Shown: positions 1-46,302 of the stretch, one piece after another
How positions within the stretch are numbered: the stretch's first letter is position 1
Layout of the letters: each line of letters begins with the position of its first letter
Assembly: GCA_903839465.1 (NCBI GenBank)
Contig: CAIMCI010000147.1
Coordinates: 1 to 46,302 of the forward strand
Reading direction: 5' to 3'
Source: an uncultured Pseudomonadota bacterium
GTDB taxonomy: Bacteria > Pseudomonadota > Gammaproteobacteria > Steroidobacterales > Steroidobacteraceae
DNA length: 46,302 bases
Position numbers and translations under genes: made by a program
Notes under the pieces: model-generated
The model's database searches: none
What the model saw: only the letters and a program-made list of their open reading frames with translations
Told to the model about the DNA's origin: nothing

Positions 1-368
1 CCCTCGGCGACGGTGGCGCGCCGGCCCGGACGCCCGCCCACGCCCCCGGGCAGGTCGCGGTTGCGGCGCGCGCCGTCCGCCGCGAGTCGACGGCGGACGC
101 TGGCCCGAAAATCGTGGCGGACCTGCAGCGTGATGCCGCCGTACAGCGCGAGAACACCCCCCAACCCCAGGCCGCTCGCGGTCAGCAGCGACTGGTCGTG
201 GGCGTCGAGCGCACCGCGCAGCGAGGCGAACGCTGCCAGACCGCCGAGCAGCAGACACATCGCCGGGCGGGCTTCGTAGACGGGCTTTGGCCACCAGAGC
301 CGCCGCCGGTGCGCGGGACGGGTCGCGGCGCCAGCGTCGGCGCCAGCGATCGCCGGCCGCTCAGCCAC
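1..368 (-). CDS. Partial small membrane protein, two predicted helices
   Basis: I do not recognise this gene. The frame is open from a GTG start at 368 to the window edge, so the C-terminus is missing; about 122 codons are visible. The N-terminus is basic and leads into a WWPKPVYEARP segment. Two hydrophobic stretches follow at about residues 36-52 and 61-83, and after them a strongly basic, Arg-rich and Gly-rich tail. This suggests a small inner-membrane protein with both ends in the cytoplasm. The GTG overlaps the stop codon of the upstream nuclease-like gene (stop at 361-363) by 8 bases, which suggests coupled translation and a shared role. The start rests on this overlap and on the absence of an upstream alternative that makes better sense. 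Function unknown. Confidence 0.6.
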   Translation of the reverse strand, partial: MAERPAIAGADAGAATRPAHRRRLWWPKPVYEARPAMCLLLGGLAAFASLRGALDAHDQSLLTASGLGLGGVLALYGGITLQVRHDFRASVRRRLAADGARRNRDLPGGVGGRPGRRATVAE

Positions 369-1059
369 GGCCGGCATCCGGCAGGCCGCGCAGCGAGCGT
401 ATCGTCTGATCGCCGGGGGTGAGGATGCCGCGGATGTTCTGCGTACGGTCGGTGCCGCGCACCTCCTCGGCGATGGCCACCATCCGGGTCAGGCCGTCGA
501 TCGTCAGCAGGCGCAGCAGCGAGCGATGCGGGTGACCACCGAGGCGCGCCCGGATGGCGGTGGTGTCGTGGCGGCCGGTGATGACGGCGAAGCGTGCGGT
601 CGCCCGCATCACGGGCCGGTCACCCTCCGCCGTCATGCCGGCGGCGAAGAGCTTGTCGAGGTCGACCCTGGGGGGATTCGTAGCGGTCGCCACCACGTGC
701 AGCTCGAAGCTGCCGCGGCGCCAGCAGCCGCTGGCCGGCGGCGGTGCGCCGGCGACCACATAGGGTGCGGGTGCGACCTCGTAGCCGAGGCGTCGCCCCA
801 TTTCATTGGTGATGTCGGCCAGCACCGCCGTGCGGATGGCAAAGCGCACCACGACGCAGTAGTTCGCATAGCGGGCGAGGGTCGCTGCCGACTGGACGCC
901 CAGGAACAGACGAAACTCCTTGGCGCAGACACTGCCATCGACCAGCCGCCCGTCGCCACAGCGCGCAACGATCTGCTCGATCGTCGGCGGCGGTTCGCCG
1001 GACCTCTGTCCGGCACCGTCCTGACGGAAGGGAATTTTGTCGGGTCCGCGTTCTTGCAT
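361..1059 (-). CDS. Protein resembling a catalytically degenerate PD-(D/E)XK nuclease
   Basis: This 232-residue protein has no signal peptide or membrane segment. Its middle and C-terminal parts recall a family of restriction-endonuclease-like proteins that I know from general pattern memory: an EFRLFLG segment (residues 49-54), a conserved NEMGRRLGYEV stretch (85-95), the nuclease core, an ITGRHDTT strand (160-167), LLTIDGLTRMV (184-194) and an IRGILTP segment (209-215). In active members the core carries an Asp near a Phe-Asp-Gly turn and a Glu-x-Lys pair. Here the matching stretch reads HVVATATNPPRVDLDK (121-136), with Ala and Thr where Glu-Val-Lys is expected, so cleavage activity looks lost. 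The assignment is inference and needs a structural comparison. The stop overlaps the next gene, a small membrane protein. No clear ribosome binding site precedes the ATG at 1059. Confidence 0.55.
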   Translation of the reverse strand: MQERGPDKIPFRQDGAGQRSGEPPPTIEQIVARCGDGRLVDGSVCAKEFRLFLGVQSAATLARYANYCVVVRFAIRTAVLADITNEMGRRLGYEVAPAPYVVAGAPPPASGCWRRGSFELHVVATATNPPRVDLDKLFAAGMTAEGDRPVMRATARFAVITGRHDTTAIRARLGGHPHRSLLRLLTIDGLTRMVAIAEEVRGTDRTQNIRGILTPGDQTIRSLRGLPDAGRG

Positions 1060-1156
1060 TCAACAGAATGCTAGTGGGCAGGGCACGCGCGGGGCGTGTC
1101 TTGGTTCGCGTTTCAGGACCCGCCGCCGGTGCGGCGGTTCAGGCCGTACTGGACGT

Positions 1157-1624
1157 TTACTGCGAATCGAGCTCGGCCGCCGCACGGCGGCCCGCGTCCA
1201 CCGACTGTGCGGCGGCCAGGTCCTCGCGCACGCCGTTGAGGATGCCGGCCGGTGAACCGTCGTGCGCGGCACCCGGCACTGCCGCGGGCCGCGCGGCCTG
1301 CGGCGGGGCGCGCTCAGCATGGAACTGGCTGACGGCCTGCGGATCGATGTCGTGAATCCGGGCGTTCGGACCGCACGGCGTATTCGAGAGCGTGCGTCCG
1401 CCCGGTCCGCTGCACTCGTACAGGCGGACGGTGCGGCCCGGACCCGTGTCGCCGGCGACCGCGTGACCGATCGAGGCGCGCACGCCGTTCAGGCTCCGGC
1501 CGAGGTCGGCCACGGACGGCCAGCCGTAGCCATGGCCGGTAAGGTAAGGCAGACCGATGACGAGCGCGAGCAACGGCACGCCGAAGGCGATCACCGGCTT
1601 GATCCAGGGGGCGCGATGGCTCAT
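1157..1624 (-). CDS. DUF4124-like membrane-anchored protein
   Basis: This 155-residue protein starts with a short basic leader and one hydrophobic helix at about residues 10-29, so it is probably anchored in the inner membrane with the rest in the periplasm. The segment YECSGPGGRTLSNTPCG (about residues 69-85) matches the hallmark of the DUF4124 family, in which a Tyr-x-Cys and a later Pro-Cys frame a short beta-like unit. The rest is Ala/Pro-rich and probably disordered. The family is widespread in proteobacteria and has no agreed function. It sits 15 bases downstream of the YceI lipoprotein gene on the same strand, so the two may be cotranscribed. About 97 bases separate it from the nuclease-like gene that follows. 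Confidence 0.65.
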   Translation of the reverse strand: MSHRAPWIKPVIAFGVPLLALVIGLPYLTGHGYGWPSVADLGRSLNGVRASIGHAVAGDTGPGRTVRLYECSGPGGRTLSNTPCGPNARIHDIDPQAVSQFHAERAPPQAARPAAVPGAAHDGSPAGILNGVREDLAAAQSVDAGRRAAAELDSQ

Positions 1625-1639
1625 GGCGGGATAGTGCCT

Positions 1640-2398
1640 TCAGTGGCCGGCCGGGAACATCGACTGGTCGGCAGTCTCGGCAGCGCAGGTGTCGGGCGCT
1701 CCCACCGACTGCGACCTGGGTCTCAGCACGAAGCGGAACCGCGTGCCGAGCTCGTCGGCCACGCGCAGTGCGCCGAACAGCACGCTGAATGGCTCCAGAC
1801 CGAGCGCCCGCTGGCTGAGGTTGAGCTCGCCACTGGCGACCACCGTATCGGCGGCCCGCTCCACGACGACCGGCACCGTCACCGGCGAGCGGTGACCGCG
1901 CACCACGAGGAAGGCCGCCGCGGTATAGCGCTCCGGCCCACCCGAGACCGTGCCGATCTCGATCCGGATCCGCGGCCAGTGCGCGGCATCGAGGACGGCG
2001 GGCCCGAGCAGATTGCGGCGCGTACCGGCAATGTCGTCCGCCGGCACCGTACCCGGGAAGTCCGGCCCCGCGGCGCGGCGCTCGTCAGGATCGTCGACGA
2101 CGATCGCGTCGACCGCAAACTCCAGGCTGCCGCCCGCCGCGTCGCTGCCCGCGGCCAGTCCGATCTCGCCGGCAAGCGGGTGCAGCAGCAGCACGTGATT
2201 GTGTCCCAGCGCCGCCAGCGGCCCCTCGCGCCGGACCAGCACCCGGAGTGTCGAGGCGGCGCAGTCCACCCTGTACGACTCGCCGCCGCCGGCGGACTGC
2301 ACCGGAGCCGGCGCAGGCGATGGCGGTCGGCGCACGCCGCAGCCGGCCAGCAGGCCCGCCGCGAGCAGCAGCGTCAGGGTTCGCCAGGGGTATGTCAT
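1640..2398 (-). CDS. YceI-family lipoprotein
   Basis: This is a lipid-binding, lipocalin-like YceI-fold protein, made as a lipoprotein. I chose the ATG at 2398 because it places a clean lipoprotein signal at the N-terminus: basic Tyr-Pro-Trp-Arg, a Leu/Ala-rich core, and the lipobox LLAGC with Cys at about residue 20. A start nine codons upstream is possible but would bury that signal. The mature part has typical YceI features: an early SLEFAVDAIVVDD strand, a DIAGTRRNLLGPAVLDAAHWP segment of the kind that precedes the central strands, and the late LGLEPFSVLFGALRVADEL region. YceI proteins bind isoprenoid-like lipids in the periplasm; the ligand here is unknown. It heads a minus-strand pair with the DUF4124-like gene. 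Confidence 0.75.
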   Translation of the reverse strand: MTYPWRTLTLLLAAGLLAGCGVRRPPSPAPAPVQSAGGGESYRVDCAASTLRVLVRREGPLAALGHNHVLLLHPLAGEIGLAAGSDAAGGSLEFAVDAIVVDDPDERRAAGPDFPGTVPADDIAGTRRNLLGPAVLDAAHWPRIRIEIGTVSGGPERYTAAAFLVVRGHRSPVTVPVVVERAADTVVASGELNLSQRALGLEPFSVLFGALRVADELGTRFRFVLRPRSQSVGAPDTCAAETADQSMFPAGH

Positions 2399-2448
2399 CG
2401 GACTCGGCCTGCTCCGGTGCGGCATCGGCCGCGGACGCGCGACGCTGC

Positions 2449-2457
2449 TGCTACTAT
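2449..2457 (+). promoter_or_regulatory. Candidate extended -10 promoter for the acetyl-CoA hydrolase gene
   Basis: A TGn element followed by TACTAT lies about 55 bases upstream of the acetyl-CoA hydrolase start, just after the divergent YceI gene. It matches an extended -10 box (four of six core positions plus the TG) and is followed by a GC-rich stretch. No convincing -35 box is visible. The position in a divergent intergenic gap fits a promoter. Confidence 0.35.
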
Positions 2458-2511
2458 AGCGCCCCGTCCGCTACGGCGATGCCAGCGCCCCAGCCGAGAG
2501 TACCGCAAGCC

Positions 2512-4683
2512 ATGACCCGGGTATTCGACGATGTCGGCGAGGTGGTCGAGGCGACGCTGAGCCGGGTGGGATCGCGGATCGTGCTCGCGACGCCGCTCGG
2601 GATCGGCAAGCCCAATGCGCTGCTGAACGAATTCTACCGGCGCGCCGCACGCAATCCCGATTTGAGCCTGAGAATCATCACGGCACTGTCGCTCTCGCGG
2701 CCCCGCGCCCAGGGCGATCTGCACGCCCGCTTCCTCGGCCCGCTGAACGAACGGCTGTTCGGTGATTACGTCGAGCTGGACTACGTTGCCGCGCAACGCG
2801 CCGGTCGCCTGCCGCCCAACGTGACGGTGAGCGAGTTCTACGTCGACGCCGGCGGCTGGCTTGGCGTCCCGGCCGTGCAGCAGCACTACCTGTCGACCAA
2901 CTACACGCACGTCGTCCGCGACCTGCTGGCTCTCGGCGTCAACGTGGTAGCCCAGTCAGTCAGTGCCAGAGCGGTGGCCCGGGGTACGGAGTACAGCCTG
3001 TCGGCGAATCCGGACCTCACCCTCGACCTGCTCGATGGCCTCGCCGCGGCGCGGGCCACCGGCGCACCGCTGGCCGTGATCGGTGCGATCAACCGGCGCA
3101 TGCCGTTCATGCTGGGTGATGCCGTCGTCGCGGAGGACCGCTTCGACTTCATCGTCGACCATCCGCGCTACGAGCACGATCCCTATTGCGCCCCGAGCCT
3201 GCCCATAAGCACGGTGGACTACTGCATCGGCCTGCAGGCCTCGGCCCTGGTCCGCGACGGCGGCACGCTGCAGCTCGGTATCGGTGAACTCGCCGATGCC
3301 GTGGTCTACGGCCTGCAGCTGCGCCAGCAGCGCAATCCCCAGTACCGCGCGGCCCATGCCGCTCTCGGGCTCGATCCGCTCGTCACCGCCGCAATCGGCG
3401 CGCACGGCGGGCTCGAGAACCTCGACCGCGGCCTGTACGGCTGCAGCGAGATGTTCGTCGACGGTTTCCTCGACCTGTACCGGACCGGCGTTCTCAAGCG
3501 CGGCGTGCACGGGCATGCGACGCTGCAGCGGCTGCTGGACGGTGGAGCCGTGACGGATCGCATCGATGCCGTCCTGCTCGAGGCGCTGGCCACCGCCGGC
3601 ACGGGCCGGCTGACCGAGTCGGATTTCCTTGCGCTGCGCGCGGCAGGTCTCTTTCTTCCCGGTACGCGCTTCGCCGATTCGCGCATTGAATGTCCCGGCG
3701 GCCGCAGCGTCTTGGCGGATCTGGCCGATCCGCTCTGCCGCGCGGAACTGCTCGACCACGCCTGCGCCCGCCGCCTCGGCGGCGGCACGCTGCTGCATGC
3801 CGGCTTCCTCCTGGGTCCGCGCGGTTTCTACTCGGCACTGCGCGACCTTCCCGAGGCGGAACTGGCGCGTTTCGCGATGACCCGCATCAGCTTCACCAAC
3901 CAGCTCTACGGCGCGGACATGGCACTGCGCATCGCGCAGCGCCGCCATGCACGCTTCATCAACACGACGATGCTCGTCAGCGCACTCGGCGCGGCGACCT
4001 CGGATGCCCTCGGTACGGGCCAGGTCGTGAGCGGCGTCGGCGGCCAGTACAACTTCGTCGCCATGGCCCACGAGCTGCCCGAGGCGCGCTCCGTGCTGAT
4101 GCTCAGGAGCACGCGCACGCGTCACGGCGTGACCACCTCCAACATCGTCTGGTCGTACGGCCACGTCACGATCCCGCGGCACCTGCGCGACATCTTCGTC
4201 ACCGAATACGGCATCGCCGACCTGCGCGGCAGGACGGACCGCGACTGCGTCGTCGCCATGCTGTCGATCGCCGACTCGCGCTTCCAGGAGCAGCTGCTCG
4301 ACGAGGCAAAGCGGGCCGGCAAGATCGAGGCCGGCTACCGGCTGCCGGATGCCGTGCGCAGCAACCTCCCCGAGCGCCTCGGCCGGGCGCTGGCGCCGCT
4401 GCGCGACGCCGGACTGTTCACGGATTTTCCGTTCGGCACGGACTTTACCGGCGAGGAGATCGTCCTCATGCGCGCCCTGAAGCGCCTGGAGGAGTCGACG
4501 ACGACGTGGTGGCGCCGCGGGGTGAGCCTCGCCGGCGCGCTCGTCGGCGGCGGTGACGGGGGCGCGAGCCGGCCGTATCTCGCGCGCCTTGGCCTCGATC
4601 GACCGCGGACGGTGGCCGAGCGGCTGCAGGCGCGGCTCGTGCACCGGGCCGTGCTCGCGGAACTCGCTGACGGCGGCGCCTGA
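2512..4683 (+). CDS. Acetyl-CoA hydrolase/transferase family protein, long form
   Basis: This 723-residue enzyme belongs to the family that hydrolyses acyl-CoA thioesters or moves CoA between carboxylic acids (acetate/succinate CoA-transferases and acetyl-CoA hydrolases). Evidence is strongest in the C-terminal half: GCSEMFVDGFLDLY with the expected Glu, FTNQLYGADMA, GQVVSGVGGQYNFV, and the signature VTEYGIADLRG. The N-terminal half has the family's paired Rossmann-like layout, with STVDYCIGLQASALV and LQLGIGELADAVVYG. Family members are commonly about 420-640 residues, so this is a long version with extra sequence after the core. I chose the ATG at 2512 because the protein similarity begins there; an in-frame ATG at 2479 is possible. 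It stands alone between divergent and convergent neighbours. The true acceptor and direction cannot be read from sequence. Confidence 0.85.
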   Translation: MTRVFDDVGEVVEATLSRVGSRIVLATPLGIGKPNALLNEFYRRAARNPDLSLRIITALSLSRPRAQGDLHARFLGPLNERLFGDYVELDYVAAQRAGRLPPNVTVSEFYVDAGGWLGVPAVQQHYLSTNYTHVVRDLLALGVNVVAQSVSARAVARGTEYSLSANPDLTLDLLDGLAAARATGAPLAVIGAINRRMPFMLGDAVVAEDRFDFIVDHPRYEHDPYCAPSLPISTVDYCIGLQASALVRDGGTLQLGIGELADAVVYGLQLRQQRNPQYRAAHAALGLDPLVTAAIGAHGGLENLDRGLYGCSEMFVDGFLDLYRTGVLKRGVHGHATLQRLLDGGAVTDRIDAVLLEALATAGTGRLTESDFLALRAAGLFLPGTRFADSRIECPGGRSVLADLADPLCRAELLDHACARRLGGGTLLHAGFLLGPRGFYSALRDLPEAELARFAMTRISFTNQLYGADMALRIAQRRHARFINTTMLVSALGAATSDALGTGQVVSGVGGQYNFVAMAHELPEARSVLMLRSTRTRHGVTTSNIVWSYGHVTIPRHLRDIFVTEYGIADLRGRTDRDCVVAMLSIADSRFQEQLLDEAKRAGKIEAGYRLPDAVRSNLPERLGRALAPLRDAGLFTDFPFGTDFTGEEIVLMRALKRLEESTTTWWRRGVSLAGALVGGGDGGASRPYLARLGLDRPRTVAERLQARLVHRAVLAELADGGA

Positions 4684-4694
4684 CGCCGCGCCGG

Positions 4695-5603
4695 TCAGTC
4701 CGGGGCGAGGTGGCGGTCGAGGCGTTCCGCCTGGCGGCGCAGCGCCATGCCGAAGCCCGCCGCGTCATAGAATCCCGCGAGCCCCAGGAGATCGGGGCGA
4801 CGACGCGCCACGGCAGCCTCGCCGTCGGGCAGGGGCACGTCGCAGGCGATGCGCGTCAGTTCGCGGGCGAGGTAGGCCGCCGCGCGGTGCTCGGCCAGCT
4901 GTGCCTGGACGCGTGCCGCGCCGCGCAGAGGCAGGGCAGCGACCGCATCGAGATTGGCGTACAGCTCGTCGATCGAGGCGTATTGGGTCATCAGCACGCC
5001 GGCGGTCTTCGGCCCTACACCGGGCACGCCCGGTATGTTGTCCACGGCATCGCCGGTGAGGGCGAGGTAGTCCGCCATCCGTTCCGGCCGCACGCCGAAT
5101 CGACCGGCGATGTCGTCGTAGGCATAGCGCCGGCCGCCGGAGAAGTCCCAGAAGGTATCCCCCGGCCTGATCAGCTGCGACAGGTCCTTGTCACGGGTCA
5201 CGACCACCGCCGGTCGGCCGGCGGCACGGGCCCGCGCGGTCAGCGTGCCGATGATGTCGTCGGCCTCGTAGGTGTCGCTGCCGAAGGCCGGCAGGCCGAG
5301 ATGCGCGCACAGCTCCCGGCACCGCGCGAACTGGGCGGCGAGCTCGACCGGAGCGGGCTCGCGCTGCGCCTTGTAGGCCGGGTAGATCTGGTTCCGGTAG
5401 GAATGCGTCAGGCTCTCGTCGAAGGCGACCGCCACCAGCGGCGAGCGGGTCTCCTCGAGCAGGTCACCGAGGAAGCGGGCGAAGCCGTACAGCGCATTGA
5501 CCGGCCTGCCCTGCGCGTCGGCCATATCGGCCGGAATCGAGTAATAGGCGCGGAAAATGAAGACGCTGGCGTCGATGAGGTAGACGGGTGCTACGACAGC
5601 CAC
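4695..5603 (-). CDS. 5'-3' exonuclease, Pol I N-terminal-domain type
   Basis: This 302-residue protein is a stand-alone 5'-nuclease of the FEN/Pol I N-domain superfamily, which cuts 5' flaps and removes nucleotides from 5' ends with divalent metals. The acidic metal-binding residues are all visible: LIDASVFIFRAYY near the N-terminus, VAFDES, YKAQRE, EADDIIGTL, VTRDKDLSQLI, and LTGDAVDNIPGVPGVGPKTA, which also starts the helix-hairpin-helix DNA-binding region. It resembles E. coli Xni in having no polymerase domain, but keeps the full acidic set and is about 50 residues longer. The start is a GTG at 5603, inside the end of the HNH endonuclease gene (13-base overlap), so the two are probably translated together. 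Confidence 0.88.
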   Translation of the reverse strand: MAVVAPVYLIDASVFIFRAYYSIPADMADAQGRPVNALYGFARFLGDLLEETRSPLVAVAFDESLTHSYRNQIYPAYKAQREPAPVELAAQFARCRELCAHLGLPAFGSDTYEADDIIGTLTARARAAGRPAVVVTRDKDLSQLIRPGDTFWDFSGGRRYAYDDIAGRFGVRPERMADYLALTGDAVDNIPGVPGVGPKTAGVLMTQYASIDELYANLDAVAALPLRGAARVQAQLAEHRAAAYLARELTRIACDVPLPDGEAAVARRRPDLLGLAGFYDAAGFGMALRRQAERLDRHLAPD

Positions 5604-6319
5604 CGGCGCAGCCGTTCGTGCAGCGGGCTGGAGCGCGGGAAGTGCGCGAGCAGGTACTCCATCTGGTCAGCCAGCACCCGCCGCCCCTTCAGGTAGATGT
5701 ACTCCGCGTAAGTCGGCGTGAACGGCACCGCCAGGAGCTGCATATCGGCTTCCTCGGGCGTCCGCGACGCCTTGGCGTTGTTGCAGCGCCGGCAGGCGGT
5801 GATGACGTTGGTCCAGATGTCCTGGCCGCCCCGGCAGAACGGCCGGATGTGGTCGCGCGACAGCAGCTGCGTCGGGAACCGCCCGCCGCAGTACATGCAC
5901 AGGTAGCCGTCGCGCTTGAACAGGGTCTCGTTGTTCAGCGGCGGCACGTAGTCGGCACGCAGCGTCCCGGGATTCGAGGAATGACCGATCGTGGCCACGA
6001 TCGAGTTGACCTCGACGACCGTCCGCCGCCCGCTGCGGGCGTTGATCCCGCCGCGCAGCCGGTACAGCATGGACCCGCAGGAGTAGGCGACCTGGCGCAT
6101 GTGGTACAGGCGCACGGCCTCCCGGTAGTCGATCCACTCGAGCGGCATCCCGGCGATGTCGGTGCGCAGGATCTGGTGGCTCAGGCCGCGCACGGCCGCG
6201 TTGGGAACGGGAACCAGCTGCGGATCCGGCGCCGAATCCGGCAAAGGAATATGCCGCGGCAGCGCCGGCGCCGCGCCGCGACAGGTGTCTCGCTTGCCCG
6301 TTTTCTTACCAGCCGTCAT
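5591..6319 (-). CDS. HNH endonuclease family protein
   Basis: This 242-residue protein carries a zinc-linked HNH nuclease module in its C-terminal half: a CMYC pair, the catalytic SRDHIRP segment, an Asn in the DIWTNVITA stretch, and a second CRRCNN pair, followed by RTPEEADMQLLAVPF. The N-terminal half (LRTDIAGMPLEWIDYREAVRLY) matches a group common in gamma- and betaproteobacteria that is chromosomal and not tied to restriction systems. The first 30 residues are basic, low-complexity and possibly disordered. The ATG at 6319 is the first in frame after a likely promoter. The gene overlaps the start of the exonuclease gene by 13 bases. HNH proteins may nick, cut or repair DNA; the substrate here is unknown. 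Confidence 0.85.
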   Translation of the reverse strand: MTAGKKTGKRDTCRGAAPALPRHIPLPDSAPDPQLVPVPNAAVRGLSHQILRTDIAGMPLEWIDYREAVRLYHMRQVAYSCGSMLYRLRGGINARSGRRTVVEVNSIVATIGHSSNPGTLRADYVPPLNNETLFKRDGYLCMYCGGRFPTQLLSRDHIRPFCRGGQDIWTNVITACRRCNNAKASRTPEEADMQLLAVPFTPTYAEYIYLKGRRVLADQMEYLLAHFPRSSPLHERLRRWLS

Positions 6320-6351
6320 GATTTCGACCGTAAGTCCATACTCTCAGGTTT

Positions 6352-6380
6352 AATGTACCGGTCACTTGTTGCGGAAGCAA
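6352..6380 (-). promoter_or_regulatory. Candidate promoter of the HNH-exonuclease pair
   Basis: On the minus strand TTGCTT and TACATT are separated by 17 bases, which is the ideal sigma-70 spacing. The TACATT box ends about 33 bases upstream of the HNH start codon. The region is locally AT-richer than its surroundings and lies in the divergent gap to pntAA. The -35 match is only moderate. Confidence 0.35.
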
Positions 6381-6489
6381 ACGTCGGCTCGTACCGGCGA
6401 AAACAGCGAATTCGACCGGCGAAACGCCGCCCGGAAGTGGCCCGTCGAGATGGCCCGGCGCCGGCCATGCAGTCCACGAGGAGACGTCC

Positions 6490-7626
6490 ATGTCCATCAC
6501 CATCGGTGTGCCGCGCGAGACCCAGCCAGGCGAATCCCGCGTGGCGCTTGTGCCCGAGCTGGCCACGAAGTTCGCGGCGCTCGGCGCCAGGATCCTCGTC
6601 GAGCACGGCGCCGGCAGTTCGGCCCAGTTCCCCGACGCGCTGTACAAGTCGGTCGAATTCGCCGATGCCGCCGCCATCTATGCCCGGTCGGACGTGCTGC
6701 TGAAGGTGCAGCCCCTGACGCTGGCCGAGGCCGGCGCGCTGCGCGAGGGCTCGGTCCATCTCGGGTTCATGCAGCCGCACAACAACCTGCCTATCGTGCA
6801 GGTGCTGCGTGACCGGCGCGTGACGAGCTTCGCGATGGAACTGGTGCCGCGCATTTCCCGCGCACAGTCCATGGACGCGCTGTCGTCGCAGGCCGCCGTC
6901 GCCGGCTACAAGGCCGTGCTGATCGCCGCCAACGCACTCGACAAGTTCCTGCCGATGCTGACGACCGCGGCCGGAACCATCCGCCCGGCCCAGGTGCTGG
7001 TCATCGGCGTGGGCGTCGCCGGTCTGCAGGCCATCGCGACCGCCAAGCGGCTGGGAGCCCAGGTGGAGGCCTATGACGTGCGCTCCGCCACCCGCGAGCA
7101 GGTCAAGTCGCTGGGCGCGAAGTTCGTGGAGACCGGCGTGGTCGCGGAAGGGGCCGGCGGCTATGCACGCGAGCTGACCGCCGAGGAGCAGGCCAAGCAG
7201 CAGGCGGCGCTCGACGGCCGGATCGCCGTGGCGGACGCGGTGATCACGACCGCCGGCGTGCCCGGGCGACCGGCGCCGCGCATCGTCTCGCGGGCGGCCG
7301 TCGAGCGCATGAAGGCGGGTGCGGTCATCGTCGACATCCTCGCCGAGAACGGCGGCAACTGCGAGCTGTCGCGCGCCGGGGAGACGGTGCAACACAACGG
7401 CGTGCGCATCATCGGGCCGGTAAACCTGCCGTCGCAGCTCGCCTACAACGCCAGCGAGATGTATTCGCGCAACCTCTACAACTTCCTGTCGCCGGCCCTG
7501 AAGGACGGCGTGCTGACAATCGACTGGACCGACGAGGTGTTCGCCGGCACGGCACTGACCCACGAGGGCACCGTCCGCCACGAACCGACCGCGAAACTCC
7601 TGGGCGCCACGGGGAACCACTCATGA
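6490..7626 (+). CDS. pntAA: NAD(P) transhydrogenase subunit alpha part 1, NAD(H)-binding domain
   Basis: This 378-residue soluble subunit (domain I) binds NAD(H) in the proton-translocating transhydrogenase, which uses the proton gradient to reduce NADP+ with NADH. The N-terminal GVPRETQPGESRVALVPE segment, SSQAAVAGYKAV, and the Rossmann stretch VLVIGVGVAGLQAIATAKRLGAQVEAYDVR are typical, as is the downstream ADAVITTAGVPGRPAP region. It is close in length to the split-type subunit of Rhodospirillum. A strong GAGGAG ribosome binding site precedes the ATG at 6490. Its stop shares ATGA with the start of the next gene, so the three pnt genes are translationally coupled. Confidence 0.95.
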   Translation: MSITIGVPRETQPGESRVALVPELATKFAALGARILVEHGAGSSAQFPDALYKSVEFADAAAIYARSDVLLKVQPLTLAEAGALREGSVHLGFMQPHNNLPIVQVLRDRRVTSFAMELVPRISRAQSMDALSSQAAVAGYKAVLIAANALDKFLPMLTTAAGTIRPAQVLVIGVGVAGLQAIATAKRLGAQVEAYDVRSATREQVKSLGAKFVETGVVAEGAGGYARELTAEEQAKQQAALDGRIAVADAVITTAGVPGRPAPRIVSRAAVERMKAGAVIVDILAENGGNCELSRAGETVQHNGVRIIGPVNLPSQLAYNASEMYSRNLYNFLSPALKDGVLTIDWTDEVFAGTALTHEGTVRHEPTAKLLGATGNHS

Positions 7627-7916
7627 TCGACGGCATCATCGCTCTCTACATATTCATGCTGGCCGGGTTTACCGGCTACGAAGTCATCGCCAAGGTGCCG
7701 GTCATCCTGCACACGCCGCTGATGTCGGGCTCGAACTTCGTGCACGGCATCGTGCTCGTCGGCGCCATGGTCGCGCTGTTCAATGCCTCCAATCACCTGG
7801 AGCAGGCCATCGGCTTCATTGGCGTGGTGATGGCCGCGGGCAATGCGGTCGGCGGCTACGTCGTCACCGAACGCATGCTCGAGATGTTCAAGGCCAGCGG
7901 GAGCAAGAAGTCATGA
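7623..7916 (+). CDS. pntAB: NAD(P) transhydrogenase subunit alpha part 2, membrane domain
   Basis: This 97-residue protein is the short membrane piece of the alpha subunit (part of domain II). Three hydrophobic stretches are visible: near residues 5-20, 32-55 (with the GSNFVHGIVLVGAMVAL stretch) and 60-85. The split of alpha into two genes is a normal arrangement in many bacteria, in contrast to the single pntA of E. coli, and is not a frameshift: both genes start with their own ATG. It overlaps pntAA and pntB by four bases each (ATGA at 7623-7626 and 7913-7916), consistent with equal expression of the complex. Confidence 0.93.
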   Translation: MIDGIIALYIFMLAGFTGYEVIAKVPVILHTPLMSGSNFVHGIVLVGAMVALFNASNHLEQAIGFIGVVMAAGNAVGGYVVTERMLEMFKASGSKKS

Positions 7917-9334
7917 ACTTCATGAACCCCGCCCTGGCCCATGGCCTGATCAACGCCGCCTACCTTCTGGTGGCCTTCCTGTTCATCTACGGCCTGAAGC
8001 GCATGAGCGCCCCGTCGACGGCGCGCAGCGGCATCGTCTGGGCCGGCTACGGCATGGTGATCGCCACGCTGGTCACGTTCCTGGCGCTGTCTGGCACGCC
8101 GGACCCGGCCGGCCTCCTGTCCACCAACGTCGTCCTGGCCGTCGTCGCGATCGCGATCGGCGGCCTGATCGCCGCCTATACCGGGCGCAAAGTGGCGATG
8201 ACCGACATGCCGCAGATGATCGCGCTGTACAACGGCTTCGGTGGCGGTGCCGCCGCCGCCATCGCCGCGGTCGAGCTCTACGCCGGCGAGAACCGCGGCC
8301 CGACGCTGGGCGCGCTGGCCGTGCTCGGCGGCCTGATCGGCGCCGTGTCCTTCTCGGGCTCGATCATCGCCTTCGGCAAGCTGCAGGGACTCATCAAGAA
8401 GAGCTTCCGCTTCGGCGGCCAGCAGGTCGTCAACGTCGTCATCCTCGGCGCCGCCGTCGTGCTCGGCGCGATGATTGCTTCCGGGGTGCACGGCGAGGCG
8501 CTGTACGTGACGCTGTTCTTCGTCGCCGCGCTCGTCATCGGCGTGACCATGACGCTGCCGATCGGTGGCGCCGACATGCCGGTCGTGATCTCTCTGTACA
8601 ACGCACTGACCGGCCTCGCCGTCGCCTTCGAGGGCTTCGTGCTCAACAACGCGGCGATGATCATCGCGGGCACGGTGGTCGGCTCGGCCGGCACGCTGCT
8701 CACGCAGCTGATGGCGAAGGCCATGAACAGGTCGCTCGGCAACGTGCTGTTCGCCGGCTTCGGCGAATCGGCCGCGGCGGGCACGACCGCGGTCACGGGC
8801 TCGCAGAAGCCGATCGAGGCGTCGGATGCCGGCGTCATGATGGCCTTCGCGCAGAAGGTCATCGTCGTGCCAGGGTACGGCCTCGCCGTGGCGCAGGCCC
8901 AGCACAAGGTCTGGGAGCTCGCCCAGCTCCTCATCGAGCACGGCGTGACCGTGAAGTTCGCGATCCATCCGGTGGCCGGCCGCATGCCCGGCCACATGAA
9001 CGTCCTCCTGGCGGAAGCCGGCGTTCCCTACGACCTGATCAGCGACCTGGACGAGATCAATGCCGAGTTCGAGACCTGCGACGTGGCGCTCATCATCGGC
9101 GCCAACGACGTGGTCAACCCGGTCGCCCGCAACGACAAGTCGAGCCCCATCTACGGCATGCCGATCCTGAATGCCGACAAGTCGAAGAACGTCATCGTGA
9201 TCAAGCGCGGCCAGGGCCAGGGTTTCTCCGGCATCGAGAACGCGCTGTTCTACCTCGACAACACCCGGATGCTGTACGGCGACGCGCAGGCCGCCCTCAA
9301 CCAGCTCATCCAGGCGGTGAAGACGGTCGGCTGA
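7913..9334 (+). CDS. pntB: NAD(P) transhydrogenase subunit beta
   Basis: This 473-residue subunit supplies most of the proton channel (domain II) and the NADP(H)-binding domain III. The first 270 residues contain about eight to nine hydrophobic helices. The C-terminal domain shows the NADP-binding stretch VPGYGLAVAQAQHKVWEL, followed by VKFAIHPVAGRMPGHMNVLLAEAGVPYD and IIGANDVVNPVARND, all hallmarks of PntB. Length agrees with E. coli PntB (462). It ends the pnt operon. No U-tract terminator reading in the plus direction follows; the hairpin at 9460-9477 has its T-run on the minus strand. Confidence 0.95.
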   Translation: MNFMNPALAHGLINAAYLLVAFLFIYGLKRMSAPSTARSGIVWAGYGMVIATLVTFLALSGTPDPAGLLSTNVVLAVVAIAIGGLIAAYTGRKVAMTDMPQMIALYNGFGGGAAAAIAAVELYAGENRGPTLGALAVLGGLIGAVSFSGSIIAFGKLQGLIKKSFRFGGQQVVNVVILGAAVVLGAMIASGVHGEALYVTLFFVAALVIGVTMTLPIGGADMPVVISLYNALTGLAVAFEGFVLNNAAMIIAGTVVGSAGTLLTQLMAKAMNRSLGNVLFAGFGESAAAGTTAVTGSQKPIEASDAGVMMAFAQKVIVVPGYGLAVAQAQHKVWELAQLLIEHGVTVKFAIHPVAGRMPGHMNVLLAEAGVPYDLISDLDEINAEFETCDVALIIGANDVVNPVARNDKSSPIYGMPILNADKSKNVIVIKRGQGQGFSGIENALFYLDNTRMLYGDAQAALNQLIQAVKTVG

Positions 9335-9450
9335 AGTACCGCGGGGGCCCGGCTGCTGCCGCACGCCGGGCGGCAGACGCCGGACGGACGGCCGGGCGCG
9401 CGATGGGGTCGGCTCGCCGGGCACTGCCCCGCGTCACCCGGCTCGGGGCC

Positions 9451-9477
9451 AAAAAAAAACCCCGAGCAAGCTCGGGG
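9451..9477 (-). terminator. Strong intrinsic terminator, minus strand
   Basis: Read on the minus strand, an eight-base-pair GC-rich stem (CCCCGAGC pairing with GCTCGGGG, 9460-9477) is followed directly by nine T residues (the A-tract 9451-9459 on the plus strand). This is a textbook Rho-independent terminator. It must end a leftward transcript, either from the cyclophilin gene or from an RNA encoded at about 9478-9655, and it also protects against reading into the end of pntB. Confidence 0.85.
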
Positions 9478-9655
9478 CGAAGGGCCCTCCGCTTGACGCG
9501 GAGTGCTAGGGGACGATCCATTGACCAAGGACATCGGCCGGGGCCGGGAACTCTTGAGTCGCAGGTGATGCTAGGGCTTACACGGTTGGGACACCGTGAC
9601 CCAGTGCTCAGTTCCGTCCATTGAGGGACGGATCCGCCGAAAGCGCTGACGTTAA
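9460..9655 (-). ncRNA. Candidate structured non-coding RNA
   Basis: No coding frame explains this stretch. On the minus strand it folds into a series of local hairpins. One is a seven-pair stem TCCGTCC/GGACGGA with loop CTCAAT (about 9612-9631). Others are CACGGT/ACCGTG (about 9581-9598), CTCCGC/GCGGAG (about 9487-9503), and the terminal stem before the T-run. GGCC/GGCC and CAAG/CTTG pairings are also possible in the centre. The words TCAATGGA and CCTAGCA each occur twice in the same order, which suggests two related units. A TTGACT sequence at 9655-9660 just after the cyclophilin stop could be a -35 box, but no good -10 box follows. It could instead be the structured 3' end of the cyclophilin mRNA. 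I do not recognise a known RNA family. Confidence 0.4.
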
Positions 9656-9661
9656 GTCAAC

Positions 9662-10567
9662 TCAGGGCTGCGGGTGCAGGCGCACCGGCAGCGGCGCATT
9701 ACATAAGTCGACACGACCGGCCTTGCTGACGAAGAACGGATCCTCGCGGCGGCGGCGCGCCTCGATGAGCCGCTCGTACTCGGGGGCCGCCGTGTTCAGG
9801 ATCTCGACCGGCACGCGCTCGGCCGGCGGCAGGTCGGCGGCAAGGCGCATGGCGATGATCGACGGCCGTGCCTCGCCGGGCTCGTAGAAGCCCATCTCCG
9901 CGTGGCCGCGCGGCAGCGCCGACAGATGCTCCATGCCGGACAGCACCCGGCCGATCAGCGTCACGTTGCGGTCGAGGTGCCGCGGCGCGTGGCCGATCAC
10001 CACGTACAGCTCCTCGCCGCTGCCGGTATCGGCACCCTCGTCGCGGCCGACACCGACCATCCCGTAGCAGTGCGCGAGCCACATGCGTCCGGCGTGCGGA
10101 TCGCGGGCCACCGGAAAGCCGCGCAGCAGGCCGACCTCGGCGGCATAGACGTCGCCGTCGGCGAGGCGCCGGAACGGCAGCTTCGCATCGACCGGCCGGT
10201 CGAATTCGGCCTTGAGCACGCCGATGCCGGCAGGCAGCGCCCGCTCGCCGTCGTTGTTGCCCCACTGGGTGACGTAATCGTCCTGCACGCGGTTGATGTG
10301 CAGCCCGTCGAAGTACCGGGCCCGCACCAGCCGGCGGACGTTGTCGCGGTGCGCCGGGGCGAAGTCAGCGGCCAGCAGGATGACGACGCGGCCGGTGGCG
10401 AGGTCGAGGTAGAGCGTGTCGTTCGGATCGGGACGCAGCCACGCGGCATCCGGCATCGCGCTCAGGAGGTCGGCGTAGGTGGCCGCCACCGCCGGTGGCG
10501 CGGCGGCGAGGCCGGCCAACACCATCAGGATCAGGGCACCGCGGGCCCGGCGCGCGATCGCTCGCAT
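9662..10567 (-). CDS. Periplasmic cyclophilin-type peptidyl-prolyl isomerase
   Basis: This 301-residue protein has a clear Sec signal: basic RAIARRARG, a hydrophobic core and a likely Ala-x-Ala cut (AVAA) near residue 28. After an N-terminal extension, the cyclophilin fold is recognisable from VVILLAADFAPAHRDNVRRLVRARYFDGLHINRV, then QWGNNDGERAL, and the late ELYVVIGHAPRHLDRNVTLIGRVLSGMEHLSAL, where most family members have the hydrophobic core and the final binding loop. It probably helps fold outer-membrane or periplasmic proteins; an outer-membrane barrel gene lies 43 bases upstream on the same strand. The prolyl-isomerase active-site residues are only partly recognisable, so activity should not be assumed. 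Confidence 0.8.
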   Translation of the reverse strand: MRAIARRARGALILMVLAGLAAAPPAVAATYADLLSAMPDAAWLRPDPNDTLYLDLATGRVVILLAADFAPAHRDNVRRLVRARYFDGLHINRVQDDYVTQWGNNDGERALPAGIGVLKAEFDRPVDAKLPFRRLADGDVYAAEVGLLRGFPVARDPHAGRMWLAHCYGMVGVGRDEGADTGSGEELYVVIGHAPRHLDRNVTLIGRVLSGMEHLSALPRGHAEMGFYEPGEARPSIIAMRLAADLPPAERVPVEILNTAAPEYERLIEARRRREDPFFVSKAGRVDLCNAPLPVRLHPQP

Positions 10568-10609
10568 GATTCGCCCCCCGCGCCGCCGGCGCAGGGGCCG
10601 CTGGCAGCG

Positions 10610-11434
10610 CTAGAAACCGACCCGGGCGGACAGCATGGGACCCGAGGTCTTCAGGTTGAAATAGCCCGTATCGCCGACCTTCAGCGAGTCGACCGACACG
10701 TGGTAGGAACTGTAGCCGATCCCGAGCGTGACGGTCGGGTTCACGCGATAGAGCGCCTGCACGTTCCACAGCGCCGCCGCGCCGCGCACCTTCGAGACGT
10801 TGGCCTTCAGGTAACGCCAGTTCGCTTCGCCGTACCAGTGACTGGACAGTCGCGCCGCGCCGTCCAGGCCGATCAGCGGCACGGGCGCCGAGCGCGCCTC
10901 GTGCTGCTCGGCAAGCCGGGCCGGCACGTTCGCGTCGGCCGCGAACTCCATGCCCTCGATCCCGACCGCGACGCCGAGCGCGACCCGCTCGGTGCGCACC
11001 ACCGAATAGGCGTAGTCGACGCCCTCGAGGCGAACGTCGAGCCGCGAGGAGACGGTCTCCGAGACGTGGTAGAGGTTGTCCTTGAAGTAGACGTCCTTCT
11101 TCAGCACGCCGGTCCCGGAGCGCTCGAAGGGAATGAACAGGTAGTTGGCGCGGATCGTGTGCCGGGGTGCCGGCCTGAACAGCACGTCCAGCCGGCCGAT
11201 CGTTTTCTTCGCCGGCAGGTTGAGGTCGCTTTCGGCATTGATCTCGGTGCCCGGCGCGCCGCTGGTCGCATCCACGCGCAGTCGCGTCGTGCTCGAGCTG
11301 AACGTCAGGTCGGCACCCACCTCGAAGCGGTCGTCGAGAAAATTATCGGGCTTTTCGACGGGCGGGCGGGCGGCCGCACCGGTGGCGGCCAGGACCGCCA
11401 GCACGAGGGCGCAGGGGGGTGCGGATCGGTTCAA
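10610..11434 (-). CDS. Outer-membrane beta-barrel protein of unknown function
   Basis: This 274-residue protein begins with a signal peptide (NRSAPPCALVLAVLAATGAAA, probable cut near residue 22). The rest alternates short amphipathic strands, for example RHTIRANYLFIPF, LDVRLEGVDYAYSVV, HWYGEANWRYLKANV and TVTLGIGYSSYHVSV. It ends in a terminal Phe (LSARVGF), the signal by which the Bam complex recognises barrels. An eight- to ten-stranded barrel is likely. I do not recognise a specific family; a general outer-membrane assembly or porin-like role is possible. It lies upstream of the periplasmic cyclophilin and downstream of the sigma-factor cluster on the same strand. Confidence 0.7.
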   Translation of the reverse strand: MNRSAPPCALVLAVLAATGAAARPPVEKPDNFLDDRFEVGADLTFSSSTTRLRVDATSGAPGTEINAESDLNLPAKKTIGRLDVLFRPAPRHTIRANYLFIPFERSGTGVLKKDVYFKDNLYHVSETVSSRLDVRLEGVDYAYSVVRTERVALGVAVGIEGMEFAADANVPARLAEQHEARSAPVPLIGLDGAARLSSHWYGEANWRYLKANVSKVRGAAALWNVQALYRVNPTVTLGIGYSSYHVSVDSLKVGDTGYFNLKTSGPMLSARVGF

Positions 11435-11500
11435 GTCGGCCTCCGGGGTGCCAGGCAGGACCGGCGACGGCTTATGCCCAGCGCACCGCCTGCCCGGCCT

Positions 11501-11506
11501 ATTGTG
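11501..11506 (-). promoter_or_regulatory. Candidate -10 box upstream of the barrel gene
   Basis: CACAAT followed by AGGC on the minus strand lies about 67 bases upstream of the start of the outer-membrane barrel gene. The same CACAATAGGC word occurs upstream of priA. No -35 box is evident. Confidence 0.25.
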
Positions 11507-11562
11507 GCGTCAGTTGGTGGAGGAGGATACCGGCCGGGCGTCGCCAGCCGACGACGACCGCA

Positions 11563-12063
11563 TCACGAACGGTGCGGAAGGTGGGAGCGGTGCTGCTCGC
11601 GGATGCTGTTCTTCTGTGCCGGCGGCATCTGCCGCCACTGCTCGTGCAGCTTCTGCCGCTCGGTCGGCGGCAGGGCCCGGAAGCGATCGAAGCCGCCGCG
11701 GATCCGTGCCTGCTCCTCGGGCGGCAGCTGCTTGAAGTTCTGGTAGCGGTCGCGCAGGGCGTTGCGCTGCTCGGGCGGCAGCGCCTGGAAGCGCTGGAAA
11801 CTCTCCCGCGCCTGCTGGCGTTCGCCGGGCGACATGGCGGCCCAGCGCGAGGCATTCTCGGCCAGCCGCTGCTGCTGTTGCGGCGGCAGGCTGTCCCAGT
11901 GCTCGGCCTTGCCCTTCAACAGGCCGCGCTGCTCGGCGGACAACGACCCCCAGGGCACGCCGGACGCCGGTGTCTGGGCGAAGGCCGGACCGGCCATGAG
12001 CAGCCAGAGGCCGAGCAGCACGGGGCCGGCGACACGTCGAAGGTCAGGGCCGGCCTTGGGCAT
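11563..12063 (-). CDS. DUF3106 protein, exported
   Basis: This 166-residue protein starts at the ATG at 12063, which gives a signal-peptide-like N-terminus (basic RR, then GPVLLGLWLLMAGPAFA). An upstream in-frame start would add a basic tail and spoil it. The mature part is a set of helical repeats of about 21 residues built on LPPEQRNALRDRYQNFKQL-like units, four to five copies, which is the DUF3106 pattern. The family is periplasmic and often encoded next to an ECF sigma factor, as here. Its function is unknown; the repeats resemble those of metal- or stress-sensing periplasmic helical proteins, but I would not assign that. Confidence 0.8.
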   Translation of the reverse strand: MPKAGPDLRRVAGPVLLGLWLLMAGPAFAQTPASGVPWGSLSAEQRGLLKGKAEHWDSLPPQQQQRLAENASRWAAMSPGERQQARESFQRFQALPPEQRNALRDRYQNFKQLPPEEQARIRGGFDRFRALPPTERQKLHEQWRQMPPAQKNSIREQHRSHLPHRS

Positions 12064-12098
12064 CGTCTGGCGCACGGGGGGACTGCCGGCCGCCGGGC

Positions 12099-12497
12099 TC
12101 AGCCGTGGTCCGCCGGCGCGCTGCCGGCGTCGGCCGGCGCGCCGCTGCCCGCCCACTCGAAGAACTCCGGATCCTCGGCGTACAGGTCCAGGCCCTCGCT
12201 CGCCGTGAGGATTTCGGCGTCCTCGACGGCGGCCGCGTCCGGCCCGCGATGGCTCGCCAGCGGCACGGCGAGGAAGACCGCGAAGCCGAGCGCCGCGACC
12301 GTGGCCATGGCACCGGCCGGCAGCAGCATCCGCGGCCAGCGCAGGGCCGGGCGCGCCGCCGACTGCAGGGCCCGCTGCCGGGCCTGGTTCAGTCGCGATC
12401 GCGTCGCGCCGTCCAGTCCGCTGACACTGGACTCGAAAACCGCCGTCGCCTTCGCCTCGAAGGCCTGATCGGCGTCATTCCGCTCCCCTGCGCTCAT
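12099..12497 (-). CDS. DUF3619-like single-pass membrane protein, possible anti-sigma partner
   Basis: This 132-residue protein has a cytoplasmic, helical, charged N-terminal half (about 55 residues), one hydrophobic helix near residues 60-80 (LLPAGAMATVAALGFAVFLAVPL), and a short acidic periplasmic tail. That layout and its place directly after an ECF sigma gene, sharing ATGA with it (12494-12497), suggest it modulates the sigma factor, as membrane anti-sigma factors do. It lacks the His-x3-Cys-x2-Cys motif of zinc anti-sigma factors. The family match (DUF3619) is from memory of the usual sigma-DUF3619-DUF3106 gene order. The anti-sigma role is inference. Confidence 0.65.
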   Translation of the reverse strand: MSAGERNDADQAFEAKATAVFESSVSGLDGATRSRLNQARQRALQSAARPALRWPRMLLPAGAMATVAALGFAVFLAVPLASHRGPDAAAVEDAEILTASEGLDLYAEDPEFFEWAGSGAPADAGSAPADHG

Positions 12498-13120
12498 GGC
12501 CAGTGCTCCCCCAACTCGGCGCGCAGAGCCTGCGTCGCCCGGAAATGATGCGTCTTAACGCTACCCTCGGAACAGCCCATCGCCAAGGCCGTCTCGGCCA
12601 CGTCCAGTCCTTCGAAGCTGCGCAGCATGAATGCCTCGGCCTGCCGCGCCGGCAGGCGCCCGAGCGCGGCCTCCAGCTGCTGCATGGCCTCGGCCGACTC
12701 GAGCCTCGCGTCGGGCCCGCCGGCGAGCGACGGCGCCGCCTCGATCGGATCCGGAGCCTCGTCCCCCTCGTCGGCCACGCCGCCGGTCCACCAGGCGATG
12801 ACCCGGCCGCGCACCTTGCGCCGGCGCTGCCAGTCGAAGATCCGGTTGCGCAGGATGCGGTAGAACAGTGCCCGCCACTCGTCCGCCGGCCGGCCGGCAT
12901 AGCGACTGGCCAGCTGGATCATCGCGTCCTGAACGATATCGAGCGCGTCGTCCCGGTCGCGGACCGCGATTTCAGCGATGCGCAGAGCCCGCCGCTCGAC
13001 GTCGGCCAGAAAACGATCCAACTCCCGAGACTGGTCCAGAACACCCTCCGTCATGCCGTCGCCGGCCGATCCGTGTCGCCCCGGCAAAGCCCACGCGGTT
13101 GTCGAAAGCGTAACAGACAT
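12494..13120 (-). CDS. ECF-type RNA polymerase sigma factor
   Basis: This is a two-domain sigma-70-family factor. Region 2 is seen in DDALDIVQDAMIQLASRY and WRALFYRILRNRIFDWQRR, and region 4 in LPARQAEAFMLRSFEGLDVAETALAMGCSEGSVKTHHFRA, a good helix-turn-helix. I chose the ATG at 13120 because GGGGA lies seven bases upstream; ATG at 13054 also fits. This gives 208 residues. The linker between the domains holds an acidic, Pro/Ala-rich insert. The gene overlaps the membrane-protein gene by four bases and heads a sigma-DUF3619-DUF3106 run, divergent from priA. Such factors usually respond to envelope or oxidative stress; the signal here is unknown. Confidence 0.88.
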   Translation of the reverse strand: MSVTLSTTAWALPGRHGSAGDGMTEGVLDQSRELDRFLADVERRALRIAEIAVRDRDDALDIVQDAMIQLASRYAGRPADEWRALFYRILRNRIFDWQRRRKVRGRVIAWWTGGVADEGDEAPDPIEAAPSLAGGPDARLESAEAMQQLEAALGRLPARQAEAFMLRSFEGLDVAETALAMGCSEGSVKTHHFRATQALRAELGEHWP

Positions 13121-13228
13121 GTTTTGGTCCCCGCGGCAGGTGCCAGTTCCGTTCCCGGATAACGCGGCAGGCGGTCCGGGGTTGACCGGACCGGCGGCCG
13201 GCCGGGGATCCGGGACGGTGAAATCGGC

Positions 13229-13234
13229 CACAAT
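13229..13234 (+). promoter_or_regulatory. Candidate -10 box for priA
   Basis: CACAAT followed by AGGCG lies 56 bases before the chosen priA start. If transcription begins about seven bases later, an in-frame GTG at 13218 would be outside the message, which supports the TTG at 13290 as start. No clear -35 box is seen at the usual distance. Confidence 0.3.
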
Positions 13235-13289
13235 AGGCGATCCCCGCCCGGCCTGCCCGGCCCCCCCACCCCCAAGGAACGGTCAGCCC

Positions 13290-15485
13290 TTGCCCGAGGC
13301 CCACCCGCTGTACCTGCAGATCGCCCTCGACAGCCCGGTGCGGCGCCTGTTCGACTACCTGCCACCGGCCGGCGTGGCCGGCGCACCGCCGCCGGGCGTG
13401 CGCGTCGAGGTGCCGTTCGGCCGGCGCACGCTGATCGGCGTCCTGGTCGGCTGCACCACCCGGTCGGACGTGCCGGCCAGCCGCCTCAAGCGCGCCCGCC
13501 GCCTCCTCGACGAGGAGCCGCTCTTCGATGCGGCGAGCCTTGAACTGCTGCGCTTTGCCGCCGACTACTACCAGGCACCGCTGGGCGAGGCGATCGGCGC
13601 CGCACTGCCGGTGCTGCTCCGCCAGGGCCGGCCGCTGTACGCCACCGAGACTCGCTGGCAGCGCGTGCCGGACGCGGTACCCGCCGGCCGTCTCGGGGTC
13701 CGCCAGCGCGCCGTGCTCGAGCTGATCGAACGCCTCGGCCCGGTGACGACCGCCGATCTCGCCGGCCTCGGGCCCGGCGCCCGCGCCAGCGCGCGCCTGC
13801 TGGTGCAGCAGGGGGTCCTGGTCGAGGCGGAGGACCGGAGTGCCCCGGCCGCGGCCACCGTGACGGCGCCGGTGCCGGGTCCCGAGCTCAATGCTGCGCA
13901 GGCCACGGCGGTGGCGGCGATCGACGCTGCGCTCGGCAGCTTCGCGCCCTTCCTGCTGCACGGCGTGACCGGCAGCGGCAAGACCGAGGTATACCTGCGT
14001 GCCATCGAGCGGGTGCTCGCGCGCGGCGAGCAGGCGCTGGTGCTGGTGCCCGAAATCGGACTGACGCCGCAGTCGGTGGCCCGCTTCCAGGCACGCCTCG
14101 GCGTGCCGCTCGCCATGCTGCACTCCGGCATGGGCGACACCGACCGGTTGCTGCACTGGCGCGCCGCGCGCAGCGGCAGCGCCGGCGTCGTGATCGGCAC
14201 CCGCTCGGCCGTCTACGCGCCGCTGCCGAGGCTCGGTCTGATCGTCATCGACGAGGAGCACGACAGCTCCTACAAGCAGCAGGACGGCTTTCGGTATTCG
14301 GCGCGGGATCTCGCCGTCTGGCGGGCGCGCCGCCTGTCGATACCGGTGGTCCTCGGCTCGGCGACCCCGGCGCTGGAGACCCTCGCCAACGTCGAGGCCG
14401 GCCGCTATGCCCGTCTCGACCTGCCGTCGCGGGCCGGCGGCGCCGGCAAGCCTGCCACCGCCCTGGTCGACCTGCGCATGCACCCCTCGCAGCAGGGCCT
14501 TGCGGCGCCGTCGGTGGCGGCGATGGCCCGTCACCTCGAGGCGGGTGGCCAGGTGCTCCTGTATCTCAACCGGCGCGGCTTCGCACCGACGCTGTACTGC
14601 CCGGGATGCGGCTGGATGGCGCCGTGCGACAACTGCGATGCGCGACTGACGGTGCACGGCGGCAGCCGCCGGCTCGTCTGCCATCACTGCGGCGCTAGCC
14701 AGGCGATCCCGTTCGCCTGCCCGCGCTGCGAAACCGAGCTTCTGCCGGTAGGCCAGGGTACCGAGCGGATCGAGGAGTCGCTCACCGATGTCTTTCCCGG
14801 CGTCGAGCGGGTCCGGATCGACCGCGACACGGTCCGATCGGCAGCCGAGTTCGACGTCGCGCTCGAGAAAGTGCGCAGCCGCCAGGCGCGGATCCTGATC
14901 GGGACCCAGATGCTGGCCAAGGGTCACGACTTCCCGGACGTCACGCTGGTGGTCGTGCTGAACGCGGATCAGGGCCTGTTCGGCCTCGATTTCCGGGCGG
15001 CCGAGCGCCTCGCCCAGAGCATCATCCAGGTCGCCGGGCGGGCCGGGCGGGCCAGCCGGCCGGGCGAGGTGCTGATCCAGACGTCGTGCCCTGACCACCC
15101 GCTTCTGACCCAGCTCCTCGCCGGTGGCTACGACGCCTTCGCCCGGACGGCGCTCGACGAACGGCGCCACGCGCACTGGCCGCCCTACACCCACCTCGCA
15201 CTGCTGCGCGCCGAGGCCGCCAGCGCGGCCGACGCCCAGGCCTTCCTGGCGGTTGCCGCGAACCTGGCCGGACCCACGCTGCCGCGCGGGGTGCGCCTTC
15301 TCGGCCCGGCGCCGGCGGCGATGGAACGGCGTGCGGGGCGCTACCGCGCGCAGATCCTCGTGCGGGCCGAGGGCCGCGCGGCACTCCACGACCTCCTCCG
15401 CCAGTGGGTGCCGCGGCTCGATGCCGAACCGTCGGCGCGGCGTGTGCGCTGGGCGATCGACGTCGACCCGCTGGAAGTGACCTGA
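13290..15485 (+). CDS. priA: Primosomal protein N', replication-restart helicase
   Basis: PriA is the 3'-5' superfamily 2 helicase that recognises stalled forks and reloads the replisome. The protein has an N-terminal DNA-binding region, Walker A GVTGSGKTEVY near residue 228, the DEEH box in VIDEEHDSSYKQ near residue 320, two zinc-binding Cys clusters (CPGCGWMAPCDNC, and CHHCG with CPRC), and the late helicase motifs GTQMLAKGHDFPDV and QVAGRAGRA. A TTG at 13290 gives 731 residues, almost exactly the E. coli length (732); there is no ATG in a sensible place. AAGGA lies somewhat far upstream. argS follows 76 bases later, an order conserved in gammaproteobacteria. Confidence 0.95.
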   Translation: MPEAHPLYLQIALDSPVRRLFDYLPPAGVAGAPPPGVRVEVPFGRRTLIGVLVGCTTRSDVPASRLKRARRLLDEEPLFDAASLELLRFAADYYQAPLGEAIGAALPVLLRQGRPLYATETRWQRVPDAVPAGRLGVRQRAVLELIERLGPVTTADLAGLGPGARASARLLVQQGVLVEAEDRSAPAAATVTAPVPGPELNAAQATAVAAIDAALGSFAPFLLHGVTGSGKTEVYLRAIERVLARGEQALVLVPEIGLTPQSVARFQARLGVPLAMLHSGMGDTDRLLHWRAARSGSAGVVIGTRSAVYAPLPRLGLIVIDEEHDSSYKQQDGFRYSARDLAVWRARRLSIPVVLGSATPALETLANVEAGRYARLDLPSRAGGAGKPATALVDLRMHPSQQGLAAPSVAAMARHLEAGGQVLLYLNRRGFAPTLYCPGCGWMAPCDNCDARLTVHGGSRRLVCHHCGASQAIPFACPRCETELLPVGQGTERIEESLTDVFPGVERVRIDRDTVRSAAEFDVALEKVRSRQARILIGTQMLAKGHDFPDVTLVVVLNADQGLFGLDFRAAERLAQSIIQVAGRAGRASRPGEVLIQTSCPDHPLLTQLLAGGYDAFARTALDERRHAHWPPYTHLALLRAEAASAADAQAFLAVAANLAGPTLPRGVRLLGPAPAAMERRAGRYRAQILVRAEGRAALHDLLRQWVPRLDAEPSARRVRWAIDVDPLEVT

Positions 15486-15523
15486 GCGCGCGCACGGCCT
15501 ACACCCACCGGCGGGCCTTCCGG

Positions 15524-15529
15524 TAAACT
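15524..15529 (+). promoter_or_regulatory. Candidate -10 box for argS
   Basis: TAAACT followed by a CG-rich stretch lies 32 bases before the argS TTG start, in the short gap after priA. Four of six positions match the sigma-70 consensus; no -35 box is evident. Confidence 0.25.
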
Positions 15530-15561
15530 CCCGCACCCGTTGGAAAACCGGCTGAACTGCA

Positions 15562-17340
15562 TTGAAAACCACGCTCGAAGGCCTGCTGCGCTCGGCGCTC
15601 GAATCGCTCCCCGATGATGTCCTGCCGGCAACGCTGCGCGACCTGCCGGTCGACATCGAGCGCACCCGCGACGCGAGCCACGGCGATTACGCCAGCAACG
15701 TGGCGATGCGCCACGCCAAGAGCGCACGCACCAACCCCCGCGCGCTCGCCGAGAAGATCATCGCCGCGCTGCCCGCGAACGGGATGATCGCCAGGGCCGA
15801 GATAGCGGGACCCGGTTTCATCAACTTTTACCTGGTCAACGGCGCGCTGCACGCGGAACTCGAGCGCGTGCTCGACCAGGGCCCGGCCTACGGGCGCAAC
15901 AATGCCGGTCGGGGCGAACGGGTGATGGTCGAATTCGTCTCGGCCAATCCCACGGGTCCGCTGCACGTCGGCCACGGCCGCCAGGCGGCGTTCGGCGCGA
16001 CGCTCTCGGCGCTGATGACGGCCAGCGGCTACGACGTCAGCCGCGAGTACTACGTCAACGACGCCGGCCGCCAGGTCGACATCCTGACGCTCTCGGTCTG
16101 GCTGCGCTACCTGGAGGAACACGGCAAGACGTTCGTCTTTCCGTCGAACGGCTACCGCGGCGAATACGTCAGGGACATCAGCCTGACGCTGTCGGCCGGC
16201 GCGGGCGCCTCGCTCGTCGTCGACCCGGCGGCGCTGTACGCCGGCATACCCGCCGACGAACCGGCCGGTGGCGACAAGGAAGCGCACGTCGACGCGCTGA
16301 TCGCGCGCATGCGCGAACTGATCGGCGAGGACGGCTACGCGCGCGTGCTCGAACTCGCCCTCGGCCAGATGACCGCCAGCATCCGCCAGGGCCTCGCCGA
16401 CTTCGGCGTCGAGTTCGAGAACTGGTTCTCCGAGCGCTCGCTCGCCACCAACGGCGCGATCGATCGCTGCCTCGCCCGCCTGACGGCACAGAACCGGCTG
16501 TACGAAAAGGACGGTGCGCTGTGGTTCCGCGCCACCGAGTTCGGTGACGAGAAGGATCGCGTCGTGGTCCGGGAGAACGGCGTCAAGACCTACTTCGCCT
16601 CGGACATCGCCTATCACCTCGACAAGCGCGAGCGCGGCTTCGAGCGACTGCTCGACGTGCTCGGTGCCGACCACCACGGCTACGTGGCACGGGTCCGCGC
16701 CGGCCTCGAGGCCATGGGCGAACCCGGCGGCAGCCTCGAGGTCTGCCTGATCCAGTTCGTGAACCTCTTCCGTGGCACCGAGAAGGTGCCGATGGGCAAG
16801 CGCGAAGGCCAGTTCGTTACGCTCGAGCAGTTGCGCCACGAAGTCGGCAACGACGCCTGCCGGTTCTTCTACCTGATGCGCAGCCACGACCAGCCGCTGG
16901 ACTTTGACCTCGAACTCGCCAAGTCCCGGTCGGCGGAAAACCCCGTCTACTACGTGCAGTACGCCTACGCGCGCGGCCAGAGCGTCTTCCGGCAGCTCAC
17001 CGATCGCGGCTATGCGTATGACGAAGCCGCCGGCAGGCGGTCCCTGTCGTGCCTCGACTCGGCGCACGAGCGCAGGCTGCTGTCGCAGCTGACGCGCTAC
17101 CCGGAAGTGATCGAGCTGGCGGCCACGAGCCGCGCGCCGCATGTACTGGTGACGTACCTGCGCGAACTGGCGACGGAATTCCACTCCGCATACAACGCCG
17201 GCAACGAGAGCGCCGAGGCGCGCTTCATCGTCGACAACGCCACGACGCGCAACGCCCGCCTCTGCCTCGTGCGCGGCGTGTGCCGCGTTCTCGAAAACGG
17301 CCTGACGATCCTCGGCGTAAGCGCTCCGGAGAGCATGTGA
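15562..17340 (+). CDS. argS: Arginyl-tRNA synthetase
   Basis: This class I enzyme charges tRNA-Arg. The N-terminal Add-1 domain is followed by the HIGH box as HVGHG at residues 135-139 (within ANPTGPLHVGHGRQAAFG), a YYVNDAGRQ stretch, the DVLGADHHGY loop, and a KMSK-equivalent written KVPMGKREG, which is the usual degenerate form in bacterial ArgRS. The C-terminal anticodon-binding domain is complete. At 592 residues it is slightly longer than E. coli's 577. The TTG start is forced: an in-frame TGA lies nine bases upstream, and TTG is the only start codon between it and the conserved region. The end overlaps the next gene's GTG. Confidence 0.96.
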   Translation: MKTTLEGLLRSALESLPDDVLPATLRDLPVDIERTRDASHGDYASNVAMRHAKSARTNPRALAEKIIAALPANGMIARAEIAGPGFINFYLVNGALHAELERVLDQGPAYGRNNAGRGERVMVEFVSANPTGPLHVGHGRQAAFGATLSALMTASGYDVSREYYVNDAGRQVDILTLSVWLRYLEEHGKTFVFPSNGYRGEYVRDISLTLSAGAGASLVVDPAALYAGIPADEPAGGDKEAHVDALIARMRELIGEDGYARVLELALGQMTASIRQGLADFGVEFENWFSERSLATNGAIDRCLARLTAQNRLYEKDGALWFRATEFGDEKDRVVVRENGVKTYFASDIAYHLDKRERGFERLLDVLGADHHGYVARVRAGLEAMGEPGGSLEVCLIQFVNLFRGTEKVPMGKREGQFVTLEQLRHEVGNDACRFFYLMRSHDQPLDFDLELAKSRSAENPVYYVQYAYARGQSVFRQLTDRGYAYDEAAGRRSLSCLDSAHERRLLSQLTRYPEVIELAATSRAPHVLVTYLRELATEFHSAYNAGNESAEARFIVDNATTRNARLCLVRGVCRVLENGLTILGVSAPESM

Positions 17341-17924
17341 GCGCACGGGGCATGCCCCGCGGCCACGCCTACCGGGAGCGCCGCGCCGCGCGGCGCCGCA
17401 CGTCGGACCCGGCGTTCTCCGGCTGGACGGGACTGGGTATCGGACTTGCCATCGGGCTCGCCGTCGCGGCCGCCGTCTGGAAGGTGAAATCACGGCCGGC
17501 CGCCGAACCGGTCGCCAAGGCGAAGAACGCCGCGCCGCTGTCAGCGCGCGAGGAAGCGGCGGCCGAAAAGGAACAGCCGAGCGGCAGCGACTTCACGTTC
17601 TACGAAAAGCTGAAGACCTACGAAGTGGTCATCCCGGAGCGGGAAAAGGACGTGCATCGCGACCTCAAGACCGCCCCCGAGACCCGCCCGGGCAGCTACA
17701 TCCTGCAGGCCGGCTCCTATCACAACTACGCCGATGCCGACCGGGTCAGGGCCCAGCTCGCGCTGGCGGGCGTGGAATCGAAGGTACAGAAGGTTTCGGT
17801 CGATACCGACACCTGGCATCGCGTGCGCATCGGGCCGATAACGAACCTCGACGAGCTCAACCGGCTGCGCGCGCGCCTGCGCGAGGCGGACGTCGAGGCG
17901 CTCGTCATCCGCATCGGCGACTGA
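17337..17924 (+). CDS. SPOR-domain cell-division-type protein (FtsN-like)
   Basis: This 195-residue protein has a short basic cytoplasmic N-terminus, a single hydrophobic helix near residues 30-50 (GLGIGLAIGLAVAAAVWKV), a charged linker, and a C-terminal SPOR domain (SYILQAGSYHNYADADRVRA to the end), which binds denuded septal peptidoglycan. Thus it is probably a bitopic division protein of the FtsN type. The priA-argS-SPOR order is well known in gammaproteobacteria. The GTG at 17337 overlaps the argS stop (GTGA); an ATG at 17352 is an alternative. It is shorter than E. coli FtsN (319 residues), so the periplasmic linker is reduced. hslVU, which often follows, is absent here. Confidence 0.88.
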   Translation: MSARGMPRGHAYRERRAARRRTSDPAFSGWTGLGIGLAIGLAVAAAVWKVKSRPAAEPVAKAKNAAPLSAREEAAAEKEQPSGSDFTFYEKLKTYEVVIPEREKDVHRDLKTAPETRPGSYILQAGSYHNYADADRVRAQLALAGVESKVQKVSVDTDTWHRVRIGPITNLDELNRLRARLREADVEALVIRIGD

Positions 17925-17961
17925 GCAGGGTGGCGCGCGGCCCGCCCCGGGCGTCGCCGCC

Positions 17962-19323
17962 CTAGTCGTCGCCGCCCTGCCGGAAGTCGATGCCCAGCGA
18001 ACGAAGCTTGCGGTAGAGGTGCGTGCGCTCCATGCCGACGCGCTTGGCGAGCGCCCCGACCTTGCCGTTGCACAGCTGCAGCTGCTGCTGCAGGTAGGCC
18101 CGCTCGAACGCTTCGCGGGCTTCCCGCAGCGGCAGCGCCAGCAGGTCCTGCTTGACCAGCGGCTCGTTCTGCGGCGCCCGGCTCGGCAGCTCGCGCTCGA
18201 TCTCCTCGAGGACGATTTCCTCGTCCCCGCCGAGCGCGAGCAGTCGGTGGACGAGATTGCGCAGTTCGCTGACGTTGCCGGGCCACGGATAGTGGCGCAG
18301 CCGGTTCTGCGCCGCGACGCCGAACCGGCGCAGCGGCAGGCGTTCCTCGTCGACCAGGCGGTCCACGTAGTGGCGCAGGAGTTCCGGAACATCTTCCGCG
18401 TACTCGCGCAGCGCCGGTACGCTCAGCGTTATCACGCCGAGGTGCGCAAGGAGATCGCGCCGGAACGGCTCGGCACCACCGGCGTCGAAGCCCGGCTGGG
18501 CGGACGCCATCAGGCGCACGCCGAGCGGCCGGTCCACCGAGCCGCCGACCGGCCGGTAACGGCCCGCCTGCAGGTCCGCGGCGAGGATACGCTGCACGGC
18601 CGGACTCAAGTCCTCGAGGCCGTTGATGAAAAGCGTACCGCCGTCGGCGTGCTGGTAGGCACCGGGCTCGACGACGCCGTCGCGCTCGATGCCGCGCAGG
18701 CGTTCGGCGGCCGTCTGTTCGTCCAGGCCGCTGGCATGGACCGCGACGAACTCGCGCGCGGCGCGCGGCCCGATGCTGTGCGCATACCGGGCCAGGGCCG
18801 CGCGCCCGGTACCGGCCTCGCCAACGAGCAGGAGCGACGCGTCGCGCGTCGCGATCTGCACCAGCTGGTCGCGCAGGTGCTGCATCAGCCGGCTCTTGCC
18901 GACAGGCACCAGCAGCGGCGGAACGAGGGCACGGGTGGCCTGGCGCGACTTGCGGCCCGACACCAGGGCGTTGTCGACGACCTTGAGCAGCTTGGCCAGC
19001 GACAGCGGCTTCTCGATGAAGTCGAATGCGCCGAGGCGTGTGGCCTCCACGGCGGTCTCGACCGTGCCATGGCCGGACATCATTACTACCGGGCACGGCA
19101 GCGGTCCCTGCGCCGACCATTCGCGCAGGAGCGTGATGCCGTCGGTATCCGGCATCCAGATGTCCAGCAGCACGAGATCCGGCCCGGCGCGCAGGCGGGC
19201 GGCGCGGGCGGCGGCGGCATCCCCGGCGACGTCGACTTCATAGCCTTCGTCCGAGAGCACTTCCCGCAGCGTTGCCCGGATGTCCGATTCGTCGTCTACG
19301 ACCAGTATTCGTGGTGCGCTCAT
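17962..19323 (-). CDS. ntrX: NtrX-type response regulator with degenerate sigma-54 ATPase domain
   Basis: This 453-residue regulator has an intact receiver domain (VVDDE, phospho-acceptor Asp54 in LLDIWMP, Thr/Ser-region MMSGHGT, Lys105 in EKP), an AAA+ region and a Fis-type helix-turn-helix at the C-terminus (about 400-447). The AAA+ core is altered: Walker A reads GEAGTGRA (168-175), with Arg at the Lys position, the GAFTGA loop that touches sigma-54 is missing (region 206-224), and the Walker B stretch is GGTLFINGLEDL, with Asn-Gly where Asp-Glu is expected. ATP hydrolysis and sigma-54 activation therefore look unlikely. NtrX lacking GAFTGA is known elsewhere (as I recall, in some alphaproteobacteria), where it acts with sigma-70. 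It shares ATGA with ntrY (19320-19323). Confidence 0.85.
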   Translation of the reverse strand: MSAPRILVVDDESDIRATLREVLSDEGYEVDVAGDAAAARAARLRAGPDLVLLDIWMPDTDGITLLREWSAQGPLPCPVVMMSGHGTVETAVEATRLGAFDFIEKPLSLAKLLKVVDNALVSGRKSRQATRALVPPLLVPVGKSRLMQHLRDQLVQIATRDASLLLVGEAGTGRAALARYAHSIGPRAAREFVAVHASGLDEQTAAERLRGIERDGVVEPGAYQHADGGTLFINGLEDLSPAVQRILAADLQAGRYRPVGGSVDRPLGVRLMASAQPGFDAGGAEPFRRDLLAHLGVITLSVPALREYAEDVPELLRHYVDRLVDEERLPLRRFGVAAQNRLRHYPWPGNVSELRNLVHRLLALGGDEEIVLEEIERELPSRAPQNEPLVKQDLLALPLREAREAFERAYLQQQLQLCNGKVGALAKRVGMERTHLYRKLRSLGIDFRQGGDD

Positions 19324-21629
19324 GCGCGCTCCTTGCGTTGCTCGGCCCTGCGATTATCCTTGTTTGCCGGCACGATGCGAGTGGCGGCGTCGATTGGCAG
19401 CGCCACGTGCACCCGGGCACCGCCTGAGACCAGGTTTTCCGCTTCGATGCGCCCGCCGTGCTCCTCGACGATCTTCTTGACGATCGCGAGCCCCAGCCCC
19501 GTGCCCTTGGGCTTGCTCGTCACGTAGGGATCGAAGATCCGGTCGACGATCCCCGGCTCGAAGCCCGGCCCGTTGTCGCTGACCGTGAGCCCGAACATCG
19601 GCTGGTCGGCCTGCGCTTCGGCGCGCGTCGAGACGGTGATCTCCGCCCCGACCGACCCCTCCAGCGCCTCGAAGGCGTTGGTCAGGAGGTTGTTGAGGAT
19701 CTGCCGGATCCGGCCTCGGTCCGCTTCGATCAGGCCGAGCGACGGATCGCCATCCAGGCGGATGTGTATCTGCGGGTCGTGGCCACGGTACAGCTCGACG
19801 ACCTCGCTGCACAGCTGGTTGGCGTCGAACCGGGTCAGTTGCACGGTCGGCGCGCGGGCGTATTCGCTGAAGGCGTTGACCATCTGCTTCATCGCCTCGA
19901 CCTGCTGGACGATGGTGTCGGTCGCGCGTTCGAGGATCTGCGCATCCTTCTCGTTCATCGCGCCGAGGAACTTGCGGCGCATGCGCTCGGCCGACAGCTG
20001 GATGGGGGTCAGCGGGTTCTTGATCTCGTGGGCGAGCCGCCGGGCAACCTCGCCCCAGGCCGCGTCGCGCTGCGCCTGCAGCAGGGCCGTGATGTCGTCG
20101 AAGACGATCACGAGGCCGCCGCGCTGGCCGGCCTCGCCCGGCAGCGCGGTGCAGGCAACGGTCAGTTCCCGTCGCCCCGCCTCGGTCTTCAGCTGCAGCT
20201 GCTCGCGCCACTCGACGTGCCCGGCCTCGAAATGCCGGCGGCAGGCCGCGAAGAACTGCTCGAGCACCGGGCTTGTGCCGCCGGCGTCGTCCAGCGGCTG
20301 GCCGACGTAGGCGTCGATCCGCTCGCCGAGAATGCTGCTCGCCGCCGGATTGGCGGTCCGCAGGCGCAGGTCCGGCTCCAGCGAGATGACGCCCGTCGAC
20401 AGGCGCGCGAGGATGACCGCGAGACTGGCCCGCTGGCGCTCGACTTCGGCTCGTGACTGGTCGGCGTCGCGCCTGGCCCGCGCCAGGCGCTTGGTCATGT
20501 CGTTGAACGAGCGGACGAGAAAACCCATCTCGTCGCGCGACGGCAGCTTGATGCGCGTGTCGTAGTTGCCCTTGGCGACGGCGCGGGTACCGGTGATCAG
20601 GTCCTGGACCGGCTGCACGAGGCGGGTCGCCCAGAAGAATGCGCCATACACGGCACCGAGCGCCGACAGCAGCAGCACGATGGTCAGCGTCAGCGTGAAC
20701 GCCGTCTTCAGGAGCGGCCGCTGGTAGACGCGCTGCCCGTAGCGCTCATAGGCGCGCTGGACGTTGTTGCCGAGGTCGGCGAGCTGCTCGGGCACGCCAT
20801 AGCTCGCGACGAGCACCCGACTGCCGGCACCGGACGACAGGCCGATGGACGCCGCCGTCAGCAGCACATAGCCACCGGCGCCTGCCGGATCGAGGCTCAC
20901 GTAGGGCTGGCCGCGGCGCGCCTGCAGCAGCGCTTCCTCGGCGGGCAGGGCAGGCAGGGCGCCGGAGCTGATGTCGATGCTGGAGGCGACGATCCGCCCG
21001 CCCTCGCCGAGCACCATGAACTGCGTGGCGCCGGACAGCCGTCGGTAGTGCTCGAGCTCGGTGACGAGTTCGCTGTCCCTGAGGCCGCGCAGTTCGTTGG
21101 CGACCGTGGTCGTGCGCCCGACCAGCTCGCGGGTCCGCAGGCTGAGCGCCGCGCGCGACAGGGACACCGCATCATCGAGGCCGTGCCGGACATCGACGTC
21201 GAACCAGCTGTCGATGCTGCGATTGATCGCATTCAGCGAGAACGAATAGACGAGCAGCACCGGCGCAAGGGCAAGGACGCTGAATACCAGGACGGCGCGC
21301 GCCTTCATCCGCGAGCCGGGTACGTTCGCCCGCCAGTCGCGCACCAGCTCGTGCAGCTTGCGGCCGATCATCGCCGTCAGCACGAGGACGCTGGCGATGT
21401 TGACGAGCAGGAGCCCCGTCTGCAGCTGGTCGAACAGGCGGGCGTCCTGGGCGGTGCTCGCCAGCAGCACCAGCGAGGCGAGGCTGGCCAGCGCCCCGAC
21501 GAGCGCCACCGTCGACATCAGCATGCGCCGGCCGCGGCCGGGCAACGGCACTTCCGCCGTGACGTCGAATTCCTCGGCGACGTCGTCAGGCACCGGCGGC
21601 GGCGCGGACTTCAGGTCCTCAGCGTCCAC
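19320..21629 (-). CDS. ntrY: NtrY-type membrane sensor histidine kinase
   Basis: This sensor is the partner of the NtrX-type regulator. It has three hydrophobic helices in the first 140 residues, a periplasmic sensor stretch of about 160 residues, a further helix, a HAMP linker (ATRLVQPVQDLITGTRAV), a PAS domain, then the phospho-accepting H-box RRLAHEIKNPLTPIQLSAE and a complete ATPase domain (ILNNLLTNAFEAL, DNGPGFEPG, GTGLGLAIVKKI). The start is uncertain: a GTG at 21629 gives about 769 residues, and a TTG at 21656 is possible. Either way it overlaps the end of the DUF4390 gene, implying coupling. Signal unknown; nitrogen or redox/envelope cues are suggested for relatives. Confidence 0.88.
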   Translation of the reverse strand: MDAEDLKSAPPPVPDDVAEEFDVTAEVPLPGRGRRMLMSTVALVGALASLASLVLLASTAQDARLFDQLQTGLLLVNIASVLVLTAMIGRKLHELVRDWRANVPGSRMKARAVLVFSVLALAPVLLVYSFSLNAINRSIDSWFDVDVRHGLDDAVSLSRAALSLRTRELVGRTTTVANELRGLRDSELVTELEHYRRLSGATQFMVLGEGGRIVASSIDISSGALPALPAEEALLQARRGQPYVSLDPAGAGGYVLLTAASIGLSSGAGSRVLVASYGVPEQLADLGNNVQRAYERYGQRVYQRPLLKTAFTLTLTIVLLLSALGAVYGAFFWATRLVQPVQDLITGTRAVAKGNYDTRIKLPSRDEMGFLVRSFNDMTKRLARARRDADQSRAEVERQRASLAVILARLSTGVISLEPDLRLRTANPAASSILGERIDAYVGQPLDDAGGTSPVLEQFFAACRRHFEAGHVEWREQLQLKTEAGRRELTVACTALPGEAGQRGGLVIVFDDITALLQAQRDAAWGEVARRLAHEIKNPLTPIQLSAERMRRKFLGAMNEKDAQILERATDTIVQQVEAMKQMVNAFSEYARAPTVQLTRFDANQLCSEVVELYRGHDPQIHIRLDGDPSLGLIEADRGRIRQILNNLLTNAFEALEGSVGAEITVSTRAEAQADQPMFGLTVSDNGPGFEPGIVDRIFDPYVTSKPKGTGLGLAIVKKIVEEHGGRIEAENLVSGGARVHVALPIDAATRIVPANKDNRRAEQRKERA

Positions 21630-22228
21630 GTGTACCAGTCCGAGGTGCGGTTCCAATCGGCCCAGAACATCAGGACGCGCAGCGCCTCCGGCAGACCCCC
21701 CTCGATCGTGGCCGACAGGCGCATCGACGCTTCGTAGCGCTGCTTCGTGTCTATCAGCGCCTCGTCAATGATCGGCAGACCCCGCACCTCGGCGAGCGCG
21801 GCCAGCGCGGAACCCAGCGTCGGGTACGAGGTCTGCTGGCCACTGTTCAGGTTGGTGACAATGTAATGCTCGGAAAGGGCGTGGAAGCGAACCTGCCAGC
21901 GCTGCACCAGGTGACCGACACCCTGGTCGGCCAGGTAACGGCGCTTGCGGTTCACGACCAGCTCCGCCTGCAGGGTCACCGGCACGCCGTTTCGGAGTGC
22001 CTGGGTGGCACTGCGCGCGAGCGCGAGATCGAGTACGGCGTTCAGGCGGAGCACGCCGTCGACGGGCTCGAGGTAGGCCGAGCGCACCTCGAAGCGACCG
22101 CCGTCCTCGATGGTCGGTTCCTGCGCCGTGCCGGAGCCGGCGGTCGCGAGCAGCACGACGAACAGCGGCCAGAACCGCACGGGTCGCCGCAGCATCTCGG
22201 CCAGTGAGCGCATCGCCAGATCGATCAT
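21611..22228 (-). CDS. DUF4390 exported protein
   Basis: This 205-residue protein has a basic N-terminus with a hydrophobic stretch (FWPLFVVLLATAGSGTAQ), probably a signal peptide, and a mature part rich in beta strands. The FEVRSAYLEPVDGVLRLNAVLDLAL start and the terminal MFWADWNRTSDWYTWTLR match DUF4390, a family that is nearly always encoded between rsmB and an ntrY-type kinase, as it is here. It may be a periplasmic partner of that kinase, but this is inference from gene order. Starts at 22228, 22213 or 22195 are all possible; I give the first ATG. Confidence 0.8.
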   Translation of the reverse strand: MIDLAMRSLAEMLRRPVRFWPLFVVLLATAGSGTAQEPTIEDGGRFEVRSAYLEPVDGVLRLNAVLDLALARSATQALRNGVPVTLQAELVVNRKRRYLADQGVGHLVQRWQVRFHALSEHYIVTNLNSGQQTSYPTLGSALAALAEVRGLPIIDEALIDTKQRYEASMRLSATIEGGLPEALRVLMFWADWNRTSDWYTWTLRT

Positions 22229-22261
22229 GCGAGCCCAGCGTTCCTGAACGCGCCGGCCTGC

Positions 22262-23644
22262 TTAAGCGTGGCGGCCGGAATCACCGGCAGCGCGCTTGTC
22301 GAGGCAGGCATAGAAAAAGCCATCGGCGTCGGCGCTTCCGGGCAGCAACGCGTAACCCGGTCCGGGTCCGCCCGCCGGCGGCAGACCGGGCAGGGAAAGC
22401 CTAACAGATTCGGTCGCATCCTCGGCCTCCGGGCGGGTCTGCAGGAAGCCACGGATCACGTCCGAATTCTCGGCGCGCAGCACGGAGCAGCTCACGTACA
22501 GCAGCCGGCCGCCGGGGGCGAGCAACGGCCACAGGGCGTCGAGCAGGCGGCGCTGGCGCCCGGCCAGCGTGCGGACGTCGGCCTCGCGGCGCAGCCACTT
22601 GATGTCCGGATGGCGGCGTATGACGCCGGTGCCCGAGCAGGGCACGTCGAGCAGGATCCTCGTGAACGCAACACCATCCCACCAGTCCTCCGGCCGCGAC
22701 GCATCCGCCACGAGCACCGAGGCGGCGAGCCCGAGACGCGCGAGGTTGTCGGTGATCCGCCCGGCCCTCGCCGCGTCCGATTCGACCGCCACCACAGCCG
22801 ACAGTTCCGGGCACGCCTCGAGCAGGTGTCCGGTCTTGCCACCGGGCGCGGCGCAGGCGTCGAGCACGCGATCGCCGGGCCGCGCGCCGAGGAAAGCGAC
22901 GGCCAGCTGCGCGGCGACGTCCTGGACCGAACACAGGCCGTCGTTGAAGGCGGCCAGACGCCTGACATCGACCGGCGTATCCAGTCGCAGGGCGTCGGCC
23001 GCGAAGGCCGACGGCCGGCTCGGGTGGCCGGCGGCGGCCAGCTGCGCGGCCAGTGCCTCGCGGCTGCCCGCGCGCCGATTGGCGCGCAGCCACAGCGGCG
23101 GCGCTTCGTTGTTGGCGGCCAGAAGCTTCAGCGTCTCGGCCTCGCCCCAGTCGGCCGCCAGCGCCGCGGCAAGCCACGGCGGATGGGCCAGTGCCAGCGC
23201 CCGGCTCTGGTCGGCGCACGCCAGCAGCGTCACCCGTTCGCGCTGGAAACGCCGCAGGATCGCGTTGACGAAACCCGCCGCCTTGGCGGCGCCGATCAGC
23301 CGTGCGGCATCGACGACGGTGCTGACCGCGGCGTGCGGCGGCAGACCGGCATGCTCGAGCTGGTAAAGGCCGAGCAGGACCAGGCCGCGCAGCTCCGGCG
23401 CCTGCTGGTCCCAGGGTCGCGCCAGCAGCGGCTCGACCGCCGCCTTCAGCCGCAGGCCGAAGCGCAGCGAACCGTAGACGAGTGCCTGCACCGCGCCGGG
23501 CGAGGCGGTGGCGAGGCGCCGCACGCGCTCGTCGGCGAGTGCGGCATCGATCGTCCGCCCGTCGCCGACGACGAGGCCGATCGCGAGTGCGGCCGCGCCG
23601 CGGACCGGTGCACCGTCGGCGGCAGGCGTATCGGGGCCGGTCAC
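22262..23644 (-). CDS. rsmB: 16S rRNA (cytosine-967 C5)-methyltransferase
   Basis: RsmB (Sun/Fmu) methylates C967 of 16S rRNA with S-adenosylmethionine. The N-terminal NusB-like RNA-binding domain (about residues 1-150, with ALADERVRRL and VNAILRRFQRERV) is followed by the methyltransferase core: the SAM-binding DACAAPGGKTGHLLE, the proline-cysteine motif DVPCSGTGVIRRHPDIKWLR, and the catalytic-Cys motif LLYVSCSVLRAENSDV. At 460 residues it is slightly longer than the E. coli enzyme (429). The start is a GTG at 23644 that overlaps the stop of fmt (GTGA). The order def-fmt-rsmB is a classic one. Confidence 0.95.
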   Translation of the reverse strand: MTGPDTPAADGAPVRGAAALAIGLVVGDGRTIDAALADERVRRLATASPGAVQALVYGSLRFGLRLKAAVEPLLARPWDQQAPELRGLVLLGLYQLEHAGLPPHAAVSTVVDAARLIGAAKAAGFVNAILRRFQRERVTLLACADQSRALALAHPPWLAAALAADWGEAETLKLLAANNEAPPLWLRANRRAGSREALAAQLAAAGHPSRPSAFAADALRLDTPVDVRRLAAFNDGLCSVQDVAAQLAVAFLGARPGDRVLDACAAPGGKTGHLLEACPELSAVVAVESDAARAGRITDNLARLGLAASVLVADASRPEDWWDGVAFTRILLDVPCSGTGVIRRHPDIKWLRREADVRTLAGRQRRLLDALWPLLAPGGRLLYVSCSVLRAENSDVIRGFLQTRPEAEDATESVRLSLPGLPPAGGPGPGYALLPGSADADGFFYACLDKRAAGDSGRHA

Positions 23645-24579
23645 GAGCCGAACACCGTGCCGACGCTGAGCGCGCCGCGCCCGGCATTCAGGTAGTCGCG
23701 CACGCCGACCGGCTTGCGTCCCGCCGCCTGCACCGAGGTCAGGCGCAGGACGCCTGCGCCGCAGGCCACGTCGATGCCGGCCGGGCCGCGGGCGACCACC
23801 GTACCCGGCGCGGCACCCGGCGCAGCGTCCAGGGCCTCGGCCGCCCGGATCCGCAGGATCTCGCCGGCGAGCACCGTGTCGGCCACGGGCCAGGGCTGGA
23901 AGGCGCGGATCCGGCGCGCGAGGAGCGTCGCCGGCGCGGACCAGTCGAGCCGCGCTTCGCTCTTGTCGACCTTGCGCGCATAGGTGACGCCCTCGGCGCG
24001 CTGCGCAACGGCCACCGCCGTGCCCGCCGCGACGGCCGGCAGTACCTCCAGCAGCAGCGCCGCGCCGAGCTCCGCCAGCCGGCCGGTGAGGGCGCCGGCG
24101 GTCTCGTCGGCGCCGATCGGCGTCTGGCGCGTCGCGTACACGGGACCGGTGTCCAGACCCGCCTCCATGCGCATGATCGCCACCCCCGTCTCGGCGTCGC
24201 CCGCCTCGATGGCCCTCTGCACGGGGGCAGCGCCACGCCAGCGCGGCAGCACGGACGCGTGGATGTTCAGGCAGCCGTAGCGGGGCACGGCCAGTATCGA
24301 CGGCGGCAGCAGGAGTCCGTAGGCGGCCACCACCAGGGCGTCCGGCCGGTAGGAGCCGAGCCGCGCGGCCTCGTCCTCGCCCCTGAGCGACGCCGGCTGC
24401 TCGACGGGCACACCGAGTTCGCCGGCCCGGACCTTCACCGGACTCGCGCGCAGCTCGCGGCCGCGGCCGGCTGCACGATCAGGCTGGCTGTAGACGACGG
24501 CGACGTCGTGCCCGGCAGCAGCCAGCGCCGACAGCGCCGGCACCGCGAACTCCGGCGTGCCGGCATAGGCAATACGCAC
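23641..24579 (-). CDS. fmt: Methionyl-tRNA formyltransferase
   Basis: Fmt formylates initiator Met-tRNA using 10-formyl-tetrahydrofolate. The 312-residue protein starts with RIAYAGTPEFAVPAL and carries the catalytic CLNIHASVLPRWRGAAPVQ with the Asn-x-His pair, the AIMRMEAGLDTGPV stretch with its Asp, and the C-terminal tRNA-binding domain (VRGRDYLNAG-like end). Length is normal (E. coli 315). It lies 18 bases downstream of def, its functional partner that removes the formyl group later, and overlaps rsmB by four bases. Confidence 0.97.
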   Translation of the reverse strand: MRIAYAGTPEFAVPALSALAAAGHDVAVVYSQPDRAAGRGRELRASPVKVRAGELGVPVEQPASLRGEDEAARLGSYRPDALVVAAYGLLLPPSILAVPRYGCLNIHASVLPRWRGAAPVQRAIEAGDAETGVAIMRMEAGLDTGPVYATRQTPIGADETAGALTGRLAELGAALLLEVLPAVAAGTAVAVAQRAEGVTYARKVDKSEARLDWSAPATLLARRIRAFQPWPVADTVLAGEILRIRAAEALDAAPGAAPGTVVARGPAGIDVACGAGVLRLTSVQAAGRKPVGVRDYLNAGRGALSVGTVFGS

Positions 24580-24597
24580 GTGCTTTGTGTCTCCGGC

Positions 24598-25134
24598 TCA
24601 GATCGCCGGGACGCGCGTGCTGGGCGACCGCTCGCTCTTGTGGCGCCGTTCCTTCTCGAGCTTGGCGCGAATGCGTGTCCGCTTCAGTTCCGACAGGTAG
24701 TCGACGAACAGCTTGCCTTCGAGGTGGTCCATCTCGTGCTGCACGCACACCGCGAGGAGGCCGTCGGCGTCCATCTCGAAGCTGCGCCCGTCGCGATCAA
24801 GGGCCCGGACCCGCACCTTCTGCGCGCGGGTCACTTCCTCGTAGAAGCCGGGCACCGACAGGCAACCCTCCTTGGATACCTCGACGTCGTCGCGGCTGAG
24901 TATTTCCGGGTTGATGAAGGCCAGCGGCTGGTTCTTCTCTTCGGAGACGTCGGCGACCAGGAGGCGGATGTGCTGGTCGACCTGGGTGGCGGCCAGGCCG
25001 ACGCCGGGAGCCGCGTACATCGTTTCCAGCATGTCGTCGATCAGGCGCCGGATGCGATCGTCGACGACGGCCACGGGCTTGGCCACGGTCCGCAGCCGGG
25101 GGTCGGGATATTCAAGGATTGTGAGGCGCGTCAT
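24598..25134 (-). CDS. def: Peptide deformylase
   Basis: Def removes the formyl group from new proteins using a metal (usually Fe2+) held by a Cys and two His. All three motifs are present: GVGLAATQ (motif I, at about residues 45-52), EGCLSVPG (motif II with the Cys ligand) and QHEMDHLEG (motif III with both His and the catalytic Glu). The 178-residue length is close to the E. coli enzyme (169), with a charged C-terminal tail. It is the first gene of the leftward def-fmt-rsmB-DUF4390-ntrY-ntrX run and is divergent from the LysM gene. Confidence 0.97.
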
Positions 25135-25378
25135 GATTCTGGGCTTCTGAATTCGTGCAAAGAGCGCGATATTGCTGCTAAAGTTTGAACAAGATTGGAC
25201 TTAATGTCGCAAGTCGGCGACGTCCGAACGACCCGCGCGGTCCGTCGGCGGTTGCGCCGGTTGCGACGCAGGCCCTCACCGACAGCCAGGATGACCGTCG
25301 TGTCGAGTATACGTCGTGTATCGCCCACTGTTCACCCCGGCGACCACCCGGACACCGCCGTTGCGACAAGGTAACTCC

Positions 25379-26482
25379 ATGAATATTTTCCGGAAATTCA
25401 TGTCCATGAGCGTGCTCCTGTGGGCCGTCTCGGGCGCCGCCAGGGGCGCCGACGCGCCAACCGGGCCGCTGACCCTGTCACCGGATGCGCCCGACACCTA
25501 CACGGTGGTCAAAGGCGACACGCTGTGGGGTATCGCCGGCCACTTCCTGCGCGACCCGTGGCGCTGGCCCGAGATCTGGCACATCAACGAGCAGATCAAG
25601 GACCCGCACTGGATCTATCCGGGCGACATCCTGCATCTCATCTATGTCGACGGCCAGCCGCAGGTGGTCGTCGAGCGTGGTGGCAGCGTGCACCTGACGC
25701 CCCAGGTCCGCACCCAGGATCTGAACCAGGCGATTCCGGCGATCCCGTACGAGATCGTTGCCGCCTTCATGTCCAAGCCATCGGTCATCGCCGGTGAGGA
25801 CACCCACAACCTCCCCTACGTCGTCGCGATGCGCGACCGTCACGTGGTGATCGGCGGCGTCGGCGACCAGTTCTATGCCCGCGGCGTCACCGGCAGCGAC
25901 CCCGGTGTGCGCTACAACGTCGTGCGCCTCGGCAAGAAGCTCACCGATCCCGATGACCACGCGTTCCTCGGCTACATGGCGATCTACAGCGGCAGCGGCC
26001 GGGTCGACGGCCAGGGCACGATCGACAGGAAGCCGACCGACCTGACGCGCCTCTCGTTGGTCGACTCGGCCCGTGAAATCGAGGAAGGCGACAAGCTCGT
26101 CCACGACGGCGTCGAGACTCCGCTCGACTTCGTGCCGCACGCGCCGGCCGCGCAGGTCGACGGCAAGATCATCGCCGTTGTCGACGGCGTCAGCGCGATC
26201 GGCCAGTACCAGGTCGTCGCCATCAATCGCGGCCACCGCCACGGCCTCGAACCCGGCCACGTCCTCGTCTCCTGGCAGCACGCGGATACGGTGATCGATT
26301 CGGCCGGCCGCAATCCCGGCATCCCGCGCGAGTTCAAGTCGGTGTTGCCGCGTCACGTGCAGCTGCCCGACGAGCGCAGCGGCACGATGATGGTGTTCCG
26401 GACTTATGACAGATTGTCTTACGCCCTGATGCTGACGTCGGACACCCAGGTGCGCGTCAACGATCCGGTGCGCAACCCGTGA
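25379..26482 (+). CDS. LysM peptidoglycan-binding protein
   Basis: This 367-residue protein has a signal peptide (NIFRKFMSMSVLLWAVSGAARG, cut near residue 23-25) and an N-terminal LysM domain (TYTVVKGDTLWGIAGHFLRDPWRWPEIWHINEQIKDPHWIYPGDILHL), which binds glycan chains. The remainder is one or two beta-rich domains found in the family that sits divergent from def in many beta- and gammaproteobacteria. The ATG at 25379 follows an AAGG ribosome binding site. Usually dprA follows directly; here a 278-base gap and then smg come next. Its job is presumably cell-wall binding; nothing here shows catalysis. Confidence 0.88.
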   Translation: MNIFRKFMSMSVLLWAVSGAARGADAPTGPLTLSPDAPDTYTVVKGDTLWGIAGHFLRDPWRWPEIWHINEQIKDPHWIYPGDILHLIYVDGQPQVVVERGGSVHLTPQVRTQDLNQAIPAIPYEIVAAFMSKPSVIAGEDTHNLPYVVAMRDRHVVIGGVGDQFYARGVTGSDPGVRYNVVRLGKKLTDPDDHAFLGYMAIYSGSGRVDGQGTIDRKPTDLTRLSLVDSAREIEEGDKLVHDGVETPLDFVPHAPAAQVDGKIIAVVDGVSAIGQYQVVAINRGHRHGLEPGHVLVSWQHADTVIDSAGRNPGIPREFKSVLPRHVQLPDERSGTMMVFRTYDRLSYALMLTSDTQVRVNDPVRNP

Positions 26483-26760
26483 ACTAGACGGAATTTCCGG
26501 GCCGGCGTGCGCGTCGCGCGGACGCCGGCGGACGCCACGTTTCATCGAGTATTCACGTTGGGTGGTTGGACAAGCCCGTCGAAATACGGTTAGATGATCG
26601 GAGTCATTCGACGCCGTGGACGTGTTCACTTGGTCGAAAGCTTAGGCCAAACGGCCGTCATCGCTTCCGCGACACGCCCGGTCCAGCGACGACCGGACTG
26701 GCTCCTACGCCTTCCTCCGCCCGCGCGTCACCCCCTTGGCGGCTCCCCGAAGGAGGGGGT
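26483..26760 (+). other. Gene-free gap between LysM gene and smg
   Basis: This 278-base gap has no credible gene. It starts with a GC-rich hairpin (GCCGGCGT pairing with ACGCCGGC, 26501-26529) with no T-run after it, then a locally AT-richer part at about 26540-26660 that may hold the smg promoter, and ends in a strong AAGGAGGGGG ribosome binding site for smg. dprA, expected at this point, is not present in any frame, not even as a remnant that I can see. Confidence 0.5.
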
Positions 26761-27246
26761 GTGAACGATCCCGTAAACGACAGTGTCCTCGACATCCTGA
26801 TCTATCTCTTTGAGAACTATCTGGATGTGGAGGATGAACCGCAGCCGAGCCGCGACACCTTGCGTGAGGAGCTCGAGAACGCGGGTTTCGCCGAAACCGG
26901 CATCGAGCGCGCACTGGAGTGGCTCGAGGGGCTGTCGGCGGATGCTCCGCCGCAGGTCGGCGATCCGCTCACCCGCTCGTTCCGCGTCTTCAACGGCCAC
27001 GAACAGACGCGGCTCGGGCTTGAAGTCCGCGGCTATATCATGCATCTGGAGAATGTCGGCATCCTGTCGGGCCAGCAGCGTGAACTGGTGATCGACCGGC
27101 TGCTCGCCCTCGACTCCGAGGAGATCGATACCGAGCAGGTAAAGTGGGTCGTGTTGATGGTGCTGTTCAGCCAGCCCGGACAGGAGCAGGCTTACCAGCG
27201 GATGGAAGATCTGGTATTCGAGGGTCAGTCGGACTCTCTGCACTAA
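26761..27246 (+). CDS. smg: Smg family protein (DUF494)
   Basis: This 161-residue, acidic, all-helical protein matches Smg in its N-terminus (SVLDILIYLFENYLD), the middle WLEGLSAD stretch and the C-terminal VKWVVLMVLFSQPGQEQAYQRMEDLVFE. The GTG start at 26761 is decided by the exceptionally strong AGGAGGGGG sequence directly upstream; longer in-frame readings extend into non-coding sequence. Smg is usually encoded between dprA and topA. Its role is not settled. A strong terminator follows, so it seems to be transcribed separately from topA. Confidence 0.92.
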   Translation: MNDPVNDSVLDILIYLFENYLDVEDEPQPSRDTLREELENAGFAETGIERALEWLEGLSADAPPQVGDPLTRSFRVFNGHEQTRLGLEVRGYIMHLENVGILSGQQRELVIDRLLALDSEEIDTEQVKWVVLMVLFSQPGQEQAYQRMEDLVFEGQSDSLH

Positions 27247-27258
27247 CCGGTACGCAGG

Positions 27259-27278
27259 GATCCCGCACGGGCGGGATC
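27259..27278 (+). repeat. Hairpin after smg
   Basis: GATCCCGC and GCGGGATC form an eight-pair stem with loop ACGG. It lies 12 bases after the smg stop and 10 bases before the intrinsic terminator; it may protect the 3' end of the smg message. Confidence 0.6.
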
Positions 27279-27288
27279 GGCAGGGTAG

Positions 27289-27317
27289 ACCGCGGCGTGC
27301 CCGCGGTTTCTTTTTTT
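27289..27317 (+). terminator. Intrinsic terminator between smg and topA
   Basis: ACCGCGG (27289-27295) pairs with CCGCGGT (27301-27307) around loop CGTGC, followed by TTC and seven T residues. It is a clear Rho-independent terminator for the smg transcript, only 42 bases before the topA start. Confidence 0.88.
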
Positions 27318-27319
27318 GG

Positions 27320-27340
27320 GCGGCCCGGTCGGCGGGCCGC
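27320..27340 (+). repeat. Hairpin in the topA leader
   Basis: GCGGCCCG pairs with CGGGCCGC around GTCGG, followed after ACGCGG by five T residues, giving a weaker terminator-like element 18 bases before the topA ATG. It could be an attenuator or a supercoiling-sensitive cruciform; either is inference. Confidence 0.5.
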
Positions 27341-27358
27341 ACGCGGTTTTTCGAGGCT

Positions 27359-29884
27359 ATGAGCACGAATCTCGTCATCGTAGAGTCACCGGCGAAAGCC
27401 AAGACGATCAAGAAGTACCTCGGCAAGAGCTTCGAGGTGCTGGCGTCGTACGGACACGTCCGCGATCTGGTCGCCAAGGAAGGCGCGGTCGACGCCGAGC
27501 ACGACTTCGCGATGCGCTACGAGATCATCAAGGAGCGCAACAAGGACAAGCACCTGGAGGCCATCGACAAGGCGGCCCGCAAGGCGGACACGATCTACCT
27601 CGCCACCGACCCCGATCGCGAGGGCGAGGCGATTTCCTGGCATCTCTACGAGATCCTGCGCGAGCGCGGTGTCCTCAAGGACAAGCCGGTGCACCGCGCG
27701 AAGTTCTTCCAGATCACGAAGTCCGAGATCCTCAAGGCGATCGACAAGCCCGAGAAGCTCTCCCGCGACCTGGTCGACGCCCAGCAGGCACGCCGTGCGC
27801 TCGACTATCTGGTCGGCTTCAACCTCTCGCCCCTGCTCTGGAAGAAGATCATGCCGGGCCTGTCGGCCGGGCGCGTGCAGAGCGTGGCGCTGCGCCTGAT
27901 CTGCGACCGCGAAGCCGAGGTCACCGCCTTCCAGTCGCAGGAATACTGGACGATCGAAGCCACCGCCGCGCAGCGCGGCCAGGGCTTCTCGGCCCGGCTC
28001 GTGCAGTACGAAGGCCAGAAGATCGAGGCCGACGTCGGCAAGAGCCGCTTCTCCGTCACGACTGCCGCGCGCGCCGAGGAAATCCGGGCCGGCCTCGACG
28101 CCGCCTGCGGTGGCTCGCTCAGGGTCTCCTCCGTCGAGTCGCGGCCGCGCTCCCGCAGCCCGCAGGCGCCGTTCCGGACCTCAACGCTGCAGCAGGCCGG
28201 CGCCAACCGCCTCGGCCTGTCGGCGCGGCGCACGATGCAGATCGCCCAGAAGCTCTACGAGGGCGTCGATTTCGGCGAGGGCCCGGTAGGCCTTATCACC
28301 TACATGCGTACCGACTCGACCTCGCTCGGTGCCGAAGCCATCACCGAATTGCGCTCGGTCGCCGGCGAGCTCTACGGCGCCGAGGCGGTCCCCGCCCAGC
28401 CGCGCGCCTACAAGAACAAGCAAGCCAACGCGCAGGAGGCGCACGAGGCCATCCGCCCGACCTCGGCCGCGCTGACGCCGGCCTCGCTGAAGGGCAAGAT
28501 CGACGAGGATCTCTGGCGCCTCTATGACCTGATCTGGAAGCGCACGCTGGCCTCGCAGATGACCGACGCGCTGTTCAACCAGGTGACCGTGACGCTGGTG
28601 CCGGGCAAGGTGGCCAACGGCGACGCCACGCAGCTGCGCGCGACCGGCTCGACGCTGGTCAAGTCGGGCTTCCTCGCCGCCTACGAGACCGACGTCGAGG
28701 ACGGTGCCGACGACGAGGATGATGGCCGCCTGCCCGCGCTCGCCGAGGGTGACCGGCCGGAGCTGGCGCAGATCTCGCCCGAGCAGCATTTCACGCAGCC
28801 GCCGCCGCGCTACACCGAGGCGAGCCTGGTCAAGGCGCTCGAAGAGCGCGGCATCGGCCGTCCGTCGACCTACGCGGCGATCATCGAGACGCTGCGCGCC
28901 CGCAAGTACGTCGACAACGAGAAGCGAAATTTCGTGCCCACCGATACGGGCAAGATCGTCAACAGCTTCCTGACCAAGTTCTTCCCGCATTACGTCGATT
29001 ACGATTTCACGGCGCGGCTGGAGAACGAGCTGGACGAGATCTCCCGCGGCGACAAGGCCTGGGTCCCCGTCATGCGCGAGTTCTGGCGGCCGTTCATCGA
29101 CCGCGTGCGCCACGTCGAGTCGACCGTGACGCGCGAGGAAGTCGCGATGTCCCGCCAGCTCGGCACCGATCCGGCCAGCGGCCGGCCGGTCAGCGTGCGC
29201 ATCGGCCAGTACGGACCGTTCGTGCAGATCGGCACGAAGGATGACGAGGAGAAGCCGCGCTTCGCCGGCCTGCGCCCGGGCCAGAAGATGGACACGGTGA
29301 CCCTGGCCGAGGCACTCGAGCTCTTCACCCTGCCAAGGACGCTCGGTTACCTGCCGGAGAGCAACGCACCGGTGTCGGTCGGTGTCGGCCGCTTCGGCCC
29401 GTACATCAAGTACGGGGCCAAGTACGTGTCGCTCAAGGTCGACGACCCGTACACCGTTGGCTTCGAACGCGCGCTGGAGGTGATCGCGGAGAAGGAGCTG
29501 GCGGATGCCAATCGCCTGATCCGCGACTTCCCCGATGCCGGCATCCAGATCCTCAACGGCCGCTTCGGTCCCTATATCACCGACCGCGAGCGCAACGCGC
29601 GGGTGCCCAAGGACCGTGAACCGGCGTCGATGACGCTCGAGGAATGCCAGGCACTGCTGGCGGTCGCGCCGCTGCGGGGCAAGGGCCGCTTCGGCCGCAA
29701 GGGAGCGAAGCCCAAGACCGCGCCGGCAGCAGCCCCTGCCGCGAAGACCAAGGCCGCCAGGAAGTCGGCCGCCGCGGCGAAGCCACCGGCGGCGCGCAAG
29801 ACCGCCGCCAAGAAGCCGGCGGCCAAGAAGAAAGCCACCACGAGGAAGAAAGCGGCAGCCGCCACCAAGGCGGCCGCCGTCTGA
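27359..29884 (+). CDS. topA: DNA topoisomerase I with Lys/Ala-rich tail
   Basis: TopA relaxes negative supercoils by single-strand passage. The TOPRIM domain is seen at the N-terminus ([18 protein letters not shown]; acidic [13 protein letters not shown]), and the active-site Tyr lies in [13 protein letters not shown] (about residue 313). The cleavage core continues to [17 protein letters not shown]. The C-terminus has several TopA-C repeat units ([34 protein letters not shown]) instead of the four-Cys zinc fingers of E. coli TopA, and ends in about 60 residues of histone-H1-like Lys/Ala/Pro repeats from about residue 785. That tail probably adds non-specific DNA binding. GAGG lies just before the ATG. 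Confidence 0.96.
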
Positions 29885-29889
29885 CCCCC

Positions 29890-32867
<2,978 letters not shown>

Positions 32868-32871
32868 CGGC

Positions 32872-33738
32872 GTGAGAGACAGACCCATCGGCCTGCGTTC
32901 GCGGCTCGAGGTCGATCGCTACGCGCTGATCGGCCACCCCGTCAGCCACAGCTGGTCGCCGTTCATCCACGGCATGTTCGCCAAGCAGACCGGGCGCGAC
33001 CTGCAGTACCGCCTGATAGACGCGGCGCCCGGCGACTTCGGACGCATCGCGCGCGAGTTCCTGGGCGGCGGCGGTCGCGGGCTGAACGTCACCGTGCCCT
33101 ACAAGCAGGACGCCGCGGCGCTCGCCGATGAACTGACGGAACGGGCGCGCCGGGCCGGCGCGGTCAATACGCTCGCCTGGTCGCCGTCGGGCGGCCTGCT
33201 CGGCGACAACACCGACGGCGCGGGCCTTATCGTCGACCTGACCGCCAATCTCCGGCTCACTCTCGCCGGTGCGCGCATCCTGCTGCTCGGCGCCGGTGGC
33301 GCGAGCCGCGGCGTCATCGGCCCGCTGCTCGATGCGCGTCCTGGCCTGCTGCACGTCGCCAACCGCACGCCGGACCGGGCGACGGAGCTCGCCGGACTCT
33401 TCGCGGCCGACGGCCCGATCACGGCCTCCGATTTCGCGGCCGTACCGGCCGGCCCCTACGACCTCGTCATCAACGCAACCTCGGCGAGCCTGTCCGGGGA
33501 TGTACCGGCGCTGCCGGCGCACTGCCTCGGTCCTGCGACGATCGCCTACGACATGGCGTACGCCAAGGAAGCCACGCCGTTCATGCGCTTCGCGACGGCG
33601 CACGGCGCAGGCGCCGCGCACGCCGGTTGGGGAATGCTCGTCGAGCAGGCGGCCGAGGCGTATCTGCTGTGGCGTGGCATCCGGCCGAATACGCAGCACG
33701 TGCTCCGTCTGCTGACGCAGCCCGGCCGCGTCGCCTGA
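32872..33738 (+). CDS. aroE: Shikimate dehydrogenase
   Basis: AroE reduces 3-dehydroshikimate with NADPH. The 288-residue protein shows IGHPVSHSWSPFIHG (shikimate binding), NVTVPYKQDA with the catalytic Lys, NTDGAGL with the Asp, a dinucleotide fold ILLLGAGGASRGVIGPL and the VANRTPDRATELA NADP-specific loop (Asn-Arg-Thr). The C-terminal GWGMLVEQAAEAYLLWRG is typical. The GTG at 32872 starts five bases after the hemB stop. It converges with the gamma-carbonic-anhydrase-like gene 16 bases later, a neighbourhood also seen in E. coli (aroE and yrdA). Confidence 0.96.
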   Translation: MRDRPIGLRSRLEVDRYALIGHPVSHSWSPFIHGMFAKQTGRDLQYRLIDAAPGDFGRIAREFLGGGGRGLNVTVPYKQDAAALADELTERARRAGAVNTLAWSPSGGLLGDNTDGAGLIVDLTANLRLTLAGARILLLGAGGASRGVIGPLLDARPGLLHVANRTPDRATELAGLFAADGPITASDFAAVPAGPYDLVINATSASLSGDVPALPAHCLGPATIAYDMAYAKEATPFMRFATAHGAGAAHAGWGMLVEQAAEAYLLWRGIRPNTQHVLRLLTQPGRVA

Positions 33739-33754
33739 GCGGCGCGCGCCGCGC

Positions 33755-34306
33755 TCAGCCCGTGGCGTAGCTGTCCTTGACGCGGACGTAGTGCGCCGCT
33801 GCGTCGCGCAGCCCGGCCAGCTCGCGGTCCGTCAGCGGTCGCGCCCGGCGGGCCGGGGAGCCCAGCCACAGGGATCCGGCACCGACCCGGGTGCGCGGCG
33901 CGACCAGTGCGCCGGCAGCGATCATGACGTCGTCCTCGATGACCGCCCCGTCCAGAACGATGGCGCCCATGCCGATCAGGCAGCGACTGCCGATCTGGCA
34001 ACCGTGCAGCACGGCCCGGTGGCCGATGGTCACGTCGTCACCGACCACCAGCGGATAGCCGCCCGGCTGCCACTCGCCGTCATGCGTGACATGCAGCACG
34101 GCCCCGTCCTGGATGCTGGTTCGGGCACCGACGCTGATCGTGTGCACGTCGCCACGCACTACGGCCATCGGCCACACTGAACTGTCCTCGCCGAGCGTCA
34201 CGCGGCCGATCACGCAGGCCTGCGGATCGACGTAGACGCCGCGACCGAGCCGCGGTGCATGGCCGGCGTACGGACGCAGGGCCGGAAAGGACGGATGGCT
34301 GGCCAT
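33755..34306 (-). CDS. Gamma-carbonic-anhydrase-like hexapeptide-repeat protein
   Basis: This 183-residue protein has the left-handed beta-helix repeats of the gamma-class carbonic anhydrase superfamily (YrdA/CaiE/PaaY group). The metal-site His residues are in place: GDVHTI, GAVLHVTHDG and IGHRAVLHGCQIG. The NVR/D-type entry at DSSVWPMAVVRGDV is also typical. Most such proteins have low or no carbonic anhydrase activity in vitro, so the function is open. It follows gor by 20 bases on the same strand and converges with aroE. Confidence 0.92.
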   Translation of the reverse strand: MASHPSFPALRPYAGHAPRLGRGVYVDPQACVIGRVTLGEDSSVWPMAVVRGDVHTISVGARTSIQDGAVLHVTHDGEWQPGGYPLVVGDDVTIGHRAVLHGCQIGSRCLIGMGAIVLDGAVIEDDVMIAAGALVAPRTRVGAGSLWLGSPARRARPLTDRELAGLRDAAAHYVRVKDSYATG

Positions 34307-34326
34307 GATCGGACCTTCTGCTCAGC

Positions 34327-35676
34327 TCAGCGCATCGTGACCAGTTCTTCGGCACTGGTCGGGTGAATGGCCACCGTGTTGTCGAAGTCGGCCTTGCACG
34401 CGCCCATCTTCATCGCCACGGCGAACCCCTGCAGCATCTCGTCGGCGCCGGCCCCGATCACGTGCAGCCCGACCACGCGCTCCTCCTCGCCCACGCAGAC
34501 GAGCTTCATCTCGGCGCGGCGCTTGCGCGCGGTCAGCGCGTGGTACAGCGGCACGAACGACGACCGGTAGATGCGTACCGCGTCGCCATGCAGCTCGCGC
34601 GCCGAGCTCTCCGTCAGGCCGATGGTGCCGATCGGCGGGTGACTGAAAACCACCGTCGGAATCAGCTCGTAATCCAGGTGGCGCTCGTGCTGGCCGTTGA
34701 ACAGCCGGTCGGCGAGACGGCGACCGGCCGCGATCGCCACCGGTGTCAGCGCCTCGCGACCGGTGACGTCGCCGATCGCATACACGCCCTCGACGTTGGT
34801 CGCCTGGAAGCGGTCGGTGATGACGACGCCGTCGTCATAGGTTGCGACACCGATCCGCTCGAGGCCGAGATCGGCGGTCACGGGCTGGCGTCCGATCGCC
34901 CACAGCACGCAGTCGAAGTCGCCGAATTCCCGTGCATCGGCCAGCACGATACGGTGCGCGCTGCCCGCCGCCTGGATGCCGGCAACCACCGCGTGCGCGA
35001 TCAGTTCGACGCCATCGGCCTCGAGCTCGGTCATCAGCGCCGCCGAGAGCATGGTATCGAAGCTGCGCAGGATGCGTTCCTGGCGCATGAAGAGACTGAC
35101 CCTGGCGCCCAGCGCGGCGAGCGTCCCGCCGAGCTCGACGGCGACATAACCGGTGCCGATGACGGCGACCCGCGGCGGCAGGGCATCGAGGCCGAAAAAG
35201 CCGTCGGAGGTGATGCCCCGCTCGGCGCCAGGCACCGCGGGCACCACCGGCCGGCCGCCCGTGGCGATGACGATGTGCGGCGCGCTGAATGTCCGGTCGC
35301 CGACGATGACCGTGTGGGCATCGACGAAGCGGGCCCGGCCACGCACCCAGGTGATCCCCTTCTTGTCGAGGTTGCGCTCGTAGATGCCATTCAGCCGGGC
35401 GACGTACGCGTCCCTGGACGCCTTCAGCCGGGCCCATTCGACGGGCCGGTCGGTGCCGGCGGCGAAGCCGTATTCGCCGGCGTCGTGGAGGGCATGCGCA
35501 ATCGATGCCGCGTTCCACATGACCTTCTTCGGCACGCAGCCGACGTTGACGCAGGTGCCACCGAGCGGCGCCGGCTCGACGACCAGTGCCCTGGCACCGT
35601 ACTCGGCGGCCCGCTGGGCAACGGCCAGCCCTCCGCTGCCGCCCCCAATGGAGATAAGATCGTAGCTACCGGACAT
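34327..35676 (-). CDS. gor: Glutathione-disulfide reductase
   Basis: Gor keeps glutathione reduced with NADPH. The 449-residue protein has an N-terminal FAD loop ([19 protein letters not shown]), the redox-active disulfide in [16 protein letters not shown], a second dinucleotide fold [20 protein letters not shown] followed by [12 protein letters not shown], whose Arg residues point to NADPH, and a C-terminal [14 protein letters not shown] with the catalytic His-x4-Glu pair from the partner subunit. Length is as in E. coli (450). Together with the transhydrogenase in this window it links NADPH supply to redox defence. Confidence 0.96.
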
Positions 35677-35714
35677 ATCGCCTCCGAGGGGCGCCGCTGG
35701 CGCGCCGCTCGGGC

Positions 35715-35720
35715 ATCATA
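35715..35720 (-). promoter_or_regulatory. Candidate -10 box for gor
   Basis: TATGAT on the minus strand matches five of six consensus positions and lies about 39 bases before the gor start. TTGGTG is 19 bases further upstream as a weak -35 box. The element sits within an inverted repeat (GGGC-ATCATA-GCCC). Confidence 0.4.
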
Positions 35721-35806
35721 GCCCGGCGCCGCGACGGCGCACCAACGAGGGCCGGCGGCGCCGGCCGCCTGACCAGACGCCTGCCGCGCCCGAGAGCCGC
35801 CTACGA

Positions 35807-37831
35807 ATGACGTACAACAATCCGCTCGAAAACACCGCCGACCTGCCCGACTACGGCGCCATCCGCCCGGTCCACGTCGTCCCGGCCGTGACCGAGGAAC
35901 TGGCGCGCTGCCGCCGGCAGCTGGCGGAGCTCCTCGCCCAGCCCTCGCCTACCTTCGCGACGCTGGTCGAGCCCGTCGAGGCGATGCACCACCGGCTGGC
36001 GCGGCTGTTCGCTCCGGTCAGTCACCTGAACGCGGTGGCCAACAACGAGGAGCTGCGCACGGCCTACAACGTCTGCCTGCCGCTCCTGGCCGAATACCAT
36101 GCCGAGGTCGGCCAGAACGATGCCCTGTACCGCGGCTACGAGGCCATCGAGAAGCTCGAGGGGCCGAGGCTCGACGCGCAGCGCCAGCGGGTGCTCGCCT
36201 ACGCCCTGCGCGAGTTCCGCCTCGCCGGCGTGCACCTGCCGCCGGCGGAGAAGGCCCGCTACCGGGCCCTGATGCAGGAGCTGGCGACCCTGCAGTCGCG
36301 CTTCGAGGAAAACGTGCTCGACGCGACCCAGGCATTCCTGCGCCCGGTCCGCGACGAGGCGGAGCTCGACGGCCTGCCGGCGCACGTCATCGCCCGCGGC
36401 CGCGAGACGGCCGCCAGTCGCGGCGAGGGCGGCCATACGCTGCCGCTCGACTACCCGACCTACGCCGCCGTCATGAACCACGCGCATTCAGGCGCGCTGC
36501 GCCGCGACTTCTATGAAGCCTGGTACACCCGGGCCTCGGACCAGGGGCCGAGCGCGGGTCGCTTCGACAACGGCACGACCATGGCGCAGATCCTTGCGGC
36601 GCGGCACGAAGCCGCGCGCCTGCTTGGCTACCCCAGTTACGCGGACCTGTCGCTGGCGACCAAGATGGCGCCCGATGCACCGGCCGTCATCGCCTTCCTC
36701 GACGAGCTTGCCGGCCGCTACCTGCCCGGCGCGCGCGCCGAGTACGCCGAACTCGAGGCGTACGCCGGTCACGCGCTCGAGCCGTGGGACGTCGCTTACT
36801 ACTCGGAGCGGCTGCGCACGGAGCGCTTCAACGTCTCGGAGGAGCGCCTGCGGCCGTGGTTTCCGCTGCCGCGCGTGCTGCACGGCATGTTCGAGGTGGC
36901 GCGCCGGCTGTACGGGCTCACGGTCAGCGAGCGCCCCGCCGTCAGCACGTGGCACCCGGACGTCCGCTACTTCGCCGTGCTCGGCGCCGACGGCCATGAG
37001 ATCGGCGGCTTCTACGGCGACTTCTTTGCCCGCGACAACAAGCGCGGCGGCGCCTGGATGGCCGAGGTATCGACGCGGCTCCGGGTCAGCGGTGTCAGCG
37101 CCCTGCCGATCGCCAACCTCGTCTGCAACTTCACGCCGCCCTCGCCCGGCGAGCCGGCCGAGCTTCGCCACTCGGACGTCGTGACTCTCTTCCACGAATT
37201 CGGGCACACGCTGCACCACCTCCTGACGGAAATCGACTACCCGAGCCTCGCCGGCATCAACGGCGTGCCCTGGGACGCGGTCGAGCTGCCCAGCCAGCTG
37301 ATGGAGGAGTGGGCCTGGCGCCCGGAAGTGCTGCCGCTGCTGTCGGCGCACGTCTCGAGCGGGGAGCCGCTGCCGGCGGAGGAGCTCGAGCGCCTGCTGC
37401 GCTCGCGCACGTTCCACGCCGGTCTCGCGGCGGTCCGCCAGCTCGAGTTCGCGCTGTTCGATTTCCGCCTGCACGCGGAATACGACCCGGCCCGCGGGCC
37501 GCGAGTCGCCGAGGTGCTCGACGCGGTCCGCGCCCGGGTCAGCGTCCTGACGCCGCCGCCGTTCAACCGCTTTGCGCACAGCTTCTCGCACGTCTTTGCC
37601 GGCGGCTACGCCGCCGGCTACTACAGCTACAAGTGGGCCGAGGTGCTCGCCGCCGACGCCTTTGCGGCGTTCGAGGAAGCCGGCGTATTCGATGCCGGGA
37701 CGGCGGGCCGCTTCCTGACCTCGATACTGGCGCGCGGTGGCGAGTGCGACCAGATGGAGGCCTTCGTCCGCTTCCGCGGACGTCGCCCCGAGGTCAGGGC
37801 CCTGCTGCGCAAGGACGGGCTGGCCGCGTGA
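35807..37831 (+). CDS. prlC: Oligopeptidase A, M3-family metallopeptidase
   Basis: PrlC is a cytoplasmic zinc metallopeptidase that degrades short peptides, including cleaved signal peptides. The 674-residue protein has the zinc motif HEFGHTLHHLL (HExxH equivalent HEFGH at about residue 464) and the downstream Glu ligand region VPWDAVELPSQLMEEW. The C-terminal HSFSHVFAGGYAAGYYSYKWAEVLAADAFAAF is diagnostic of the oligopeptidase A branch. Length is as in E. coli (680). It has no signal peptide. Its stop overlaps the start of the exonuclease III gene (GTGA, 37828-37831). Confidence 0.95.
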   Translation: MTYNNPLENTADLPDYGAIRPVHVVPAVTEELARCRRQLAELLAQPSPTFATLVEPVEAMHHRLARLFAPVSHLNAVANNEELRTAYNVCLPLLAEYHAEVGQNDALYRGYEAIEKLEGPRLDAQRQRVLAYALREFRLAGVHLPPAEKARYRALMQELATLQSRFEENVLDATQAFLRPVRDEAELDGLPAHVIARGRETAASRGEGGHTLPLDYPTYAAVMNHAHSGALRRDFYEAWYTRASDQGPSAGRFDNGTTMAQILAARHEAARLLGYPSYADLSLATKMAPDAPAVIAFLDELAGRYLPGARAEYAELEAYAGHALEPWDVAYYSERLRTERFNVSEERLRPWFPLPRVLHGMFEVARRLYGLTVSERPAVSTWHPDVRYFAVLGADGHEIGGFYGDFFARDNKRGGAWMAEVSTRLRVSGVSALPIANLVCNFTPPSPGEPAELRHSDVVTLFHEFGHTLHHLLTEIDYPSLAGINGVPWDAVELPSQLMEEWAWRPEVLPLLSAHVSSGEPLPAEELERLLRSRTFHAGLAAVRQLEFALFDFRLHAEYDPARGPRVAEVLDAVRARVSVLTPPPFNRFAHSFSHVFAGGYAAGYYSYKWAEVLAADAFAAFEEAGVFDAGTAGRFLTSILARGGECDQMEAFVRFRGRRPEVRALLRKDGLAA

Positions 37832-38610
37832 GCCCGTTCACGGTCGCCACCTGGAACGTCAATTCGCTGAAGGTGCGCCTGGCGCACCTGCGCGAATTCC
37901 TCGGGCTGCAGGCCATCGACGCCCTGGTCCTGCAGGAAATCAAGATGGAGGACAAGGACTTCCCGGCTGCCGCGCTCGAGGAGATGGGCTTTCACGCCGT
38001 CGCGTTCGGGCAGAAGACCTACAACGGCGTGGCTCTCCTGACGCGCGCGCCGGCCACCGACATCGTGCGCGGCATTCCCGGCTACGACGACCCGCAGGCG
38101 CGGGTCATCGCCGGTACCGTCCGCGGCGTGCGCGTGGTCGGCGTCTACGTCCCGAACGGCCAGGCCGTCGGCAGCGACAAGTACGCCTACAAGCTCGGCT
38201 GGCTCGAGGCGCTCACCGGCTACATGCAGGCGCTCGTCCGCGACCACGGCCAGGTCGTCGTCCTCGGCGACTACAACATCGCCCCCGACGATCGCGACGT
38301 GCACGACCCGGCGGCGTGGGCCGGCCAGGTGCACGTCTCGCCAGCCGAGCGCGCAGCCCTCGGCCGGCTGCTGGAACTCGGTTACCGGGACGTGTTCCGG
38401 GAGCTGCACGCGGACGCCGGGCACTACAGCTGGTGGGACTACCGCGCGGGCGGCTTTCGCCGCAATCACGGCCTGCGGATCGACCTCGTCCTCGCCAGCA
38501 CCGCGCTCGCCCGGCATCTGCAGGGCTGCCGGATCGAACGCGAGCCGAGGACCTGGGAACGGCCCTCCGATCACGCGCCGGTAATTGCGGAATTCGGGCT
38601 CCCTGCCTGA
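37828..38610 (+). CDS. xthA: Exodeoxyribonuclease III / AP endonuclease
   Basis: This 260-residue enzyme of the exonuclease III family cuts DNA 5' to abasic sites and degrades 3' ends in base-excision repair. Key motifs are visible: ATWNVNSLKVRL, LVLQEIKMED with the metal-binding Glu, VVGVYVPNGQ, VLGDYNIAPDDRDVHDP with Asp/Asn, YSWWDYRAGGFRRNHGLRIDLVL, and the terminal PSDHAPVIAEF with the catalytic His. The GTG at 37828 overlaps the prlC stop, so the pair is probably coupled. The length is that of the proteobacterial XthA group. Confidence 0.95.
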   Translation: MSPFTVATWNVNSLKVRLAHLREFLGLQAIDALVLQEIKMEDKDFPAAALEEMGFHAVAFGQKTYNGVALLTRAPATDIVRGIPGYDDPQARVIAGTVRGVRVVGVYVPNGQAVGSDKYAYKLGWLEALTGYMQALVRDHGQVVVLGDYNIAPDDRDVHDPAAWAGQVHVSPAERAALGRLLELGYRDVFRELHADAGHYSWWDYRAGGFRRNHGLRIDLVLASTALARHLQGCRIEREPRTWERPSDHAPVIAEFGLPA

Positions 38611-38818
38611 CCGCCACCGCCTGAGCTGACATATCGACGGGCGGGCCTCGCAGTCCCGCCAGGTGGCGCCGGTCATTGTCCAATTGTCGCGATCCGGCGC
38701 CGTCCGACCGGTGGTCGGCGCGCGCGAATTGCGATTAGACTCCGTTGCAGACCAAGTCTACGTCCGGGCACAGGGCTTCCGGGCCAGCCCGGCAGGCCAC
38801 CTCGCGGGGGATTTCCGA
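38611..38818 (+). other. Intergenic region before the HD-domain gene
   Basis: This 208-base gap holds no supported gene. A TAGACT sequence at 38736-38741 may be a -10 box for the HD gene (about 78 bases before it), and a GGGGGA ribosome binding site lies at about 38806-38811 ahead of the TTG start. Confidence 0.4.
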
Positions 38819-39898
38819 TTGGCGTCCACGATCGATTCAGACGGTGCGAAACCCGCCGAGCCGAAGCCCTCGCCGCTCGCCGGGCCGCTGCGGCCACCGG
38901 GCCGGCACCGGCGGTCGGACTATGACGTCACCAATTCCGTGCAGGTCAGCTCGTTCAGCGCAGTGGCCCGCGCCTGCGAGGCCCTGTTCCGCGAACAGTG
39001 GCCGAAGCAGTCCTTTGAGCCCCTGCACGCCGCCTTCGGCGAACTGAAGCGACTCTTCGACGGCGAATGGCCGGGCTACGGCGGGCTCGATACCGTCTAT
39101 CACGACCGCCAGCACACCCTGGACATGACGCTCGCTGCGGCGCGCCTGCTGGTCGGCTATGAGCGTTCGGTGCCGGAAGGCGACCGGCTGGGCTGGGAAC
39201 GGGCAGCCATGGGCCTCGTCACCGCGCTCTTCCACGACGCGGGCTACGTGCGCGAGCTGGCCGACCGCACCTACCAGAACGGCGCCGAGGTCACCTCCAG
39301 CCACGTCAGCCGCTCGGCCCGCCTGCTGGCGCGCTGCCTGCCGACGATCGGGCTCGGCAACTGGGTGCAGGTGTCGACCCGGATCGTGCACTACACCGGC
39401 TACGAGATCCCGTTCACCCAGATCCAGGTCGCCGATCCCCGCGACCGCAAGGTGGGGCACCTGATCGGCACCGCCGACCTGATCGCGCAGATGTCCGACC
39501 GCTGCTACCTCGAGAAGTGCCGCGACCGCCTCTACCCGGAATTCGTCCTCGCCGGCGTCGCCCAGGGCCGCGACGCGCAGGGCAACGTGCACGTCCGCTA
39601 CGGCTCGGGACTCGACCTGCTGCGCAAGACGCCCGGCTTCTACCAGGCGACGATGCGCGATCGCCTGGACGGCGAGTTCGGCGCGGCCTACCGCTATCTC
39701 GAGATCCTCTTTGCCGGTCGCAATCCCTACATCGAGGCGATGCGCCAGAATCAGATCTTCCTGCAGCAGATCCTGCGCAGCGAGAACTGGCCGCTGCTGC
39801 GGCGAAACCCGCCGTGCTTCACGGCGGACCCCAATCCGCTGTCATCGGTCCGCGTGCTGATGCTCGGCCATCTCCGCTCGCTGTGGCGGACGACCTAG
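38819..39898 (+). CDS. HD-domain metal-dependent phosphohydrolase
   Basis: This 359-residue protein has an HD-type metal site: YHDRQHTLDM at residues 94-103, which resembles the first His motif of class I cyclic-nucleotide phosphodiesterases, then the His-Asp pair in LFHDAGYVREL (139-140), a further conserved SSHVSRSARLLARCLP segment, and IVHYTGYE. Metal-dependent hydrolysis of a phosphodiester, perhaps a cyclic nucleotide, is the likely chemistry, but the substrate cannot be read. The TTG at 38819 was chosen because of the GGGGGA seven bases upstream and because the frame before it lacks conserved content. A downstream GGDEF-EAL protein in the window suggests nucleotide signalling in the cell, not a direct link. 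Confidence 0.75.
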   Translation: MASTIDSDGAKPAEPKPSPLAGPLRPPGRHRRSDYDVTNSVQVSSFSAVARACEALFREQWPKQSFEPLHAAFGELKRLFDGEWPGYGGLDTVYHDRQHTLDMTLAAARLLVGYERSVPEGDRLGWERAAMGLVTALFHDAGYVRELADRTYQNGAEVTSSHVSRSARLLARCLPTIGLGNWVQVSTRIVHYTGYEIPFTQIQVADPRDRKVGHLIGTADLIAQMSDRCYLEKCRDRLYPEFVLAGVAQGRDAQGNVHVRYGSGLDLLRKTPGFYQATMRDRLDGEFGAAYRYLEILFAGRNPYIEAMRQNQIFLQQILRSENWPLLRRNPPCFTADPNPLSSVRVLMLGHLRSLWRTT

Positions 39899-39929
39899 CG
39901 CGGGCTTCGCCCGACCGGCGGCAGCCCAC

Positions 39930-40331
39930 CTAGGGCTTGTCGTTCTTGAGTTCGATCGCGAGGTAGTGCGCGTCGGTGCTGCCGATGTTTTCAGCCGAGT
40001 GCGTGATCGGCGGCGTGCCAAAGGTGACCTCGCCCGCCTTGCCGACGTGCGTCGTCGTCGTGCCGTCTGCCATCGTCAGGCGCAGGGTCGCGTCGCCGAA
40101 GTCGTACAGCACGCGCTCCCGGCTGTGGGTATGCATCGGCTCCTTCTGGCCGGGCTTCAGCCGGTACTCGAGGACGCGAACCCGGTCGTTCTCGAGCTTC
40201 ACGGTATAGATCTGCGGCGACTGCAGCACCGGATCGGGCGTCGCCGGGGCGGCCGCCATCCCGACCATCGCCGTCGCCAGAGAACCGAGCGCGGCACCGG
40301 CGAACAGGGCTTTCCATGGGGTCATCGTCAT
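39930..40331 (-). CDS. Exported small cupin-domain protein
   Basis: This 133-residue protein has a signal-peptide-like N-terminus (TPWKALFAGAALGSLATAMVGMAAA). It then has a single conserved beta-barrel cupin domain: VRVLEYRLKPGQKEPMHTHS, which includes the His metal ligands MHTHS, and VLYDFGDATLRLTMADG, then a C-terminal strand ending VTFGTPPITHSAENIG with a further His. Small cupins bind a metal ion; the role is unknown. It shares ATGA with the upstream M15 peptidase gene (40328-40331), so the two are coupled. Confidence 0.85.
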   Translation of the reverse strand: MTMTPWKALFAGAALGSLATAMVGMAAAPATPDPVLQSPQIYTVKLENDRVRVLEYRLKPGQKEPMHTHSRERVLYDFGDATLRLTMADGTTTTHVGKAGEVTFGTPPITHSAENIGSTDAHYLAIELKNDKP

Positions 40332-41044
40332 CTCCTCGTCAGTGGCAGTGCCCGGCGGCTGCCGGGCGGAGGTTCGACCGTGCGCACGTAGCGGGCGTAA
40401 ATCGTCGGCAGCCGCCGCAGCAGCGCTGCCCGCCCTTCGATAGGCGCCGCGCCGATGACGCCTTTCAGCGTCGCCAGCCGCAGCCGCCGCGAGGCCTCGC
40501 GTGCGGTCGGAAAGTGACTGAGGTGCCAGGGCTCCGGCTGGACGCCACCCAGGTCGCGCCGGTAGGGCCGGTAGAAACCGTGGTCCGTCATGTGCGCCTC
40601 AAGCCACCGTCCGAGGGCCGCGAACGGCCCGTCGGCAACGTACTCGGCGACCAGCAGCTGCGGACGGTAGTCGGCAGGCACCGCCGCGCGGTCGTAGACG
40701 TCGAGATCCGTGCCCCAGTGGTGGCGGCTCGCGCCCGGTGCCGCCGACCACGCCAGGATCGCGTCGACCCGCTGCCGCGGGGTCAGCGCGGCGGCGTCCA
40801 GGCGCCGGCCGTCCCGGGCCAGGAGCGCCCGTCGGCCCGTCCATTTCTCGTTCCAGATCCGTACCTGGGCGTCGAAATCGCGGAACGCCGATACAGGCCA
40901 GAGGTCTATTCCGGCCCGTGCGGCCGCCCGGCGCAGGGCGAGGAAGGGCCCCAGAGCGTCCCTATGAACCAGGAACGGAAAATCGGATCTGGAGACAACA
41001 TGAGTGCGCGCAATACCCAGCAGTTCGTCGCGAGTGAACGTCAC
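40328..41044 (-). CDS. M15-family D-alanyl-D-alanine carboxypeptidase
   Basis: This is a zinc carboxypeptidase of the VanY/LdcB type, which trims cell-wall peptides. The zinc motif SRHHWGTDLDV (Ser-x-His-x6-Asp) and the downstream EPWHLSH (Glu-x-Trp-His) are both intact. I chose a GTG at 41044 (238 residues): the conserved FTRDELLGIARTH start follows it, and the longer reading to 41206 gives a basic, Pro-rich extension that overlaps the divergent gene's start. There is no signal peptide, as in the cytoplasmic branch of M15 proteins, which may recycle peptides inside the cell. The downstream cupin overlaps by four bases. Confidence 0.85.
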   Translation of the reverse strand: MTFTRDELLGIARTHVVSRSDFPFLVHRDALGPFLALRRAAARAGIDLWPVSAFRDFDAQVRIWNEKWTGRRALLARDGRRLDAAALTPRQRVDAILAWSAAPGASRHHWGTDLDVYDRAAVPADYRPQLLVAEYVADGPFAALGRWLEAHMTDHGFYRPYRRDLGGVQPEPWHLSHFPTAREASRRLRLATLKGVIGAAPIEGRAALLRRLPTIYARYVRTVEPPPGSRRALPLTRR

Positions 41045-41163
41045 CGGCCCGCGCCGCGCCGCCCGGGTCGGTCGCCTCACCGGACGCCCCGGGCCCGCGC
41101 CGACGGGCCCGCGCGGTACGGGCGGACGGCCGACATTCTGGGGGGAGCCCAACGCATGCCGGC

Positions 41164-41170
41164 TATTATA
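41164..41170 (-). promoter_or_regulatory. TATAAT box in the divergent M15 / GGDEF-EAL region
   Basis: The word TATTATA at 41164-41170 reads TATTAT on the plus strand (41164-41169) and a perfect TATAAT on the minus strand (41165-41170). The minus reading would serve the M15-cupin pair with a leader of about 115 bases. The plus reading ends only six bases before the GGDEF-EAL ATG, so the transcript would have almost no leader. No good -35 box is seen for either. Confidence 0.4.
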
Positions 41171-41175
41171 GGCGC

Positions 41176-43677
41176 ATGATTTCCGTTGCCCGACTGCCGG
41201 TTCCAAAGCTGGTCACGCGCGCCTTCCTGGTCGCGCTCGTGGCCGTTGGCGCCGCCGTGCTCGCCACCCGTCTCGGCGAGGGCTTTCGCGAGGTCGTTGC
41301 CAGCCATACACCCGACGACCGCGCCCGCCTGGAACGCCGCCTCGCGGAACCGGCGCTCAAGGCCGCCGAGCGCAACACGCAGGCGGCGCGCAGCGCGCTC
41401 GCCAGGGCGATCACCGGCGGCGACCGCGCCGCCATCGAGACGGTCGGTCGCGGCCTCGTCGGACTGCACTACCACGACGCCACCCCCGAAGACTCGATCG
41501 CCCAGATCGAAGTGCGCCTCGGCAGCGGTGGCCTGACCTACCGGATGCCGGACCGCGCGCTGCCGACCGGTTCGCTGTACTGGATATCGCTGCCGATCGA
41601 AGCGCCGACCGGTGACGCGCTGGGGACGCTGGCGGTCGGTACCCACCTGCCCGGCGTGCACGCCGACCTCGAGGCCTTCGATGCGGCACGCAGCGCCGCC
41701 GAGCGCGGCGTCGGCGGTGCGTACATCGCGACGCTGGCGGCCGCGGCCATCGCCGTTCTGGGCGTCCTGACGATCGCCGGCTATTACTGGTCGAAGCGGC
41801 GGCGGCGTCCCGTCGTGGAACTCATCGACAGCGCGCAGCGGATCAGCGACGGCGACTACACGCCGCCGGCCTCCGTGCCGCGCCCGCCCGGCGCGCTCGG
41901 CGAACTGGCGCACGCGCTGGAGGAACTGCGCGTCAACCTGTCGCAGACCACGATCAGCCGCGATTACCACGACACCGTGCTCAACAGCATGAATGACGCC
42001 GTGCTGGTCACGACGCCGTCGGGCCATATCACACACGTCAATGCCGCTGCCGCGGCGCTGACCGGCTACAGCGAGGAGGAACTGAAGGGTCGCGATTTCG
42101 CCGACCTGATCGACGAGTCGGACTCCCGCCGCTTCGAGGTCGCGGCGGGCGCCAACGAGACGCGCGAGACGATGGTCCGCTGCAAGACCGGACAGAGCGT
42201 TCCGGTGTCGCTGTCGAGCTCGACCGTGCACGCCACCGAGAACAGCACCGAGGGTTACATCTTCGTCGCCCGCAACATCAGCGAGCGCAAACGCGCCGAG
42301 CGGCGCATCCATTACCTCGCCCGGCACGACGCCCTGACGAAGCTGCCGAACCGGATGCAGTTCCAGCACCTGCTGCAGCAGATGATCGCGCGCAGCACGA
42401 AGACGCAGATGCGCGTCATCGTGCTGTACCTCGATGTCGACCGGTTCAAGGACGTCAACGACACGTTCGGCCACGCCGCCGGCGACCGCACCCTGGAAAT
42501 CCTCTCCGAACGGCTGGCCCGCGTCGCGCCTCGCGGCAGCATCCTCGGCCGCCTGGCGGGCGATGAATTCGCGATCGTCGTCCAGGAACCGGCCGCCGAG
42601 GAATACTCGCGCGCGGCCGTCGGCACGCTCGCGCGCCATATCCTCGACGACGTCAGCCGCGCCTTCTTCTTGAACAGCAACGAGCTGTACCTGACCGCCA
42701 GCATCGGCATTGCCTGCTTTCCGATCGACTCGACGGACACGCTCGACCTCATCCGCAATGCCGACGCGGCCATGTACTACGCCAAGCGCAACGGCGGCAA
42801 CGCCCACGCCTTCTTCGCCCCGGAAATGAACGCGGCCGCGGTCGAGCGGCTGATGCTGAAGAGCAAGCTGCGCCGCTCCGTGGAGCGGGACGAGTTCGTG
42901 CTGCGCTACCTGCCGAAGGTGGACATCAACGGCGGCCGGATCGCCGGCGCCGAGGCGCTGCTGCGCTGGCGCCTGCCGGGGCACGGCGACATCGCGCCGG
43001 CGCACTTCATCCCGCTCGCCGAGGAAACGAACCTGATCCTGCCGATCGGCGAATGGGTGTTGCGCAAGGTGTGTGCCGACTACGCGGGCTGGCGCCGGCA
43101 CGTGCGCGACCCGGGCCGCATATCGATCAACCTGAGCCTGCGCCAGCTGCGTACGGCGAGCTTCATCACCCGCTGCCGCTCGGTGTTCCGCGAGGCGGGC
43201 GTCAGCCCCGAGTCGTTCGAGCTTGAAATCACCGAAACGACCCTCATGAACGATGCCAAGAAGACCGTGCCGCTGCTGACCGAGCTGCACGACATGGGCA
43301 TCCACCTCTCGATCGACGACTTTGGCACGGGCTACTCGTCCCTGTCGGCGCTGCAGCAGCTGCCCGTCGGCACGCTGAAAATGGACCAGTCATTCATACG
43401 CAACGTGTCATTCAACAAGGACAGCGCGACCCTGGTGCGGACCATCATCGAGATGGGCCGCAACCTCGGCATCGACGTCGTGGCCGAGGGCGTCGAATCC
43501 CTCGACCAGCTGAACTTCCTGCGCGATCGCGGCTGCCACTACGTCCAGGGCCGGCTGTTCGGCGAGCCGCTGACGGCCGAGGACCTCCTGGCGCTGCTCG
43601 AGTCCCAGGCCCGCGGCGTGTACCCCTACGCGCGCTACTTCGGCGTGCTCCGGTCGCCCGGCCGCACGACGACCTGA
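41176..43677 (+). CDS. Membrane PAS-GGDEF-EAL protein, cyclic-di-GMP turnover
   Basis: This 833-residue protein has two membrane helices (about residues 14-32 and 182-203) enclosing a periplasmic sensor part, a HAMP-like linker, a PAS domain (about 264-375), a GGDEF domain (about 378-545) and an EAL domain (about 556-815). The diguanylate cyclase signature is AGDEF at about residue 460; this variant is active in some proteins. There is no RxxD inhibitory site upstream. The phosphodiesterase residues look complete: EALLRW (about 593), the Asn in ISINLS, LEITET, IDDFGTGYSS, TLKMDQSF, and VAEGVES. So either or both activities are possible. It is divergent from the M15 gene and 30 bases before the rhomboid gene. 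Confidence 0.92.
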   Translation: MISVARLPVPKLVTRAFLVALVAVGAAVLATRLGEGFREVVASHTPDDRARLERRLAEPALKAAERNTQAARSALARAITGGDRAAIETVGRGLVGLHYHDATPEDSIAQIEVRLGSGGLTYRMPDRALPTGSLYWISLPIEAPTGDALGTLAVGTHLPGVHADLEAFDAARSAAERGVGGAYIATLAAAAIAVLGVLTIAGYYWSKRRRRPVVELIDSAQRISDGDYTPPASVPRPPGALGELAHALEELRVNLSQTTISRDYHDTVLNSMNDAVLVTTPSGHITHVNAAAAALTGYSEEELKGRDFADLIDESDSRRFEVAAGANETRETMVRCKTGQSVPVSLSSSTVHATENSTEGYIFVARNISERKRAERRIHYLARHDALTKLPNRMQFQHLLQQMIARSTKTQMRVIVLYLDVDRFKDVNDTFGHAAGDRTLEILSERLARVAPRGSILGRLAGDEFAIVVQEPAAEEYSRAAVGTLARHILDDVSRAFFLNSNELYLTASIGIACFPIDSTDTLDLIRNADAAMYYAKRNGGNAHAFFAPEMNAAAVERLMLKSKLRRSVERDEFVLRYLPKVDINGGRIAGAEALLRWRLPGHGDIAPAHFIPLAEETNLILPIGEWVLRKVCADYAGWRRHVRDPGRISINLSLRQLRTASFITRCRSVFREAGVSPESFELEITETTLMNDAKKTVPLLTELHDMGIHLSIDDFGTGYSSLSALQQLPVGTLKMDQSFIRNVSFNKDSATLVRTIIEMGRNLGIDVVAEGVESLDQLNFLRDRGCHYVQGRLFGEPLTAEDLLALLESQARGVYPYARYFGVLRSPGRTTT

Positions 43678-43707
43678 CGCCGCAGCCGCGGCTCCGGATC
43701 CCGGCCG

Positions 43708-44580
43708 ATGACTGAACCCTGGATGGAGATCATCCGCTCGCCGCACCCTGCCGCGGCGAGCGACGCCGGACTCGTCCTGCTCGCGGTCGGCGTGCCGTGC
43801 ATCATGACGCAGGACGGCGAAGGCTTTGCGCTGCTGGTCGAGGCGACTGATGTCGGTCGCGCACAGGCGGAGCTTCGCCGCTACGCCGACGAGAACCGCC
43901 CGCCACCACCCGCGCCCGTGTCGATCCTGCATGCCGGCGCGCTCGGCTGGTCGCTCCTCGCCGTGGCGGTGCTGTGGCTGGTCGCGCTCGCCGCGAGCCG
44001 GCACTGGCTGGGCCGCGACTGGCTCGACGGCGGCGCGCTCGTGTCCGCGCCGGTGCAGGCCGGTGCGTGGTGGCGGGCCGTCTGCGCACTGACGCTGCAT
44101 TCGAACATCGCCCATCTCGCCGGTAACACCGGCTTCGGGTTGCTGTTCGGCGCGGCGTGCGCCGCCCTGTACGGGCCTGGCGTCGGCTGGCTCCTGATCG
44201 TGCTCGCCGGCGCGCTCGCCAACCTGGCCGAGGCGTACGCGCTGCCGTCCGGCGCGAACTCGATCGGTGCCTCGACGGCCGTCTTCGCGGCGCTCGGCCT
44301 GGTCGCGGCGCGGGCGCCGCTGGGGCGCACCGGCAGGCGGCTGGGTCATGGCGCCCACGCCGCGGTCGTCGCCGCCGCATTGCTCCTCGCCTTCATCGGT
44401 ACCGGCGATGAGCACACCGACGTCGCCGGGCACGCGCTGGGCTTCGGCGCGGGCCTCGTCACGGGCCTCGCCCTGCGTCCGGTCAGCGGCTTCCCGCCGG
44501 CGGCGCAGCGCGTCGCGGGCCTGTCGGTCACCTGCATCGTCATCGGCTGCTGGGCACTCGCGCTCGCCAGCGGTGGTTGA
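43708..44580 (+). CDS. Rhomboid family intramembrane serine protease
   Basis: This 290-residue protein has a cytoplasmic N-terminal domain of about 75 residues (VLLAVGVPCIMTQDGEG...AQAELRRYADENR) that resembles a small DUF2007-like fold often seen on rhomboids, then six to seven hydrophobic helices. The catalytic Ser is in GASTAVF, the His in GHALGFGAGL, and the oxyanion-side Asn in HSNIAHLAGN, so it should be an active intramembrane protease. It lies 30 bases after the GGDEF-EAL gene and 59 bases before the ABC-F gene on the same strand. Substrate unknown. Confidence 0.9.
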   Translation: MTEPWMEIIRSPHPAAASDAGLVLLAVGVPCIMTQDGEGFALLVEATDVGRAQAELRRYADENRPPPPAPVSILHAGALGWSLLAVAVLWLVALAASRHWLGRDWLDGGALVSAPVQAGAWWRAVCALTLHSNIAHLAGNTGFGLLFGAACAALYGPGVGWLLIVLAGALANLAEAYALPSGANSIGASTAVFAALGLVAARAPLGRTGRRLGHGAHAAVVAAALLLAFIGTGDEHTDVAGHALGFGAGLVTGLALRPVSGFPPAAQRVAGLSVTCIVIGCWALALASGG

Positions 44581-44639
44581 GGCAAGGGCGCGCGTCTGCG
44601 ACCCTACGCGGCGCCGGCCAGGCTCTGGATGAGGATGCG

Positions 44640-46302
44640 ATGCTGAACTTCCGGGACGTCAGTCTGCGGCGCGGGCCGCGCGCGCTGTTCGAGCACGCGA
44701 GCTTCACCGTGGCGCGCGGTGACAAGGTCGGCGTGGTCGGCGCGAACGGTGTCGGCAAGTCGTCACTCTTCGCGCTCGTGCGCGGCGAACTGGCTGCCGA
44801 TGCCGGCGAGTACGAGGAGCCGCGCGGCCTGGTGAAGGCCGGCGTCGCCCAGGAAATCGATGCCGACGAGCGACCTGCCGTGGAGTTCGTTCAGGACGGT
44901 GATCGCGAGCTGCGCGACATCGCCGCACGCATCGCCGCCTCGACGCCGGGCGGTGACGGGCTCGTGCTCGCCCGGCTGCACGGCGACTTCGAGGCGATCG
45001 GCGGCTACACGGCCGAGGCGCGGGCGGCCTCGCTGCTCGACGGCCTCGGCTTCACGGCCGCCGACCAGCGCCGCCCGGTGGCGGCGTTCTCCGGCGGCTG
45101 GCGCGTGCGCCTCGCGCTCGCCCAGGCGCTGATGTGCCGCTCGGACGTGCTGCTGCTCGACGAACCGACCAATCATCTCGACCTCGACGCCGTCTACTGG
45201 CTCGAGGAATGGCTGCGCGTCTACCCGGGCACGCTGCTCGTCGTCAGCCACGACCGCGAGTTCCTCGACCGGGTCGTCAACCGCGTCGTCAGCATCGAGA
45301 ACGGCACGGTCACCGCCTACACCGGCAACTATTCGTCCTACGAGGCCGAGCGGGCGGCACGACTCACCGAGCGCGCGGCGGCGGCGGCGCGCCAGCAGCG
45401 GGAGCGGGCACACATCCAGGGCTTCATCGAGCGGTTCCGCGCCAAGGCGAGCAAGGCACGCCAGGCGCAGAGCCGCCTGAAGTCGCTCGAGCGCATGGAG
45501 GCGATCAGCGTCGCCCACGCCGACTCGCCCTTCGAGTTCGAGTTCCGCAGCCCACGCCGCCTGCCGCGGCCGCTCCTGTCGCTGCGCAAGGCCTCGGTGG
45601 GCTACGGCGGTGTTGCCATCCTCGCGGACGTCGCGCTGAGCGTGCAGCCCGGCGACCGGATCGCGCTGCTCGGCCGCAACGGCGCGGGCAAGTCGACCCT
45701 CACACGGGCGCTCGCCGGCGCCGCGCCGCTGCTGGCCGGCGAGCGCATGGACGCGACCGAACTCGCGGTCGGTTACTTCGCGCAGCACCAGGTCGAGCAG
45801 CTGGACGGCAGCGAGAGCCCGCTGTGGCACCTGGTGCGCCACGGCGGTGCCGAACTCGGCAGCGCCACCGAGGCCGAACAGCGCAACTTCCTCGGTGGCT
45901 TCGGCTTCACCGGCGACCGCGTCTTCGAGCCGGTGGCGCCGTTCTCCGGCGGCGAGCGGGCGCGCCTCGTGCTCGCCCTGATCGTGTCGCGCCGGCCGAA
46001 CCTCCTCCTGCTCGACGAGCCGACCAACCATCTCGACCTCGAGATGCGCCATGCCCTGGCGGTCGCGCTGCAGGACTTTGCCGGCGCCATCGTCATGGTG
46101 TCCCATGACCGCCATCTGGTACGCACGGTCGCCGACACCCTGCTCCTGGTCGCCGACGGGCGGGTGCGCGACTTCGACGGCGACCTCGACGACTACGCGG
46201 CCTGGCTGCGGCAGGCCGCGAGCGCACCGCGTGCGCCGGGTGCCGGCGGTGGCGGCCCGGGCCCCGCCCGCAGCGGCGAGAGCCGCGAGGCCAGCCGCGA
46301 CC
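44640..46302 (+). CDS. ABC-F family ATPase, partial at window edge (YheS/Uup-like)
   Basis: This is a soluble tandem ATPase of the ABC-F class, which act on ribosomes and not as transporters. The first nucleotide-binding domain shows Walker A GANGVGKSS, signature FSGGWRVRLALAQAL and Walker B LLLDEPTNHLDLDAVYWLE; the second shows GRNGAGKST, FSGGERARLVLALIV and LLLDEPTNHLDLEMRH. The linker between them (about 245-295) is Arg/Lys/Gln-rich and probably coiled. It resembles YheS more than Uup, but the C-terminus is cut at the window end, so I give no symbol. The ATG at 44640 has GAGGA six bases upstream. Confidence 0.9.
   Translation, partial: MLNFRDVSLRRGPRALFEHASFTVARGDKVGVVGANGVGKSSLFALVRGELAADAGEYEEPRGLVKAGVAQEIDADERPAVEFVQDGDRELRDIAARIAASTPGGDGLVLARLHGDFEAIGGYTAEARAASLLDGLGFTAADQRRPVAAFSGGWRVRLALAQALMCRSDVLLLDEPTNHLDLDAVYWLEEWLRVYPGTLLVVSHDREFLDRVVNRVVSIENGTVTAYTGNYSSYEAERAARLTERAAAAARQQRERAHIQGFIERFRAKASKARQAQSRLKSLERMEAISVAHADSPFEFEFRSPRRLPRPLLSLRKASVGYGGVAILADVALSVQPGDRIALLGRNGAGKSTLTRALAGAAPLLAGERMDATELAVGYFAQHQVEQLDGSESPLWHLVRHGGAELGSATEAEQRNFLGGFGFTGDRVFEPVAPFSGGERARLVLALIVSRRPNLLLLDEPTNHLDLEMRHALAVALQDFAGAIVMVSHDRHLVRTVADTLLLVADGRVRDFDGDLDDYAAWLRQAASAPRAPGAGGGGPGPARSGESREASRD

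Follow-up and report, generated by a model that had tools for sequence, protein, structure and literature searches.

C-rich RNAs that act at the start sites of mRNAs represent a known kind of mechanism, as in sX13 of Xanthomonas. In the study of sX13, unpaired C-rich stretches in its three loops are described to act on G-rich motifs close to the start codons, whereby protein synthesis is repressed, and the flanks of these G motifs are described there as not conserved (PMC3771888). PEP-CTERM proteins, on the other side of the story told here, are reported to be important for floc formation, and a study of Aquincola describes that transcription of the PEP-CTERM gene pepA is controlled by RpoN (PMC9850573). 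RpoN is a regulator of a PEP-CTERM gene, but it acts by sigma-54 control of transcription and not by RNA pairing. In the open-licence literature of PubMed Central, no report of small-RNA control of PEP-CTERM genes was found, nor one of such control in Steroidobacter, as judged from titles and listings. How does the present locus compare with these systems? It carries a short module on the minus strand, which, with moderate confidence, we take for a C-rich small RNA that ends in an intrinsic terminator and would act in trans by masking the ribosome-binding sites (RBS) of PEP-CTERM mRNAs. By analogy with sX13 and its G-rich motifs, the RNA most likely pairs with these sites and represses the mRNAs. 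Where sX13 has loops, the C run here forms a 5′ single strand that continues into a specific UAGC, and the sX13 model (RF02232, length 115) gives 13.8 bits, with a cut-off of 50, to a copy of the same RNA family at locus L036. Both this family, called here the greB-lemA type, and its regulon appear to be new and undescribed.

The window, that is, the whole stretch of 46,302 nucleotides analysed here, contains 327 gene-free bases between the stop codons of pntB and of a cyclophilin gene (Table 1). We compared this place with the counterparts in the other two genomes of the genus (G001 and G002; the window's own genome is G000), and tblastn on the loci revealed pntB opposite the RNA in all of them. 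The cyclophilin gene has no counterpart at the locus of G002, where the outer-membrane-like gene lies directly upstream of the RNA in the ORF listing of L002. No tRNA or tmRNA was detected in the window. The preliminary description had proposed here a new, stand-alone small RNA of about 190 nucleotides; comparison supports a new small RNA well, but its extent shrinks to a conserved unit of 62–65 nucleotides at the 3′ end. The RNA may perhaps reach about 100 nucleotides when a leader is counted. The minus-strand terminator with nine T residues was described correctly, and consists of a stem (9478-9459) and the U tract behind it.

Table 1. Features of the RNA locus and its neighbours (positions in the window).
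Feature	Position	Strand	Basis or remark
pntB	7913..9334	+	Pfam PF02233, tblastn on loci; convergent with the RNA in G000, G001 and G002
Conserved small-RNA module, copy 'a'	9451..9514	-	R1 match 9452-9514, R2 match 9453-9516
U9 tract	9451..9459	-	Nine A on the + strand; 3′ of the terminator stem
Intrinsic terminator stem-loop	9459..9478	-	Terminator scan
Hairpin P1, GC-A-CUCCGC / GCGGAG-G-GC	9484..9506	-	Pairing in 4 sequences
C-rich seed UCCCCUAGC	9505..9513	-	Unpaired except the last GC (fold)
5′ region, possibly leader and promoter	9515..9640	-	Unsupported as structured RNA
Cyclophilin-type peptidyl-prolyl isomerase	9662..10567	-	Pfam PF00160; same strand, upstream of the RNA
Outer-membrane-like protein	10610..11434	-	Weak TIGR04219 match below cut-off; next upstream gene

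The module is conserved in all three genus genomes, and its shared form can be written as GUCCCCUAGCACUCCGC-loop-GCGGAGGGCCCUUCG-CCCCGAGC-UUGCUCGGGG-U. Its most conserved part is CCCCUAGC, invariant in the four rows of alignment A3 and in two further copies, C292 of G000 and C447 of G002. When the two helices are compared over four copies, all 60 cells pair and two pairs are changed on both sides; in P1, too, all cells are paired in the four sequences, with one pair changed on both sides. On covariation four sequences prove little, as the same is reached by 39 of 500 shuffles when the full structure is taken.

Does the RNA belong to any known family? Failure to match one had already been noted in the preliminary description, and a covariance-model search against Rfam agrees with it, as no family reaches its gathering score in the window, nor in 17 related loci. 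6S RNA (RF00013), which resembles the region first described in its length, had been named as a family to check; it has no gathering match in the window, and the genome's own 6S RNA is on contig C419 (67 bits). The best sub-threshold match in the window is anti-hemB (RF02837; 27.5 of 49.5 bits), much of it terminator. The family copy at L036 likewise stays below the cut-offs of mmgR/suhB (RF00519; 23.7 of 41 bits), SorX (RF02784; 23.5 of 46.6) and anti-hemB (27.0 of 49.5). In the alignments these three resemble our family as short proteobacterial small RNAs with C-rich stretches, a hairpin and a terminator; being below their gathering cut-offs, they were rejected together with the Betaproteobacteria toxic sRNA.

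Relatives of the module were sought by DNA search and by two covariance models. The DNA search of 98 genomes gave matches in four, namely G000 itself, G002 (5.6e-34), G001 (2.5e-15, plus a second place at 6.1e-4) and G014 (9.1e-4), the last of which was discarded as it covers the terminator alone at a locus without the seed. An exact-pattern search of a wider contig collection yielded 18 stretches, 15 of them in records of other organisms. The first covariance model, R1, was built from the window copy and three other genus copies. The window copy scores 90.2 bits with it, as part of R1's own training, and a search of 217 genomes of the taxonomic family gave many weaker matches in other genera; one copy between greB and lemA is matched at 34.8 bits. 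R1 scores alone are no proof of membership, because L040, a terminator without the seed, reaches 32.9 bits. L040 and the other R1 matches that lack CCCCUAGC (L055, L058, L065, L067, L068 and L070) were therefore left out of alignment A4. What remains includes 29 loci that share one RNA, consisting, with few exceptions, of UCCCCU[AGU]GCGGRCUUU, a mostly pyrimidine-rich loop, AAAGUCCGC and the terminator. This widespread copy is found between greB plus a small ORF on one side and lemA on the other: among 45 distinct loci with the RNA, greB is present in 44, an ORF similar to the small one of G000 in 42, and lemA, within the short flanks counted, in 26, a few of the 45 having been retrieved through lemA. 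The small ORF of G000 (L074:1075-1275, plus strand) encodes 67 amino acids without a Pfam match and ends with LRWSRLH, and its kin elsewhere have VLQWxRLH-like ends. In A4, 13 cells are changed on both sides, a number that none of 500 shuffles attains; the same comparison counted by pairs gives four changed on both sides (6/500 shuffles), and counted by pair types it is equalled by 41/500. The hairpin of the greB-lemA type, whose sequence is unlike P1, has two pairs changed on both sides.

The second model, R2, was made from these 29 greB-lemA-type RNAs, all from other genera, and its E-values are rough. At E<=0.01 it has matches in 165 of the 217 family genomes, among which are its 29 training genomes, and these cover 24 of 25 genera. 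Across the order, matches at E<=1e-4 occur in 128 of 396 genomes, and one of them, G300, is outside the taxonomic family; this match (30.5 bits) has CCCCTAGC, the 100 bases read there contain no T tract, and chance is the probable explanation. In G000, R2 gives 50 bits to the genome's own greB-lemA copy, 32.5 bits (E 3.2e-5) to the window copy and 25.4 bits to the C292 copy. As a control, R2 was applied to 85 sources (283 kb), including the seedless matches of R1, and against the 32.5 bits of the window all others, the seven seedless loci among them, reached at most 18.4 bits. The window copy also shows the layout of the family, with unpaired CCCCU[AGU], GC, a hairpin and the terminator, but in place of the family hairpin sequence GCGGRCUU/AAGUCCGC it has CUCCGC/GCGGAG. 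Because the middle hairpin differs from the greB-lemA type, the window copy may be either a divergent paralogue or a convergent sibling, and common descent is likely, not certain. We are confident that a small-RNA family of the greB-lemA type exists, and nearly as confident that common descent makes the window copy a member. G000 then holds three siblings: the greB-lemA copy on C178, the C292 copy, which R1 finds at 49.5 bits, and the window copy. In G001 the greB-lemA copy was not found (L075 is the place upstream of lemA), and both genus-specific copies are present.

If the module is a small RNA with an exposed C-rich strand, what could be its targets? CCCCUAGC complements GCUAGGGG, and the seed is complementary to GCUAGGGGA, which is found before PEP-CTERM-like ORFs. 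The discovery pattern was GCTAGGGG-N3-12-ATG, searched in seven genomes, three of which are the genus genomes. These three contain 12 such places (29 for the reversed control pattern). Six of the 12 start an ORF of at least 150 amino acids, and all six look PEP-CTERM- or VPxP-CTERM-like: the sorting signal is C-terminal or nearly so in L119, L120, L127, L128 and L131 (in L128 as judged by eye alone), and L124 was counted via a PF07589 match that follows in another frame. In the other four genomes, the sole ORF of this size behind the pattern encodes a 276-amino-acid protein in G006. With TAGGGGA-N3-11-ATG there are 43 places (control 37) and 16 ORFs of at least 150 amino acids. Ten of these 16 have a PEP-CTERM match in NCBIfam or Pfam, eight over the curated cut-off; L209 and L212 match below such cut-offs, and L218 is counted through a PF07589 match in another frame (L155). 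Two more, L208 and L223, are PEP-CTERM-like by eye and by text pattern, and are left uncounted as they match no model. The remaining ones are a BBP2_2 outer-membrane beta-barrel (L226:557-1981, minus strand, in G001) and three unrelated proteins (ammonium transporter, STAS/kinase-like and FabH-like). At L218 and L155, both on contig C195 of G000, a PEP-CTERM gene seems to be interrupted, with the RNA site before an ORF of 159 amino acids and the signal downstream in another frame; it could be an assembly error. Judged by the reversed controls (12 vs 29 and 43 vs 37), the site as such shows no excess in these genomes. Only its association with PEP-CTERM genes stands out, not its frequency.

A partly independent check is provided by loci chosen through PF07589, since discovery consisted of the GCTAGGGG pattern and its ORFs. 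The check set covers 30 loci of 35 PF07589 matches, in which PEP-CTERM genes were called by a C-terminal text pattern; those that were truncated, had no ATG or were overlapped by a longer frame were dropped, and 17 were kept. The 67 others with which they are compared are the remaining frames at those loci, in the window and at eight additional loci of the genus, and spurious frames may be among them. TAGGGGA precedes 6 of the 17 PEP-CTERM genes and none of the 67 others (Fisher 3e-5), where L151, one of the six, already belonged to the discovery set and L163 contributes two that are paralogues in tandem. AGGGG is found before nine of the 17 and one of the 67, and AGGAG before one and one; conversely, 11 of the 17 lack TAGGGGA and eight lack AGGGG. 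In an alternative tally of 22 PEP-CTERM rows, duplicates included, AGGGG precedes 10/22 vs 0/28. The predicted pairing energy with the window seed has a median of -12.6 for PEP-CTERM genes and -7.7 for the others (p 1.8e-4; p 5.9e-4 if the first ATG alone is taken), and 2 of 300 permuted seeds do as well. When the motif-bearing targets of G000 and G002 are paired with the three RNAs of the same genome, 8–13 base pairs with -16.5 to -26.9 kcal/mol are predicted. In G001, where the seed is without the 5′ U, several predicted pairings have only about -11 kcal/mol. Several of the targets are tandem paralogues, and those in G001 (C16) may count as one event.

Outside of the genus the picture is different. 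PEP-CTERM genes occur in 119 of the 217 family genomes, and at the loci read in other genera AGGGG precedes 2 of 18 PEP-CTERM genes vs 2 of 31 other ORFs. Because the PEP-CTERM genes read in other genera show no enrichment, the claimed target set is limited to one genus with three genomes, and a G-rich complement at the starts of a coherent gene set, as known from sX13, is found in this genus only. Matches to GCTAGGGGA-N3-11-ATG are present in 84 of the 217 genomes; for the reversed control, the tabulated counts, which were not summed, look higher. Among 30 loci read behind GCTAGGGGA outside the genus, for ORFs of at least 60 amino acids, none is PEP-CTERM, although the family-wide RNA keeps the same seed. 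In three genomes of genus g18 (L244, L245 and L255), an ORF of 145 amino acids directly follows GCTAGGGGA; that of L244 has no Pfam match. We take these ORFs to be ExbD/TolR-like and regard them as a candidate target of the family-wide RNA. It is conceivable, if rather unlikely, that the RNA is a genuine C-rich small RNA of the family whose real targets are others, for example the ancestral set of the greB-lemA copy, and that the PEP-CTERM sites just reflect a shared unusual RBS. The ORFs of g18 speak for it, as does a seed kept in genera where the site is missing from the PEP-CTERM genes read; however, the RNA has, for its most conserved part, an exact 8-mer complement that goes with one small class of genes in the genus with extra copies. 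Weighing these points, we incline to PEP-CTERM mRNAs as the real targets.

For the pairing of this RNA with PEP-CTERM mRNAs, the following course can be proposed. We infer that the module is transcribed and acts by pairing, with repression as the probable effect and with Hfq perhaps having some role. The exposed 5′ seed would pair with GCUAGGGGA at the RBS of mRNAs for PEP-CTERM (exosortase) surface proteins in this genus, the pairing would block the entry of ribosomes, and the output of these proteins would fall together. It seems an evenly balanced question whether the sibling RNAs, at least one ancestral copy and two genus-specific ones, form a dedicated post-transcriptional switch of the exosortase/PEP-CTERM surface proteome, for which genes of the genus acquired an RBS of the GCUAGGGGA type. 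Should the pairing prove real, a single small RNA could tune several surface proteins together, and its regulon could be recognised in a genome by TAGGGGA ahead of start codons. In Rfam, the family-wide RNA would form a new family, and the genus would represent a lineage where a core small RNA seems to have gained copies and a genus-specific regulon.

Might the outer-membrane-like and cyclophilin genes form a transcription unit of which the module is merely the 3′ end and terminator, having no function in trans? In each of the three genus genomes the outer-membrane-like gene lies upstream of the module, in two of them with the cyclophilin gene in between, and in several greB-lemA-type loci the RNA starts directly at the small ORF's stop codon (with a gap of 0 in L048), as a 3′UTR would. 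In addition, a sigma-70-like promoter was not found for the window copy or for its orthologue in G001: the TTGACT remarked upon earlier is indeed present at 9655-9660, but no partner hexamer for it was found in a promoter. On the other hand, the same module exists at unrelated places, and the seed, which is outside the terminator, is among its most conserved parts. One such place is C292 of G000, with its counterpart C447 in G002, where the RNA is on the strand opposite to both neighbour genes. One neighbour encodes a glutathione S-transferase, 73% identical in G002. The other is an ORF of 204 amino acids without a Pfam match, whose plus frame is 65% identical in G002 over 128 amino acids, and the minus frame overlapping it has 35% identity. 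Upstream of the C292 and C447 copies alike, there is a promoter-like TGGACA-17-GATATT, one found in each with 0.2 expected. Because of the opposite-strand neighbours and the shared promoter-like sequence, this sibling is unlikely to be a mere 3′UTR. For the window and greB-lemA copies, an origin as 3′UTR plus processing is equally possible. As an account of the whole, a 3′ end without function in trans is improbable, and a small RNA that pairs with PEP-CTERM mRNAs remains our preferred reading.

The 190-nucleotide, stand-alone multi-hairpin RNA of the preliminary description is very hard to maintain, even though the whole region folds with z scores of -2.77 (9451-9640) to -3.19 (9441-9670) against shuffles and has 80% identity with G002 (134/168 over query 55-221, 3′ module included), since its 5′ part folds no better than shuffles, folds differently in G002, aligns poorly with G001 and is poorly conserved in the paralogues. 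The stability of the whole region is owed mainly to its 3′ end: the module (9452-9514) has a z score of -3.11, whereas 9515-9640, which holds most of the hairpins claimed, has -1.06, with 33 of 200 shuffles at least as stable. The stable hairpins thus go beyond chance in the 3′ module, and in the relatives only this 3′ third (9451-9514) is kept, the 5′ hairpins being not conserved. As an observation, the preliminary description was partly confirmed, being real in part, and its interpretation is partly supported. It had also pointed to two words that occur twice in the region, and both are there, TCAATGGA at 9517-9524 and 9617-9624, and CCTAGCA at 9504-9510 and 9569-9575; as functional repeats they were rejected, being not conserved and only marginally beyond chance. 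Neither copy of TCAATGGA, nor the 5′ copy of CCTAGCA, is found in the closest relative. Of 1000 dinucleotide shuffles, 43 have as many repeated 7-mers, which is marginal, and 249 have some repeated 8-mer.
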